A stretch of 55,817 bases of DNA, taken from the NCBI GenBank assembly GCA_900318015.1, contig ONJB01000016.1, forward strand, positions 1 through 55,817, read 5' to 3'. The stretch comes from an uncultured Bacteroidales bacterium (GTDB taxonomy: Bacteria; Bacteroidota; Bacteroidia; Bacteroidales; UBA932). The translations under genes and the position numbers were made by a program. Shown here piece by piece: positions 1 to 55,817 of this stretch (position 1 is its first letter; the number at the start of each line of letters is the position of its first letter). Below the pieces are notes generated by a model, which did no database searches, was not told where the DNA came from, and saw only the letters and a program-made list of their open reading frames with translations.

Positions 1-70
1 CCTGCCTGTCACAGAAATACTCAGGGCCGTAGTAATCGGCGGTAATGATGAATGGATTCGGCTGCAGCAT
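1..70 (-). CDS. N-terminal fragment of AAA-type ATPase (partial, runs off left edge)
   Basis: Only the first 23 codons lie in the window, reading leftwards from the ATG whose complement is at 68-70. The peptide contains NPFIITADYYGPEYFCDR, which resembles the conserved opening of a Bacteroidota ATP-binding protein family (archaeal-type AAA ATPases, typically NPF...G.....YFCDRE). The Walker motifs would lie outside the window, so the family call rests on this short stretch. A good promoter sits upstream at 87-118. The gene lies on the element side of the tRNA-Gly fragment at 316-339, so it may be cargo of an integrated element. Such ATPases are common in accessory regions and their role is largely unknown. 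Confidence 0.5.
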   Translation of the reverse strand, partial: MLQPNPFIITADYYGPEYFCDRQ

Positions 71-86
71 CGTTTCTCGTTTTGGG

Positions 87-118
87 CAAAGATAATATTC
101 AGGACTAAATTATGCAAG
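87..118 (-). promoter_or_regulatory. Promoter of the left-edge ATPase gene
   Basis: Read on the minus strand there is CTTG at 118-115, exactly 20 nt, then TATCTTTG at 94-87. This matches the Bacteroidota -33/-7 consensus. The start codon is at 70, giving a leader of roughly 13 nt. Confidence 0.55.
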
Positions 119-315
119 ATTAAATAATCTAAAATTGAATAATCCCGTTCCGCCCATTATCGAGGCTTGTATCTGAAGTCCGCAGAAGTCGTCTTTATAG
201 ATAAAGATGGCCGTTCAAGGCGCTTTCCCTATATGTCCTGAAAAGCCACGAAAGTTTCACCTGATGTCTTTTCGGTTTATTATAAATCACTGATTATCAA
301 TATATTACAAGATAC

Positions 316-339
316 AGTTCGAGTCTCGTTTCCCGCTCC
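316..339 (+). other. 3' fragment of tRNA-Gly; candidate attachment site (att)
   Basis: The 24 nt from AGTTCGAGTC to TCCCGCTCC match the T-loop, 3' T-stem, 3' acceptor strand (TTCCCGC), discriminator T and CC of a Bacteroidota tRNA-Gly(GCC). The sequence just upstream cannot complete a tRNA: the 5' T-stem is replaced by ATAC, and there is no anticodon arm or 5' GCGGGAA. The upstream flank (about 95-315) is much more AT-rich than the rest of the window. Tyrosine recombinases commonly integrate at tRNA 3' ends and leave such a duplicated fragment at the distal element boundary. I infer that an element lies to the left, with the intact tRNA-Gly beyond it. Nothing gene-like was seen between 71 and 315 except the promoter at 87-118. 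Confidence 0.65.
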
Positions 340-340
340 G

Positions 341-369
341 AACGCCTCGAAGAAATGCGGGGCGTTTTT
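341..369 (+). terminator. Rho-independent terminator downstream of the tRNA-Gly fragment
   Basis: AACGCC at 341-346 pairs with GGCGTT at 361-366 and is followed by a T run. It lies immediately after the tRNA remnant and is probably the original tRNA-Gly terminator. Confidence 0.6.
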
Positions 370-667
370 GTTTGGGGGCCAGGTCACCTGGGTCTGCAGG
401 GCGCAATTCCGGAAACGGCTGATTATAACCCCCTTACAAAACACCCATCCGCAGACCGTCCCCAAAATCCCGGGGTCTGCGGATGTTCGTTTTATAAAAT
501 GCTGATAATAAGTGTATTATGACAAAACACCCCGCAGACCTTTTGCGTCGTCCAGAAAATTGACCCTGCCGGCGGAATGGACTGGCAGGCGAAGCGGCAC
601 AAAGAAACCGGACTTGCACTCATTCCCGGCGTGGATCAGTATGATGTTATCATTATCTTCCCATCCA
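370..667. other. Intergenic region without a recognisable gene
   Basis: I see no credible coding sequence here; the short open frames lack start context and family resemblance. The stretch contains the CCGCAGACC repeats described separately and otherwise nothing I can interpret. It lies between the tRNA-Gly boundary and the end of a leftward-reading membrane-protein gene. Confidence 0.4.
436..542. repeat. Short inverted and direct repeats (CCGCAGACC core)
   Basis: CATCCGCAGACC at 446-457 and GGTCTGCGGATG at 474-485 form a perfect 12-bp inverted repeat with a 16-nt loop. It is followed closely by a T-containing stretch, so it could act as a terminator. A further direct copy, ACAAAACACCCCGCAGACC, is at about 523-541, matching ACAAAACACCCATCCGCAGACC at 436-457 except for two bases. 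The function is unknown: decayed terminator, mobile-element end and protein-binding site are all possible. Confidence 0.45.
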
Positions 668-1126
668 TCAGAGACACAGGAGGATGATCAAGACAGCCCC
701 AAGAATATAGCTGAATGCATTTGCAATCAAGGTCGCCCGGAGTGTTCTCTTGAATGAGTATTGTTTCCGGAGCATAAGATGATTTACCAAGAGCTCGATA
801 AGGACGGAGAGGATTAGAGCCGCAATGTAGTATATAACCAATGCCAATGCCTCCTGCCGTGAATGAATATCGACTTCATGTGAACTGACCCAGGGAAACC
901 AGACGACGAGCCACCATCCTCCGTTCAGTGCCATGGTCGTTATCATCCCGAGGGCACCACTGACGATATTGGAAACCGTTGCGGATAGATAGATCTTCTT
1001 GTCGAACTTTTTCCTGACCAAGTAGCGACTCATCAGGAAAGACTCTCCCAAGATGATGAAGGCCATGAAGAGCCAGCCCATCGGAAGAAAGGCATATATC
1101 CCGAAAGAGACGTTCAGTGGCAGCAT
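668..1126 (-). CDS. Four-helix integral membrane protein of unknown function
   Basis: This 152-residue protein is strongly hydrophobic. It has about four predicted transmembrane segments, near residues 8-32, 48-66, 90-112 and 130-150. A short basic loop (RKKFDKK) follows helix 1, and an acidic/His loop (SSHEVDIHSRQE) lies between helices 2 and 3. I do not recognise a family. It starts 4 nt after the stop of the upstream secreted-protein gene on the same strand, so the two very probably form an operon and may act together at the inner membrane. Confidence 0.6.
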   Translation of the reverse strand: MLPLNVSFGIYAFLPMGWLFMAFIILGESFLMSRYLVRKKFDKKIYLSATVSNIVSGALGMITTMALNGGWWLVVWFPWVSSHEVDIHSRQEALALVIYYIAALILSVLIELLVNHLMLRKQYSFKRTLRATLIANAFSYILGAVLIILLCL

Positions 1127-1130
1127 GATA

Positions 1131-1568
1131 CTATTCCATATTCTCTACCAAGCGGAATACCCGACCCCTTCGACTGAACAAATCATTGGTATATTCCCAA
1201 AGGATTCCAGTATTGAGATTGACAAGGTAGATTTGTGAAGATGATACGGCAATGAGTTGATAATTGACCATTCCTTCTTTCACAATGTCATTCTCGGAGG
1301 GCTCTCTTGTGAAAAGGAAAAGCTTATTTGGGAGAACGAGATCATTCGGCAATACCCAGACATCTCCCGTATACTTGTCAAGCTTGAAGAGAGAGGGTAT
1401 CTCGTCCCTTGTCGGTATCACGATCTCATAGCGGGAACCTTCAAGACTTGTTTTATCGACAGGTTGATAACGCTCGGTCTGGGCAACGGCAGGGAACATG
1501 GAGAAACAGAGAAGGCCAGCCAGGAGGATAGGAAGGATATGCTTGTCCATAGTCTTGTCATTTTTCAT
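1131..1568 (-). CDS. Secreted protein of unknown function
   Basis: The frame could start at 1638, but that would give an unlikely leader. I choose the ATG at 1568 (145 aa); another ATG at 1550 begins MDKHILPILLAGLL directly. Both give a good type I signal peptide ending ...FPAVAQ. The mature part contains two related strands, FKLDKYTGDVWVL and YLVNLNTGILWEY. This 'hydrophobic-D/N-x-x-TG-x-x-W' pattern recalls a single beta-propeller-like repeat and suggests a small beta protein. A near-consensus -7 box (CATATTTG) lies just upstream on this strand. It overlaps no neighbour and is followed after 4 nt by the membrane-protein gene. I do not know its function. Confidence 0.6.
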   Translation of the reverse strand: MKNDKTMDKHILPILLAGLLCFSMFPAVAQTERYQPVDKTSLEGSRYEIVIPTRDEIPSLFKLDKYTGDVWVLPNDLVLPNKLFLFTREPSENDIVKEGMVNYQLIAVSSSQIYLVNLNTGILWEYTNDLFSRRGRVFRLVENME

Positions 1569-1671
1569 ATCCTCGTACAAATATGATACCTCAGGATTAT
1601 TCCTCGATCCAGTGAGCGCCGCCCCTCCACCCCAATCCATTCACGGGCGGGAACTCTTTAATGGTGTGATA

Positions 1672-1704
1672 TTTGCAGGTTTTGAAAGAGAATCGCTATA
1701 TTCG
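1672..1704 (+). promoter_or_regulatory. Promoter of the thioredoxin-like gene
   Basis: TTTG at 1672-1675, 21 nt, then TATATTCG at 1697-1704. This is one mismatch from the Bacteroidota -7 consensus and gives a leader of about 35-40 nt before the ATG at 1748. Confidence 0.45.
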
Positions 1705-1747
1705 TGTTCGGATAAAACGGATTTAACAAATCAATAGCCCCAGATCA

Positions 1748-2674
1748 ATGAAAACCAACAACCTTCTCCCCTTTGTCCTGGTGTTGGCCGGAGCGTTTTT
1801 CGCTTCTTCGCTGCCGGCACAGGAAATTACCAGCAATGCGGCTTACAGGGCCCGGATGGACTCGCTGTCCAGTGCCTTTTCAGCTGTCGTCAATGAATGG
1901 AACAACGCGATTCCGCCGCATTTCAGAAAGGCCATGCAACTTGAGAAGGAAGCTGAAGCCCATCCCGAAATCAAGGATTCCCTTCTTGCCATAGCGGCAG
2001 AGGAGCGGAAGACTGGAGAGTCGTTCATGCCTGCCCTTCAGGAAAAGATGGATAACAATCAGGCAGAGCGACAAGCATTGATGGATAAGTACGCGCTCAT
2101 CTTCGAAGATGCGTTTCCTTTCTTTGCTATGCGTAAACAGTTTTCGAAAGACAGCCTCGCCATCCTTTTAAGCAAAGCGTCCTCCGAGATCCAGGAGTCC
2201 GAGACCGGGAAAGCGCTGCGCCTTTATATCCAGAACCCTCAATTTGTCGAAGGAAACCGTTTCCAACCTTTCCCGTGCTATGATGTCGATGGAAACAGTT
2301 TCGACTGGGGACTCATCCAGGGAAAGAAAGTCTTTCTTGTCCATGACGGTCTTTGGTGCATGACGCATGGGATGGACAACTCCCTTTTCAGAAAATATCT
2401 TCGTCATCTTTCCGAGGCGGCGCCGAACTGCCTCCCGCTGGTTGTCGTGAATTGCGCAACACCGGAAGATCTCAAAGCGTCCATTGAGGAGTTTGGCCTG
2501 CAGGATTTCCACGTAGTGAGCGAGTTCAAAAAAGACCTGGGCACGCTGAACGTAATCTACAACGACCAAACGACCCCGACCTGCCACCATATAGACGAAC
2601 AGGGCATCCTTGTGAAAACAACGGAAGGCATCGACCAGGATTATCTGGAAAAGGAATTCCTGAAAATCAAGTGA
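1748..2674 (+). CDS. Exported thioredoxin-fold (AhpC/TSA-like) protein
   Basis: The 308-residue protein has a signal peptide ending ...LPAQ at about residue 25, then a helical, charged N-terminal half (25-165). The C-terminal half (170-308) has the layout of an AhpC/TSA or TlpA thioredoxin domain: an entry strand with GNSFDW, GKKVFLVHDGLWC at the active-site position, LPLVVVNC as the central strand, TTPTCHHIDEQG resembling the cis-Pro loop with following strand, and a final helix. The usual CxxC is not kept: the active site reads WCMTHGM, with one Cys. It may therefore be a one-Cys thiol protein or a non-redox descendant. It is predicted to act in the periplasm. The gene has its own promoter; the next gene starts almost 200 nt downstream. 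Confidence 0.6.
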   Translation: MKTNNLLPFVLVLAGAFFASSLPAQEITSNAAYRARMDSLSSAFSAVVNEWNNAIPPHFRKAMQLEKEAEAHPEIKDSLLAIAAEERKTGESFMPALQEKMDNNQAERQALMDKYALIFEDAFPFFAMRKQFSKDSLAILLSKASSEIQESETGKALRLYIQNPQFVEGNRFQPFPCYDVDGNSFDWGLIQGKKVFLVHDGLWCMTHGMDNSLFRKYLRHLSEAAPNCLPLVVVNCATPEDLKASIEEFGLQDFHVVSEFKKDLGTLNVIYNDQTTPTCHHIDEQGILVKTTEGIDQDYLEKEFLKIK

Positions 2675-2739
2675 CCCTATCGTGTGACACGACCGAACAG
2701 GCCCATGGATGCTTCTTGAAGAGCATCGGCGCAACCGGA

Positions 2740-2850
2740 TTAGAACAGCCAGGCATACAGGCCCGCGCCGGCAAGGACAGACAGAAGGGCAAGTCCCTTC
2801 TTGAGGAGCACCGTCGGCGAAAAGAACTCGGCGCTGTAGGTGCAAGATTT
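2740..2850 (-). pseudogene. Possible remnant of the 3' end of a membrane-protein gene
   Basis: On the minus strand this stretch reads in frame SAEFFSPTVLLKK, then a clean hydrophobic helix GLALLSVLAGAGLYAWLF, then a TAA stop. The codons look ordinary for this genome. Upstream the frame continues only antisense inside the PstS-like gene, so any parent gene has lost its 5' part. It lies in the otherwise empty stretch between the thioredoxin-like gene and the PstS-like gene. A chance open frame cannot be excluded. Confidence 0.2.
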
Positions 2851-2868
2851 GAAGGAATGTGGAATTAT

Positions 2869-3858
2869 ATGGGCATGAGAACGATTGCAAAAAGAGTAAT
2901 CTGCTCGGGATTGCTGGTGGCGATGCTGAGCGGCTGTCGCGGCATCGATAACCCAGAAGGCGACCTGAAGGGCATCAACCTGGAAGATTGGCCTCGTACG
3001 GATTGCTCCACGAGCACCCGTCCTGTCCGGGATCTCGTGGCCTATAAACTGCTTGGCGTGCCCTACAAGTGGGAAGTGGATTGGATGAGCGGTACGACCT
3101 ATATCATCCAACCCGACTTCTCTGGAGCGAAAACGCCCTTCTCCTACCATGATTATGATGCCAAGAACCACTTCAGCGGCACGCACGAAGCCTATATGAA
3201 TCTCATGGAGGGAAAAACGGACGTGATCATTGCAAGCCGTGACATCTCCAGAAACGAAAAGGCCTCCTCTGAAGAGTTGGGGGTAGAACTGGAAACGGCC
3301 CCGCTCGCCATTGACGCCCTGGTCTTCATCGTCAATCCCAAGAACCCCGTCAAGAATTTGACTTCGGACCAGGTGCGAAAGATTTATACCGGCGAAATCC
3401 GCAATTGGAAGGAAGTCGGCGGCGTCGACCATGCCATCACCCCGTATATCCGGAATGCGGATTCCGGCAGCCAGGAAAAGATGGAAACCCTGGTCATGCA
3501 GGGGCTGACCATGATCGACAGGACCGACGAGAATTATATGTATGAAATCATCGGCTCACAGATGATCTCGCCCTATGCGCAACTGGAGATTGATGAATAC
3601 GGCATCGGCTACACGCCGTTTTTCTACTGCACGGCGATGGTCCGGGATTTAATGAGGGTCGATATGCTTTCCATCGATGGCGTGGCACCCACCAAAGAAT
3701 CGCTACGGTCGAACAAGTATCCGTTCGTGTCGAGCATCTATGCTGCGGTCCGCAAGACGGAGAACCACGAGAGTATGGCGTACAAGCTCTATCAGTTCCT
3801 CTTTACCAAGAAAGGAGCGGACATGATCGATGAGAGCGGTTATATCGCGATCCGGTGA
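2869..3858 (+). CDS. PstS-like phosphate-binding lipoprotein
   Basis: An open frame extends upstream to 2671, but the lipoprotein signal fixes the start at 2869 (329 aa) or at 2875: a basic N-terminus, ICSGLLVAMLSGC and a lipobox Cys near residue 21. AAGGA lies at 2852-2856. The mature protein is a PBP-like domain of the PstS family. It shows a DVIIASRDISRNE strand-turn, LVFIVNPKNPVKNLTSDQV (typical of PstS), IYTGEIRNWKEVGG (the hallmark 'iFsGkitnW' motif), NADSGSQE in the ligand loop and a C-terminal LYQFLFTKKGADMIDESGY. It probably binds phosphate or a related oxyanion outside the inner membrane. No pstCAB genes follow, so it may be a stand-alone scavenging or sensory protein. Confidence 0.8.
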   Translation: MGMRTIAKRVICSGLLVAMLSGCRGIDNPEGDLKGINLEDWPRTDCSTSTRPVRDLVAYKLLGVPYKWEVDWMSGTTYIIQPDFSGAKTPFSYHDYDAKNHFSGTHEAYMNLMEGKTDVIIASRDISRNEKASSEELGVELETAPLAIDALVFIVNPKNPVKNLTSDQVRKIYTGEIRNWKEVGGVDHAITPYIRNADSGSQEKMETLVMQGLTMIDRTDENYMYEIIGSQMISPYAQLEIDEYGIGYTPFFYCTAMVRDLMRVDMLSIDGVAPTKESLRSNKYPFVSSIYAAVRKTENHESMAYKLYQFLFTKKGADMIDESGYIAIR

Positions 3859-3904
3859 TAGCAGTGCATCTCGGATTGCCCTTTTTCTTTTCGGCCAAAA
3901 GACG

Positions 3905-3912
3905 TATCTTTA
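3905..3912 (+). promoter_or_regulatory. Candidate -7 element of the DUF1349 gene
   Basis: TATCTTTA, one mismatch from TAnnTTTG, lies 46 nt before the start at 3959. No -33 box at the usual spacing was found. Confidence 0.3.
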
Positions 3913-3958
3913 TGCCGATTAATCGGTATTTCCTGCCGATCCAAAGAACCTATACGAC

Positions 3959-4699
3959 ATGATGAAACGGTCCAACTCCTTCGCAATCACCTGCATTTGC
4001 CTCTTTTTGCTTTCCTGCGGCGGCCAGCCCACGACATCTTCCCCGACCGATTTTGTCGACGGAGTGGCGACGGCCCTGCAAAACGGCGGAGAAATCGACA
4101 TGGACGCCTTTCAGTGGACCCGCGAACCGGCCGCCTTTTCTATCGACGGCCAGACGCTGACGGTCACCACGGCCCCGCACACGGACCTCTGGCAGCGGAC
4201 CTACTATCATTTCCGCAATGACAACGCTCCGGTATTCCAGATCCAAACGAAGGAGCAGTACTTCAGTTTTGTCGTGAAAACCGATTTTACCCAGAGCCAC
4301 CAGCGCTTCGACCAGTGCGGCATCGTGATGTACCTGGACAGCGACAACTGGCTCAAGGGCTCCGTGGAATTCGAGAACGAGGCGTTCCAGCACCTGGGCA
4401 GCGTCGCCACCAACAACGGTTATTCCGACTGGGCCACGACCGCCATTCCGGCCGATGTCAAAACGATGTGGTACCGCTTCTCCAGAAGGGCCGACGACTA
4501 CTGCATCGAGTGCTCGACCGACGGCGTCAACTTCAGCCAGATGCGCATCTGCCACATGTATGCGGGTGCCGATGTCATCCGCTTCGGCGTCTATGCCTGC
4601 TCCCCGGAAGAATCCTCCTTCACGGCCGTTTTCTCGGACATGAAAATCACCGAGTGCCAGTGGAAAGCCCACGACGGCCAGCAGCCGGATCAGGACTAG
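3959..4699 (+). CDS. DUF1349 family lipoprotein (concanavalin-like fold)
   Basis: The 246-residue protein begins with a lipoprotein signal (CICLFLLSCGG; lipobox Cys near residue 20). The rest matches DUF1349: an early FQWTREP segment, TAPHTDLWQRTYYHF, FSFVVKTDF, DQCGIVMYLDSDNWLKGSVEFE, ATNNGYSDWATT, MWYRFSRRADDYCIECSTDG, and a closing VYACSPEESSF...FSDMKI. This family has a jelly-roll, LamG/concanavalin-like fold and is often found near carbohydrate-active genes; its ligand is generally unknown. It probably sits on the periplasmic or surface face of a membrane. Its TAG stop overlaps the stop of the convergent gene at 4696. Confidence 0.8.
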   Translation: MMKRSNSFAITCICLFLLSCGGQPTTSSPTDFVDGVATALQNGGEIDMDAFQWTREPAAFSIDGQTLTVTTAPHTDLWQRTYYHFRNDNAPVFQIQTKEQYFSFVVKTDFTQSHQRFDQCGIVMYLDSDNWLKGSVEFENEAFQHLGSVATNNGYSDWATTAIPADVKTMWYRFSRRADDYCIECSTDGVNFSQMRICHMYAGADVIRFGVYACSPEESSFTAVFSDMKITECQWKAHDGQQPDQD

Positions 4700-5271
4700 C
4701 CTTTCAGCTCTTCGATCTGACCAAGCAGGTCGTCCGAGGCGTCCAGGATGTCGCGGCGGTTCTTCAGACCGAGGACCAGGCCGGCGACCAGGCCGATGGC
4801 CGAGCCACAGAGGAATCCGTACAGTTCCGGTCCACCGAGCTGGAGGTTCTTGACCACGTCCCAGATGAGGATGCCCAGCCACACAAGCAGGAAGGGGACA
4901 CCATATTTGTACCAGTCTGCATTGATTTTCCGGAACTTGGTGAGTTCGGTCGTGGCGGAGACCAGATCCTTGTTCAGGTTGGGGATGTACTGCTTGGTGA
5001 TGAGGGTGGCGACAATGCCCGCGATCATGAAGACTCCCGTCACAATCAGGAGGAGAGGGGAGAATCCCAGGTGATGGAGGAAGGGGATCAGCGCCAGGCC
5101 GGCAAGCCCGGCAACGATGGGGGCGTTTGATTTGATCCGGAGGCGGTCGATCGTCCGGCCGCAGGACCGGCGGAGGATCCGTTCGTTGACAATCTTCTGG
5201 CTGTCCAGCTTTTCGCGCAGCTGCTGCATCTGCTGCTGCATTTCGAGGAGGGTTTTATCGGTCGTTTCCAT
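4696..5271 (-). CDS. Coiled-coil four-helix membrane protein, probable partner of the ECF sigma factor
   Basis: The start at 5271 gives 191 aa. Residues 5-40 are a Gln-rich coiled coil (LLEMQQQMQQLREKL). About four transmembrane segments follow, near 55-73, 76-98, 128-146 and 153-172, and a polar tail ends DDLLGQIEELKG. The start codon lies 1 nt after the stop of the sigma-factor gene, so the two are co-transcribed and probably translationally coupled. In this arrangement the downstream membrane protein often acts as the anti-sigma factor, but no zinc-binding HxxxCxxC anti-sigma motif is visible, so that role is an inference. Its 3' end shares bases with the stop of the convergent DUF1349 gene. 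Confidence 0.7.
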   Translation of the reverse strand: METTDKTLLEMQQQMQQLREKLDSQKIVNERILRRSCGRTIDRLRIKSNAPIVAGLAGLALIPFLHHLGFSPLLLIVTGVFMIAGIVATLITKQYIPNLNKDLVSATTELTKFRKINADWYKYGVPFLLVWLGILIWDVVKNLQLGGPELYGFLCGSAIGLVAGLVLGLKNRRDILDASDDLLGQIEELKG

Positions 5272-5272
5272 G

Positions 5273-5743
5273 TTACTGCATCTTTTTGAGTTGTTCCTTG
5301 ATTCTGACAAGACGGACGGAGACATTCCCGGGCGTGATTCCCACGATCTGGCCGATTTCCTCATAGCTGAGGTTCTCCAGCCAGAGCAGGACGATGGCGC
5401 GGTCGAAAGGACCCAGCTTGCCGATGCGCTCCCGTAGCAGGCCGAACTGGCGGGTGTCCTCGGCCTGCTCGTCGAACAGGTCGATGTCCATCGACAGGGG
5501 TTCGGTCCTCAGGCCGCGCCTCTTTTTCCGGTCCTGGGAGATACAAGTGTTGAGGGCGACTTTCCAAATCCAGGAATTCAGCGCGCTTTCCCCTCGGAAG
5601 GTTCCGGAGCCCCGCCAGAGGTTGATCAAGATTTCCTGGAAGAGGTCGGCCACCTCGTCCTTGTCGGTCGAGAACATGTAGCACACGGTGTAAATCGTGC
5701 TTCGGTGTTCTCTCACCAGGGTTTCAAATTCACGTTCGGTCAT
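5273..5743 (-). CDS. RNA polymerase ECF sigma factor (sigma-70 family)
   Basis: At 156 aa this is the usual length of a minimal ECF sigma factor. Region 2 is clear (EVADLFQEILINLW, then FRGESALNSWIWKVALNTC), followed by a short charged linker. Region 4 is a helix-turn-helix: LSYEEIGQIVGITPGNVSVRLVRIKEQL. There is no extra sensory domain. It should direct core polymerase to a small regulon in response to whatever its membrane partner, encoded 1 nt downstream, perceives. Its 5' flank contains a divergent pair of -7 elements in perfect inverted repeat (5800-5826), shared with the YiiX-GH35 gene. Confidence 0.93.
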   Translation of the reverse strand: MTEREFETLVREHRSTIYTVCYMFSTDKDEVADLFQEILINLWRGSGTFRGESALNSWIWKVALNTCISQDRKKRRGLRTEPLSMDIDLFDEQAEDTRQFGLLRERIGKLGPFDRAIVLLWLENLSYEEIGQIVGITPGNVSVRLVRIKEQLKKMQ

Positions 5744-5799
5744 GGTCGTCTTGCTTGTTTCTGCTCATTAGACGCAGATTCCGCCGAAAAACTACAGTG

Positions 5800-5826
5800 C
5801 GAAGATACAAAAAATGCGTATCTTCG
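5800..5826. promoter_or_regulatory. Back-to-back divergent -7 elements forming a perfect inverted repeat
   Basis: CGAAGATAC at 5800-5808 and GTATCTTCG at 5818-5826 are perfect 9-bp inverted repeats around a 9-nt AT-rich centre. Read outward, each arm carries a TATCTTCG -7 element: 5807-5800 for the sigma-factor gene and 5819-5826 for the YiiX-GH35 gene. No standard -33 boxes are evident, so a regulator or the ECF sigma factor itself may be needed. Confidence 0.45.
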
Positions 5827-5844
5827 TGTTGTAATGAACCAACG

Positions 5845-7902
5845 ATGAATAGAGTACGCATCACCGCTGCGCGCAAGCTCCTGACAGTCTTTACATTAGC
5901 CCTCTCCATCAGCGCCTGTCACCCTCAGGCGGAGCGCCTCCGGACGGGCGACTTGCTGTTCGTCGGCTCGTCGGAAGAGGCCGGGTCGATGGACGAGGCC
6001 ATCGTCGCGGCCACGGGAAACCTGACGCACGTCGCCATCATCCAGGTCGACCAGGACGGAATGCCCTGGGTCATCGACGCGACGCCCAAAAAGGGCGTGA
6101 GCCGATACCCGCTGGACTCCCTGGTCCAAGCGAACCCCGGGGCGGCCTTTCTCGTAAAACGGCTCAAGGACACGACCGGCGTCTCCCGATACGTCGAGAA
6201 CGCCCTCCGTTTCGTCGGGAATCCCTACGACCTGACCTTCCTCCCCGACAATGATGCCTTCTACTGCTCGGAACTGGTCCGCAATGCATACCGCCGCCCG
6301 GACGGAAGCTATCTTTTCGACGCCGCGCCGATGAACTTCCTCTCCCCCGACGGCTCCCTGCCGCCGTATTGGAAAGAGCTCTTCGAGCGTCTGGAAATGC
6401 CCGTCCCGCAGGGCGTTCCGGGCACGAATCCCCAGGATATGTCCCGGTCACCGCTTCTTGAAGACGTTCCGCTGGTCCTGGCGGCGTCCGCCCCGCCGGT
6501 CCGGCTGGCGGGCGGCCGGCTCTTCCTCCACGGGGAGCCTTTCCTCATCCTGGGCGGCGAGCTGGCGAATTCCAGCGCCTCCAGCGCGGCCTATATGGAC
6601 GGCCGCGACTCTTGGCAGACCCTCCGGGAGGCGGGCTTGAATACGGTCCTCGCGCCGGTGTACTGGGAATTGCTGGAACCGACGGAGGGACAGTTCGACT
6701 TCTCGACGGTGGATTACCTGCTCGCATCTGCCCGGGCCCACGACCTGCATCTGGTCCTGCTCTGGTTCGGAACCTGGAAGAACAGTATGTCCTGCTACGT
6801 GCCCGCCTGGGTGAAGCAGGACTTCGGAAACAGGTTCACGCTGGCGGAAAACAGCGACGGAACCCACCCCGAAATCCTGTCCGCCTTCGACCGGGAGGCG
6901 CTGAAGGCCGATTGCCGCGCTTTCGCCGCCCTGATGCGCCACCTCCGGGAAAAGGACGGCGACACGGGGACGGTCCTGATGGTCCAAGTGGAGAACGAGA
7001 TCGGCTTCCTGGGCGATGCCCGGGAGCACGGAACGGAGGCGGAAAAGGCCTGGGAAATGGGGAAGGAGCGGGACGAAGAGCGCTTCCAGGCCGCCGCATA
7101 CGCCCGCTATGCCGAGGCGGTCGCCCGGGCGGGCAAGCAGGAATACGCCCTGCCGATGTTTGTCAATGCGGCCTTGAATTCCCGGGGGCGCAAGCCGGGA
7201 GAGTATCCCTCCGCCGGTCCGTTGGACCACCTGATGGACATCTGGAAGGCGGAGGCCCCGTCCATCGACCTCGTGTGCCCCGACATCTACGACCCGGGGT
7301 TCCCGGACTGGGTGGCGCGGTACCATCGGCCTGAAAACCCGCTTTTCATCCCGGAAATCCGCCAGGAACCCGCCAACGCCGCCCGCGTCTTCTATGTCCT
7401 GGGCCGGCACGCCGCCCTGGGCTTCTCTCCGTTCTCCATCGACAACAGCTGGGAAAGCACGGTCGATGCGTACCGCACGCTGGCCCCCTGGCTGCCTCTC
7501 ATCGCACAGAAGCAGGCCGAAGGGAAGGCCTACGGCGTCCTGCTGGATGCCGCCCATCCGGAAGAAGAGGTCACCATCGGCAACACGGTCTTCACCTGCC
7601 GGCACGACGGGACCATCTCCTGGTGCCCCGTACACGGGAATCCTTCCGCCTGGGGCGAAGGGGCTTTCCTCATCCTGGACCTGGGCGAGGACGAATTCCT
7701 GTTCCTCGGCACCGGCTGCGTCGCGACCCTGCGCCCCGCGGACGGAAAAGGCCGCGTGGGCATCCTGTCCATCGACGAATATGACGGGCTCCAGCCCCTG
7801 CGCCGGCTCAACGGCGACGAAGACCACCAAGGCCGCCACCTGCGCATCCCCTACGGCGAAACGGGCGTACAGCGGCTGAAGGTTTACCGGGTGGGCGACT
7901 GA
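5845..7902 (+). CDS. Fusion lipoprotein: YiiX-type permuted NlpC/P60 domain plus GH35/DUF5597 beta-galactosidase
   Basis: The start at 5845 (685 aa) is chosen because it gives a lipoprotein signal (LTVFTLALSISAC). Residues about 28-215 are a complete YiiX-like permuted papain-fold hydrolase: LRTGDLLFVG, the catalytic His in LTHVAII (H62), YDLTFLPDNDAFYCSELV with nucleophile C141, and the family ending QGVPGTNPQDMS. After a linker of about 20 residues comes a complete GH35-like enzyme of the DUF5597 type: FLILGGELANSSASS, LAPVYWELLEP, NSMSCYVPAWV, VQVENEIG with acid/base E383, and LFIPEIRQE with nucleophile E504. Both active sites look intact. Normally these are separate proteins. Fusion by loss of a stop and a signal peptide between neighbours is plausible. 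I see no frameshift at the junction. Confidence 0.85.
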   Translation: MNRVRITAARKLLTVFTLALSISACHPQAERLRTGDLLFVGSSEEAGSMDEAIVAATGNLTHVAIIQVDQDGMPWVIDATPKKGVSRYPLDSLVQANPGAAFLVKRLKDTTGVSRYVENALRFVGNPYDLTFLPDNDAFYCSELVRNAYRRPDGSYLFDAAPMNFLSPDGSLPPYWKELFERLEMPVPQGVPGTNPQDMSRSPLLEDVPLVLAASAPPVRLAGGRLFLHGEPFLILGGELANSSASSAAYMDGRDSWQTLREAGLNTVLAPVYWELLEPTEGQFDFSTVDYLLASARAHDLHLVLLWFGTWKNSMSCYVPAWVKQDFGNRFTLAENSDGTHPEILSAFDREALKADCRAFAALMRHLREKDGDTGTVLMVQVENEIGFLGDAREHGTEAEKAWEMGKERDEERFQAAAYARYAEAVARAGKQEYALPMFVNAALNSRGRKPGEYPSAGPLDHLMDIWKAEAPSIDLVCPDIYDPGFPDWVARYHRPENPLFIPEIRQEPANAARVFYVLGRHAALGFSPFSIDNSWESTVDAYRTLAPWLPLIAQKQAEGKAYGVLLDAAHPEEEVTIGNTVFTCRHDGTISWCPVHGNPSAWGEGAFLILDLGEDEFLFLGTGCVATLRPADGKGRVGILSIDEYDGLQPLRRLNGDEDHQGRHLRIPYGETGVQRLKVYRVGD

Positions 7903-7940
7903 ACCGGGTCCACCGGGACTTCAAGCGCCAGACGCGGATT

Positions 7941-7972
7941 CTTGCTGGTGAGCCAAAAGATTGTTATCTTTG
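7941..7972 (+). promoter_or_regulatory. Promoter of the carboxylesterase gene
   Basis: CTTG at 7941-7944, 20 nt, then a perfect TATCTTTG at 7965-7972. The ATG at 7976 follows the -7 box by only 3 nt, so the transcript should be leaderless or nearly so. Confidence 0.6.
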
Positions 7973-7975
7973 ACT

Positions 7976-9565
7976 ATGAAACAATTGTTCTCGATTCTTT
8001 GCGCCGGGGCCGCCGGGGCGGCCGTGGCCGTCGGGGCCGCGCTGGCGGCCGGCTGCGCCAGTGCGCCGTCTGATCCCCTGGTTGTCCGGACGAAGGCCGG
8101 ACTGGTCAAAGGCATTGAAGAGGAAGGCACGCTGGCCTTCAAAGGGATTCCCTATGCCACGGTGGAGCGGTTCATGCCGCCGAAGCCCGTTGCGAAATGG
8201 GACACCGTGATGGTCTGCGACCATTTCGGACCGCAGGTGATGCAGGGAAACGGCCGGCGCGAGATGCCGGAGAGCGTGATGTCGGAGAAGAACTCCTGCG
8301 TGCTGAACGTATGGACCACGGACACCAAGGCCTCCAAGCCCGTGATGCTGTGGATCCACGGAGGCGGGTTCGATTCGGGCTCGGCCGCCGGCAATCCCGG
8401 CATGGGCCTGGCCAAGCAGGATGTGGTGGTCGTCAGCCTCAACCACCGGCTGAACATCCTCGGGTTCCTGGACCTGTCCACCTTCGGCGAGCAGTACAGG
8501 CACTCCGGGATGGTGGGGATGCTGGACATCGTCCAGGCGTTGGAATGGATCCGGGACAATATCAAGGCCTTCGGCGGTGACCCGTCGAACGTCACCATCT
8601 TCGGCGAGTCCGGAGGCGGCGGCAAGGTCGGCACCCTGATGTGCATGCCGGCCGCCCGGGGACTCTTCCACAAGGCCATCATCATGAGCGGCACCATCCT
8701 CAATGTCAACACGAAGGCCATGACCGAGGAGCTCGGCCGCGCGGTTGTCGAGCAGCTGGGCCTCGGAGAGGACGAGCTGGACAAGCTGGCTGACGTGCCG
8801 TATGGCGAGCTGGTGGCGGCGGGCCAGCGGGCGATGGCCGCCAGCATCGGCACCCGGACACCGGGTACGCCGATGATGTGGGGCTTCGGCCCCGCGCCCG
8901 ACGGCGAAGTGCTGCTCCAGCAGCCTTTCCAGCCCGATTTCGCGGACATCTCTTCCGATATCCCGCTGATGATCGGCACCACTTTCAATGAACTTCAGCG
9001 CCGGGCCTACGGCACTGAGATGACGCTGGAAGAAGCCAAGGAGAAGCTGGTTCCCACCTTCGGCGACCGGGTGGAAGAATATGTGGCGGCCTTCGCCGAG
9101 GCGTGGCCGGACTATACCCCGCAGGACCTGCTGTCCATCGACATGATGTTCCGCCCCAAGACCTTGATCACCGTCGATGCCGTCGCCACAACGCGCAAGG
9201 CGCCCACCTACCTGTACATGTTCACCTGGAAATCCCCGGCGGACCAAGGTTCGGTGCACGGCTACGAGCTGAACTTCTGTTTCAACACGCCCAACCTCCA
9301 CGGCCGCGTCCTTCCCGAGCCGTCCGAGGCCGACTGGAAGCTGGCGGAAAACATGAGCCGCAGCTGGGCGAATTTCGCCGCGACCGGGAATCCCAACGTC
9401 GAGGGTCTTCCGGCCTGGCCGCCCTATACCCCCGAGAACGGCGCGTGCTTCATCTTCGACTACGACTGCCGCGTCCGGAACAACTTCGACCGGCCTTTGC
9501 AAAACATCCTGAACGACTGCTGCTTCCGGCAACTCGACGAGTTCAACCGGCGCGCTGGCCGGTAA
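7976..9565 (+). CDS. Secreted type B carboxylesterase
   Basis: Starting at 7976 the protein is 529 aa with an Ala/Gly-rich lipoprotein signal ending ...ALAAGC. It shows the type B carboxylesterase/lipase pattern: VRTKAGLVKGIEE at the N-terminus, FKGIPYA, MLWIHGGGFDSGSA (oxyanion hole), VSLNHRLNILGFL, ALEWIRDNIKAFGGDPSNVT, and the nucleophile elbow FGESGGGG with Ser212. The acid residue is probably the Glu in GTTFNEL, and the catalytic His lies in SVHGYELNF. In gut Bacteroidota such esterases are often deacylases of plant polysaccharides, for example feruloyl or acetyl esters; here the substrate is unknown. It is monocistronic, with its own promoter. Confidence 0.9.
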   Translation: MKQLFSILCAGAAGAAVAVGAALAAGCASAPSDPLVVRTKAGLVKGIEEEGTLAFKGIPYATVERFMPPKPVAKWDTVMVCDHFGPQVMQGNGRREMPESVMSEKNSCVLNVWTTDTKASKPVMLWIHGGGFDSGSAAGNPGMGLAKQDVVVVSLNHRLNILGFLDLSTFGEQYRHSGMVGMLDIVQALEWIRDNIKAFGGDPSNVTIFGESGGGGKVGTLMCMPAARGLFHKAIIMSGTILNVNTKAMTEELGRAVVEQLGLGEDELDKLADVPYGELVAAGQRAMAASIGTRTPGTPMMWGFGPAPDGEVLLQQPFQPDFADISSDIPLMIGTTFNELQRRAYGTEMTLEEAKEKLVPTFGDRVEEYVAAFAEAWPDYTPQDLLSIDMMFRPKTLITVDAVATTRKAPTYLYMFTWKSPADQGSVHGYELNFCFNTPNLHGRVLPEPSEADWKLAENMSRSWANFAATGNPNVEGLPAWPPYTPENGACFIFDYDCRVRNNFDRPLQNILNDCCFRQLDEFNRRAGR

Positions 9566-9599
9566 ATCAGACCGCTTCCCTTGCGCTTTTTGTCTTTTT

Positions 9600-9628
9600 T
9601 CCGAGACGGGTTTCGTCCCGTTTTCGGA
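9600..9628. repeat. Hairpin just upstream of the outer-membrane barrel promoter
   Basis: TCCGA-g-ACGGG at 9600-9610 pairs with CCCGT-tt-TCGGA at 9617-9628. It ends 10 nt before the -7 box at 9639. No T tract follows it on the plus strand. It may be a weak terminator for the esterase gene or a binding site at the -33 position. Confidence 0.35.
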
Positions 9629-9638
9629 GAAAAGATTG

Positions 9639-9646
9639 TATCTTTG
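9639..9646 (+). promoter_or_regulatory. -7 element of the barrel/S41/S37 peptidase operon
   Basis: A perfect TATCTTTG, 17 nt before the ATG at 9664. The -33 position is occupied by the hairpin at 9600-9628 and no xTTG is seen there. Confidence 0.45.
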
Positions 9647-9663
9647 CGTACTAATTCAAATCT

Positions 9664-10329
9664 ATGAAAAACAGATTCTACCTGATCACAGCCGTGATCT
9701 TGCTCCTGCCGTGTACCTTACGGGCCCAATGGAGCGTGGGGCTCCTTGGCGGAGCCGGCTACAATGTCCATTCGCAGGACATCCACTTCATGACCGACTA
9801 TCGCATCCAGGGCGCCGCCGGACTGAACTTCGGCCTCACGGGCCAGTATGACGTGACAAACTGGTTCGGTCTCCGGGTGGACGCGACTTTCACCCAGAAG
9901 AACTACAGGCATTTCCGGGCCGACATCAAAGAGATGGACTATCGCTATCGGAACGACTACCTGCTCGTCCCGGTCCTGGCGTCCTTCCGGTTCGGCGGAG
10001 CGCGCCTGAAGGGATTTGCCAATGCCGGCGTGTACGGCGGCTGGTGGCTCCTCTGCGCCCAGCAGGGCACCGAGTTCAACTCCTTCTCCGGGAAAACCTA
10101 TGAGTTCTCCCGGAAAGTGGCCTTCAACGCCGAAAAGGACAACCGCCTGGACCTGGGCCTCGCAGGTGGACTGGGCCTGGAATACGGATTCTCCCGGCAC
10201 TGGGCCGTCCAGCTGGAAGCCCGCGGCTATTACAGCCCCACCAGCCAGGTGAAGCAGTATATGCGCGTGAAGGACTACCGCTACGACACGACCGTCGTCC
10301 TGCAGGCCGCCTGCCTCTATCGATTCTAA
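9664..10329 (+). CDS. Outer-membrane beta-barrel protein (porin-family/PorT-like)
   Basis: The 221-residue protein has a signal peptide ending ...LPCTLRAQ. It then shows alternating amphipathic strands typical of an eight-stranded barrel of the 'outer membrane protein beta-barrel domain' type: WSVGLLGGAGYNV, AGLNFGLTGQYDV, FGLRVDATFTQKNY, DYLLVPVLASFRFG, LKGFANAGVYGGWWL, DLGLAGGLGLEYGF, WAVQLEARGYYSP, and a terminal Phe (LYRF). It is the first gene of a probable operon; the next starts 13 nt downstream. The partners are two secreted peptidases, so a role in peptide-related surface functions is possible but not shown by the sequence. Confidence 0.8.
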   Translation: MKNRFYLITAVILLLPCTLRAQWSVGLLGGAGYNVHSQDIHFMTDYRIQGAAGLNFGLTGQYDVTNWFGLRVDATFTQKNYRHFRADIKEMDYRYRNDYLLVPVLASFRFGGARLKGFANAGVYGGWWLLCAQQGTEFNSFSGKTYEFSRKVAFNAEKDNRLDLGLAGGLGLEYGFSRHWAVQLEARGYYSPTSQVKQYMRVKDYRYDTTVVLQAACLYRF

Positions 10330-10342
10330 ACCTACGGAAGCC

Positions 10343-11905
10343 ATGAAAAACCTGATCAAGATATCGACCATCCTCCTGATGGCGCTCTCCCTCGCCGCCT
10401 GCCGCAAGGAAAGCGACCGGCTGCATGATTACTCCTACGACGACGCGCTCGCCTTCGGTGCGGCAAAGGAAAGTTTCGGCGAAAAGTTCAAGGTCCTCTG
10501 GGAAGGGCTCAATTCCAACTATGCCCTCTGGGACTATGAGGCGGAACAGGGCCTGGACTGGGACGAGGTCTATGAGACCTACTACCCAAAATTCGTGGAA
10601 CTGGACACCCTGGCCAAGACCCGCAAGATTACCGACGAGGAGTTCACGGCCCTGGTCAAGGCCGTGGTGGCGCCGCTCCACGACGGACACATCTGCATCG
10701 ACATGGAGAACCACTCGACCGGCAGCACCATCAGAGTCTTTCCTGGCGACATGCGCGTCCGTAAAGAGCGTGCGCAGGAAATCAAGGATCTGGAGGAAAC
10801 TTTCGTCAAGCCGTCCCTCCTGTATTATCAGGAGAATGGAACCGTCAAGGTGTTCAAGACAGCAGACGCCACCCTGCAGGCACAGTACAGCAGCTGCGTG
10901 GATGCGGCGAACAAATGGATCCGCTCAAACCTCAATGTCCTTTCCGGCAAGACCGTCCTGACCGAAGCGGAACTGGCCCTCCAGCGTGCGGCCCAGAACC
11001 TGCAGCAGGAACTGGGCGCACTCGAGAAACTCCAGGACAACAAGCAGATCGTGGAGGGACTCAACAAAGTCGTCCACCGCTATGCCTATCTGAATATCCC
11101 GGGGTTCCACGTCCTGGACCCGGCCCTGAGCGAAGACGGCATGCGGATGACCTACGCCCTCCTGGATAAGAATATCGCCTATCTTAACTTCAATATCTTC
11201 GAAATTTCGCCGTTCCTGACCACCCTCCCGGAGCAGGCGAATACAATGGATCCTTACGCCGCCGAACTGGTGCAGCAAGTGAAGGATGTATGGGAATCCT
11301 GGTTCTACGCCATCCAGGACCTGCACAAGTCCGGCCAGCTGGGCGGGGTGATCATCGACGTCCGCTGCAACGGCGGCGGCAATTCGGGCGACTTCGCGTA
11401 TGTACTGGGCGCCCTGGTGCCCTCCGGCGGCCTCCCTGTCATGGACTGCCGCTTCAAGCGGGGAGTGGGCCGATACGACTATTCTCCAGTCACGCCGATG
11501 CTCATGTCCACCTATGAGGGCGACCATGTCACCGTAACAGAGCCCATCGTGGTGCTGGCAAACGCCAAGTCCGTCAGCATGTCCGAAATCACCAGCATCG
11601 GGACCCGTCAGCTGGAAAACGCCAAGCTGATCGGCACGCGTACGTGGGGCGGTCTCTGCTCCCTGACGGTCAATGCGGCCAACAGCTTCAACTACGCCGG
11701 CAAGATCGGCGTGGAGGGCGTAACCCCCGTGTTCGTCTATTGCCCGATGCTCGCCGCCCTGGACAGGGAGAGCGGAAAACCCCTGGAAGGGATCGGCGTG
11801 ACGCCGGACATCGAGGTCCAGCTGGACCTGCAGGCCTGGAACAAAGGCAATGGTCCGGACTCGCAGCTGGACCGGGCCATCGAATACATCGTCAACGGGA
11901 AATAA
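10343..11905 (+). CDS. S41-family serine peptidase lipoprotein
   Basis: The 520-residue protein begins with a lipoprotein signal (ILLMALSLAAC). It contains a tricorn-core/N-terminal helical segment (SFGEKFKVLWEGLNSNYALWDY), LVKAVVAPLHDGHICI, a long inserted helical region (about 170-260), and the S41 core. In the core, GGVIIDVRCNGGGNSGDF is the classic oxyanion strand, VVLANAKSVSMSEI carries the probable catalytic Ser, and KLIGTRTWGG and GIGVTPDIEV close the fold. S41 enzymes cleave near C-termini of proteins or peptides. No clear PDZ domain is visible. It lies in the middle of the 9664-13534 operon, 13 nt after the barrel gene and 15 nt before the S37-like gene. Confidence 0.87.
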   Translation: MKNLIKISTILLMALSLAACRKESDRLHDYSYDDALAFGAAKESFGEKFKVLWEGLNSNYALWDYEAEQGLDWDEVYETYYPKFVELDTLAKTRKITDEEFTALVKAVVAPLHDGHICIDMENHSTGSTIRVFPGDMRVRKERAQEIKDLEETFVKPSLLYYQENGTVKVFKTADATLQAQYSSCVDAANKWIRSNLNVLSGKTVLTEAELALQRAAQNLQQELGALEKLQDNKQIVEGLNKVVHRYAYLNIPGFHVLDPALSEDGMRMTYALLDKNIAYLNFNIFEISPFLTTLPEQANTMDPYAAELVQQVKDVWESWFYAIQDLHKSGQLGGVIIDVRCNGGGNSGDFAYVLGALVPSGGLPVMDCRFKRGVGRYDYSPVTPMLMSTYEGDHVTVTEPIVVLANAKSVSMSEITSIGTRQLENAKLIGTRTWGGLCSLTVNAANSFNYAGKIGVEGVTPVFVYCPMLAALDRESGKPLEGIGVTPDIEVQLDLQAWNKGNGPDSQLDRAIEYIVNGK

Positions 11906-11920
11906 AAAAGCGCATCCATC

Positions 11921-13534
11921 ATGAAAAAGACATACAAGATCATCGCCACGCTCCTGATGGCCGTCCTGGCCCTTCAGGGATGCGTCAAGGAATATATGAA
12001 TCCCCGTCCCGACGAGGGACAGCCGACACCGGATCAGCCCGCCGTCGAGGAGGATGACATCGTCAAGCTCCTCCTGTCCATCCCGGGCGTCTCCGACGTG
12101 GTGAAGACGGAGGCGAAGAAGGCGGACAGCACGACCATCGCCAACTATTTCTTCAGCTATGAGCAGCTGGTGGACCACTTCGACCAGAGCAAGGGAACCT
12201 ACAAGCAGCGTGTCGGGATGCAGATCACGGACCTCAAATCCCCGGTGGTCGTCCATACGGAGGGGTATGCCATGAACATGAAAGGAAAGAAGGCGGAGAA
12301 CGGAGACCTGATGAACTTCCTGAAAGCCAACTGGGTGGAGATCGAGTACCGCTATTTCGGCAGCTCCCTGCCGGAGCCGGAGGATAACGTGGAAATGACG
12401 TATCTCTACTCCGTGTACGCCGCCATCGACATCCACAATGTGGTGACGATGCTGAAGGACTATGTGTTCAAGGACAGCCTGTGGATCGCCACCGGAACGA
12501 GCAAGTGCGGCACCACCGCCGCCCTGCAGGCCTATTTCTCGGACAAGTACGGCTGGAAGGACTTCGACCTGTACGTCCCGTTCTGCTGCCCGTTCCTGGC
12601 CGCTTCGCCCGAGTCCCCCACCGACCGGTCGATCGGCCGGTACCTCGTGAACAACTGCGGCGCCGGCTATGCGGAGGGCACCGACGAGGCGAAGGCCTAT
12701 GTGAACCTGAAAAAGATCCGGGAACAGGCCGTCACCAAACCGCGCCTGCGCAACGAGATTCTCCGTCAGTATCATATGCAAGCGCCGGTCTACTACGAGC
12801 GGGTCCTTTCGGTGTACGGTCCCCGGGAAGATGCGGCCCTGTGCGGCGCCCTGCAGGTGTTCCAGGAGAACCTGATGGGGAATTTCAGCTACATCCCGTT
12901 CGGAAGCTGGGCCCCGATGGTCCCGGACCCCGACCCGATCAAGGAAGGAGAGGAAGACGGGACGTGGGAGGATAACGAACTCATCCAGAAGGTCGTGGAC
13001 TTCTTCTTCATGAACGACGAGGACATCCAAAAGGCGCTGGACAAGGCGGCAGAAGGCGCCGGCACCCGGTCCACGTTCACGGCCGAGGACATGCTCTCTT
13101 TGCGGGCAATCGACGACGGAATGCCCTACGGCCCCCAGACCGTTCGCGAACTGGGCTGCGCGGGGATGGATTACAGCTGGGTTCCCGGACCGTTCATCAC
13201 CCCGGCCCTGGCCGATGAAGTGCAGGAAAAGGCCAGCGGCCGCGCCCACTCCTGGGACTATTATGAAGGCCAGTGGGACGGCGGCAAGCTGATGACGGAT
13301 TTCCGCGCGTGGGTCTTTGGCGAATCGACGCAGAAGATCATCTTCGTGTACGGTTCCAACGACCCCTGGACCGGCGGCGCCATCGACGAAGACGCCATGC
13401 TGGCCAATCACAACATCAAGTTCTTCGTGAATCCCGGCGGGACCCACAACGACTATTTCCTGAACGAGTACTACTACGCGAAGGAGACCTCCGAGCAGAT
13501 CCAGGCCGCCATCACGGCCTTCCTGGGCCAGTAA
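11921..13534 (+). CDS. S37-like (PS-10 type) prolyl aminopeptidase lipoprotein
   Basis: The 537-residue protein has a lipoprotein signal (LLMAVLALQGC) and then a Pro/Asp-rich linker. The core is an alpha/beta hydrolase of the S28/S37 type: VEIEYRYFGSSLPE, TYLYSVYAAIDIHNVVTMLKDYVF, and a nucleophile elbow GTSKCGTTAA (usually GxSKGG), followed by a helical cap. The C-terminal part has IIFVYGSNDPWTGGAI (acid region) and NPGGTHNDYF (catalytic His region). Family members remove tripeptides or act on proline-containing peptides. The second Gly of the elbow is Cys here, which is unusual though not necessarily inactivating. It is the last gene of the operon. Its TAA abuts the stop of the convergent GH3 gene with no gap. 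Confidence 0.78.
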   Translation: MKKTYKIIATLLMAVLALQGCVKEYMNPRPDEGQPTPDQPAVEEDDIVKLLLSIPGVSDVVKTEAKKADSTTIANYFFSYEQLVDHFDQSKGTYKQRVGMQITDLKSPVVVHTEGYAMNMKGKKAENGDLMNFLKANWVEIEYRYFGSSLPEPEDNVEMTYLYSVYAAIDIHNVVTMLKDYVFKDSLWIATGTSKCGTTAALQAYFSDKYGWKDFDLYVPFCCPFLAASPESPTDRSIGRYLVNNCGAGYAEGTDEAKAYVNLKKIREQAVTKPRLRNEILRQYHMQAPVYYERVLSVYGPREDAALCGALQVFQENLMGNFSYIPFGSWAPMVPDPDPIKEGEEDGTWEDNELIQKVVDFFFMNDEDIQKALDKAAEGAGTRSTFTAEDMLSLRAIDDGMPYGPQTVRELGCAGMDYSWVPGPFITPALADEVQEKASGRAHSWDYYEGQWDGGKLMTDFRAWVFGESTQKIIFVYGSNDPWTGGAIDEDAMLANHNIKFFVNPGGTHNDYFLNEYYYAKETSEQIQAAITAFLGQ

Positions 13535-15859
13535 TTACCGGACTGCCGTCTGGGCGAAATAGACATCGCGAAGGGCCTTCACCGCCGGTTTTCCCTTGAG
13601 GGTGCAGACGCCCTCAAGCGGAAGGTCGCGGCAGGACGAGCCGACGAGGAAGGCGTACTCCCCCGGGGAGACGGTCCAACCGGCGCCGGAATGCCAAGCC
13701 AGCTGGTCCGCGCCCACGGAGAAAGTAATGACGCGGCTCTCCCCCGGTTCCAGCGACACCCGCCGGAAGCCCTTGAGCTGGATAGGCTTGAGCGGCTGGC
13801 CGGACTTCGGGGAGGCATAGAGCTGGACGACCTCGTCGCCCTTCACGCGGCCGGTATTGGTCACTTTGCAGCTTACCTGGATGAGGCCGTTCCTGGTCTT
13901 GGCCTCGGGCTGGACGTTCATGTCGCTATACGCGAAAGTCGTATAGGAGAGTCCGAAACCGAACGGATACAGCTCGCGGCCGGCGTCCGCGCCGGTGTTG
14001 TAGCAATACTGTTCCGTGGTTTCGCTGGCGGGCATCGTCATGCAAAGCTTGCCGGACGGATTGACCTTTCCGGTGAGGATGTCGGTCACCGCGTTGCCGC
14101 CTTCCTCGCCGGGGTAGAACGCCTGCAGGATGGCGGCGCAGCCGTCGGCGATGTCGGCGATCATTTCCGGACGTCCGCTGAACATCACGAGCACGACCGG
14201 CTTGCCGGTGGCGATGAGGGCCTTGACGAAGGCCTCCTGGTCGCCGGGCAGCCGGATGCCGGCGCGGCGGCGGTTCTCCCCGCACAGGTAAACGTTCTCG
14301 CCCATGGCGGCGACAATCACGTCGTTGCGGGCAGCCACCTTGACGGCGTCATCCCAATTCGTGTAATCGTCTGATTCCAGCCTCCTTACATGGAGCGCCC
14401 GCACGCGCTGATCACCCCCCTGGGAAAGGCCCATGTCGGCCAGGGTGCTCCAATCGACGCCGCGGGAGTACTCGACCTTGCCGTCGTACTTCTTCTGGAA
14501 ACAGTCCAGGAAGGTGGGGATGTAGAGATCGCCAGGATTGACGTCCTTCTGGAAGAAGAAGAGCTGCATGGACGGGAAAGTGTAGTCGCCCAGCATGCTC
14601 CATACGGAATTGGCGTTCGGGCCGACCACGGCGATGTTCTTGCCGGAGGCCAGCGGAAGCACGCCGTCGTTCTTGAGCAGGACCACGGACTCCGCCGCAA
14701 GGTCGTAGGCGGTCTGCCGGCTTTCCGCGGGATCCAGGTCCATCGGACCTTCCTTGAAGTAGACGGGGTCGGGATCCAGCAGGCCGCAGCGGGCCTTGAC
14801 CGTGAGGGCGCGCTTGACCGCGCGCTCGAACGCCGCCTCGCTCACGCGGCCTTCGGCCAGCAGCTCGGGCAGGTAGCGGTAGGACGTGTTGGAATTGAAT
14901 TCCAGATCGTTGCCGGTGTTGATGGCGTCGACGGCGCACTGCTTCAGGAATTCCGGACTGCGGTCGCGGCTGCCCTGCTGCACGGCGCCGTAGTCGCTGA
15001 CGACGATGCCGTCGTAGCCCAGATAATCCCGGAGGATGACGTTGAGCAGGGTGTCGCTGCAGACGGCGTACTGCGTGCGGAACTTGTCGTAGCAGGTCAT
15101 GATGCTGCGGCTGCCCGCCTCCCGGATGATGGCTTCGTGCGGGAAGAGGACTTCCTCATAGATTTCCTTCTCCGTCAGGGCAGAGCCGCCCCCATAGCCC
15201 AGGAAGTGCTTGGTGGTGGCGGTCACGCCCTCGCGGAAACCCTCGGCCTGGAGGCCTTTGACGAAGGCGGTGCCCATGGTGGCCGTAAGGTATCCGTCCT
15301 CGCCGTAGGATTCCTCCACGCGGGACCAGTGGGGGCTGCGGATGATGTCCACCATCGGCGACAGGGCGAATTCCTCGCCCAGGTCGCGCATCGAGCGGGC
15401 GGTCTGCCGCATCTTCACGGAGAGCAGCGCGGGGTCCCAGGTGCAGGCGACGGCCATCTGCTGGGGATAGGCCGTGGCGCCCTTGGCGGTTACGCCGGTG
15501 ATACATTCGTCGTGGATGACGGCCGGGATGCCGGCGGGCGTGTAGTTGACCATGTAATCCTGGATGTCGGCGATCAGCTGGCGCAGCTCGTCGGCGTTCA
15601 GGCTCTGGGAGCTGGACAGCTGGCAGATATGGCCGGCGCCGTAAGGAATCAGTTCCTGACACTTCTCCAGGGAGAATACGCCGTCCACCATCAGCTCACC
15701 GGGGTAGATTCCGAAGAGCTGGGCGGCCCGGTCCTCCACGGAGAGGCGGTCATAGACGGAATTGACCAGCGCCTCGTACTGTTTATCCGGATTCGGAGAC
15801 GTCCTGGTGGAACAAGCCGCGGCCAGCAGGAGGGCCGAAAGCAGTGATTCAATGCGCAT
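13535..15859 (-). CDS. GH3 family beta-glycosidase lipoprotein
   Basis: The 774-residue protein has a lipoprotein signal (LLLAAACS, Cys16). The (beta/alpha)8 domain shows GIPAVIHDECITG, SPMVDIIRSPHWSRVEESYGED, KHFLGYGG and the nucleophile D289 in YDGIVVSDYG. The alpha/beta sandwich domain follows (VVLLKNDGVLPL, NIAVVGPNAN, VVLVMFSGRPEM), then PGEEGGNAVTDILTG and a fibronectin-III-like C-terminus (about 655-765). The order matches full-length GH3 beta-glucosidases/xylosidases. It lies downstream of susC-susD-GH43 on the same strand but has its own promoter and a terminator in front, so it can be expressed separately. It probably releases terminal glucose or xylose from oligosaccharides taken up by the Sus-like system. 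Specificity cannot be read from the sequence. Confidence 0.93.
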   Translation of the reverse strand: MRIESLLSALLLAAACSTRTSPNPDKQYEALVNSVYDRLSVEDRAAQLFGIYPGELMVDGVFSLEKCQELIPYGAGHICQLSSSQSLNADELRQLIADIQDYMVNYTPAGIPAVIHDECITGVTAKGATAYPQQMAVACTWDPALLSVKMRQTARSMRDLGEEFALSPMVDIIRSPHWSRVEESYGEDGYLTATMGTAFVKGLQAEGFREGVTATTKHFLGYGGGSALTEKEIYEEVLFPHEAIIREAGSRSIMTCYDKFRTQYAVCSDTLLNVILRDYLGYDGIVVSDYGAVQQGSRDRSPEFLKQCAVDAINTGNDLEFNSNTSYRYLPELLAEGRVSEAAFERAVKRALTVKARCGLLDPDPVYFKEGPMDLDPAESRQTAYDLAAESVVLLKNDGVLPLASGKNIAVVGPNANSVWSMLGDYTFPSMQLFFFQKDVNPGDLYIPTFLDCFQKKYDGKVEYSRGVDWSTLADMGLSQGGDQRVRALHVRRLESDDYTNWDDAVKVAARNDVIVAAMGENVYLCGENRRRAGIRLPGDQEAFVKALIATGKPVVLVMFSGRPEMIADIADGCAAILQAFYPGEEGGNAVTDILTGKVNPSGKLCMTMPASETTEQYCYNTGADAGRELYPFGFGLSYTTFAYSDMNVQPEAKTRNGLIQVSCKVTNTGRVKGDEVVQLYASPKSGQPLKPIQLKGFRRVSLEPGESRVITFSVGADQLAWHSGAGWTVSPGEYAFLVGSSCRDLPLEGVCTLKGKPAVKALRDVYFAQTAVR

Positions 15860-15889
15860 CGTATCAGGTAATTAACGGGTTAGCTCTTG

Positions 15890-15921
15890 TAAAGATATGG
15901 ACAATGGCCGATAAAAACAAC
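15890..15921 (-). promoter_or_regulatory. Promoter of the GH3 gene
   Basis: On the minus strand: GTTG at 15921-15918, 20 nt, then TATCTTTA at 15897-15890. The start codon is at 15859. Confidence 0.5.
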
Positions 15922-15922
15922 A

Positions 15923-15946
15923 GGAGGCACCCTTCCGGATGCCTCC
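15923..15946 (-). terminator. Terminator after the susC-susD-GH43 operon
   Basis: GGAGGCA at 15923-15929 pairs with TGCCTCC at 15940-15946, with extra CC/GG pairing inside. On the minus strand the stem is followed by a T-rich run (TGTTGTTTTT), as expected for an intrinsic terminator of the GH43 gene. Confidence 0.7.
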
Positions 15947-15989
15947 CGCCTCTTTTAACTAACCAAAAATATTACCAAACCAACGCGGT

Positions 15990-17156
15990 TTAAGGTACGA
16001 TGATCTGCTTGCCCAGCACCAGCTTGTCGCCGGAATCGTCGACGGTCCAGTACTGCGGCTTGCGGGGGCCGTCGCCCTCCACGTGGTGCACCACATACCG
16101 GAGTTCGCCTTCGAAGGTGCGGAACAGCATGCCGTGGCCGGAGTTGTTCGCGAGGAACGGTTCCGGTTCCTGGACCCACGGGCCGGAAATCTTGCCGGAC
16201 TTGGAGTAGCACACGGCCTGGAGGTAGCGCTCCTTGCCCCAGGTGGACCAGAGCATGCCCAACTTGCCCGTCTGCGTGCGGAACATCTGCGGACCGTCGG
16301 TCACCCAGCCGGGCATCTTCAGGCCGAAGGTGGCCTCGCCCAGGCCGTTCATCTCGCCGCAGCACGGCAGCTCGCTGGCGCGGAACATGGTCACAGGCCA
16401 CTCGGAGATGGTCTCGGTGAGATCCTTGGACAGCTCGATGTAGTCCATCGTACCGTCGATGATCTGGGTCCACTCGTGGACGAAGATCATGTAGATGTGG
16501 CCGTCCTCCTCATACAGGGTGCCGTCGATGCAGTCCCATTCATGGGGCTGATAATCATAGCCGGGCGTGACGGAGAAGGGCACGAAGGGACCCTCGGGAT
16601 TGTCCGCACGGAGCAGGTAGGTCTGGTTGTGGGGCACGTTGTAGCGGCGCGGGACCTGCTGGATGAGGTCGCTGTGGTCGCTCCAGGTGCCGGCGTAGTA
16701 GTAATAGTCGCCGATCTTGTGGATCTCCGCCGCCGCGGCGAAGCCCGCCTTCTCGCACCAGGTACCGCTCAGGTCGATGACGTTGTACGGTCCCTCCCAC
16801 ATCACCAGGTCCTTGCTGCGGTACTGGCGTCCGCCGGAGCTCGTGAGGTAGTAGGTCTTGGTGACCGGATCCGGATAGATGAACGGGTCGCTCATCGAGA
16901 GGTCGTTGAAATGGACCGTGCGGATCTTGTTCATCTCGGCCATCCGGGCCTTCATGCGGGCGGCCATGCCGGTGGTGTCGCGGGGCGCGCCGGTGGCCAT
17001 GCCGCCGAAGTTCTTCTGGCCGGGATCGGCCAGCGGAGCCTGCTCGCCGGGTTCGATCTTGACCGGCTCGGCCTCCACCGGAGCCGGGGTGTTGTTGCCA
17101 CAGGAAGCCAGCGCAAGCGCGGCGAGGGCGACAAGGGATAAGTTCTTGATTTTCAT
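15990..17156 (-). CDS. GH43-family glycosidase lipoprotein (PUL enzyme)
   Basis: The 388-residue protein has a lipoprotein signal (LALASCGNN, Cys19) and a Pro/Glu-rich linker. It then forms a five-bladed propeller of the GH43 type: SMSDPFIYPDPVTKTYYLT (catalytic base region), SKDLVMWEGP, FAAAAEIHKIGDYYYYAGTW, DCIDGTLYEEDGHIYMIFVH, WVTDGPQMFRTQTGKLGMLW, and HGMLFRTFEGELRYVVHH. The last two segments are characteristic of GH43 members in Bacteroides that act on arabino- or galactofuranose-containing glycans. The usual 'E-G/S-P' acid is VTDGP here, so the acid residue is not certain. The gene follows susD by 24 nt in the same transcription unit. Confidence 0.87.
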   Translation of the reverse strand: MKIKNLSLVALAALALASCGNNTPAPVEAEPVKIEPGEQAPLADPGQKNFGGMATGAPRDTTGMAARMKARMAEMNKIRTVHFNDLSMSDPFIYPDPVTKTYYLTSSGGRQYRSKDLVMWEGPYNVIDLSGTWCEKAGFAAAAEIHKIGDYYYYAGTWSDHSDLIQQVPRRYNVPHNQTYLLRADNPEGPFVPFSVTPGYDYQPHEWDCIDGTLYEEDGHIYMIFVHEWTQIIDGTMDYIELSKDLTETISEWPVTMFRASELPCCGEMNGLGEATFGLKMPGWVTDGPQMFRTQTGKLGMLWSTWGKERYLQAVCYSKSGKISGPWVQEPEPFLANNSGHGMLFRTFEGELRYVVHHVEGDGPRKPQYWTVDDSGDKLVLGKQIIVP

Positions 17157-17180
17157 GTTTCTATTTGTTAAGCTCGCTTA

Positions 17181-18821
17181 TTACCAGCCGGGGTTCTGCT
17201 TGAGGTTGGGGTTGGCGGAAATCTGCTCGAACGGGAACGGGAGGAGGTTGTACTTATCCTGCCAGCCCTTGCCGGGACCGTCTTCTTCGACGACATTCCA
17301 CTCCGTGGTGCCCGGCTTGTAGCCGAGGAACTTGTACAGCTTCTTGCCCTTGTTCGCAAGCACCGTCGGCGCGTCGCCCCAGCGGACCAGGTCGAAGAAA
17401 CGCTCCTGCTCGCAGAAGAGTTCGGCGCGGCGCTCGTCCTTGATGTCCTGATAGGTCATGGAAGCAAGTTCGGGGATCTGGGCACGGCGGCGGACCTCGT
17501 TCAGGGCCTTCAGGCCGCTCTTGTCCGCGTCATTGTCCACGAGGAACTTGGCCTCGGCGTACATGAGCAGCACTTCCGCGTAGCGGAGCATGGGGGTGTT
17601 GGCCTTATACCACTTCCAGAAGGGCGGGCTGGTCCCCTCGTAGGCCTCGCTGAGCCATCCAAGACCGCGGAAGGTGAAATAGCCGGCATTATGGTAGATG
17701 ACCGCATTCTCCTTCATGCCAGGCGTTACGCCAGGGGCATAATCCATGGCCAGCACCTGCTCGTAGGTGTGGATCGTGGACTTGAAACGCGGCTTCTCGA
17801 CACTGCCTTCATGGGCCGCCAGGAATTCGCCGAACTCCTTGGACACGGCGTTCCAGCCCCATCCGCCGAAGAAATCTTTCGGGAGATTGATACCGCTCGG
17901 CCAGCCGGTCCAGGTGTGACGGAGGTCATTAGACGGGTCGCCGGGGAAACCGTCATTATCGCCGGAATTGTGCTCGAAGAGGTACTCCTCGCAGAAGTCG
18001 CCCGCCTGACGCTCGATGATGAACATGTCGGGGACCAGGCCGTAGAGGTTGGAGTCGATGACGGTCTTGAGATCCTTGACCGCCTCGGCCAGCACGGCCT
18101 TGTCGTTGAACTTCTGACCGTACCAGAGGCCCACCTTGCCGCGATAGGCCAGCGCCGCATGCTTGGAGATACGGCCTCCGAAGGCTTCCTGCTGTCCCCT
18201 TCCGGAGATGGCGGGGAGCTGCTCCGCGGCTTCCTTCATCTGCTCGAGGATCCACTTGATGGAGTCCTCGGTCGGGTTGTTCGACTGGTTGTACTCATCC
18301 TGCGAGAGCAGGTGGTCGGGGAGCGGCGGGGTGCCCCACCAGCGGACGGCGTCGAACATCGCCAGCGCGCGGAGGAAGTTGGCCTCCGCCTTGACCCGGT
18401 TGATGCGGACGTCATTCGTCTCGGGAATCTTCTCCAGGATCAGGTTGCAATGGTACATGACGCTGTAGACGCCCTTGTAGACAATCTTCGGGGCGAAGTC
18501 GGCGGAGGTGACGTTGTAGCTGCCGGCCTCCTGGTACTGGTTCGTGGCATCCGAGAAGGAGCCGCCGCCCGGATAATGGTCGTCGTCGAGACAATTCAGG
18601 AAGAGGATCTTTTCGATGCCGTTGACGCAGGTCACGTCACGGCCGCCCCAGTACAGATGGTAGATGCTGCCGATCAGGGCCTCCGCATCGTCCGCCGTTG
18701 CGTTCGTATAGAAATCCTCGGTGGACAGGACGCTCTTCTGAGGAATATCGAGGTTCTTCTCACAGGAGCCGGCCGCCAGGACAAGCGCAGCAATCGAAAG
18801 GGCTGTATATATTCTTTTCAT
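17181..18821 (-). CDS. SusD/RagB-family surface glycan-binding lipoprotein
   Basis: The 546-residue protein has a lipoprotein signal with Cys near residue 20 (VLAAGSCEK) and the SusD layout: the N-terminal LDIPQKSVLSTEDFYTN motif, TPR-like helices (AEANFLRALAMFDAVRWWG is the hallmark RAxxyf region), a variable loop-rich middle, MLRYAEVLLMYAEAKF, and the C-terminal DERRAELFCEQERFFDLVRWG. The protein covers the extracellular mouth of the SusC channel and captures oligosaccharides. It follows susC by 12 nt. Sequence variation in the binding region prevents naming the glycan; the GH43 and GH3 neighbours suggest arabinose- or xylose-containing hemicellulose. Confidence 0.96.
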   Translation of the reverse strand: MKRIYTALSIAALVLAAGSCEKNLDIPQKSVLSTEDFYTNATADDAEALIGSIYHLYWGGRDVTCVNGIEKILFLNCLDDDHYPGGGSFSDATNQYQEAGSYNVTSADFAPKIVYKGVYSVMYHCNLILEKIPETNDVRINRVKAEANFLRALAMFDAVRWWGTPPLPDHLLSQDEYNQSNNPTEDSIKWILEQMKEAAEQLPAISGRGQQEAFGGRISKHAALAYRGKVGLWYGQKFNDKAVLAEAVKDLKTVIDSNLYGLVPDMFIIERQAGDFCEEYLFEHNSGDNDGFPGDPSNDLRHTWTGWPSGINLPKDFFGGWGWNAVSKEFGEFLAAHEGSVEKPRFKSTIHTYEQVLAMDYAPGVTPGMKENAVIYHNAGYFTFRGLGWLSEAYEGTSPPFWKWYKANTPMLRYAEVLLMYAEAKFLVDNDADKSGLKALNEVRRRAQIPELASMTYQDIKDERRAELFCEQERFFDLVRWGDAPTVLANKGKKLYKFLGYKPGTTEWNVVEEDGPGKGWQDKYNLLPFPFEQISANPNLKQNPGW

Positions 18822-18833
18822 GAGAAAGCAGTT

Positions 18834-21800
18834 TTAGAAGGAAACATTGACACCAAAGACCAGTTTCTTGGAAATCGGGTAAGAACCGTAGTCGACGCCC
18901 AGTCCGGAGGCGGAGGAACCGACATGGCTGGTTTCCGGATCGAGGCCCGGATACTTCGTGAACGTGAACCAGTCATCCAGGGAGACATAGGCGCGGAGGG
19001 AGCTCATCGCAAGCTTCTTGACGAGTTTGCGCGGCAGGGTGTACCCCAGCTGGATCTGCTTGATCTTGAAGAAGGATGCGTCGTAGACACGCATGTTGGA
19101 ACAACGGTAGAATTTGTCGCTGCTGTCAGGCTTCGGATACTTGTAACCGGTGGAGGAGGCATTCTTCCAGGCATCCGAATAGAAAATCTTGAGCGTATTC
19201 TGCTGCAGCGCGTCGGCACGGGTCACCGCGTAGAGCAGTTCGGCCCCCTGGGAACCGGCGCCCAGCACCAGCAGGTCGAATCCCTTCCAGCCGAGGTTGA
19301 GCGTAACACCATACGTGAAATCAGGAATGCCGCTGCCGGCAAAGTCACGGTCGTCCGGGGTGATGGCTCCGTCATTGTTGAAGTCCTTGTACACGGCGGC
19401 GCCCGTCTGCGGGTCGACATGGTCCACCATGAAGGTGCGGAGGTACCAGAGCGGGTAGCCTTCCTCGAAGTAGGTCACATCATACGAGCTCCAGATCTTC
19501 TGGCCCGGGACACGGTCTTTGGAAGTACCCTTGACGACCTTGTTGTGGACCGTCGAGAGGTTTCCGCTGATGCCGTAGTTGAAGTCGCCGATGGTGTCTT
19601 TCCAGCCCAGTTCGAACTCGGTACCATGGTTGTTCACGAGACCGGCGTTGACATAGACCGTCTCAGCACCCGTGTTGGCCGGGGCCGTCGTGCTGGTGAG
19701 CAGGTCGTGCGTATTCTTGTTGTACCAGTCCACGGAGAAGGTCAACCGCTCGCTGAACATGCGCAGGTCCAGACCCACATCCACCTGACGGGAGGTTTCC
19801 CACTTGATATTCGGATTCGGGAGGACCTTGGAAGGACGCACGCCCACCAGGAACGTGCCGTTCAGGTTATAACCGTAGTTCTTGTTGGTCTCCAGGGAGG
19901 AAGCGTACTGATATGCACCCAGGGCATTGACATTACCGTTCACACCCCAGGAGGCGCGCAGCTTGAGGAAGGAGAGGTTCAGCGCCTGCTTGACACCCTG
20001 CATGAAGGGCTCGTTGCTGACGGTCCAACCGGCGGAGACGGACGGGAAGTAGCCCCAACGGTGGTTCTTGTCCAGCTTGGAACTGTCGTAGGCGTCGGCG
20101 CGGAAGTTGGCCTGGACGAAGTACTTGTTCGCATAGGACCAGCCGAGACGGCCGAAGTAGGACATGTTGGCCCGGACCTCCGGCTGTCCGCCGATCGACA
20201 TGTTCGCGTTGTTCACGGCGTTGTCGAGGTAGCGGAAATTCGGGTCGTCGCTGGAGAGGACGTAGGCGGTGCCGCGGAGATTGTCCGTGTTGGTCTGCTG
20301 GTAGGACATACCCGCCATCACGGTGAAATCGTGCTTGCCGAACGACTTGTTGTAGTTGGCGAAGTTCTCCCACTGATAATACAGGCGGTCGTTGGTCGAG
20401 CCCGAGATGGACATGGCCTGGTTGGTCTTCGAACTGATGTAGACCTCGTGGTTATAGGTATTGGTATGGCTGTAGCCACCCTGGAAGCCGAAACGGGAGG
20501 TGATGACCAGTCCCGGAAGCGGCATCAGGTTCGCATAGGCGGTACCCCGCGTGCGGAAGCTCTGCGTCTCGGTGTCCGAGCGGTCCAGGATGGCCTGCGG
20601 GTGCCACATATAGCTCGTCTCGTTGAAAGCGGAAATACCATAGATATGGCCGTTGGGATCGCGGGGGATCTTGTCGTTGATCATGCCCTGGACGCGGGTG
20701 GGGATGGCATTGTCGTCATAGATGTACGGGGTGGTAGGATCGTGGACGAACATGGCGCCCATGACAGACTCGGAAATGGAAGAGCTCTCGGAAACAGCCC
20801 GGCGCACGCTCCGGTCGATCGTGGTGTTCACACCGACGGTCAGCCAATCCTTGACCTTGTATTCGGCATTGATCTGGCCGACCAGGCGGCGGAAGATATC
20901 CTTGTCGCCCTTGACGATACCATTATTATCGGTATAGGACAGGGAGGTGTAGAACTTGGCCCGGTCGTTGCCGCCTTCCACGCCGACGGTGTGACGGTCC
21001 TGATGGCCGGTCTCCAGCATGTAGTCCGTCCACTTGGTGTCGGTCTTGCCGTCGTAACCGAAGCCGTCCGGGGTCGCTGCGCCGGCCAGCACCATGTAGT
21101 CCATGTACTCCTTGGCGTTCATCATTTCAGGCAGGTGGGCGACATTCTGGATGGAATGCTGGAAATTGTAGAAGACGCGGCCGGAGCCCTTCTGTCCCGA
21201 CTTCGTCGTCACGAGCACGACACCGTTACCAGCCTCGACACCATAGATGGCGGCGGATGCGGCGTCCTTCAAGATCTCGATGGAGGCGATGCTCTCCGGA
21301 TCCAGATAGCTGATGTCATTGACCTTGAGGCCGTCCACGATCATAAGCGGAGAGGTCTTGGAGTTCGAGGAATAACCGCGGATCTGGATCGAGGAGGCGG
21401 CACCCGGAGCACCGGATGCGTTCACGATCTGGACGCCGGCGGCCTTGCCCTGGAGCGCCTGGGCGACATCGATCGCCGTGCGGTTCTCGAGGTCGGACTC
21501 CTTCACGGACGCGATCGCGCCCGTAACGTCGCTCTTGCGCTGGACGCCATAGCCGATGACGACGGTCTCCTCGAGGAATTCCGTGTCTTCCGCCAGGACA
21601 ATGTCGATGACGGAACGTCCGGCCACCGCAACCGTCTGGGTTGCATAGCCGACGCAGGAGTAGATGAGGGATGCGCTGGACGGAACGCTGATGGAATAGT
21701 TACCACTCAAGTCCGTCTGCGTTCCAACAGTCTGGTTACTGCTGAGCATGACCGTGGCTCCGATGACGGGTTCGCCACGCGAGTCTGTCACTTTTCCCTT

Positions 21801-21890
21801 GACCGTGACGTTCTGGGCGGAAACGGCCGCCCCGGAAACGGTCAACAGCCCTGCGAGGAAAAGGCAGCGAAGGGTGTTGAAGACTTTCAT
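18834..21890 (-). CDS. SusC/RagA-family TonB-dependent outer-membrane transporter
   Basis: The 1018-residue protein has a signal peptide ending ...AVSAQ. A CarboxypepD_reg-like domain follows (VKGKVTDSRGEPVIGATV, about 27-105), then the TonB box region (EETVVIGYGVQRKSDVTGA) and the plug with the SusC signatures ALQGKAAGVQI and SSIQIRGYSS. YLDPESIASIEILKDAASAAIYG is present in overlapping parts. The long beta barrel ends in the terminal Phe of VNVSF. No STN domain is present, so it does not couple to an anti-sigma factor. It imports oligosaccharides bound by the adjacent SusD protein. Its -7 element overlaps that of the divergent regulator gene. Confidence 0.97.
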   Translation of the reverse strand: MKVFNTLRCLFLAGLLTVSGAAVSAQNVTVKGKVTDSRGEPVIGATVMLSSNQTVGTQTDLSGNYSISVPSSASLIYSCVGYATQTVAVAGRSVIDIVLAEDTEFLEETVVIGYGVQRKSDVTGAIASVKESDLENRTAIDVAQALQGKAAGVQIVNASGAPGAASSIQIRGYSSNSKTSPLMIVDGLKVNDISYLDPESIASIEILKDAASAAIYGVEAGNGVVLVTTKSGQKGSGRVFYNFQHSIQNVAHLPEMMNAKEYMDYMVLAGAATPDGFGYDGKTDTKWTDYMLETGHQDRHTVGVEGGNDRAKFYTSLSYTDNNGIVKGDKDIFRRLVGQINAEYKVKDWLTVGVNTTIDRSVRRAVSESSSISESVMGAMFVHDPTTPYIYDDNAIPTRVQGMINDKIPRDPNGHIYGISAFNETSYMWHPQAILDRSDTETQSFRTRGTAYANLMPLPGLVITSRFGFQGGYSHTNTYNHEVYISSKTNQAMSISGSTNDRLYYQWENFANYNKSFGKHDFTVMAGMSYQQTNTDNLRGTAYVLSSDDPNFRYLDNAVNNANMSIGGQPEVRANMSYFGRLGWSYANKYFVQANFRADAYDSSKLDKNHRWGYFPSVSAGWTVSNEPFMQGVKQALNLSFLKLRASWGVNGNVNALGAYQYASSLETNKNYGYNLNGTFLVGVRPSKVLPNPNIKWETSRQVDVGLDLRMFSERLTFSVDWYNKNTHDLLTSTTAPANTGAETVYVNAGLVNNHGTEFELGWKDTIGDFNYGISGNLSTVHNKVVKGTSKDRVPGQKIWSSYDVTYFEEGYPLWYLRTFMVDHVDPQTGAAVYKDFNNDGAITPDDRDFAGSGIPDFTYGVTLNLGWKGFDLLVLGAGSQGAELLYAVTRADALQQNTLKIFYSDAWKNASSTGYKYPKPDSSDKFYRCSNMRVYDASFFKIKQIQLGYTLPRKLVKKLAMSSLRAYVSLDDWFTFTKYPGLDPETSHVGSSASGLGVDYGSYPISKKLVFGVNVSF

Positions 21891-21935
21891 AAAGAGAAGT
21901 TATTAGAAGTTGGTGTTGTTATTTTTACGGCAAGT

Positions 21936-21967
21936 CTTGCTCGTTTTTGCAAAATTAGCCATCTTTG
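21936..21967 (+). promoter_or_regulatory. Promoter of the PUL regulator gene
   Basis: CTTG at 21936-21939, 20 nt, then CATCTTTG at 21960-21967, one mismatch from the -7 consensus. The regulator's ATG is at 21997. Confidence 0.45.
21950..21957 (-). promoter_or_regulatory. -7 element of the susC operon
   Basis: TAATTTTG read on the minus strand fits TAnnTTTG. No xTTG sits at the usual distance upstream, as expected for an activator-dependent promoter. It lies inside the regulator's own promoter spacer, so the two divergent promoters overlap. Confidence 0.45.
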
Positions 21968-21996
21968 CCGAGGGTCTTGTGGATAAAAAAGATTAT

Positions 21997-24930
21997 ATGG
22001 TAGATAAATTATTCAAGCGGGTGGATTTTTTGTTGGCATTTTTTTCATGCCTGTTCCTGCTTCCCGGAAGACTTTCCGCGGAGGCGGGACCGGAAGACTA
22101 CCTCGTTATCAACCGGCTGACCCGGCAGAGCGGACTGCCGGACCAGGATGTCAACCGAATCTACTTCGACAGCAAGGGGTACGCCTGGATCAGCACCTTC
22201 GGCGGAGGGCTGGTCCGCTACGATGGCGATTCCTTCGTCAAGTTCACGGCGAAGACGGATCCGGAATTCATCAACGACTTTGTGAACCAGTGCAGTGAAG
22301 ATGACTTTGGACGGCTGTGGATTCCCACGGCGGGAGGCATGGACATCCTGGACTTGAAGTCTCTCTCTTTGGTCGAATCGATCCCCGGGATGACCCGGGC
22401 GTGGCGGCGGACGCACTCGCCAGGAGACGTGAACCGGGACGCCAACGGATGTCTGTGGTTCGTTTCGGACGACATCCTGTACAGAGTATCCTTCTCCGGG
22501 ACGGGAGACCGCTGCCAGATCGATTCACTGCACTGCGAGGTCACGAACGCAGGTCTCATGTCCCGGATCGACGATGTCGAAGGAGACGGATCCGCCTGGA
22601 TCACCCTCGGCGGACATTTCTTCAAAGTCAGGCACATCGAGGGCAAGGGGCTGTCCCTGTCGGGAATCCTGCCGGGGGTCGACATCGGAGAAGACAACAA
22701 GGCGACCGCGTATCTGCGCACCGGCAACGAAGTGTGGGTCGGCACGCTGAAGGGGCTGTACCGGATGAATGTCACCTCGGGAAAAGCGGTCTGCTTCCTT
22801 CATTCCGAATCGGACCGTCACTCTCTTCCGAATGACGAGATTACCGGGTTGTGCCTCTCGCCGGAGGGCGAGGTCGTGGTCGGAACGCTGGGAGGCGTCA
22901 GCATCTACCATGCAGGCGAGCAGGCGTTCGACACCTACAGTTCCCACCCCAACGAGTATGGGAACTCCCTGCTCCCGGGAGAAAGGGTGCGGAGCCTCGC
23001 AGTCAGGGACCGGCAGATCTGGGTTGGCCTGGAAGCGGAAGGGCTGGCCATCATCCAGCGGAAACCGCTCCAGATCATCAACCTTTCCCATATCGAGAAC
23101 CAGTCCGCGCCGATTCCGTCTACCCCCGTCCGGGCCATGCTCCTCGACAGCCAGGGCGTCCTGTGGCTGGCAGCCACCGGATACGGCCTGTGCCGGCAGG
23201 TCGGCGACCTCGTGTTCCGGAACTACAACACGAACAATTCCGCCCTCTCCGACAACTTGATCACAGCTTTCTGCGAGGACGGGCAGGGCCGGATCTGGAT
23301 GGGCACCGTCGACGGACACCTGAACTACATCAGCCTGTCCGGGTCCGATGTCATCCACCTCCCCGAGGGGCATGCGTCGGAAGCGGCCAGAAGCATCGAC
23401 GTCGTCTTTGGGATGACCTATGACCCCGTCAATGACTATATCTGGGTTTCCGCCCATAACGGGCTGTATATCTATGATTTAGGGAAGTCTACCTATTCCC
23501 GGTATCCGGGAAAGACGGCTTCGTGCTTCGGAATGTGCCTGACTTCGGACCAGCTGTGGGTGAGCAGCATCGACGGACTGAACGTCATCGACCTGAAGAC
23601 CCTGGAATCCCGGCTGGTCGTCCGGATGCCCCCCTGCATGGCGCTGGCCCCTGACGGAAACGCCCTTTGGGCGGGGACCTACGGGAATGGCCTCTGCCGG
23701 TTGGACAACTTGCAGTCCGACAAGCCGGACATGACGTTCTATTCGGAGCAGGACGGACTGGTGGACAGCCAGATCCAAGGCCTGCTGCTGGACGGACACC
23801 ATCTGTGGATCACGACCGAAAACGGCCTCTCTCTCCTGGACACGGAGGCCGGAGAGATGACCGGCTATGGCCTGCAGGACGGCCTGAAATCCATGGCTTT
23901 CTGCGAAAACAGCGCCTTGAAAGGAGCCGACGGGACCATCTACTTCGGACAGAAAGAAGGTCTGAGCATCCTCCGTTCCAGCCATGTCCTGCAGGAATCC
24001 GGGAACAAACCCACGGTGGTCATTTCCGGGTACTGGTCGAAAGGGGAGTTCCACAACCTCTCGTTCACGGACACCATGAGCAAGGATGAAATGAATCTCG
24101 ATTTCACCTTGAAATTCTCCGACTTGTCCTACTCCCCGGGAGCGGACAACCACTACGAGACCCGGATCCTGCCGCTGAGCAAAGAATGGGCGGTCGTTTT
24201 CGAGAACGACACCCATATCAAATACGGGCACATCCCGGGCGGAAAATACAAGGTCCAGATCCGGGCCGTGGACAAGAACGGGAACGTCCTGTCCCAGGAT
24301 GAAAAGACGCTGGAAGTCATCCCCGTCCTGTACAACCGGTGGTGGTTCCGGCTGCTTGTCCTGCTGCTTGTCGCATACCTCGCATACCTGTTCGTGCGCT
24401 GGTACACGCGCTCCCTCAAGCGGAAAAGAGACCTGTTGCAGCAGGAGGTGGACCGGCAGACGAAAGAACTGAAGGAAAAGAAAGAAGAGCTGGAGCGGAA
24501 GGCGGACGAACTCTCGGAGCAGAATGCCCTCCTGCAAAAGCAGAACGAGATGATCGCCAGCCACAACACGCTGCTGTCCAGCACCTTGTCGAACAAGGAA
24601 ACCGATTTCTCCGCGAAGCTCCTGGACGCCATCCAGAAACTGTACAAGGACCCGGAGCTCGACGTCCATACCCTCGCCGACGCGATGGACATGAACCGCG
24701 CCCTGCTGAACGAGAAGATCCAGAACGCCCTCGGGATGACCACGGCGCAGTTCATCCGGACCTACCGCCTGAATGTGGCAAAGGAGATGATCTGCAACGG
24801 GACCAACAAGGACATGAACATCTCCGAAATCGCCTACGAGGTCGGATTCAACGACCCCAAGTATTTCACCCGCTGCTTCACCAAGGAGTTCGACGCCACG
24901 CCTTCCGACTTATTCAAGGAGCACAATTGA
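21997..24930 (+). CDS. SusR/HTCS-like membrane regulator: two-component propeller, Y_Y_Y, TM, coiled coil, AraC HTH
   Basis: An open frame runs upstream, but the ATG at 21997 gives a signal/anchor (VDFLLAFFSCLFLLPG) and 977 aa. Residues about 30-700 contain repeated propeller blades (SKGYAWISTFGGGLVRYDG, DGQGRIWMGTVDGHLNYI, NDYIWVSAHNGLYIYD, GNALWAGTYGNGLCRL). Next come a Y_Y_Y domain (about 715-775), a transmembrane helix near 784-803 (LLVLLLVAYLAYLFV), a Lys/Glu/Gln-rich coiled coil (about 805-870) and an AraC-type helix-turn-helix (about 877-977; ISEIAYEVGFNDPKYFTRCF). There is no His-kinase, HATPase or receiver domain. It is therefore a one-component relative of hybrid two-component PUL sensors and probably activates the divergent susC operon on sensing a periplasmic oligosaccharide. 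Confidence 0.92.
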   Translation: MVDKLFKRVDFLLAFFSCLFLLPGRLSAEAGPEDYLVINRLTRQSGLPDQDVNRIYFDSKGYAWISTFGGGLVRYDGDSFVKFTAKTDPEFINDFVNQCSEDDFGRLWIPTAGGMDILDLKSLSLVESIPGMTRAWRRTHSPGDVNRDANGCLWFVSDDILYRVSFSGTGDRCQIDSLHCEVTNAGLMSRIDDVEGDGSAWITLGGHFFKVRHIEGKGLSLSGILPGVDIGEDNKATAYLRTGNEVWVGTLKGLYRMNVTSGKAVCFLHSESDRHSLPNDEITGLCLSPEGEVVVGTLGGVSIYHAGEQAFDTYSSHPNEYGNSLLPGERVRSLAVRDRQIWVGLEAEGLAIIQRKPLQIINLSHIENQSAPIPSTPVRAMLLDSQGVLWLAATGYGLCRQVGDLVFRNYNTNNSALSDNLITAFCEDGQGRIWMGTVDGHLNYISLSGSDVIHLPEGHASEAARSIDVVFGMTYDPVNDYIWVSAHNGLYIYDLGKSTYSRYPGKTASCFGMCLTSDQLWVSSIDGLNVIDLKTLESRLVVRMPPCMALAPDGNALWAGTYGNGLCRLDNLQSDKPDMTFYSEQDGLVDSQIQGLLLDGHHLWITTENGLSLLDTEAGEMTGYGLQDGLKSMAFCENSALKGADGTIYFGQKEGLSILRSSHVLQESGNKPTVVISGYWSKGEFHNLSFTDTMSKDEMNLDFTLKFSDLSYSPGADNHYETRILPLSKEWAVVFENDTHIKYGHIPGGKYKVQIRAVDKNGNVLSQDEKTLEVIPVLYNRWWFRLLVLLLVAYLAYLFVRWYTRSLKRKRDLLQQEVDRQTKELKEKKEELERKADELSEQNALLQKQNEMIASHNTLLSSTLSNKETDFSAKLLDAIQKLYKDPELDVHTLADAMDMNRALLNEKIQNALGMTTAQFIRTYRLNVAKEMICNGTNKDMNISEIAYEVGFNDPKYFTRCFTKEFDATPSDLFKEHN

Positions 24931-24957
24931 GAATCTGCCCGAAATAAACTATATTTG
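24926..24957 (+). promoter_or_regulatory. Promoter of the mgtC-like gene
   Basis: ATTG at 24926-24929, inside the end of the regulator gene, 20 nt, then a perfect TATATTTG at 24950-24957. The ATG is at 24988. Confidence 0.55.
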
Positions 24958-24987
24958 CATCTGAAACAGAATTAACTACGACCCGAT

Positions 24988-25620
24988 ATGTCTCCTTTGC
25001 TTGATTTGTCCATCCGCGTGCTGGCGGCCGCCTTCGTGGGCGCGGTCATCGGCTACGAGCGGGAAATCCGCGCCAAGGGCGCCGGCATGCGTACGCACGT
25101 GCTCGTCGCGCTCGGCTCCGCGCTGTTCATGATCGTTTCGCAGTTCGGCTTCGAAGGAGCCCCCCGGTTCGATGCGGCCCGTGTCGCGGCCGGCGTGGTG
25201 GGCGGCCTCGGTTTCCTCGGCGGCGGTATCATCATGAAGACCAAGAACCACGTGTCCGGCCTCACCACGGCCGCCGGCCTGTGGGTGACCGGTTCACTGG
25301 GACTGGCCCTGGGCTGCGGGATGTACGCGCTGAGCGGCATCTGCACCGTCCTGGTGCTTGTGTGCCTGGAGGTTCTGAACTCCAGCAGCATCAAGTTTGG
25401 AGACAAGGAAATCAACGCCGTGTTCTCTTCGCCGGACCAGGAAGCCATCAAGGAAGCCCTCACCAGCCTGGGACGCCGCGTCAAGGACTACTCGCTCTCC
25501 AAGCAGGAAAATGGCTACAAGCTCGAAGCCGTCCTGCACGTGCCCAAGAAAGAATATGGGGTGAATCTCATCAACACCCTTTCTTCCATCCCCGGCGTGC
25601 AGCTGGAGAGTTTCGACTGA
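24988..25620 (+). CDS. MgtC/SapB family membrane protein
   Basis: The 210-residue protein shows the MgtC/SapB core: LLDLSIRVLAAAFVGAVIGYERE, GAGMRTHVLVALGSALFMIVS, ARVAAGVVGGLGFLGGGIIMK, VSGLTTAAGLWVTGSLGLALG, then a last membrane segment. A C-terminal soluble ACT-like domain (about 135-210, DQEAIKEALTSLGRRVKDY...YGVNLINTLSSIPGVQLES) follows. About five transmembrane helices are predicted. In Salmonella, MgtC affects ATP synthase and phosphate uptake; in other bacteria the role is less clear. The gene has its own promoter and converges on the Na/Pi cotransporter-fusion gene with only 4 nt between stops. That proximity suggests a possible link to phosphate or magnesium homeostasis. Confidence 0.9.
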   Translation: MSPLLDLSIRVLAAAFVGAVIGYEREIRAKGAGMRTHVLVALGSALFMIVSQFGFEGAPRFDAARVAAGVVGGLGFLGGGIIMKTKNHVSGLTTAAGLWVTGSLGLALGCGMYALSGICTVLVLVCLEVLNSSSIKFGDKEINAVFSSPDQEAIKEALTSLGRRVKDYSLSKQENGYKLEAVLHVPKKEYGVNLINTLSSIPGVQLESFD

Positions 25621-25624
25621 TTTC

Positions 25625-27586
25625 CTATTCCTGGAACGAATACCCGAAACCGGGACGGGTCACGATGCAGTCCGCGTAAGGGCCGATCTTCTTGCGGATG
25701 CGGGTGATGTTCACGTCCACGGTGCGGGCCGTCACGATCACGTCGTCGGGCCAGACCGCGGAGAGCAGCTCCTCGCGGGAGAACACTTTCCCCCGGTTTT
25801 CCAGGAACAGCTTTAAGAGCTCGTACTCGGTCTTGGTAAAGGAAACGACCGTTCCGTCCACGCTGATCTCCTTCGCGTCGGTGTCCATCTGGATGCCGCG
25901 GAAGCGGATGCCGTTGCGGATGGCGCCCAGGCGGGCCTCCACGACATTGATGATGTAGTCGCCGGTCTTCTCGCATTCGCTGAAGAGGTCCACGAACACG
26001 GTGCCCTTATCGTAATCGTACTTGCGGGCATCCAGGTTCTCGATGTTCTGCCGCTTGAGCGCATTGCGGCAGGCGTTGATCTGGCGTTCCAGATCCTCGG
26101 AAACGCCGATTCCGAAATCTTCCTTGTGCCCGGAAAGGACGGTGTTCATCCGGACGAGCGCCTCTTCCACGAGCGCGAACATGCGCTGGATGCCTTCGTC
26201 CATTTCCGGTGTGAAAACGATCTTGGTCGCCCGCTTGCGGCGCAGGATCCGGGCCAGGTTGAAGCAGCTGTCGCCCACGGACTCCAACTCGCCGATCTGG
26301 CGGAGCATCGCGCGGATCTTTTCCTTGGTGTCGTCGGACAGATGGGCCTCCCCGACGGCGCTCAGGTACCGGCCGATCTCATTCTCCATCCGGTCACTGC
26401 CCTCCTCTCCCTTGCGGATGCGCTCGAAGAGCCTGGCAAACGCCTGCTCGTCCTCCATCGCATACATTTCTTTCACCTGCTCGAACATCCGCTGCGTATT
26501 TTCTCCGAATACCGCGATCTCCTTCTGCGCCTGCAGGACCGAGATTTCCGGGGTGTTCATGATACCGACCCGGATGTACTGCAGGCGGAATTCGTCCTCG
26601 TCTTCCGTCTTCTTGGGCTTGATCAGGAAGCACACCAGTTTCTCGATCTGCGGGATGAACCAGATCAGGATGGCCGTGTTGATCACGTTGAAACACGTGT
26701 GGAATGTGGCCAGGGCAAAGGAAAGCTGGGTGGGACTCTGCTCTGCGGCGTTGGGGTCCAGCCCCACGATGCCGCACACCATCCGCACGAACGGGAAGAA
26801 GAGAATCAGCACCCAGATGACGCCGAACACGTTGAATACCAGGTGCGCCATGGCGGTTCGCCGGGCTTGCGTATTCGCGCTCAGCGCAGCCAGGTTCGCC
26901 GTGACCGTCGTGCCGATGTTCTCGCCCATCACCAGGGCGATGCCCTGGAAGATGGAAATCGCCCCGGTCGCGCAGAGGACCATCGTGATAGCCATGAGTG
27001 CCGCCGAGCTCTGCACCAGCGCAGTCAGGATCGTGCCGATCAAAAGGAAAAGCAGGATCGTGCCGTAATTGGTCTTGAAACTCGAGAAGAAGGCGACCAC
27101 CTCCGGCTTGCTCGCGAGATCCATTTCCACACCCGTCTGCTTGAGCATCCCGAGGGCGAACAGCAGGAAGGAAAGACCGAAGAGGAAATCGCCGAAATAG
27201 CGGTGCTTGCCGATCTGGATCAGGATGATGCCGATAAGGAAGGCCGGCCACACGACATTGACGACGTTGAAGGAGAAGCCGGCGGACATGATCCACGCGC
27301 TCATCGTCGTGCCGATGTTGGCCCCCATGATAATCGAGATGGCTTGAGCGAGGGTAAGCAGGGCCGCATTCACGAAAGAGACCGTCATGACGGTGGTCGC
27401 GGCGGAAGATTGGACCGCTACGGTCACCAGGGCGCCGGTCGCCACGCCGGTGAACCGGTTCGTGGTCATCGCGCCCAGCAAGTGACGCAGCTGCGGGCCC
27501 GCCATCTTCTGGAGGGCCTCGCTCATCATCTTCATTCCGAATATCAGGAGGGCGATCGAGCCCAGGAGCTTCAAGGCAATCAGCAT
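25625..27586 (-). CDS. Na+/phosphate cotransporter fused to PhoU and an OmpR/PhoB-type winged-helix DNA-binding domain
   Basis: I place the start at the ATG at 27586 (653 aa); the TTG at 27607 lies inside the -7 element. Residues 1-325 form the Na_Pi_cotrans transporter with both QSS signatures (VQSSAATTVM at about 58, LVQSSAALMA at about 191), ANIGTT and ENIGTT. Residues about 355-557 form a PhoU-like helical domain with two metal-site motifs, ELESVGDSCFN and ECEKTGDYIINV. Such transporter-PhoU fusions are known. Unusually, residues about 560-653 are a complete OmpR/PhoB winged helix: ISVDGTVVSFTKTEYELLKL, FSREELLSAVWP, recognition helix RTVDVNITRIRKKI, and the wing RPGFGYSF. No receiver domain is present. 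The protein could be a transporter that regulates transcription directly from the membrane. No frameshift is visible at the junction. Confidence 0.9.
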   Translation of the reverse strand: MLIALKLLGSIALLIFGMKMMSEALQKMAGPQLRHLLGAMTTNRFTGVATGALVTVAVQSSAATTVMTVSFVNAALLTLAQAISIIMGANIGTTMSAWIMSAGFSFNVVNVVWPAFLIGIILIQIGKHRYFGDFLFGLSFLLFALGMLKQTGVEMDLASKPEVVAFFSSFKTNYGTILLFLLIGTILTALVQSSAALMAITMVLCATGAISIFQGIALVMGENIGTTVTANLAALSANTQARRTAMAHLVFNVFGVIWVLILFFPFVRMVCGIVGLDPNAAEQSPTQLSFALATFHTCFNVINTAILIWFIPQIEKLVCFLIKPKKTEDEDEFRLQYIRVGIMNTPEISVLQAQKEIAVFGENTQRMFEQVKEMYAMEDEQAFARLFERIRKGEEGSDRMENEIGRYLSAVGEAHLSDDTKEKIRAMLRQIGELESVGDSCFNLARILRRKRATKIVFTPEMDEGIQRMFALVEEALVRMNTVLSGHKEDFGIGVSEDLERQINACRNALKRQNIENLDARKYDYDKGTVFVDLFSECEKTGDYIINVVEARLGAIRNGIRFRGIQMDTDAKEISVDGTVVSFTKTEYELLKLFLENRGKVFSREELLSAVWPDDVIVTARTVDVNITRIRKKIGPYADCIVTRPGFGYSFQE

Positions 27587-27604
27587 GTCCGTCGAATTAT
27601 GATA

Positions 27605-27636
27605 CAAAGATACACCCGGAGGCCGTTTCCCTCAAG
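27605..27636 (-). promoter_or_regulatory. Promoter of the transporter-PhoU-winged-helix gene
   Basis: On the minus strand: CTTG at 27636-27633, exactly 20 nt, then a perfect TATCTTTG at 27612-27605. The ATG is 18 nt beyond the -7 box. This decides the start at 27586. Confidence 0.65.
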
Positions 27637-27648
27637 GGAAAAAAACAA

Positions 27649-27687
27649 TTGTAACAGAATTTTAATGCCCTTTTCCGGGTTTGTAAC
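27649..27687. promoter_or_regulatory. Candidate operator: 11-bp-spaced heptamers with TTGTAAC copies
   Basis: TTGTAAC at 27649-27655, TTTTAAT at 27660-27666, TTTTCCG at 27671-27677 and TTGTAAC at 27681-27687 are spaced about 11, 11 and 10 bp. OmpR/PhoB proteins typically bind 7-bp direct repeats with 4-bp spacers. The array lies just upstream of the -33 box of the winged-helix fusion gene and in front of the divergent PepSY-like gene. The middle two units match only weakly, so this is a suggestion. Confidence 0.35.
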
Positions 27688-27732
27688 CGCCCAGAAATCT
27701 CTTTTTCCTATCTTGCGGAAACCCCTGAAAGT

Positions 27733-28170
27733 ATGAAAAAGATGCTTCTCCTCGCCCTTGCTTCCCTTCTTTTGCTGCTGACCGGATGCGCCTTCGGCCT
27801 GAAACAGCCGCCGAAAACGATCCGTCAGGCCTTCGACTCGCAGTTCCCCGGCGCCAGCCATGTGGAATGGGAAAGAGTGATGTCCACCTACAAGGCGGAG
27901 TTCTATCACGACGGTCACGAGAAAGAGGCCCAGTTCGACAAGGACGGCACCTGGCGGCGCACGAAGACGGAACTCTCCTTCCTCGACATCCCCGCCCCGG
28001 TCATGAAGGCCGCACAGGAATACTGTGACTGGGAAATCGACGACATCCTCCTGTTCGAACAGGCGGACGGGGTCCCGGCCTACTACCAGATCGAATACGA
28101 CCGGGAGCATTCGGACCGCGAGAAGCAGCTCCTCCTGTTTCCCGACGGATCGGTCTTTACGCGCCTTTAG
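27733..28170 (+). CDS. PepSY-like (BLIP-like) lipoprotein
   Basis: The 145-residue protein has a lipoprotein signal (LLLALASLLLLLTGC). The rest fits the periplasmic 'PepSY-like, beta-lactamase-inhibitor-like' family of Bacteroidota: TIRQAFDSQFPGASHVEWERV, YKAEFYHDGHEKEAQFDKDGTW, LPxxV-like LDIPAPVMKAAQEYCDWEIDDI, YYQIEYDRE, and a closing FPDGSVFTRL. These two-repeat alpha/beta proteins are usually about this length; their function is unknown, though inhibitor or metal-response roles have been suggested. A TATCTTGC -7-like box lies at 27709-27716. The gene is divergent from the transporter-winged-helix fusion and shares its upstream region, so it is a candidate target of that regulator. Its stop overlaps the convergent TlpA-like gene. 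Confidence 0.75.
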   Translation: MKKMLLLALASLLLLLTGCAFGLKQPPKTIRQAFDSQFPGASHVEWERVMSTYKAEFYHDGHEKEAQFDKDGTWRRTKTELSFLDIPAPVMKAAQEYCDWEIDDILLFEQADGVPAYYQIEYDREHSDREKQLLLFPDGSVFTRL

Positions 28171-29144
28171 CGCGAAAGCAAGTCTGCGACCGTCGTGTAG
28201 ATATCCTCGCCGCGGAGACCGCGCTGGAGGATAGTCCCGTCCGGCCCGAAGAGGATCAGGTGCGGGATGGCGTTCACGCCATACAGCTCAAGCGGAATCC
28301 GCTGCGCGTCCAGGATCTGGTTCCAGGGCATGTCCAGGGTCGAAAGCGCCTGCTCCGTGTCCGCCCGCTTGTCGCTCACGGCAATGCTCACCACATCGAA
28401 CCGGTCGCCGTGGAACGCCTCCCAGGTCTTCTTGATGAAAGGCATTTCCGCCTTGCAGGGGCCGCACCAGGAGGCCCAGTGGTCCAGCAGGATATATCGG
28501 CCGCGGCCCACATAATCCGAAAGCTTCACATCCGTACCGTCGGGATTGCCGCCCGCGATCAAGTAGTCCGTGAAGGGCTGCCCCGGCGCGGTGGTCCGCT
28601 GGATCATGATGGCATCATAGGCCGATTTCACCAGATAGAATTCCTGCAAATGAGCGGGCAGCAGCTCATAAAGCGAAAGGAAACGGTCCGCGTCCACGTG
28701 CGCGAGATCTTCCAGCGCCACCGCCCCGACGAGGTTGTCGCGGTTCGCCCGGACGACCGAGTCGGCCAGCGCGGTCTTTTCCGCCCGCTGTTCCCGCTTA
28801 TACCCATAGAAACGGCGGTGGAAAGCGCCGTACGCGTCTTCCATCGGAGTCCCGGAGACCGTCCGTTCGTCGATGTCCACCGTGGCGGTTCCCGGCTCCA
28901 GGATCAGGTGGACCCGCTGCTTGCCGTTGCCCACATAGGCAAAGAATGGCTCCTGGATGCGCCCGCTGAAGGTGAATGCGCCGTCCCGGACCGCCGTTTG
29001 CGCCAGCGTGTCCTTGGCGTTCTGGTCGATCAGCCAGACGGGCGTTCCGTCCTCGGCCGTATAGATGCCGTCAATCCGGTATTGACTGGACGTGCAGGCT
29101 GTCAGCAGGGCGAATAACAGCCCGTAAACGAAATGTATTCTCAT
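28167..29144 (-). CDS. TlpA-like thiol-disulfide oxidoreductase lipoprotein with DUF4369 N-terminus
   Basis: The 325-residue protein has a lipoprotein signal (LLFALLTACTSS). A DUF4369 beta-rich domain (about 20-110; YRIDGIYTAEDGTPVWLID, PFFAYVGNGKQRVHLILEPG) and a helical linker follow. The C-terminal thioredoxin domain (about 195-325) has ILLDHWASWCGPCKAEMPFI with a CGPC-type active site, and NAIPHLILFGPDG carries the cis-Pro. This architecture is typical of periplasmic thiol-disulfide reductases in Bacteroidota. It is the last of three leftward genes (CDF exporter, acid phosphatase, this gene) separated by 3-4 nt. Its end overlaps the PepSY-like gene by 4 nt. Confidence 0.92.
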   Translation of the reverse strand: MRIHFVYGLLFALLTACTSSQYRIDGIYTAEDGTPVWLIDQNAKDTLAQTAVRDGAFTFSGRIQEPFFAYVGNGKQRVHLILEPGTATVDIDERTVSGTPMEDAYGAFHRRFYGYKREQRAEKTALADSVVRANRDNLVGAVALEDLAHVDADRFLSLYELLPAHLQEFYLVKSAYDAIMIQRTTAPGQPFTDYLIAGGNPDGTDVKLSDYVGRGRYILLDHWASWCGPCKAEMPFIKKTWEAFHGDRFDVVSIAVSDKRADTEQALSTLDMPWNQILDAQRIPLELYGVNAIPHLILFGPDGTILQRGLRGEDIYTTVADLLSR

Positions 29145-29147
29145 AAG

Positions 29148-29876
29148 CTATGGCTTGGATGCGGTCAGGCGGCGGAATTCTTCGCGGGCCAGGGCGATCT
29201 GGACCCGGTAGCCGAGGCTCGTCTGCATCCGGGCGTAGCCGATGCAGGCGGCGGTGGCGCTGGCGTCCACGTCGCTCTGCCAATGGCAGCCCGCGATGAC
29301 GCGGCTCTCGCCGGAGACGAAGGCGCGGGCGAAGAGCGCTTCGGCGGCCTCCGGATTGATCTCGGAAAGCACCAGCGCGGCGCTCCAGGCCCGGATTGTA
29401 TGTCCGGAAGGATAGGAGCCTTCCGTCGCCAGCCAGGCATCATCCTGCGGGAAGATGGATGCTTCCTTGAAACGGGCATACGGACGCATCCGGAAGTAAT
29501 GGGCCTTGGGCCGGAAACGGATCTGCTCGACGGTGGATATCCCGTTGACGAAGGCGCGGTAGATCTCCGGCGTCTTCTCCGGAGAGATCTCCACCCCGAA
29601 GGGCACGCTGTAGATGGCCCGCAGGGTGTCCAGGTCCCAGACGGCGTCCCGTTTGGCCACGGCGAGCCGCTCCGGATTCAGCCGCTGCGTCTTTCCCCAC
29701 ATGTACCGCATGATGTCGTGCGTGAAGGCCTCGCCGATGGTATCGGGCGGGGCCGGGAGGCATTGCACCAGGTCCGGGAGCTCCTCCTCGGTCAGATAGA
29801 GTTCGACCGCCGGCTGGGCCCGGAGGACAAGGGCGCCGAAAAACAGGGCGACAAGGGTAGGGATCAATGATTTCAT
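29148..29876 (-). CDS. Class A non-specific acid phosphatase (PAP2 superfamily), secreted
   Basis: The 242-residue protein has a signal peptide ending ...LVLRAQ. The PAP2/class A acid phosphatase signature is complete: KAHYFRMRPY (KxxxxxxRP), GSYPSGHT (PSGH with the first catalytic His) and SRVIAGCHWQSDVDA (SRxxxxxHxxxD with the nucleophile His). GSYPSGHTIRAWS is the class A form seen in PhoN-type enzymes. It should release phosphate from organic esters in the periplasm. Its placement between the CDF exporter and the TlpA-like gene (gaps of 4 and 3 nt), near the phosphate-cotransporter fusion, suggests a phosphate-scavenging context. Confidence 0.93.
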   Translation of the reverse strand: MKSLIPTLVALFFGALVLRAQPAVELYLTEEELPDLVQCLPAPPDTIGEAFTHDIMRYMWGKTQRLNPERLAVAKRDAVWDLDTLRAIYSVPFGVEISPEKTPEIYRAFVNGISTVEQIRFRPKAHYFRMRPYARFKEASIFPQDDAWLATEGSYPSGHTIRAWSAALVLSEINPEAAEALFARAFVSGESRVIAGCHWQSDVDASATAACIGYARMQTSLGYRVQIALAREEFRRLTASKP

Positions 29877-29880
29877 GCGG

Positions 29881-30780
29881 CTATGCAGGATTGTTTTTAT
29901 GGTTGGGTTCCATGTGGACGATGACGTGCGACTGCGCGCCGAAGCGCTCCTTGAAGCGGCGTTCCACTTCCGAGGCTTTCTCGTGGGCCTCCGAGAGCGG
30001 CAGGGTGCCGTCCAGGCGGATATGGACCTCGGCGGCGATGCGGTTGCCGATGCGTCGAGTGCGCAGGTTGTGGGGGTCCTCCACGCCGGGCACGCCGCGG
30101 ATGATGTCCATCATTTCCTGTTCCATGTCCGCCGGCAGGGAGCTGTCGGTGAGCTCACCGAAACTGGGGCCGAGCAGGTCCCAGGCCACCTTGACCAGCA
30201 TCGCGCCCACGACGATGGACGCCAGCGGGTCCAGGACGGTCCAGCGGCTGCCCAGCAGGATGGCCCCGCCGATGCCGATGGCCGTGCCGATGGAACTCAA
30301 CGCATCCGAGCGGTGGTGCCAGGCATTTGCCTCCAAAGCCTTGGAATTCAAGTGCTTGCCCTTGATACGGGTATATTGGAACAACAATTCTTTCGCGACG
30401 ATGGACGCGAGGGCGGCCCAGAGGGCGATCTTGCCCGGGGCCGGCAGGTCTTCGCCCTGCAGCCAGCGGGCCAGCTTGCCGGCCCCGGACACCACGATGC
30501 CCACGGCCGCCGCGGCCAGCGCCAGGCCGATGAACAGCGTCGCCAGCGTCTCGTACTTGCCGTGCCCGTAATCGTGGTCCTCGTCCTGCGGGCGGGCGCT
30601 CACGCGCACGAAAACCAGCACGACGATGTCCGTCACGAAATCCGACAGCGAATGCACGGCGTCCGAGATCATGGCCGCCGAATGCCCCACGAGGCCGGCC
30701 ACGGCCTTCAGCCCGACCAGCAGGAGGTTCACGACGCTTCCCGTCAGGGTTACCCGCGCTATTTCATCTTCGCGTTTCAT
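29881..30780 (-). CDS. Cation diffusion facilitator (CDF) metal exporter
   Basis: The 299-residue protein has about six transmembrane helices and the CDF metal sites: HSAAMISDAVHSLSDFVTD in helix 2 and NAWHHRSDALSSIGTAIG in helix 5 (each with an xxxD pair). A cytoplasmic, ferredoxin-like C-terminal domain (about 210-290) follows, with VPGVEDPHNLRTRRIGNRIAAEVHIRLDG and a His-rich end. It exports Zn2+, Fe2+, Mn2+ or similar ions in exchange for protons. Specificity cannot be read safely. It is the first gene of a leftward operon with the acid phosphatase and TlpA-like genes. A -7 box sits only 4 nt before the start. Confidence 0.95.
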   Translation of the reverse strand: MKREDEIARVTLTGSVVNLLLVGLKAVAGLVGHSAAMISDAVHSLSDFVTDIVVLVFVRVSARPQDEDHDYGHGKYETLATLFIGLALAAAAVGIVVSGAGKLARWLQGEDLPAPGKIALWAALASIVAKELLFQYTRIKGKHLNSKALEANAWHHRSDALSSIGTAIGIGGAILLGSRWTVLDPLASIVVGAMLVKVAWDLLGPSFGELTDSSLPADMEQEMMDIIRGVPGVEDPHNLRTRRIGNRIAAEVHIRLDGTLPLSEAHEKASEVERRFKERFGAQSHVIVHMEPNHKNNPA

Positions 30781-30784
30781 GACG

Positions 30785-30792
30785 CAAAGATA
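30785..30792 (-). promoter_or_regulatory. -7 element of the CDF/phosphatase/TlpA-like operon
   Basis: A perfect TATCTTTG on the minus strand, 4 nt before the ATG at 30780, so the transcript would be nearly leaderless. No xTTG is seen at the usual spacing. Confidence 0.45.
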
Positions 30793-30838
30793 CGGAAAAC
30801 CCGCGGGAAAGTGTCCGCCGAAAGGACGATAATTGCGG

Positions 30839-32467
30839 CTACATGTAGGAGTGCATCCCGCCCAGCAGGAGGTTCACGCCAAAGTAAGTGACGAGGACGC
30901 AGACGAAGGCGAAAATCGTGTACCCGTGGAAGAAATTGGCGTTCCGGAAGGGCTTCAGCGCGCCGCCGTGCAGGGAGAAGGCGTACACCAGCATCGTGAT
31001 CAGCGCCCAGGTCTCCTTCGGGTCCCAGGCCCAGTAGCTGCCCCAGGAAATATTGGCCCACACGGCGCCCAGGAAGGTGCCGAAGGTCAGCAGGAACACC
31101 GCCGGATACAGCACCACGAGACTCACGTCCCGCAGGCTTTCCTTCGCCTCGCGGGAAGGGACGGCCAGGCCCATGATGCCGTTGAAGGCGACCAGGCCGA
31201 ACAGCGTGTAGGACATCATCATCGACACCACGTGGATGGACAGCAGGGGCGACCGCAGGACCGGCATCAGCGGCATGATCTGCGGACTCACGCTCTCGCG
31301 GCTCGCCAGCAGCATCGTGAAGCCGGCCAGCAGGAAGCCGAGCGGCTCGATCAGCGGGAAACGCCTGTACAGCAATAGAATGGCCAACGTGGAGAACCAC
31401 GCCATCAGCATCATCACATTGTACCGGCCCACATAAGGCCCCGTGCCCGAGATATACCACCGAAGGCCGATGACCAGCGTCAGGTACAGCCACATCAGAA
31501 GCGCGATGACGGCGCTGCCGTGCAGCACCCACGCCGGGAACTTCCGCTTCTTGCTGATGAGCACCGCCCCCAGCACGAACAGCACGATGCCCAGCGTCAG
31601 GCACAGCATGAACTGCACCTTCGGCCGCGCGATGGCCATATACAGCTCGTTGGCCTGCACCTTCGCTTTTGAAGTCAGCATGAAATCGGGCGTGCCCGCT
31701 TCTTTCCGGGGCATGCCCATCCCCTCCGGCATGGACTGGGCCGATGCCGGGGCGGGCGCGAGCGCGAAGAGCGCCACCGCCGCGGTCATCGTCGCCACCC
31801 GCCGGAGCGCCTTCCGGAACGCCGTGTCCTTCTCGAAGAAGAACCCGATCATCGACAGGAGCAGCAGGAGGTAGCCCGCATAGGTGATGCCCACGCCCCA
31901 GGGGTCGTGGCTCACCGCGAGGATGCTGCCCAGGCCATCTTCGTCATAATCAGCCTGATAGAAGCGGTAGCCGCGGTACTTGGCGATGTTGTTCATCGAG
32001 ATCCGGACGGCATCTCCTTCGGGGAGAAAGGTGATGTCGGACCGGTAGTCGAGCGGGCGCCGGGTTCCCTCGTAATAGTCGATGGCAAAGGCCTCCAGCC
32101 GGATGCTGAAGGGCAGCGTCGCCGGCGTCTCGTCGTCCAGTTCATAGGCCGCCGTCGCCTCTCCTTCGCGCAGGTGGATGCTGCCGCTCGTGCCGAAAAG
32201 GAACGTGACCAGCGCCCCCGCCAGGATGACGACGAGGCCGATGTGAAGGCCCAGGGTCCACAGCCGCTTGGGCACTCCCGCTATCACCAGGTAAATCAAC
32301 CCGGTTATGGCTGCGACGGCCCAAAGGACAATGAACAGCGGGTTGTGGTAGAACCACTGGAAAGCCACGGACGTACCTTGAAATCTCTCGACGAAGGTGG
32401 CGGCCATCATCATCGCGATGAGGACCGCCGCCGCGCCAAAGGACAAATACTTGCAAGTTCGTTTCAT
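30839..32467 (-). CDS. ccsBA: Fused cytochrome c biogenesis protein (CcsB/ResB + CcsA)
   Basis: The 542-residue membrane protein joins a reduced ResB/CcsB part and a CcsA part. ResB/CcsB covers about 1-220, with TM segments, a periplasmic loop including GSIHLREGEATAAYEL, and YRGYRFYQADYDEDG. The CcsA part covers about 275-542, with several helices and the tryptophan-rich haem-handling motif WGSYWAWDPKETWALITM; likely haem ligands are SIHVVSMM and SLHGG. It would move haem across the inner membrane and ligate it to apocytochrome c. In Bacteroidota this gene usually sits beside nrfHA nitrite reductase; no c-type cytochrome is adjacent here. A divergent -7 box precedes it at 32493-32500. Confidence 0.9.
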   Translation of the reverse strand: MKRTCKYLSFGAAAVLIAMMMAATFVERFQGTSVAFQWFYHNPLFIVLWAVAAITGLIYLVIAGVPKRLWTLGLHIGLVVILAGALVTFLFGTSGSIHLREGEATAAYELDDETPATLPFSIRLEAFAIDYYEGTRRPLDYRSDITFLPEGDAVRISMNNIAKYRGYRFYQADYDEDGLGSILAVSHDPWGVGITYAGYLLLLLSMIGFFFEKDTAFRKALRRVATMTAAVALFALAPAPASAQSMPEGMGMPRKEAGTPDFMLTSKAKVQANELYMAIARPKVQFMLCLTLGIVLFVLGAVLISKKRKFPAWVLHGSAVIALLMWLYLTLVIGLRWYISGTGPYVGRYNVMMLMAWFSTLAILLLYRRFPLIEPLGFLLAGFTMLLASRESVSPQIMPLMPVLRSPLLSIHVVSMMMSYTLFGLVAFNGIMGLAVPSREAKESLRDVSLVVLYPAVFLLTFGTFLGAVWANISWGSYWAWDPKETWALITMLVYAFSLHGGALKPFRNANFFHGYTIFAFVCVLVTYFGVNLLLGGMHSYM

Positions 32468-32492
32468 GCCATCGAAAGGGATTGATTGAACG

Positions 32493-32500
32493 CAAATTTA
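32493..32500 (-). promoter_or_regulatory. -7 element of ccsBA
   Basis: TAAATTTG on the minus strand, 25 nt before the start at 32467. No clear -33 box was found. It overlaps the promoter of the divergent GH127 gene. Confidence 0.4.
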
Positions 32501-32528
32501 CAAATAATCCGCATTTTTCGTATATTCG
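32497..32528 (+). promoter_or_regulatory. Promoter of the GH127 gene
   Basis: TTTA at 32497-32500, 20 nt, then TATATTCG at 32521-32528. The ATG at 32533 follows after 4 nt, so the leader would be very short. Confidence 0.4.
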
Positions 32529-32532
32529 CCGT

Positions 32533-34914
32533 ATGATGAAGAAATTAGCGCTCTTTCTGCTGGCGGCGGCATGGACCGTGGCCGGCTTTGCTCAGGACCG
32601 TCTCTATTCCGACGAGTTCCCGCTGGGTGATGTAAAACTGCTGGACGGCCCCCTCCAAAAGGCCCGGGACCTCAACATCCAGACTCTGCTGCAGTATGAC
32701 TGCGACCGGCTTCTGGCTCCCTACCGAATCCAGGCCGGGCTGGAGCCCCGGAAGAAGGCCTATCCCAACTGGGACGGCCTGGACGGCCATGTGGGCGGCC
32801 ACTACCTGGCCGCGATGGCGATGAACGCCGCGACGGGCAACGAGGAGTGCCGCCGCCGGATGGAGTACATGCTCGCCGAACTGCAGGAATGCGCCGATGC
32901 CAACGTCAAGAACCACCCCGAGTGGGGCAAGGGCTACGTGGGCGGTATGCCCGACAGCGAAAACATCTGGAGCAAGTTCAAGAAGGGCGATTTCAGCGTG
33001 TATTCCCGCGCCTGGGCCCCGTTCTACAACCTGCACAAGATGTACGCGGGCCTGCGCGACGCGTGGCTGTACTGCGGCAACGAGCAGGCCAAGAAGCTGT
33101 TCCTGGGCTTCTGCGACTGGGCCATCGACCTGACGGCCGGCCTCACAGATGCCCAGATGGAGCAGATGATGGGCAACGAGCACGGCGGCATGAACGAGGT
33201 CCTGGCCGATGGCTACGCGATCTCCGGCGACCCCAAGTACCTCGCCGTCGCCCGCCGGTTCTCCCACCGGATGCTGCTGAACCCGATGTCGCAGCGGGTG
33301 GACAACTTGGACAACCTGCACGCCAACACCCAGGTCCCGAAGGCCGTCGGCTTCGCGCGGATCGCGGAACTCGGCGGGGACGAGACTTACAACGACGCCG
33401 CGGAGTTCTTCTGGGACGTCGTGACGGGCGAGCGCTCGCTGGCGTTCGGCGGCAACAGCCGGCGCGAGCACTTCCCCAGCAAGGAAGCCTGCACGGACTT
33501 CATCAACGACATCGACGGTCCTGAGTCCTGCAACACCTTCAACATGCTGCGGCTCACGGAAGCGCTCCACCGCCGCAACCCGGACGCCCGCTACGCCGAT
33601 TTCTACGAGCTGGCCACCTTCAACCACATCCTCTCCACCCAGCATCCCGAGCATGGCGGGTACGTGTACTTCACCCCGGCCCGTCCGCGCCACTACCGCA
33701 ACTATTCCGCCCCGAACGAGGCGATGTGGTGCTGCGTGGGTACCGGCATGGAGAACCATGGCAAGTACGGCCAGTTCATCTATACGCACAAGGGCAACGC
33801 CCTGTTCGTGAACCTCTTCGTTTCCTCCGAGCTGAACTGGCGCGAAAAGGGCGTCACGCTGCGCCAGGAGACCGGTTTCCCGTACGGTGAGACGAGCCGC
33901 ATCACGGTGACGGCCGGCAAGGGCGTCTTCCCGGTGCTCGTCCGCTACCCGGGCTGGGTGAAACCTGGCGAGTTCAAGGTCCAGGTCAATGGCAAGCCGG
34001 TCGAAATCATCACCGGCCCCGGCAGCTACGTCACCATCGACCGGAAATGGAAGAAGGGCGATGTCATCGACCTCTCCTTCCCGATGCACACTAGCGTCAA
34101 GTACCTGCCGAATGTGCCGCAGTACGTGGCCTTGATGCACGGCCCCATCCTGCTGGGCATGAAGACCGGCACGGAGGACCTCGCGCACCTGATCGCCGAC
34201 GACAGCCGCTTCGGGCAGTACGCCAGCGGCGCGAAACTCCCGCTGGACGGCGCCCCCATCCTCATCGACGACCACATCGACCGGATCGCCGAACACCTGA
34301 AGCCCGTGGCCGGCAAGCCCCTGCACTATACCCTGGACGTGAAGATGGAGAATCCCATCCGGAACGAGCTCCAGCCCTTCTTCGAGATCCACGACGCCCG
34401 TTACATGATGTACTGGCTCACGCTGTCGGAGCAAGGCTACAAGGACTACCTGGAAGGCCTGGCCCGCGCCGAGAAGGAGCGCCAGGAACTGGAAGCCCGC
34501 ACCATCGACAAGGTTCAGCCCGGCGAGCAGCAGCCCGAGACCGACCACCAGATGGAAACGAACGGCTCCTCCACGGGCAACACCAACGACGTCTTCTTCC
34601 GCGACGCCCGCAACGGCCGGTTCTTCAGCTACCTGATGAAGACGAACGGCCGCACGGACCTCTCCCTTCGCCTGCAGTTCTGGGGCGTGGGCGAGTGGAA
34701 GACGCACGAGTTCGACATCTTTGTCGATGATGCGCTGCTCACCAGCGTGAACAACACCGGCAAGTACCGCATCTCAGAGTTCAAATACGAAACCTTCCCC
34801 ATCCCCGCGTCCATGCTGGAAGGCAAGGAGCAGGTCCGGGTGAAGTTCGTGGCGAAGCCGGGCAAGCAGGTCGGCGAGATCTACGGCGTCCGGCTGGTGG
34901 CTCCTCAGAAGTGA
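32533..34914 (+). CDS. GH127/DUF1680-type beta-L-arabinofuranosidase, secreted
   Basis: I choose ATG 32533 (ATG 32536 is also possible); it gives 793 aa with a signal peptide ending ...VAGFAQ. The DUF1680 (alpha/alpha)6 barrel follows (about 30-420), with [40 protein letters not shown] and [15 protein letters not shown]. The GH127 zinc/catalytic site is intact: [10 protein letters not shown] (E331, C333) and [15 protein letters not shown] (C400, C401). In the characterised Bifidobacterium enzyme, the equivalent first Cys of the pair is the nucleophile. Beta-sandwich domains and a DUF6805-like C-terminus complete it. It likely removes beta-L-arabinofuranose from plant glycans or glycoproteins. 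Its end overlaps the convergent GH95 gene by 10 nt. Confidence 0.92.
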
Positions 34915-37156
34915 GGTGAGCGCACCGGCACGTCGGCCTTGGCGCCGGACAGCGTCCGGACCTCGTACGACGTGATGCGGCCGTCCGCCCAGTCGAAGTC
35001 CACGACGTAACCGCCGCGGGCGCGCAGGCCGCGGACGGAGCCTTCCGTCCACGCGGCGGGCAGCGCCGGGAGCAGCACGATCGCGTCCTCGTGGCTCTGC
35101 AGCAGCATTTCCGCGATGCCGGCCGTCACGCCGAAGTTGCCGTCGATCTGGAACGGCGGGTGCGCGTCGAAGAGGTTCGGATAGGTATTCCGCTGGAACA
35201 GGTTCTTGATGATGAGGAAGGCGTGGTCGCCGTCCTGCATCCGCGCCCAGAAGTTCGTTTTCCAACCCAGGCTCCAGCCGGTGGCCCGGTCGCCGCGCTG
35301 GATCAGCGTGTTGCGCGCAGCCTCGAACAGGTCGGGCGTGCGCGTCGGCGTGATCTGGTCGGAAGGATACAGGCCGTACAGGTGCGAGATGTGGCGGTGC
35401 TGGTCGTTCGGGTCGTCCCCGTCCTCGATCCATTCCTGCAGCTGGCCGTACTGGCCCACGGCCATCGGCGGCAGTTTCGCAAGCGTCTCCTGCAGTTTCG
35501 CGCGGTAATCGGCCTCGTCCAGACCCAGGATCTCTGAGGCCTGCAAGGTGCTGGTGAGAGCGTCGCGGACAATCTGCGTGTCCATCGTGCAACCGGCCGT
35601 AATCGGGGATTTCTTGCCCATCGGCCCATGCTCCGGGCTCACGGAAGGAACGACCACCAGGTAGCCGTTGCGCGGGTCCGTCTGCAGGTAATCCAGGTAG
35701 AAGTCCGCCGTGCCCTTGATGACCGGGTACCACTCGCGGAGGAACGCTTCATCCTTGGAGAAGAGATAATGGGTCCACAGGTGCGTGGCCAGCCAGGCGC
35801 CGCCGTTGGGGTACATCCCCCAGAAGGCGCCGTCCACGGGACCCGCGATGCGCCAGAGGTCCGTATTGTGGTGCGCCATCCAGCCGCCGCAGCCGTACAT
35901 CTGCCGCGCCGTGACCGCGCCCGTTTCGGAAAGGTCCTTGATCATCCCGAAGAAAGGCACGAGGGTCTCGTCGAGGCCGCACACGTCGGCGGGCCAGTAG
36001 TTCATCTGGGCGTTGATGTTGATCGTGTACTTGCTGTCCCACGGGGCCATCACCTCGTCGTTCCAGATGCCCTGTGCAGGTTTGCCGGCTGGCCGCCGGG
36101 CTGGGAGGAGCTGATCAGCAGGTACCGGCCGTAGTTGAAGATCAGGGCCACCATGCCCATGTCGTCGCTGTCCTGGAAGGCCGTCTTGCGCTGGTCCGTA
36201 GGCAGGGCCGCATTCGCGCCGGAGTGCAGCTTGATGGAGCAGCGGCCATACTGCTCGCCGTAGGCGGCCTCGTGCCGCGCGAGGAGCTTCTTGTAGGAGA
36301 GCTTCGCGGCGGCCGCCAGGCCGGCCTTCGCGGCGGCGGATTCGTCGCCGGAAATGTCGTGGTAATTGACGTAATTCGTCGCGGCGTTCACCAGCAGGGT
36401 CACGTGCGTCGCGCCGGAAATGGTCAGCTGCTTGTCTTCGGCGGCCACTTTTCCGTCACTGAGGACCTGCGTGCGGCATTCGGCCGTGAGCCCGCCGGGA
36501 ATGCCCTCGTGCTCCACGCCCTTGATGCGCGTCACCAGCGTCTTCCCCTCGGTAGTAACCTCGAAGGGGAATTTGCAATCCTGCGTGAGCGAGAACGTCA
36601 AAGCTCCCTTCTTGCTCGCATCCAGCTGGATGACAAGGACGCGGTCGCGCAGCGAGGCGAACGCGCTCCGCGTGTAGCGGACGCCGTTCGCCGTGAAGCC
36701 GACCCCCGCGACGGCACGGGTCAGGTCCAGGTCGCGGCAATAGTCCTCGACCTGCTCCGGCATGTTTTCGAAATGCATCCGGAGGCTGCCCAGCGTGAGG
36801 AACCGCTGGCCGTGCGGACCGGGAATGAACTCTTTGTTGATGAGCGCTTCCGCTTCCTCTTCGCGTCCCGCATAGATGAGCTGGCGGACCTCGTCGAGGT
36901 GCTCGAGAGAGGTCTTGCTGTTGTTGTCGTGCGGGGAGCCGCTCCAGAAAGTCGATTCGTTCAACTGGATGGCTTCGTCGGCGATGCCGCCGAACACCAT
37001 CGCGGCCATCTGGCCGTTGCCGAGAGGCAGGGCTTCAAGCCACCGGCCAGCCGGGGCGTCATACCACAGACGTTCCTGGTCTCCGGCGACCTTGGCCGGC
37101 TGCGCGCAGGCCATCATCGCGATTGCGATGGCAAAAAGGGAAAAGAGTTTCTTCAT
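34905..37156 (-). pseudogene. GH95 alpha-L-fucosidase, frameshifted by a 2-nt insertion
   Basis: The start at 37156 gives a lipoprotein-like signal (AIAIAMMACAQ). The first frame encodes the GH95 N-terminal domain and helical start (RWLEALPLGNGQMAAMVFGG, LNESTFWSG) up to [12 protein letters not shown], then goes out of frame and stops at 36050. The second frame (34905-36053) continues exactly where GH95 proteins continue: QGIWNDEV is readable in it, then [44 protein letters not shown] and a C-terminal sandwich. The break is an extra TG (plus strand 36073-36076 reads TGTG where CTGCAG is expected). Everything else is intact, including catalytic-region residues, so this is either a recent mutation or a sequencing error. 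A TGATG overlap could allow re-initiation. Confidence 0.88.
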
Positions 37157-37223
37157 AACGGGTCCGTTGTTTGTCTCCGGATACAAATGTAATGATTTCC
37201 AAAGACATCGGCAACGGCCGGCC

Positions 37224-38672
37224 TTACTTCGTCCGGATCGAACGGAACAGGTACAGGATCGGGAAGATTTCCAGACGGCCGATGAGCATCTCGGTCATGC
37301 CGGCGGCCTTGAGGACGGTCGGGAAAGCCGCGAAGTTGGACATCGACCCCACCTCGCCGAAACCGGGACCGACATTGCCGATGCAGGCGATCGAAGCGGT
37401 GACGCCCGTGGTGAAATCCAGGCCGAAGGAAAGGTTGACGGCAGCGAACACCACCACGATGAGCAGGTAGCAGAAGATGTAGCCGTAAGCGTCGTTCACC
37501 AGCTCGTCCGAACGCATCCGGCCATCGACCCGGACCGCCTGCACCCGGTGCGGGCTCACGGTGAGGCCGACTTTCCGATAAATGCCCTTGGCGGCCAGGA
37601 TGGCACGGTCGATCTTAATGCCTCCGGACGTGGAACCCGAGCAGCCGCAGATGAGCGAGCAGATGATGAGCACCGACATGCTGAGCGGGGGCCACAGCGT
37701 GGTGTCTTCCGTCGCGAAGCCAGTGGTCGTGGAGATGGAGGCAACCTGGAAGGACGCATCTCGGAGCGCCTCCCCGAAGGAATCATACTGTCCATTGACC
37801 ATCAGGTCGGCCGTCACTACGGCGATGGCCAGGACCACCAGCGACAGGAACACCTTGATGGTCTCGGACTTCCAGATATACTTCGGGCGGCCTCGGAGAA
37901 TGGCCAGGAACAGGATCCCGAAATGGATGCCGGCGGCCAGCATCGCGAAGGTCAGGACCACCTCGGCGGCCGGATTGGCATAGAAGGCGATGCTCGTGTT
38001 CCGGGTGCAGAATCCGCAGGTGCTGCAGGCCGACATCGCGTTGGTGGCGGCGTCAAACCAGCCCATCCCCGTGAGTTTCAGCGAGAAGAACGTCACCACC
38101 GTCAAGGCGATGTACGTCAGGAACATCCGGTTGGCGAAGCTGGTGCTCCGGTCTCCGGCGAAGGGTTCGCGGGCCACGGTGGAGATTTCCGCCCCGGACA
38201 GGGTCGACTTGTCCGCGCCGGCGGTAATCATGGAGAACAGCGTGACGATGCCCACACCGCCCACCCAGGCCGTCGAGATGCGCCAGAACTGCAGGCCGCG
38301 CGGGAGCGCTTCGATATCGTTCAGGATGGAGGCGCCGGTCGTCGTGAATCCGGAGATACTCTCGAAGAGGGCGTTGATGGGCGTGAACTCGCGGCCGTAG
38401 AACAGGAAAGGAAGCATGCCGAACAGGCAGGCCATCAGCCAGGCCCCGACCACGATGCTGTTTCCCTCCTGGAACGTCAGTTTATGACGGCCCCGCCGGA
38501 CGAAGAGGACAGGGTAGCCTCCGACAATGAGTGTCAGGAATGCGGAGAACAGCAGGGGAATCCGGCTTTCGTCACCAGGAGTCAGGCACGCGATGATGCC
38601 CGACACGGTCATCAGGGCCGCGACGAGAAGCAGGGAAATGCCGATGTACCATGTGATTATCTTCCAATTCAT
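37224..38672 (-). CDS. trkH: TrkH-family potassium uptake membrane protein
   Basis: I choose the ATG at 38672 (482 aa), since the promoter at 38693-38724 lies downstream of earlier in-frame starts. It has the four M1-P-M2 repeats of TrkH/KtrB transporters with P-loop signatures: NALFESISGFTTTGAS, NAMSACSTCGFCT, QVASISTTTGFAT and ASIACIGNVGPGFGEVG. Further conserved elements are FMLLPFLFYGREFTPINA-like segments and GCSGSTSGGIKIDR. It takes up K+ (with Na+ or H+) across the inner membrane, normally gated by TrkA. No trkA gene is adjacent. The gene is divergent from a LysR regulator, and their promoters overlap. Confidence 0.95.
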   Translation of the reverse strand: MNWKIITWYIGISLLLVAALMTVSGIIACLTPGDESRIPLLFSAFLTLIVGGYPVLFVRRGRHKLTFQEGNSIVVGAWLMACLFGMLPFLFYGREFTPINALFESISGFTTTGASILNDIEALPRGLQFWRISTAWVGGVGIVTLFSMITAGADKSTLSGAEISTVAREPFAGDRSTSFANRMFLTYIALTVVTFFSLKLTGMGWFDAATNAMSACSTCGFCTRNTSIAFYANPAAEVVLTFAMLAAGIHFGILFLAILRGRPKYIWKSETIKVFLSLVVLAIAVVTADLMVNGQYDSFGEALRDASFQVASISTTTGFATEDTTLWPPLSMSVLIICSLICGCSGSTSGGIKIDRAILAAKGIYRKVGLTVSPHRVQAVRVDGRMRSDELVNDAYGYIFCYLLIVVVFAAVNLSFGLDFTTGVTASIACIGNVGPGFGEVGSMSNFAAFPTVLKAAGMTEMLIGRLEIFPILYLFRSIRTK

Positions 38673-38692
38673 TCCATTTCGGATTCCGGAGA

Positions 38693-38724
38693 CAAAGTTA
38701 TGGTCCGGTATTGCATTTATCAAT
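38693..38724 (-). promoter_or_regulatory. Promoter of trkH
   Basis: On the minus strand: ATTG at 38724-38721, exactly 20 nt, then TAACTTTG at 38700-38693. The start is 20 nt further at 38672. Confidence 0.6.
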
Positions 38725-38743
38725 ACAATTATTTTTATCTTTG
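38711..38743 (+). promoter_or_regulatory. Promoter of the LysR-family gene
   Basis: TTG at 38711-38713, 22 nt, then a perfect TATCTTTG at 38736-38743. The ATG is at 38771. It overlaps the trkH promoter. Confidence 0.5.
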
Positions 38744-38753
38744 CATTGATAAA
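38716..38753. promoter_or_regulatory. Inverted repeat, candidate LysR operator between trkH and the LysR gene
   Basis: TTTATCAAT at 38716-38724 and ATTGATAAA at 38745-38753 are perfect inverted copies 20 nt apart. The right copy also belongs to the smaller palindrome ATTGAT-AAA-ATCAAT at 38745-38759. The left arm covers the trkH -33 box and the right arm follows the LysR -7 box, a layout suited to joint control of both genes. Confidence 0.4.
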
Positions 38754-38770
38754 ATCAATCACACGGGACG

Positions 38771-39694
38771 ATGACCCTCCAGCAGCTGCGCTATATCGTC
38801 GCCATCGACGACCACCGGCACTTCGGCAAGGCGGCCGAGGCCTGCGGCCTCACGCAGTCTACGCTGAGCCTGATGGTCAAGAAACTGGAGGAGGAACTGG
38901 ACGTCCGGATTTTCGACCGGGATGCGCATCCGGTGGTCCCGACGGCCGTCGGGCGCAAAATCATCGACCGGGCGAAAGTGGTCTTGTACAATACGGAGCA
39001 AATCGTCGAAATGACCCGTTCTGAAAAGGAGCTCCTCTCCGGGCCGCTCAAGATCGCCCTCATCTCCACCGCCTCCCCCGTGCTGACCCCCGGCCTTTTC
39101 AAATTCTTCGGTGAGCGGTACCCGTCCATCAGCTTGCAAACGGAGGAAATGCTCACAGACACCATGCTGGACAAACTCCGGAAAGCGGAGGTAGACATGG
39201 GCATCCTCGCCGGACCGGTCCGGGAACCCGGCCTGCTGGAGATTCCGCTCTATCACGAGCGCTTCCTTGCCTATGTGTCCCCTGCCAATCCCGCCTATGC
39301 GCAGGAAAGCATCCGGGCGGCGTCGCTTTTCGAGCAGCCGCTCTGGATCATCCGCGACGGCCTGCGGCAGTTCGACCCGAAGGACTTGAAGGACGGCGCC
39401 TTTTCCTACGAACGCTTTTTCGAAGGAGGCCGCGTGGGCATCCTGATCCAGGTGGTCAACGACAACGGCGGCCTCACCATCATCCCGGAAACGCATACCG
39501 GCTTCATCCTGTACAGCATGCAGCACTGCCTCCGCCCCATTGTGGACCCGGAACCCGGCCGGACCATCTCCCTGGTCATCCGCAGCGACTACATCCACGA
39601 GGCGAAGTTGAACGCCGTGGTGGACGCCATCATGCAGATCATCCCCGGAACCATGCTGGACAACGTCCTCCGGAAAGGACGCCTGACTTTGTAA
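38771..39694 (+). CDS. LysR-family transcriptional regulator, OxyR-like
   Basis: The 307-residue protein has an N-terminal winged HTH (TLQQLRYIVAIDDHRHFGKAAEACGLTQSTLS in overlapping parts, then LEEELDVRIFDR) and a LysR substrate-binding domain (about 90-300). The arrangement resembles Bacteroidota OxyR: SLMVKKLEEELD, LLSGPLKIALISTASP, ILAGPVREPGLLEIPLYHERF, DGLRQFD. The segment that carries the redox cysteines in OxyR has none here, and the only Cys residues are in the HTH region and near residue 258. Peroxide sensing by disulfide is therefore unlikely. It heads an operon-like run with GH43 (18-nt gap), GH97, MBL and YhfC genes, and is divergent from trkH. Confidence 0.88.
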   Translation: MTLQQLRYIVAIDDHRHFGKAAEACGLTQSTLSLMVKKLEEELDVRIFDRDAHPVVPTAVGRKIIDRAKVVLYNTEQIVEMTRSEKELLSGPLKIALISTASPVLTPGLFKFFGERYPSISLQTEEMLTDTMLDKLRKAEVDMGILAGPVREPGLLEIPLYHERFLAYVSPANPAYAQESIRAASLFEQPLWIIRDGLRQFDPKDLKDGAFSYERFFEGGRVGILIQVVNDNGGLTIIPETHTGFILYSMQHCLRPIVDPEPGRTISLVIRSDYIHEAKLNAVVDAIMQIIPGTMLDNVLRKGRLTL

Positions 39695-39712
39695 ACACTT
39701 AAAACATAGGAT

Positions 39713-41068
39713 ATGAAACTACGTACGATTCTCTTCTCCCTGGCCGTCGCAGCTGTGACCGCGGCATGCGCGCCCAAGGCGACGCCCCTGAAGACCTGCA
39801 TCTTCCCGGGCGACTACCCCGATCCGACGATCCTGCGGGACGGAAACGATTTTTACATGACGCATTCGTCGTTCACCTATTTCCCCGCCCTGCTGGTCTG
39901 GCATTCTACGGACCTCGTCCACTGGGAGCCCGTCGCGCGGGCCGTGGAGGATGGAGACTATTCCATCTTCGCCCCGGACATCTGCAAGGTGAACGGGAAG
40001 TTCTACATCTACTATCCCACGAGCAAGGGCGAGAACTACGTCGTCACGGCAGACAGGCCCGAGGGCCCCTGGTCCGCGCCGGTGAAGCTGGACGTGGGCG
40101 GCATCGACCCGGGCCATGTCGTGGCAGAGGACGGCAACCGTTATCTGTACACGAACAATGGCTTTGTAACGCCCCTGACGGCCGACGGCCTGGCCGCGGC
40201 GGGACGCCCGAAGAAGGTCTATGACGGATGGCAATTCCCCGAGGAGTGGGAAACGGAAGGTTTCTGGCTAGAATCCCCCAAGCTTTTCAAGCGGGGAGAC
40301 TGGTACTATCTCGTGACCGCGGAAGGCGGCACTGCCGGCCCGCCCACGAGCCACATGGTCGTCGTCGCCCGCAGCAAGTCCGCCCTCGGCCCCTGGGAGA
40401 ACAGCCCCCACAACCCGCTGGTGCACACCTATACCGCCGATGAATTCTGGTGGTCCAAGGGCCACGGAACCCTCATCGACGATGCCGACGGCAACTGGTA
40501 CGTAGTCTATCATGCCTACCGCAACAACTACCACACGCTCGGCAGGAGCACCATCATCGAGAGCGTGGAATGGACGGCCGACGGCTGGCCCGTCCTCGTG
40601 GAAAAGGACGGCGCGAAATGGGAACAGAACGGCCTGCAGGGCGATTATTCCTATCTCCGCGACTACGACAATCCGCTCCTGTGGGCGAAGTGGCAGCCGG
40701 GTCTCGGAAACGGGACGCTGTGGCTGACGACCGCCATCGACGAGTCCTACGAGATCGAGGGCCGCTTCTCCGTTCCGAACGGCAGCAGCGCAGGCCTGAT
40801 GCTCTTCTACGGCGAAGACGCCTTCCTGGGCGGAGACGACTCTCCTGTCGACGAAAACATCACGGAACTTTCGATGCGAATCCGCAACGAGCGCAACAAG
40901 GCCACCTGGTGGGTCAAGTACGGGGACGGCGAATGGGAAACCGTCCAGGAGAACGTGGACGTCTCCGCCTGGCACCACAACACCTACGGCGGCTTCTTCG
41001 CCCTCCGTCCGGGTTACCTGCTCCGCGAAGACGCGAAACTGCTGGAATTTAGCTACAAGCCGTTATGA
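39713..41068 (+). CDS. GH43-family beta-xylosidase/alpha-L-arabinofuranosidase lipoprotein
   Basis: The 451-residue protein has a lipoprotein signal (AVAAVTAACAPK). The five-bladed propeller shows the canonical GH43 residues: base D37 (GDYPDPTIL), pKa-modulating D132 (GGIDPGHV) and acid E187 (GFWLESPKLF). WWSKGHGTLIDDADGNWYVVYHAY is a further hallmark, found in overlapping parts. The C-terminal about 170 residues are a beta-sandwich (GRFSVPNGSSAGLMLFYGE) of the type seen in xylosidase/arabinofuranosidase members. It probably releases xylose or arabinose from oligosaccharides in the periplasm. It has no promoter of its own that I can see, so it is likely co-transcribed with the LysR gene. It overlaps the next gene by 4 nt (ATGA). 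Confidence 0.93.
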   Translation: MKLRTILFSLAVAAVTAACAPKATPLKTCIFPGDYPDPTILRDGNDFYMTHSSFTYFPALLVWHSTDLVHWEPVARAVEDGDYSIFAPDICKVNGKFYIYYPTSKGENYVVTADRPEGPWSAPVKLDVGGIDPGHVVAEDGNRYLYTNNGFVTPLTADGLAAAGRPKKVYDGWQFPEEWETEGFWLESPKLFKRGDWYYLVTAEGGTAGPPTSHMVVVARSKSALGPWENSPHNPLVHTYTADEFWWSKGHGTLIDDADGNWYVVYHAYRNNYHTLGRSTIIESVEWTADGWPVLVEKDGAKWEQNGLQGDYSYLRDYDNPLLWAKWQPGLGNGTLWLTTAIDESYEIEGRFSVPNGSSAGLMLFYGEDAFLGGDDSPVDENITELSMRIRNERNKATWWVKYGDGEWETVQENVDVSAWHHNTYGGFFALRPGYLLREDAKLLEFSYKPL

Positions 41069-42867
41069 AAAGAGTCGTTTTCCTCCTCCTTCTGACCTTG
41101 GCGGCGTGCTCGCCCAAGGTCTCTTCGCCTGACGGACGCATTACGATAACCCCCGGAGAGGGATGCTGCCTCGTCCAATACGAAGGACAGAAGGTCCTGG
41201 AACTGCAGATTCCCGTGACGGCGGACGACCTGAAGCGGGCCTGGACCAAAAAAGTGCTGGTGAAGGACAGCTACCGGATGCTTTCCGGCAAGCGGAAGGA
41301 TTGCCGGTATGAGGCCTATGAATACAAGTTCGGGTCCCTTGAACTGCGGCTCCACAACGACGGCGTCGCTTTCCGTTACGTGGAACCGCTGGCGGGCGCT
41401 GAGCCGTCGGCCTATGTCATCCCGGAGGGGACGAAGCGCTGGATGCAGCAGTGGACGGACTCCTACGAAGGATTCTTCCCGCTGTCCACGACCGCGAAAG
41501 TCCGGCCCGTTCCGTCGTTCAGTCCCGTTTCGCGTTCGCCCGAAGGATTCAGCAACCACTGGGGCTATCCGCTGCTGGTGGAGCCCGTCGACGGAATCTT
41601 CACGCTGATCACCGAGGCCAATATGGAAAGGGGACAAAGCGCGTCCAGCCTGTACAACGACGGCGAAGTTTTCCGCGTGGTGCCGGACAAGACCAACGAA
41701 GGTCAGGTTCCCGACCACTCGCCCTGGCGCGTGGTCATCATCGGCACGCTGGCCGAAGTGGTGGAATCGACCCTGGTCACCGACCTCAGCGAATTCTGCA
41801 AACTGGACGACACCGACTGGATCCACCCGGGCGTGGTGTCGTGGGTCTACTGGGCCTACAACAACGGCTCCAACGACTACGACATCATCAAGCAGTATGT
41901 GGACCTGGCCGCGACGCTGAAGCTGCCGTATGTGCTGATCGATGCGGGCTGGGACGGGATGAAGGACGGGAAGACCGTCGAGGACGCCGTCGCCTACGCC
42001 CTGGAGCAGGGGGTCCGGCCGATGATCTGGTACAGCTCCTCGATCGGATGGACCAACGGCGCGCCGGGCCCGAAATTCCTCCTGAACCGGCCGGAGGACC
42101 GCGAGGCGCAGTTCGCCTGGTGCGAACGCATCGGCGTCGCGGGCGTGAAGGTCGATTTCTTCTCGGGCGACACGCAGGAGAATATCGACTATTGCATCGA
42201 CCTGATGGAGGATGCCGCGAAGCATCACCTGCTGATCAATTTCCACGGGGCCACCGTCCCCCGCGGCTGGTCGCGCACCTACCCCAACCTGATGTCCACG
42301 GAAGGCGTCTACGGGGCGGAGTGGTACAACAACGTGCCCACCTTCACCAAGCGCGCCGCCGGGCACAATGCCACGTTGCCTTTCACGCGTAATGTCATCG
42401 GCCCGATGGACTATACCCCCTGCGCCTTCAGCGACTCGCAACATCCGCACATCACGACGCACGCGCACGAACTCGCCCTGACCGCCCTCTTTGAGAGCGG
42501 GTTGCAGCACCTGGCGGACCGCCCGGAAAGCTTCCTCGCGCAGCCGCAGGAGGTGCAGGACTACCTTTCGCACCTTCCCGCCGCCTGGGACGAGACGCGC
42601 TACGTGAGCGGCTACCCGGGGGAGAGCGCGGTCCTTGCCCGCCGCTGCGGCGACACCTGGTACGTCGCAGGTATCAACGGTCTGGACGACCCGCAGACCC
42701 TGCAGGTCCCCCTACCTTTCTTGAGCGGCTCCTACACCGCCACGGCCTTCGCCGACAGCGGCCGTGCGGACGCCCCCTGGGACATCCGCACCCTCTCCTC
42801 GCTCCCCGATTCCGTCCCCTGCCAGCCCCGGGGCGGCTTCGTGTGGGTAATTACCCTGAATCAATAA
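41065..42867 (+). CDS. GH97-family glycosidase lipoprotein, retaining (galactosidase-like) type
   Basis: The 600-residue protein has a lipoprotein signal (LLLLTLAACSPK). It then has the GH97 N-terminal beta-sandwich (to about 245), the (beta/alpha)8 barrel (HPGVVSWVYWAYNN, LPYVLIDAGWDG, VRPMIWYSS, GVAGVKVDFFSGD, LMSTEGVYGAEW) and a C-terminal beta domain. The presence of an Asp (D364, GVKVDFF) at the position of the nucleophile of retaining GH97 alpha-galactosidases, rather than the inverting SusB-type arrangement, suggests the retaining subgroup. Substrate is probably an alpha-galactoside or alpha-L-arabinoside. It overlaps the upstream GH43 gene by 4 nt, so the two are translationally coupled. 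Confidence 0.92.
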   Translation: MKRVVFLLLLTLAACSPKVSSPDGRITITPGEGCCLVQYEGQKVLELQIPVTADDLKRAWTKKVLVKDSYRMLSGKRKDCRYEAYEYKFGSLELRLHNDGVAFRYVEPLAGAEPSAYVIPEGTKRWMQQWTDSYEGFFPLSTTAKVRPVPSFSPVSRSPEGFSNHWGYPLLVEPVDGIFTLITEANMERGQSASSLYNDGEVFRVVPDKTNEGQVPDHSPWRVVIIGTLAEVVESTLVTDLSEFCKLDDTDWIHPGVVSWVYWAYNNGSNDYDIIKQYVDLAATLKLPYVLIDAGWDGMKDGKTVEDAVAYALEQGVRPMIWYSSSIGWTNGAPGPKFLLNRPEDREAQFAWCERIGVAGVKVDFFSGDTQENIDYCIDLMEDAAKHHLLINFHGATVPRGWSRTYPNLMSTEGVYGAEWYNNVPTFTKRAAGHNATLPFTRNVIGPMDYTPCAFSDSQHPHITTHAHELALTALFESGLQHLADRPESFLAQPQEVQDYLSHLPAAWDETRYVSGYPGESAVLARRCGDTWYVAGINGLDDPQTLQVPLPFLSGSYTATAFADSGRADAPWDIRTLSSLPDSVPCQPRGGFVWVITLNQ

Positions 42868-42878
42868 CGGACTTTCAT

Positions 42879-44573
42879 ATGAAAAAGCACAGCATCTTCC
42901 TTTCCCTGGCCCTCGCCCTGGTGGCTTGCGGCCCCGCCAAGGATGTCGAAGTCGGCCCCTACACCGTCTCCGTCATCGGCAAGAACGTGTACCACATCCA
43001 GGATTACAACCACGAGAACCCGGCCGGCGAGGAATTCGACGCCGACGGGAAGCTTACCCATTTCAACAACTGCTCGGACATCTACCTGGTCGTGGGCGAG
43101 CAGGAAGCGCTCCTCATAGACCTCTCCAATCCCATCGACTGGGCCGACAACGCCGCGGAGTCGCTGCGGGCGCTGGTCGCCGAGCGCGTGGCGGGCAAGC
43201 CGCTCACGATCACGTTCACCCATAACCACGGCGACCACACGGGTATGCTGCCCGCTTTCCTGGAGGAGGACGTCCGTTTCGCGCTGCCGGAACGCGACTT
43301 CCGGCGCCTGGCGGAGCGGTTCCCGGCGGACAAGTATCGCTTCATCAACGAGGGCGAGATCTTCGACCTGGGCGGTTATCAGGTGGAGGCGATCGCCGTC
43401 CCCGGCCATACGGACGGATCGACGGTCTATCTCCTGAAGGGCCAGGACCAGCTCTTCACGGGCGATGCCATCGGCTCCGGCCACGGGGTCTGGATCTTCA
43501 ACGAGAACGGATTCAACCAGTATGTGTCCGCGGTGCCGCATCTGATTGCGGCGCTGGAGGAACGGGGCGTGAACCCGGACAAACTCCAGGTCTACGGCGG
43601 CCACTATTGGCAGAAAGACTGGCTCAAGCTCCCGAAAGGCCGCGAACTGGGCATGGATTACATTTGTGACATGAAAGCGGTCCTGGACGAGATCGAGGCC
43701 GGCACGGCCGCGACGGAGCCGTCGAACCTGGGCCGTCCGAACCTGGACACCTACTTCCGCCACGGCCTGGCCATCGTGACCTGGAACGCCAAGGAAGCGG
43801 AACAGCACTGCCAGCAATACCCGGAAACCTTCGTCTACCGCGATGCGGACATCGTTTTCCGCCAGATCGACGAACACACCTGGGAAGGCAACGGCCACCT
43901 CGTGTACAACGAGTCCGTCTATGTGGTCGAAGGAAACGACAAGGCCCTGGTGATCGACGCGGGCACGTCGATGCCGCACCTGGACAAGGCCGTCAAGACC
44001 CTGACCGACAAGCCCGTCATGCTGGCGGTCACGCACGGTCACGGCGACCATGTGGGCGGGGCGGTCTGCTTCCCGGAAGTCTGGATCCATCCGGCCGATA
44101 CGACCCTGATCAGCGGCGGCCGCCGCGCCTACCAGGGAACCATCCATTATCTCTCCGACGGCGAGGTCATCGACCTGGGCGGCCGCGAGATCGAGGTGCT
44201 CCACACCCCGGGCCATACCTCCGGCTCCGTCACCTTCTTCGACAAGGAGCATCACTACGGCTTCAGCGGCGATGCCTTCGGTTCCACGAACCTCCTGCTC
44301 TTCGCCGGCCCGTTCAGCACCCTGATCAATACCACTTCCCGCACGGCGGAATACATGCAGAAGAACGGCATCGAGAAGCTCTATCCCGGTCATTATCACG
44401 GAGATAATCCGGAAACGCTCCAGCGTGTGCTGGACGAGAAGAAGATGTCGGAGGAGGTCCTGAAAGGAAAGCGGAAGGGCACCAAGGACCCTTCCGCCAC
44501 CAACGGCCTCAACAGCTATCTCCTAGATTACGGCGTGTACATCCGCTATAACGACCCTGAAGCACTCAAATAA
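42879..44573 (+). CDS. Exported protein with two tandem metallo-beta-lactamase-fold domains
   Basis: The start at 42879 gives 564 aa with a lipoprotein signal (SLALALVACGPAK). The frame extends upstream to 42843, but that would lack a signal. Domain 1 (about 20-280) has THNHGDHTG (H115, H117, D119, H120), PGHTDGSTVYLL and FTGDAIGSG. Domain 2 (about 315-540) has THGHGDHVGG (H386, H388, D390, H391), TPGHTSGSVTFF and FSGDAFGS, and ends with YPGHYHGD. Both metal sites appear complete. Most such exported MBL proteins have one domain. The reaction is unknown; a lactonase, phosphodiesterase or other hydrolase is possible. It follows the GH97 gene by 11 nt. Confidence 0.88.
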   Translation: MKKHSIFLSLALALVACGPAKDVEVGPYTVSVIGKNVYHIQDYNHENPAGEEFDADGKLTHFNNCSDIYLVVGEQEALLIDLSNPIDWADNAAESLRALVAERVAGKPLTITFTHNHGDHTGMLPAFLEEDVRFALPERDFRRLAERFPADKYRFINEGEIFDLGGYQVEAIAVPGHTDGSTVYLLKGQDQLFTGDAIGSGHGVWIFNENGFNQYVSAVPHLIAALEERGVNPDKLQVYGGHYWQKDWLKLPKGRELGMDYICDMKAVLDEIEAGTAATEPSNLGRPNLDTYFRHGLAIVTWNAKEAEQHCQQYPETFVYRDADIVFRQIDEHTWEGNGHLVYNESVYVVEGNDKALVIDAGTSMPHLDKAVKTLTDKPVMLAVTHGHGDHVGGAVCFPEVWIHPADTTLISGGRRAYQGTIHYLSDGEVIDLGGREIEVLHTPGHTSGSVTFFDKEHHYGFSGDAFGSTNLLLFAGPFSTLINTTSRTAEYMQKNGIEKLYPGHYHGDNPETLQRVLDEKKMSEEVLKGKRKGTKDPSATNGLNSYLLDYGVYIRYNDPEALK

Positions 44574-44578
44574 CAGCC

Positions 44579-45382
44579 ATGGTCCCTACTGGAAATCTCA
44601 TCGTGATGGTCGTGAATGCCCTCCTGGGCATCGCCATTCCCGTGTTCCTTTGTTGGTGGGCGGTGAAGAAGCACCAAGCCAAGCTGTCCACGATCCTCAT
44701 CGGCGCCGCCACCTTCATCGTCTTCGCGCTGGTGCTGGAATCGATCGTTCACCAGGTGGTGCTCAAGGGTCCAGGCGGAGCGGTCATCCAGGGAAAAACC
44801 CTGTACTACGCCCTCTACGGCGGCCTGATGGCCGGCCTCTTCGAGGAGACAGGACGGTTCCTGGCGATGAAGTTCCTCCTCAAGAAGGAGCCCACGGAGA
44901 CCAAGCCGGGCGTTTCCTACGGTCTCGGCCACGGCGGCGTGGAAATGATCCTGATCTTCGGCTTTTCGATGATCTCCACCCTCACGATGGCCCTGATGGT
45001 CAATCTCGGGCAGACGGACACCCTGCTCTCCTCGGCACCCGCCGAGGCGAAGGACCAGCTGACGGCGACCTTCGAGCAGCTCCAGACCACCGGCGCAGGC
45101 ACCTACCTCCTCGGCCTCTGGGAGCGGTTCTCCGCGATTACCCTGCACATGGGCCTGTCCATCCTCGTCTGGGCGGCCGTCCGGAAGGGCGGGAAGTGGC
45201 TCTGGCTCTTCCCCGCCGCCATCTTGCTGCACGCCCTGGTGGACGGCCTGGCCGTCATCCTGTCCAAGTCCGCCGGGATGGTCACCGTGGAACTGATCAT
45301 CATGGCCCTGGCCATCGCCGTCGCCGCCCTCGCCTGGCTCGTCGCCCGAAGGGCGTTCCCGAAAGAACAAGTGCTTGTATAG
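44579..45382 (+). CDS. YhfC-family multi-pass membrane protein (putative intramembrane protease)
   Basis: The 267-residue protein has about seven hydrophobic helices and the motifs of the YhfC/CPBP-like glutamic intramembrane protease group: GGLMAGLFEETGRFLAMKFL (paired Glu and a following Arg), YGLGHGGVEMILIFGF (His and Glu) and LHALVDGLAV (His, Asp). These residues form the presumed active site in relatives. The substrate is unknown. It starts 5 nt after the double-MBL gene and is the last gene of the run beginning at 38771. Its TAG stop lies within the left arm of a terminator hairpin. Confidence 0.8.
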   Translation: MVPTGNLIVMVVNALLGIAIPVFLCWWAVKKHQAKLSTILIGAATFIVFALVLESIVHQVVLKGPGGAVIQGKTLYYALYGGLMAGLFEETGRFLAMKFLLKKEPTETKPGVSYGLGHGGVEMILIFGFSMISTLTMALMVNLGQTDTLLSSAPAEAKDQLTATFEQLQTTGAGTYLLGLWERFSAITLHMGLSILVWAAVRKGGKWLWLFPAAILLHALVDGLAVILSKSAGMVTVELIIMALAIAVAALAWLVARRAFPKEQVLV

Positions 45383-45412
45383 GTCCACTTCTGGACCCAT
45401 ACAAGCATTTTT
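45372..45412 (+). terminator. Terminator hairpin of the LysR-GH43-GH97-MBL-YhfC run
   Basis: TGCTTGTAT-A-GGTCCA at 45372-45387 pairs with TGGACC-C-ATACAAGCA at 45392-45407 across a CTTC loop, followed by TTTTT. The stop codon at 45380-45382 lies within the stem. Confidence 0.8.
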
Positions 45413-45422
45413 GCCCGTTTTT

Positions 45423-45457
45423 GCTCGTACAGGTCCAATCCGTGGACCTGTACGAGC
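45423..45457. terminator. Second hairpin, perfect 15-bp inverted repeat
   Basis: GCTCGTACAGGTCCA at 45423-45437 pairs with TGGACCTGTACGAGC at 45443-45457 (5-nt loop). T-rich sequence follows on the plus strand. It lies 8 nt beyond the stop of the leftward metY-like gene, so it may also stop transcription from that side. Its apical GGTCCA/TGGACC is shared with the hairpin at 45372. Confidence 0.7.
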
Positions 45458-45465
45458 AGTTGTTT

Positions 45466-46667
45466 TTACGAAATCTGGTCGAACGCCTGCGACAGGTCGG
45501 CTATGAGGTCGTCCACATGCTCCGTGCCGATGGACAGGCGGATCGTGCTCTGGTAGATGCCCTGGTCCGTGAGCTCGGCTTCCGTGAGTTGGGAATGTGT
45601 CGTGGTCGCGGGGTGGATGACGAGGGATTTCACATCGGCCACATTGGCGAGGAGGGAGAAGATTTCCAGCGAGTCGATGAACTTGAAGGCCTCTTCCCGG
45701 CCGCCCTTGATCTCGAAGGTGAAGATGGAGCCGCCGCCGTTCGGGAAGTATTTCTGGTACGTCGCGTGGTCGGGATGGTCCGGAAGGGACGGGTGATTGA
45801 CCTTGGCGACCTGCGGGTGCTTGGACAGGAAGTCCACGATTTTCAGCGCGTTGGCCACGTGCCGCTCGACGCGCAGGGAGAGCGTTTCCAGGCCCTGCAG
45901 GAAGATGAAGCAGCTCACCGGGGAGAGCGTGGCGCCGGTGTCCCGGAGCACTGCGGGAACTTGCCGGATGCCTTCCAGTCGAACTTGCCGGAATCCACGA
46001 TGACGCCGCCGATGGTGGTGCCGTGACCGCCGATGAACTTGGTCGCGGAATGGACCACGATGTCCGCGCCCAGCTCGATGGGCCGGAGCAGGAACGGGGT
46101 CGCGAAGGTGTTGTCCACCACGAGCGGAATCTGATGCCGATGGGCGATGGCCGCCACCTTCTCGATGTCGATGACGTTGCCGTTCGGGTTGCCGAAGGTC
46201 TCGATGAACAGGAGCTTCGTCTCCGGGCGGATGGCCTTCTCGAAGTTATTCAGGTCAGCAGGGTCCACGAAGGTGGTCGAAATGCCGTAGGGGACGAGCG
46301 TGTGCTGCAGGAGGTCGTAGGTGCCGCCGTAGATGGTCTTGGCCGCCACGACGTGGTCGCCGGCGCGGGTGATGTTGAGGATCGCGTAGGTGATGGCGGC
46401 GGCGCCGGAGGCCACGGCCAGGGCGCCCACGCCGCCTTCCAGCGCGGCGATGCGCTGCTCCAGGATGTCCTGGGTGGTGTTCGTCAGGCGGCTGTAGATG
46501 TTGCCGGGATCCGCCAGGCCGAACCGCGCGGCGGCGTGCGCGCTGTTATGGAAGACATAGGAGGAAGTCTGATAAATCGGAACCGCGCGGGCGTCGGAGG
46601 CGGGATCGGCGTGCTCCTGACCCACGTGGAGCTGAAGGGTTTCGAAGTGGAGTTTCTGCGTAGCCAT
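45466..46667 (-). pseudogene. O-acetylhomoserine sulfhydrylase-like PLP enzyme with an internal deletion
   Basis: The start at 46667 opens a typical Cys/Met-metabolism PLP enzyme ([22 protein letters not shown] split over the start, [42 protein letters not shown], and [15 protein letters not shown] with the PLP lysine). At GKFPQ (about 45951) the frame breaks and ends at 45915. The second frame (from 45951 to 45466) resumes at [10 protein letters not shown] and runs to the normal C-terminus (FLQGLETLSLRVERH, VNHPSLPDHP, RLSIGTEHVDDLIADL). In intact homologues roughly 30-35 residues, around the PSYHG segment, lie between these points. About 100 nt are therefore missing, with a frame change. 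The product would make homocysteine or cysteine from O-acetylhomoserine and sulfide. As read here it is not functional. Confidence 0.87.
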
Positions 46668-46720
46668 AATGATGATTCTTTTATTTGTTTTCGTTTTCTA
46701 TCCGTGTTTTTTTCTGCTTG

Positions 46721-46752
46721 CAAAGTTATGGCGGCGGGTGTTTTCAAACAAG
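46721..46752 (-). promoter_or_regulatory. Promoter of the metY-like gene
   Basis: On the minus strand: CTTG at 46752-46749, exactly 20 nt, then TAACTTTG at 46728-46721. The start is at 46667. It adjoins the divergent lrp promoter. Confidence 0.6.
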
Positions 46753-46755
46753 AAA

Positions 46756-46787
46756 CTTGGAAAAATAGGTGTTTTCCGCTAAATTTG
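46756..46787 (+). promoter_or_regulatory. Promoter of the Lrp-family gene
   Basis: CTTG at 46756-46759, exactly 20 nt, then TAAATTTG at 46780-46787. The ATG is at 46853. Only 3 nt separate this -33 box from that of the metY-like gene. Confidence 0.6.
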
Positions 46788-46852
46788 CCATCGGCAGCAG
46801 GGGAATAGTTCACATGGACTGTGAATATGGCCCCCAGACAGAAGAATCCACT

Positions 46853-47317
46853 ATGGCCGAAACCATCGACAAGACTGACATTCAGATCCTTCGCGTCCTC
46901 CAGGAGAACGCCCGCATCACCGTCAAGGACCTCGCCCTCAAGGTCCACCTCTCCCCGACCCCCGTCTTCGAACGCCTCCACCGGCTGGAAAACGAAGGCT
47001 ACATCCGCAAGTACACGGCCGTCCTGGACGCCGCCAAGCTGGGGCGCGGCTTCCTCGTCTTCTGCAGCGTGCGCCTCCGCCGCATGGGCAAGGACATCGC
47101 CAACGACTTCGTGAACCGGGTCAAGGACATCCCCGAAGTGGCCGAATGCTACAACATCTCCGGCGACTTCGACTACCTCCTGAAGATCTACGCCCCCGAC
47201 ATGCAGTACTACAACAACTTCCTCATCAACACCCTCGGCACCATCGACAGCCTCGGCTCCGTCCAGAGCTCCTTCGTGATGAGCGAAATCAAGAACAGCT
47301 GCGGCCTGCCGCTGTAG
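46853..47317 (+). CDS. Lrp/AsnC-family transcriptional regulator
   Basis: Of several in-frame starts, the ATG at 46853 (154 aa) matches the usual Lrp N-terminus. The HTH is IDKTDIQILRVLQENARIT...LSPTPVFERLHRLENEGYI. The RAM/ACT-like ligand domain follows (about 65-150): FLVFCSVRLRRMGKDIANDF, VAECYNISGDFDYLLKIYA, SFVMSEIKNS. Such proteins bind amino acids, form octamers and regulate amino-acid metabolism. It is divergent from the sulfhydrylase (metY-like) gene and the promoters nearly touch, so it probably regulates that gene in response to methionine, cysteine or another amino acid. Confidence 0.95.
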   Translation: MAETIDKTDIQILRVLQENARITVKDLALKVHLSPTPVFERLHRLENEGYIRKYTAVLDAAKLGRGFLVFCSVRLRRMGKDIANDFVNRVKDIPEVAECYNISGDFDYLLKIYAPDMQYYNNFLINTLGTIDSLGSVQSSFVMSEIKNSCGLPL

Positions 47318-47368
47318 ACGCGGAAATGGCACGAAAAATGCGTATCTTGCAACGGAAACCTTAACGTT

Positions 47369-47707
47369 ATGGCTATGCGCGAATTCCTTTATGATACCAA
47401 GCCCCTCCCCGAGGAGCCTGACGATCTCGTGGTCATCAATCCCACCCGGGTCAATGAACCGGACGGCGCCATCCTGGTGTATCGCAAGGAGGGCGTCCTG
47501 CTGTTCGACGGCAAGCAGATCCCCATCGACAAGATTGTCGAGGGGTATGTTTCCAACAGCAATAACAACCCTTATCTGCCGGTCGCGTACCACATCCTGC
47601 TGGCGATGGACGACAAGAACATCGTCCATATCCCCGTGGGGCAGGACTTCGAATGGGCCCAGGAGGCCCTGAAGCAACTGCAGGCTGCGATTGCGCCCCA
47701 GGAATAG
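47369..47707 (+). CDS. Small conserved-looking cytoplasmic protein of unknown function
   Basis: The 112-residue protein has no signal or membrane segment. It has an acidic N-terminus (PLPEEPDDLVVINP) and a beta-strand pattern (GAILVYRKEGVLLFDGKQIPIDKIVEGY, in overlapping parts), then a likely helix at the end (FEWAQEALKQLQAAI). The alternation of strands and a final amphipathic helix suggests a compact PH-like or similar small domain, but I do not recognise the family. A TATCTTGC -7-like box lies at 47343-47350, 18 nt upstream. The codon use matches neighbours, and it converges with the DUF389 gene 9 nt downstream. Confidence 0.7.
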   Translation: MAMREFLYDTKPLPEEPDDLVVINPTRVNEPDGAILVYRKEGVLLFDGKQIPIDKIVEGYVSNSNNNPYLPVAYHILLAMDDKNIVHIPVGQDFEWAQEALKQLQAAIAPQE

Positions 47708-47716
47708 CCGGGCGGC

Positions 47717-48883
47717 TTACGGCTGGCCGGCCGGATTGATTGGAATGTTCGGATCCACGACCAGCGATTCCACGAGCCGGGTCAGGGAATCCAGGCGGGC
47801 CTGGATGTGGTCCAGCTGCGCTTCCTTCTCCGCCAGGTCGCGGTCCGTCTTGTCATAGATCTCCCGGATCATCGCATTCATTTCCTCCCCGGTCATGCCC
47901 AGGGAGTGCTCCTTGATGACCAGCTGGCTGTCCTTGATCTTGTGGCTCCGGGCCGATGCGTAAAAGGCCGTCTGGGCCTCGTAGGACAGGGGCTCGCCGG
48001 TCAGGGAGATTTCCACCTTCCGCCCGTGGTCCTTGTAGATGTGCCAGTCGTAGATGTAGGAGCGGGAAACCAGCCGGTTCTCCCGGACGAAGGCTTCGAC
48101 GTTCCGCTCGAAGTTGTTGTCCTTCACCATGACGATGGCGGAAATGATGCTCGGGATGATGACGATGGCGATGATGGTGCTCATCATGTTGCGGCGCTTC
48201 ACGGCCAGGGCCGGGTCGATGCCCGTCACCGTCTTGAAACGCAAGTACTTGACCATCACGTAGGTGGCCAGGGTGATGAAGACCGCGTTGATGATGAACA
48301 GGTACATCGCCCCGAGGAAGAAGTGCATGTTCAGGCAGGACAGGCCGTAGCCCGCGGTGCACAGGGGCGGCATCAGGGCCGTCGCGATGGCGACGCCCGC
48401 GATGGTCGTCCCACGCTCCTTGCGGCTGTTCTCCAGGATGCCGGCCAGGCCGCCGAACAGGGCGATGAGGACGTCGTAGATCGTGGGACTCGTGCGGGCC
48501 TCCAGCTCGGTGGGATTGATCAGGTCCAGCGGGGACAGGAGGAAGAACAGGGTCGATGCGCCCAGCGAGATCAGCACCATCACCAGGACGTTCTTGGCCG
48601 CCGTCTTCAGAAGGTCCACATCGTTGGTGCCGATGGCCAGGCCCATGCCGATGATTGGCCCCATCAGCGGGGAGATGAGCATCGCGCCGATGATCACCGC
48701 CGTCGAGTTCACGTTCAGGCCGACGGACGCGATGATGATCGAGAACGCGAGGATCCAGGCGTTGGGGCCCCGGAACCAGATCGCACTCTTGATGCGCTGC
48801 GCCGCATCGTCCGTGTCGATGTGGTCGTAGATGTTCGCGTAGTAGCGAATCGTCCGCTTCAGATAGTTCTTATCCCATTTCAT
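47717..48883 (-). CDS. DUF389 family (TIGR00341-like) membrane protein
   Basis: The frame extends upstream to 49420, but MKWDKNYLKRTIRYY at 48883 is the true start (388 aa): it sits just after a consensus promoter. The DUF389 core has several transmembrane helices with NVNSTAVIIGAMLISPLMGPIIGMG, in overlapping parts, and ERGTTIAGVAIATALMPPLCTAGY. The C-terminal about 130 residues are soluble, with a predicted coiled coil at the end (DRDLAEKEAQLDHIQARLDS). The function of DUF389 proteins is not established. It is transcribed leftwards after the epimerase gene but has its own promoter. The transcript would have almost no leader. Confidence 0.9.
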   Translation of the reverse strand: MKWDKNYLKRTIRYYANIYDHIDTDDAAQRIKSAIWFRGPNAWILAFSIIIASVGLNVNSTAVIIGAMLISPLMGPIIGMGLAIGTNDVDLLKTAAKNVLVMVLISLGASTLFFLLSPLDLINPTELEARTSPTIYDVLIALFGGLAGILENSRKERGTTIAGVAIATALMPPLCTAGYGLSCLNMHFFLGAMYLFIINAVFITLATYVMVKYLRFKTVTGIDPALAVKRRNMMSTIIAIVIIPSIISAIVMVKDNNFERNVEAFVRENRLVSRSYIYDWHIYKDHGRKVEISLTGEPLSYEAQTAFYASARSHKIKDSQLVIKEHSLGMTGEEMNAMIREIYDKTDRDLAEKEAQLDHIQARLDSLTRLVESLVVDPNIPINPAGQP

Positions 48884-48890
48884 AACTGCC

Positions 48891-48922
48891 CCAAGATAAG
48901 GAAATTTCGGGGCACTTGCAAA
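48891..48922 (-). promoter_or_regulatory. Promoter of the DUF389 gene
   Basis: On the minus strand: TTTG at 48922-48919, exactly 20 nt, then TATCTTGG at 48898-48891. Only 7 nt separate the -7 box from the ATG at 48883. Confidence 0.6.
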
Positions 48923-48941
48923 GGCAGGCGCCCCCGCTTCG

Positions 48942-49799
48942 TCAAAGGATGGTGATGGAATAGAGGAAGCTGTACTTCTCGCCGGGAGCCACGCGGTGGA
49001 TATAAGTACGGTTCGCGATGTCGCCGGTGAAGCCTTTCTTGTCGCAGAGACCGTTCCAGGGCTCCAGGCAGACGAACGGACAGCCCGGCTTGTAGGGCGC
49101 CCAGATGCCGTACGCCTCCGCCAGCGGGCTGTCCACGCGCAGGAACGCCACACCGTCCTTGTCGCAAAGCTCCGTGGCCGCCACCTGCATTTCCTCGATG
49201 ATCCAGGCGTCGTGCGCGAAGGTCTCGTTCGTGATCGGCATTTCCGCCGGCAGGTGGACGGGCTCCGGCCGGGGCACGCGGTTGCCGTCCTCCAGGTCGG
49301 AGACGACGACGGGGCATACGGGCCGGTTGCAGGCGTCGTAGTAGCGGACATAGCCGTGCACCTCATCTGCAGGATCGTAGTCCGGCAGCGTGAAGGCGGG
49401 ATGCGCGCCGATCTGGGCATACAGGTCGCGCTTGTCCAGGTTCACGACCGTCCAGGTGATGTCCACCCGGTTCCCGTCCAGCTTATACTGCGCCTCCAGC
49501 GCGAAGCGGTAGGGATAGTTCTCCGGCCGGACGTCCTTCATCACCAGCAGTCCTTCCCCGGCTTCCTCGAACTCGCAGTCGCGGGCGAAACCGTGCTGCT
49601 TCATCGTAAACACCTGGCCGTCAATACGGATCTCGTTGTTGAACGGCTTCCCTACGGCCGGGAACAGGATGGGCGCGCGGCGGTTCCAGAACGCCGCGTC
49701 GCCGCTCCACATATACTCCCGGCCTTTCCGGACCAGGCTCACCAGCTCCGCGCCGTGCGGAGCGACTTCGATGGATATGAGGTTGTTCGAAAGCTTCAT
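48942..49799 (-). CDS. Aldose 1-epimerase family protein (LacX-like)
   Basis: The 285-residue cytoplasmic protein has the beta-sandwich of the galactose-mutarotase superfamily: ISIEVAPHGAELVSLVRKG, EYMWSGDAAFWNRRAPILFP, GFARDCEF, AQIGAHPAFTLPDYD, PYKPGCPFVCLEPWNGLCD. HGFARD and GAHPAF supply the likely catalytic His residues, and LEPWNG the Glu. It interconverts sugar anomers; the sugar is unknown. The gene follows the alpha/beta hydrolase gene by 4 nt, in a leftward operon beginning with DUF3667. Confidence 0.92.
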   Translation of the reverse strand: MKLSNNLISIEVAPHGAELVSLVRKGREYMWSGDAAFWNRRAPILFPAVGKPFNNEIRIDGQVFTMKQHGFARDCEFEEAGEGLLVMKDVRPENYPYRFALEAQYKLDGNRVDITWTVVNLDKRDLYAQIGAHPAFTLPDYDPADEVHGYVRYYDACNRPVCPVVVSDLEDGNRVPRPEPVHLPAEMPITNETFAHDAWIIEEMQVAATELCDKDGVAFLRVDSPLAEAYGIWAPYKPGCPFVCLEPWNGLCDKKGFTGDIANRTYIHRVAPGEKYSFLYSITIL

Positions 49800-49803
49800 A
49801 GGC

Positions 49804-50895
49804 TTACCAGTTCTTCCGGTCGAAGGTCCAGTCGGGATGGACCATCTTGCCGTATTCGTCGTTCATGAACAGGGCGGAATCGCCCACCTGGCCCTTCAGC
49901 TGCCAGTTGAGCCACAGGCGGCATGCGACAGCATAGGCGCCGGCGTTCTTCTCGTAATAGGTGCCGTGGTGGCCGTCCAGCGTGGAGATCTTCACGACGG
50001 GAAGCTCCTTGATCCGCTTCCAGTCGCCGTTGGCGTTCTCATAGGCCACATCCGCCGTGCCGCCGTTTAGGTAGAGCATCGGCTGGTGGAGGTTCGCGAG
50101 GGATTCCTTGGAGGCGCCGCTCATGGACATTTCCCCGATGCCGGAATTGAAGATCAGGCAGGTCTTGATGCGGGGGTCGTGGGCAACGGCGAGCACCTGG
50201 GCGCCGCCGCAGGACTGCCCCATCGCCGCGACCTTGTCCAGGTCGATGCAATGGTAGTATTCGCTCTGGGCATTGGCGCACTGGTCAGTGATCCAGTCCA
50301 TTGCCTCCAGCAGCTGGCGGGCATAGGTCCGGAACGGCGCCGGGGCGGGCGCGGCCTTCTTGCCCTTGCTCTTCTTCGCCGCGGCCTCCGCGGCCTTCCG
50401 CGCCGCTTCCTGCTCCGCGGCCCGGGCGGCCAGCTCCGCCTCCGTATAAGGCGTCAACCGCTCGCCGTTACCCATGATGGCCACTTCCTTCGTCTCCGGG
50501 TACCAGCCCCGCACGACGCCCTTCCACTGCGCGTAGAACGCGTCGTCCGGCATGTCCTGATACGGGCCGATGGCGAGGACGATGTAGCCCCAGGAGGCCA
50601 CCTCGCTGAGCAGGCGGCTCATTTCCAGGTTGTTGTTCGCGCAGGCGCCGTTGGCATAGAGGAGCACGGGAATCTTGCCGTTCTCCTCGACATAACCCTT
50701 GAGGTCCTTCGGGCGGTAGATCGTGTGCGTGGGAAGGGAGGCGTCCTCCACGGCCACGGACTTCCAGGGGCCGGTTCCGCCGCCTTCGATGACTTGTTCC
50801 TGCTTCGTCTGCGCGAGGCAGACCGCGCCCGCGGCGAACAACGCCGCCGCCAAGGCCATGAGTCTGTTGTGTTTCATATGCGAGTTGGTTTTCAT
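49804..50895 (-). CDS. Exported alpha/beta hydrolase (dienelactone-hydrolase/PETase-like)
   Basis: The 363-residue protein starts 1 nt after the DUF3667 stop (50895; an internal ATG at 50877 is also possible) and has a signal peptide ending ...AVCLAQ. The hydrolase core shows IPVLLYANGACANNN (oxyanion region), VASWGYIVLAIGPY, the nucleophile elbow AAMGQSCGGAQVL (Ser in GQSCGG), MLYLNGGTADVAYE (acid region) and DGHHGTYYE (catalytic His). A low-complexity Ala/Lys/Glu stretch (about residues 150-185) interrupts the cap region. The substrate is unknown; esterase activity is likely. Confidence 0.83.
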   Translation of the reverse strand: MKTNSHMKHNRLMALAAALFAAGAVCLAQTKQEQVIEGGGTGPWKSVAVEDASLPTHTIYRPKDLKGYVEENGKIPVLLYANGACANNNLEMSRLLSEVASWGYIVLAIGPYQDMPDDAFYAQWKGVVRGWYPETKEVAIMGNGERLTPYTEAELAARAAEQEAARKAAEAAAKKSKGKKAAPAPAPFRTYARQLLEAMDWITDQCANAQSEYYHCIDLDKVAAMGQSCGGAQVLAVAHDPRIKTCLIFNSGIGEMSMSGASKESLANLHQPMLYLNGGTADVAYENANGDWKRIKELPVVKISTLDGHHGTYYEKNAGAYAVACRLWLNWQLKGQVGDSALFMNDEYGKMVHPDWTFDRKNW

Positions 50896-50896
50896 T

Positions 50897-51787
50897 TTAA
50901 GATTGGAAATAGGCGATCAGCACGACTGTTCCGCCGGCCAGGAGGATGACCACGCCGGCCAGGAGGCCATAATAGACGCAGGTCTTCAGGACCAGCCAGA
51001 AACTCTTCTTCCACCGGACGCCCAGCCACTGGTGATAATCCCACATCAGGAGGGCAATGATCAGTACGATGCCGATTTCCGCGCTCTTGCCGAACGAGAA
51101 CAGCAGGGCGAACAGCATGAAGAAACTGAACTGGCACAAGATGTAAGCCGATGCCGCCGCACAGGCCGACATCGTCTGTTTGTGGCGGCGGTGCAGCGCG
51201 AGGGACATGGCCAGCCAGAGCAGGAGGAACTGCCCGGCGAAAAGTGGGATTCCCTGACTCCGGAGCGTGCCCTCGAGGGCGGCCAGGGACGATTCGTGCT
51301 GGGTGTCCACCTGCTCCGGATACTGGTCCAGATGCAGATAGACCCAGCCTTTCTCGAGGACGGCCAGCATATCCTTCGCCAGCGATAAAGCCTTCTCTTG
51401 CTCGGGATTGTCCAGCTCCTCGGCCTCTATATTCACGGTAGGAGTGAACTCTTTCCTCTGCTGCTGGACCGGCCGCATGACGGCGGCGACCAGGGCGAAG
51501 AAAGCGTAGAAAACGATGAGCGCCGTCAGGGGCGCGAGGTATCGCTCGTGAGCGCCCTTGATGTAGTCCCGAATCATGTAGCCGGGACGGAGCAGGAGCT
51601 GGGAGAACGTCCGTTTCGCGTCGTCATTCAGGAAAGGGATGCTGTCGAACGCCCCCTTGTAGAAATCGCCGGAACGCTTCCGGACCTTCTTCTCCTCCGG
51701 CCGATGCCAGGGGAAATACCCCAGCTTCTGCCAGATGGCGAAGGCGCGGCAGCGTGACTTGAAAGAATGTTTCTTTTTCTGTTCCAT
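50897..51787 (-). CDS. DUF3667-like membrane protein
   Basis: A longer open frame exists, but the promoter at 51794-51825 places the start at ATG 51787 (296 aa). The N-terminal soluble part contains the DUF3667 hallmark: ending in SIPFLNDDAKRTFSQLLLRPGYMIRDYI, in overlapping parts, then KGAHERYLAPLTALIVFYAFF, which enters the first transmembrane helix. Further membrane segments lie around residues 185-205, 215-235, 240-255 and 265-292. Typical members carry an N-terminal zinc ribbon; none is visible here. The function is unknown. It heads a tight operon with the alpha/beta hydrolase and the epimerase (gaps 1 and 4 nt). Confidence 0.8.
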   Translation of the reverse strand: MEQKKKHSFKSRCRAFAIWQKLGYFPWHRPEEKKVRKRSGDFYKGAFDSIPFLNDDAKRTFSQLLLRPGYMIRDYIKGAHERYLAPLTALIVFYAFFALVAAVMRPVQQQRKEFTPTVNIEAEELDNPEQEKALSLAKDMLAVLEKGWVYLHLDQYPEQVDTQHESSLAALEGTLRSQGIPLFAGQFLLLWLAMSLALHRRHKQTMSACAAASAYILCQFSFFMLFALLFSFGKSAEIGIVLIIALLMWDYHQWLGVRWKKSFWLVLKTCVYYGLLAGVVILLAGGTVVLIAYFQS

Positions 51788-51793
51788 CGGTAA

Positions 51794-51825
51794 CAAATTT
51801 ACGCAATCCACCTTGAGAAAGCAAA
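51794..51825 (-). promoter_or_regulatory. Promoter of the DUF3667-hydrolase-epimerase operon
   Basis: On the minus strand: TTTG at 51825-51822, exactly 20 nt, then TAAATTTG at 51801-51794, a full consensus match. The ATG at 51787 follows after 6 nt. Confidence 0.65.
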
Positions 51826-51842
51826 GAAATGCCGTACCTTTG
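51812..51842 (+). promoter_or_regulatory. Promoter of uxuA-uxuB
   Basis: CTTG at 51812-51815, 19 nt, then TACCTTTG at 51835-51842. The ATG is at 51875. It overlaps the divergent DUF3667 promoter at the -33 boxes. Confidence 0.55.
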
Positions 51843-51874
51843 TGTGGTAATGAACCCCAAAAAGCAGACAGACC

Positions 51875-53128
51875 ATGGAAAAAACCTGGAGATGGTTCGG
51901 TAAGAAAGACAAGATCACGCTCGCGATGCTGCGGCAGATCGGCGTGGAGGGCATCGTGACCGCCCTGCACGACGTCCCGCTGGGACAGGTGTGGACGCGG
52001 GAGAAGATCCGCGACCTGCGCGAATATATCGAAAGCTACGGCATGCGCTGGAGCGTCGTGGAGTCGCTCCCCGTCGTGGAGACCATCAAATACGGCGGTC
52101 CCGACCGGGACGAGCAGATCGAAGTGTACAAGCAGTCGCTGCGGAACCTCTCCGCCGAGGGCATCCACTGCATCTGCTACAACTTCATGCCGGTGCTGGA
52201 CTGGGCCCGCACGGACCTCTTCCACGAGAACCCGAACGGCGCCACGAACCTGTACTTCAACTACGCCGAATTCGCCTATTTCGACATCTACATCCTCAAG
52301 CGCCCCGGCGCCCGGGAGGAGTGGGCGAAGTTCCGGTTCCCGGCGGGCGTAGGCGAGGGACGGAACGTCCTCGCCGAGGCCGACGAGCTCGCCAAGACCA
52401 TGACCCCGGAGAAGGACCACAAGCTGGTGGAGACCATCGTCATCAAGACCCAGGGCTTCGTGAGCGGCAATTTCAGCGAGAACGACGAGGCGCCCGTGCA
52501 GAAATTCCGGGAGTTCCTTAACCTGTACAAGGGCATTGACAAGGCCCAGCTCCGGGCCAACATGAAATACTTCCTGGAGGCGATCATGCCCGTCTGCGAG
52601 GAGTGCGGGATGAACATGTGCGTCCATCCGGACGACCCGCCCATCGAGATCCTCGGCCTGCCGCGCATCGTCCGGACGGAGGAGGACATCGAATGGTTCC
52701 TCAACGCGGTTCCCAACAAGCATAACGGCCTGACTTTCTGTGCCGGATCGCTGTCCGCCGGAGCCTACAACAACGTCGTGGACCTGGCGAAGAAGTTCGC
52801 TTCCCGCACCCATTTCGTGCACCTGCGTTCCTGCCACATCTTCCCGAACGGCGACTTCACCGAGGCATCGCACCTCGGCGGCCGGGCGGACCTCATCGAG
52901 CTCGTCCGCATCTTCGAGAAGGAGAATCCCGCCCTGCCGATGCGCGTGGACCACGGCATGACCTTCACCGACGCGCCCGGCGGCATCATGGACGAGTCCG
53001 CGCATGGGCACAACGCCGGCTACACCCTTCTCGGCCGGATGTTCGCGATGGGCCAGGTCCAGGGCATCATCGCCACCGTGGACCGCGAACTGGGCCTCGA
53101 ATACAAACAACCCGGATTCTTTGACTAG
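51875..53128 (+). CDS. uxuA: D-mannonate dehydratase
   Basis: The 417-residue protein is typical UxuA: EKTWRWFGKKDKITLAML at the N-terminus, GVEGIVTALHDVPLGQVW, CICYNFMPVLDWARTDL, MNMCVHPDDPPIEILGLPRIV, THFVHLRSCHIFPNGDF, MRVDHGMTFTD (metal-binding Cys/His/Asp residues) and GYTLLGRMFAMGQVQGII. It converts D-mannonate to 2-keto-3-deoxygluconate in glucuronate breakdown, in the cytoplasm. The uxuB gene follows after 3 nt. No uxaC or kdgK/kdgA genes are in the window. The pathway partner suggests use of glucuronate from glucuronoxylan or pectin-like glycans. Confidence 0.96.
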   Translation: MEKTWRWFGKKDKITLAMLRQIGVEGIVTALHDVPLGQVWTREKIRDLREYIESYGMRWSVVESLPVVETIKYGGPDRDEQIEVYKQSLRNLSAEGIHCICYNFMPVLDWARTDLFHENPNGATNLYFNYAEFAYFDIYILKRPGAREEWAKFRFPAGVGEGRNVLAEADELAKTMTPEKDHKLVETIVIKTQGFVSGNFSENDEAPVQKFREFLNLYKGIDKAQLRANMKYFLEAIMPVCEECGMNMCVHPDDPPIEILGLPRIVRTEEDIEWFLNAVPNKHNGLTFCAGSLSAGAYNNVVDLAKKFASRTHFVHLRSCHIFPNGDFTEASHLGGRADLIELVRIFEKENPALPMRVDHGMTFTDAPGGIMDESAHGHNAGYTLLGRMFAMGQVQGIIATVDRELGLEYKQPGFFD

Positions 53129-53131
53129 CGT

Positions 53132-54718
53132 ATGAAACTGACTGATATCCTAAGCGGTAAGTACAACGCCGCGGAATGGGAGTCCAAAGGCTACCGGCTC
53201 CCGAAATACGACATCACCGCCGTGAAGGCGAAGACCTTCGCCGAGCCCACCTGGGTACATTTCGGCGGCGGCAACATCTTCCGCGCCTTCCCGGCCGCAA
53301 TCCTGAACGAGGCCCTGAACACGGGCCGGTACGACCGCGGCGTCATCGTGGCGGAAACCTTCGATTTCGAGGTCATCGACAAGGCCTACGCCCCTTACGG
53401 GAACCTGTCGCTGTCCGTGAGCCTGCAGTCCACCGGCACCATCGAAAAGACCGTCATCGCGTCCGTCACGGAGGCCCTGAAGGCCGATTACGCCTTCCCC
53501 GACTGGCAGCGGCTCGTGGACATCTTCCGGAACCCGTCCCTGCAGATGATATCCTTCACCATCACGGAGAAGGGCTACACCGTCGCTCCGGCGGACCTGG
53601 AGCGCGGCCTGACGCCCGTCCTGGCGATGGGCAAGGTCGCCGCGCTGCTATACGAGCGCTGGAAGGCCGGCGCCCTGCCGCTGACGGTGCAGTCGATGGA
53701 TAACTGCTCCCACAACGGCGACAAGGTCAAGGCCGGCGTGCTCGCGTATGCGAAGCGCTGGGCGGCCGACGACCTCGTCCCGGCGGAATTCCCCGCCTAC
53801 CTGGAAGACGAGACCAAGATTACCTTCCCCTGGTCGATGATCGACAAGATCACCCCGCGCCCGCACGAGAAGGTGAAGGCCATGCTCGCTGCCGACGGCT
53901 TCGAGGACAACGAGTACATCGAAACGGCCAAGCACACCTTCACGGCCCCGTTCGTGAACTCCGAGGAGGTGCAGTATCTTGTCATCGAGGACAACTACAC
54001 GTGCGGCCGGCCGCCGCTGGACCTGGGCGGCGCCCTGTACACAACGCGCGAGACGGTGGACAAGGTAGAAACGATGAAGGTCACCACCTGCCTCAACCCG
54101 CTGCACACGGCGATGAGCATCTACGGCTGCATGCTGGGCTACACTCTCATCAGCGCCGAGATGGCCGATCCGGACCTCCGTGCCTTCATCCAGAAGATCG
54201 GCTACATCGAGGCGATGCCGGTCGTGACGGACCCGGGCGTGCTGAACCCGTACGAGTTCATCGGCACGGTCATCAACCGCCGCCTGCCGAACCCGTTCAT
54301 GCCGGATGCGCCGCAGCGCATCGCCATGGACACGAGCCAGAAACTGACCATCCGCTTCGGCGAGACCCTCAAGAAGTACATCGCCCGCGGGCTGGACATG
54401 GACAACCTGGTGCTGATTCCGCTCACGCTGGCGGGCTACGCGCGCTACCTGAAGGGCATCCGCGACGACGGGACGCCGTTCGAGCCGTCCCCGGACCCGC
54501 TGCTCGCGGAGCTGCAGGCCATCGTGGCGCCGCTGGAAATCGGCAAGCCCGACCAAAACTGGTCCTGCCTCAAGCAACTGTTCAGCCGGAAGGACGTCTT
54601 TGCGGTGGATCTGTATGAAGCCGGCCTCGGCGAGCGCATCGAGGGGATGGTCCGCGAACTGTACGCCGGACCCGGCGCCGTTCGCGAGACGCTGCACAAG
54701 TACGTGATAGCGAGGTAA
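53132..54718 (+). CDS. uxuB: Fructuronate reductase / mannitol dehydrogenase family protein
   Basis: The 528-residue protein belongs to the mannitol/fructuronate/tagaturonate dehydrogenase family. WVHFGGGNIFRAF is the N-terminal NAD-binding region, followed by FTITEKGY. The conserved active-site motif SMDNCSHNGDKVKAGV has Asn and Lys, followed by KITFPWSMIDKITPRPHE, and the C-terminal domain includes CLNPLHTAMSIYGCMLGY. It reduces D-fructuronate to D-mannonate with NADH, the step before UxuA. It lies 3 nt after uxuA, and its TAA abuts the end of the convergent radical-SAM gene. The context favours fructuronate over mannitol or tagaturonate as substrate. Confidence 0.93.
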   Translation: MKLTDILSGKYNAAEWESKGYRLPKYDITAVKAKTFAEPTWVHFGGGNIFRAFPAAILNEALNTGRYDRGVIVAETFDFEVIDKAYAPYGNLSLSVSLQSTGTIEKTVIASVTEALKADYAFPDWQRLVDIFRNPSLQMISFTITEKGYTVAPADLERGLTPVLAMGKVAALLYERWKAGALPLTVQSMDNCSHNGDKVKAGVLAYAKRWAADDLVPAEFPAYLEDETKITFPWSMIDKITPRPHEKVKAMLAADGFEDNEYIETAKHTFTAPFVNSEEVQYLVIEDNYTCGRPPLDLGGALYTTRETVDKVETMKVTTCLNPLHTAMSIYGCMLGYTLISAEMADPDLRAFIQKIGYIEAMPVVTDPGVLNPYEFIGTVINRRLPNPFMPDAPQRIAMDTSQKLTIRFGETLKKYIARGLDMDNLVLIPLTLAGYARYLKGIRDDGTPFEPSPDPLLAELQAIVAPLEIGKPDQNWSCLKQLFSRKDVFAVDLYEAGLGERIEGMVRELYAGPGAVRETLHKYVIAR

Positions 54719-55727
54719 TTACGCTTCTTTAGACAAGGTTTTTGCATAGTGGCACTGGAGGACTTCTCCGGTGCCATTGTGCCAATTGTGCATGCCGTTC
54801 CCGAGGCAGTCGCGCCAGGCCTTGCAGTCTTTCCCAGACTTCGTAGAAATTGTCCGTGTAGATGCTGCCCTGGGAGAAGCGGTCCCGGTCGATGTTGGGG
54901 CAGGCGCAGATGCGGCCGTCAATCAGGACGGACGCGATATTGATGCCGGCGCGGCAGAAATAGCGGATGTCACGGACCTTCTCCTCGTATCGGCCCAGGT
55001 AGCCTTCGCAGCTGAAAGTCACCTTCATCGGTCCGCCTTCCAGGCGCTTGGCCTGGATGAACTCCATCAGGGAAACGAACTGGGAATCCGAGAGTTTCAT
55101 CTCTGGATCGGCGGCGGCCCGGCCGATGGGGATGATCGTGAACAGCCGCCATTGCTTCACGCCCAGGCCTTTGAGAATCTCGTAAATCTCCGGCAGTTCC
55201 GACAGGTTCCGCTGGTTCACGCAGGTGACGACATCGGCGTTCAGGCGCGGCTCCGCGGCGATGATGCCGATGGCGCGCAGCGCGCGCTGATAGCTCCCGG
55301 GAACTCCGCGCATCCAGTCGTGGGAAGCCTCCAGACCGTCCAGGCTCACGGTGATGGCGCCCATTCCGGCGGCCATCAGCTTTCCGTGCATCGTCTCGTC
55401 GTAGCACCAGCCGTTGGTGACCATGCCCCAGCCGAAGCCCCGGCGGCGGATTTCCCGCCCGGCTTCGGCGATGTCCGGCCGCAGAAGCGGCTCGCCGCCG
55501 GTCAGGACCACGGAAAAGTCCCGCGGCCGGTGGTCGGCCGGAATCGTGTCCAAGGCCCCCAGGAAGTCTTCCAGGGGCATATCCTTCTCCCGGCTCTGCA
55601 CCGAACAGTCGCTCCCGCAATGGCGGCAGCGGAGCATGCAGCGGGTCGTGCATTCCCAGAAGAGGTAATTCAGTTCATGGACCTTCGTCTCATTGGCGCG
55701 GAACAGGCGGAACAGCAGCGGATTCAT
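54719..55727 (-). pseudogene. Radical SAM/SPASM protein of the rSAM/lipoprotein (TIGR04133-like) type, broken by a deletion
   Basis: The start at 55727 gives HELNYLFWECTTRCMLRCRHC with the 4Fe-4S cysteines C30, C34 and C37 (in overlapping parts), VVLTGGEPLLRPD, WGMVTNGW, VSLDGLEASHDWMRG, RLFTIIPIGRAA and YFCRAGINIASVLIDG. This closely follows the Bacteroidota rSAM/lipoprotein-system family. After NFYEVWE the frame ends in unrelated sequence, stopping at 54729. The next frame carries the expected C-terminus: DCKAWRDCLGNGMHNW, then LQCHYAKT, ending at 54719 directly against uxuB. About 18 residues expected between VWE and DCKAW are missing, with a frame change at about 54829-54831. One auxiliary-cluster Cys is lost with them. 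As read, the enzyme would lack its second SPASM half. Confidence 0.85.
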
Positions 55728-55748
55728 GGCGCGGGTATGGTCTTTCGG

Positions 55749-55756
55749 CAAATTTA
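55749..55756 (-). promoter_or_regulatory. -7 element of the radical SAM gene
   Basis: TAAATTTG on the minus strand, 21 nt before the start at 55727. No xTTG at the usual spacing. Confidence 0.4.
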
Positions 55757-55792
55757 CGTTATTTTTGTGCAAGATTCGTCCCCGGGGGGATT

Positions 55793-55817
55793 TATCTTGT
55801 AAACGCGACAACCATGA
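55793..55817 (+). other. Possible promoter and start codon of a rightward gene beyond the edge
   Basis: TATCTTGT at 55793-55800, followed after 13 nt by an ATG at 55814-55816. Only one codon is visible, so nothing can be said about the product. Related radical SAM genes are often near a lipoprotein gene. Confidence 0.25.

Follow-up and report, generated by a model that had tools for sequence, protein, structure and literature searches.

It has long been asked how the Pst/PhoU system tells PhoR about phosphate, and the locus described here raises the question in a compact form: can a phosphate carrier that bears PhoU and a PhoB-type DNA-binding domain on the same polypeptide control its own gene without a kinase? 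The gene lies in a window of 55,817 nucleotides, which is the whole of the stretch analysed here, from an uncultured Bacteroidales bacterium (GCA_900318015.1, contig ONJB01000016.1). We refer to the genome of the window as G000, and other G and L numbers denote the compared genomes and loci. We consider it reasonably probable that the fused protein is a single-protein phosphate homeostat, combining the carrier, a PhoU sensor and the carrier's own transcription factor. This reading is supported at the sequence level by the fusion itself, by the constraint on its domains, by the finding of neither PhoBR nor Pst in G000, by a PHO-box-like repeat in the promoter, by the pairing of this box with the recognition helix and by the location of the box mainly at the fused gene.

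A first-pass annotation of this DNA had proposed that one uninterrupted frame encodes a Na_Pi_cotrans domain, PhoU and a full OmpR/PhoB winged helix (wHTH). The single frame is confirmed (Table 1), and its PhoU bundle is full. As in NptA-type proteins, two Na_Pi_cotrans repeats with QSS motifs are present, and a PhoU domain with acidic sites lies C-terminal of the transporter part; the acidic residues are invariant. The SLC34 chains 9z60 and 9z64 are distant sequence matches to the Na_Pi_cotrans region. The OmpR/PhoB winged-helix effector is present as it is in PhoB, and a Pfam search of the fused protein gave no Response_reg match that would correspond to an N-terminal receiver with its phospho-acceptor Asp. 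The DNA-binding domain and the transmembrane segments, the latter assigned by homology and from the model, are on one chain. In the predicted structure the last PhoU helix ends at residue 553 and the first wHTH strand runs from residue 559, leaving a linker of about five residues; the model does not fix the orientation of the domains (pTM 0.47).

Table 1. Features of the fused gene and its upstream region, in positions of the window.
Feature	Position	Strand	Remarks
Fused gene, Na/Pi cotransporter - PhoU - PhoB-type wHTH	25625..27586	minus	653 aa; stop included
Na_Pi_cotrans region, residues 13-318	26633..27550	minus	two repeat halves with QSS motifs; Pfam/NCBIfam
PhoU helical bundle, residues 345-555	25922..26554	minus	acidic pairs kept
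PhoB-type winged helix, residues 558-653	25628..25915	minus	profile matches, predicted structure, dN/dS
Recognition helix alpha3, residues 620-633	25688..25729	minus	includes TVDVNITRIRKK; secondary structure of model
-7 element TATCTTTG (TAnnTTTG)	27605..27612	minus	18 nt past TTGAG; read from sequence, conserved
-33-like element CTTGAG	27631..27636	minus	9 nt downstream of box; read from sequence, conserved
PHO-box-like direct repeat ATTAAAATTCTGTTACAATTG	27646..27666	minus	half-sites TTAAAA / TTACAA, 11-bp period
Divergent PepSY_like lipoprotein gene	27733..28170	plus	start 146 nt from fused gene's start

The annotation had named a frameshift or misassembly near the junction as the outcome that would undo its proposal, and orthologues with the same junction as the outcome that would sustain it. 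Misassembly and frameshift are ruled out by an identical junction in independent assemblies: among 400 genomes from the genus, at least 56 encode the fused protein through to the end of the wHTH (matches listed down to about E 1e-230, leaving out the partial matches in G320 and G024 and keeping that in G116, which begins at residue 84). Chance extension of the frame is ruled out by dN/dS and the predicted fold. The orthologous loci extracted from the genus comprised 61 fused and 44 unfused ones, two of the fused being in G000. In a second collection the wHTH end was reached in 79 of 80 loci (the exception is L270); these are the best 80 of 314 candidates, chosen as top matches to the fused query, so that the figure is no rate, and some of the loci start inside the gene. 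The samples behind many of them came from goat, sheep, yak, water buffalo, deer, cattle or horse, and their taxon labels are mostly Bacteroidales, with some Bacteroidia, Bacteroidaceae or Prevotellaceae and one Fibrobacter (L208). At the order level (393 genomes), PhoU and the wHTH were matched jointly only in G784 besides G000, and at the phylum level (395 genomes, threshold 1e-38) there was no such match except G000 itself. Judged from these searches, the fusion is rare outside the genus.

The annotation's suggestion that this system is kinase-free is supported at the level of the genome, which is 3.2 Mb in size and 92.5% complete. Within that completeness, G000 yielded no PhoB over the family cut-off, no PstB and no close PhoR (E<1e-50; the best match to the G015 kinase as query has E 1e-17), and its only two Trans_reg_C domains (E<=0.01) belong to the fused protein of the window and to a paralogue that is likewise fused. 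Close matches to the G015 kinase (E<1e-50) were found in 6 of 53 fused genomes, exactly those six with free PhoB, in all 17 PhoB-bearing controls and in none of 9 unfused genomes without PhoB; PstB exceeded its cut-off in 3 of 79 genomes tested and in none of the 53 fused ones. That the fusion generally replaces PhoBR was also considered and rejected: of the genomes that have a close orthologue, 6/56 fused versus 20/106 unfused ones contain free PhoB, a difference that is not significant (p=0.26), and the stronger all-genus contrast (6/56 versus 118/344, p 0.0003) is confounded by relatedness.

The gene order in unfused genomes suggests an origin for the fusion. In G015 the ATG of a PhoB gene lies 18 nt past the NaPi-PhoU stop codon and is followed by a histidine kinase gene; judged by coordinates, phoB also directly follows NaPi-PhoU in G083, G088 and G274. 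Loss of the receiver-encoding stretch from such an arrangement would give the fusion, and the fused gene probably arose in this way, from a NaPi-PhoU gene directly upstream of phoB. On the core tree the fused state has to change 13 times, with 7 or more of these changes on starred branches. Since the linker RLGAxRNGIRxxG is common to group A fused proteins, with few exceptions, one gain followed by several losses would be the simple view for this group. The unfused L144, which sits among fused relatives in the tree, ends in GGLLYQDRV. This stretch looks like the wHTH region of the window translated in a different frame, as would fit a deletion that took out the wHTH. As to one or several origins of the fusion, groups A (73), B (23) and C (5) came out apart in a quick wHTH tree, where free PhoBs lay in between, and their linkers differ. 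In AU tests, trees uniting all fused wHTHs or groups A and B were better by 34 and 40 log units, respectively (p 0.84 in each case), and the quick tree is therefore not the best one.

Upstream of the fused gene, CTTGAG and TAnnTTTG are placed as the -33 and -7 elements, which we take them to be by the Bacteroidota promoter consensus. The E. coli PHO box has a 7+4 direct-repeat layout, and the candidate target promoter carries a direct repeat of the PHO-box type. The same layout is stated for M. tuberculosis PhoP (PMC4832192). The box averages 1.60 bits per position against 0.19 in the preceding 40 nt (27 non-redundant of 44 loci), a value that is partly circular and inflated, as the loci were anchored on the box. 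Lying just upstream of the putative -33 element, the box is, by its position, in the place of an activator. This self-directed candidate site, which the annotation had not mentioned, is our strongest evidence on function.

We infer physical DNA binding, the sign of activation, dependence on Pi and a relay through PhoU. The membrane domain is predicted to import Na+/Pi; PhoU, held on a very short linker to the wHTH, would read the transport state or cytoplasmic Pi; and the PhoB-derived wHTH would bind the direct repeat upstream of its own -33 and thereby control how strongly the fused gene is transcribed. Most likely it would act as an activator under Pi scarcity and leave the DNA once PhoU adopts its Pi-replete state. 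On sequence grounds the fused protein probably binds and controls its own gene, and phosphate control would be exerted through PhoU. A path from transport state or Pi to the wHTH by way of PhoU is plausible by analogy with S. aureus NptA, where removal of the PhoU domain raises expression of the PhoPR-controlled nptA in some media, with PhoPR present (PMC13170248). It is unlikely, in our estimate, that the wHTH binds the box as a Pi-independent autoregulator and that PhoU only gates transport, sending no signal to the wHTH. Such behaviour would fit PhoB, whose effector domain can bind and activate once freed of its receiver. It would also fit a suggested role of the NptA PhoU in regulating importer activity (PMC13170248), but the very short PhoU-wHTH linker and the invariant acidic residues of PhoU favour coupling of the two domains, without proving it.

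Box and recognition helix go together. A box matrix trained on 16 loci, which hold 8 distinct sites, was run over the upstream sequence (250 nt at most) of 96 fused loci. A box (p<0.02 versus shuffles) was detected in 47/57 loci with a PhoB-like recognition helix and in 0/39 with a diverged one, the helix pattern having been fixed after the first box scan had been seen. With the training loci removed, the counts were 32/42 and 0/39, and a matrix-free repeat pattern gave 28/42 and 0/39. Among the diverged we counted L275, whose helix DVHIT is one residue off the PhoB-like pattern and which has no box. Six loci with a canonical helix (L061, L083, L256, L272-L274) gave no box signal even at p<0.05, and four more reached only p 0.03-0.045. 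The scans left out loci with less than 100 nt (one scan) or 60 nt (the other) upstream, such as L038, L081 and L013, and shuffle p-values differ slightly between the two. Shared ancestry weakens the raw count: the tree has few independent changes, and tree-based pairs of helix and box agree in 2-6 cases and disagree in none (sign-test p 0.03-0.5). Unfused orthologues (n=43) were scanned as well: a signal was present in 4/9 from genomes that have free PhoB but lack a fused copy (one of the four, L153, scoring low), in 0/27 from genomes without PhoB and in 0/7 from genomes that also hold a fused copy, indicating that the box marks the fused gene and not its unfused paralogue.

These scans, together with substitution rates, bear on the idea that the wHTH is a decaying, tolerated leftover of the fusion and the box a vestige of regulation by free PhoB in an ancestor, which we regard as improbable. 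The wHTH is missing or diverged in many lineages, as the 44 unfused orthologues, the deletion-like end of L144 and the 39 of 96 scanned loci with diverged recognition helices attest, and this would fit decay. Yet pooled dN/dS over 26 pairs is 0.078 for the membrane part, 0.155 for PhoU, 0.19 for the wHTH and 0.206 for the recognition helix (exceeding 1 for the helix in two single pairs, L106/L113 and L089/L114), and the wHTH of the window, paired with that of its relative L061, gives 0.058. By this measure the wHTH is under purifying selection. Moreover, the box has been kept alongside an intact fused helix in genomes that yielded no PhoB, whereas the 27 unfused orthologues in genomes without PhoB are signal-free.

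We searched 45 chosen genomes (24 fused, 11 unfused without PhoB and 10 with free PhoB and no fusion) with a pattern that covers window-type boxes only and would miss more degenerate targets. Of the 16 sites with at most two mismatches, 14 fall in the promoter of the fused gene itself; there, this pattern finds a match in 15 of the 24 fused genomes and none in the other 9. Sites with three mismatches lie away from the fused gene in 12 of 13 cases, and a reversed control pattern has 15 matches at up to three mismatches, which is chance level. G000 holds two sites at up to three mismatches, its own fused promoter and C28:17928-17946 (L306). The latter has one mismatch and lies before a tRNA_SAD-domain gene, about 13 nt past a TACTTTTG element; if real, it would be at a road-block position. 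We dropped it as a target, the site not being found in the close relatives G418, G172 and G087. The remaining site with at most two mismatches is a second perfect box in G027 (C55:25619-25637, L078), with a TTGAG after it. This box sits at the end of a permease-like frame, 2.9 kb from the fused gene on its upstream side, and looks like a duplicated promoter fragment. Some other membrane regulators work by cleavage, and proteolysis might likewise free PhoU-wHTH as a soluble factor for many genes, but we hold this to be very improbable here, given that good box matches are mainly at the fused gene's own promoter and that the modelled linker offers just about five residues.

Some lineages keep diverged helices under constraint, for example in the pairs L068/L074 and L073/L075. 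One such copy is the paralogue in G000 (C19:6337-8292, L002/L068), which is 81% identical to the window protein, has an altered recognition helix (RVVDTYINRLRRKI) and gives no box signal; 15 nt ahead of its ATG is a TAA that closes another open frame, and the paralogue may be co-transcribed with an upstream gene. The clade B members with diverged helices (L097, L100-L102, L104, L105, L107 and L110) have in common an upstream block, GTTGATAAA, near the box position of other clade B members and repeated in L110, a possible co-evolved site. A wHTH kept for protein-protein contact (for example with RNA polymerase or in oligomerisation) in place of DNA binding would account for constraint on diverged helices, but the co-occurrence of helix and box and the common block of clade B make this the least credible account, applicable if at all to the diverged lineages only. 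Helix and site may instead have co-evolved to new specificities in the changed-helix lineages, including two paralogues of differing specificity in one genome.

The surroundings of the gene offer further observations. A divergent gene similar to the PepSY_like one (Table 1) lies beside the fused gene in a cluster of 6 fused loci, and the two genes may share a control region. On the other side, an MgtC-family gene (24988-25620, plus strand) is convergent with the fused gene, their stops 4 nt apart, and is also present in L059 and L060. Beyond it, the product of 21910-24930 (plus strand) has Pfam matches to Reg_prop, Y_Y_Y and an AraC-type HTH and a hydrophobic stretch, with no kinase or receiver match; it is another kinase-free regulator, probably membrane-bound.

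Taken to its full extent, the homeostat would be a complete feedback loop of carrier, sensor and own transcription factor in one polypeptide, with one promoter and essentially one target, replacing PhoR-PhoB-Pst; we give this extended form an even chance. A nascent membrane protein may also draw its own locus to the membrane and so keep tether and target together. If true, the transporter would be the transcription factor for its own gene, nutrient homeostasis would take a minimal form in these bacteria from the gut of grazing animals, and one fused protein may do alone what a separate kinase and regulator usually do in bacteria. With PhoU wired directly to a PhoB DNA-binding domain and no kinase between them, the output of PhoU could be followed simply, by assaying DNA binding or a reporter.

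Membrane-spanning regulators that carry DNA-binding domains are an established type (PMC10269533), and proteins that join a transporter to PhoU are common (PMC13170248). In the open-access literature we found no description of a secondary transporter joined through PhoU to a DNA-binding domain, or of one that targets the gene encoding it; the annotation likewise knew of no described system with such a layout. One of the closest relatives in layout is S. aureus NptA, which likewise has Na_Pi_cotrans and PhoU on one chain, with PhoU affecting Pi regulation, but which acts beside a separate PhoPR, the passages of that source on NptA mentioning no DNA-binding domain (PMC13170248). Here, in contrast, the transporter itself bears the DNA-binding domain, and G000 yielded no PhoBR; where the S. 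aureus transporter-PhoU talks to a two-component system, that system appears to have been cut out. PhoB shares with the fused protein the wHTH fold, the PhoB-like recognition helix and a PHO-box-like 7+4 repeat upstream of the promoter, but the fused protein is without a receiver domain and carries its wHTH on a membrane transporter. ToxR/CadC-type regulators also combine a DNA-binding domain with a membrane segment in one-component signalling (PMC10269533, PMC5430869), whereas here the wHTH is C-terminal on a polytopic secondary transporter, with a PhoU sensor between, and the apparent target is its own gene. CbrA is likewise a transporter fusion, an SLC5-type secondary transporter joined to a sensor kinase module; as described, its output is a kinase working with CbrB (PMC7096432), while the output of the fused protein would be DNA binding itself. 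The N. gonorrhoeae Rsp is a membrane-bound chimera of the PilS receptor and the PilR DNA-binding domain that short-circuits a two-component pair (PMC10269533); unlike the fused protein, it is described without a transporter or a phosphate sensor domain. What is striking here, as read from the sequence, is a putative transmembrane one-component regulator built on a transporter and PhoU and aimed at its own gene.
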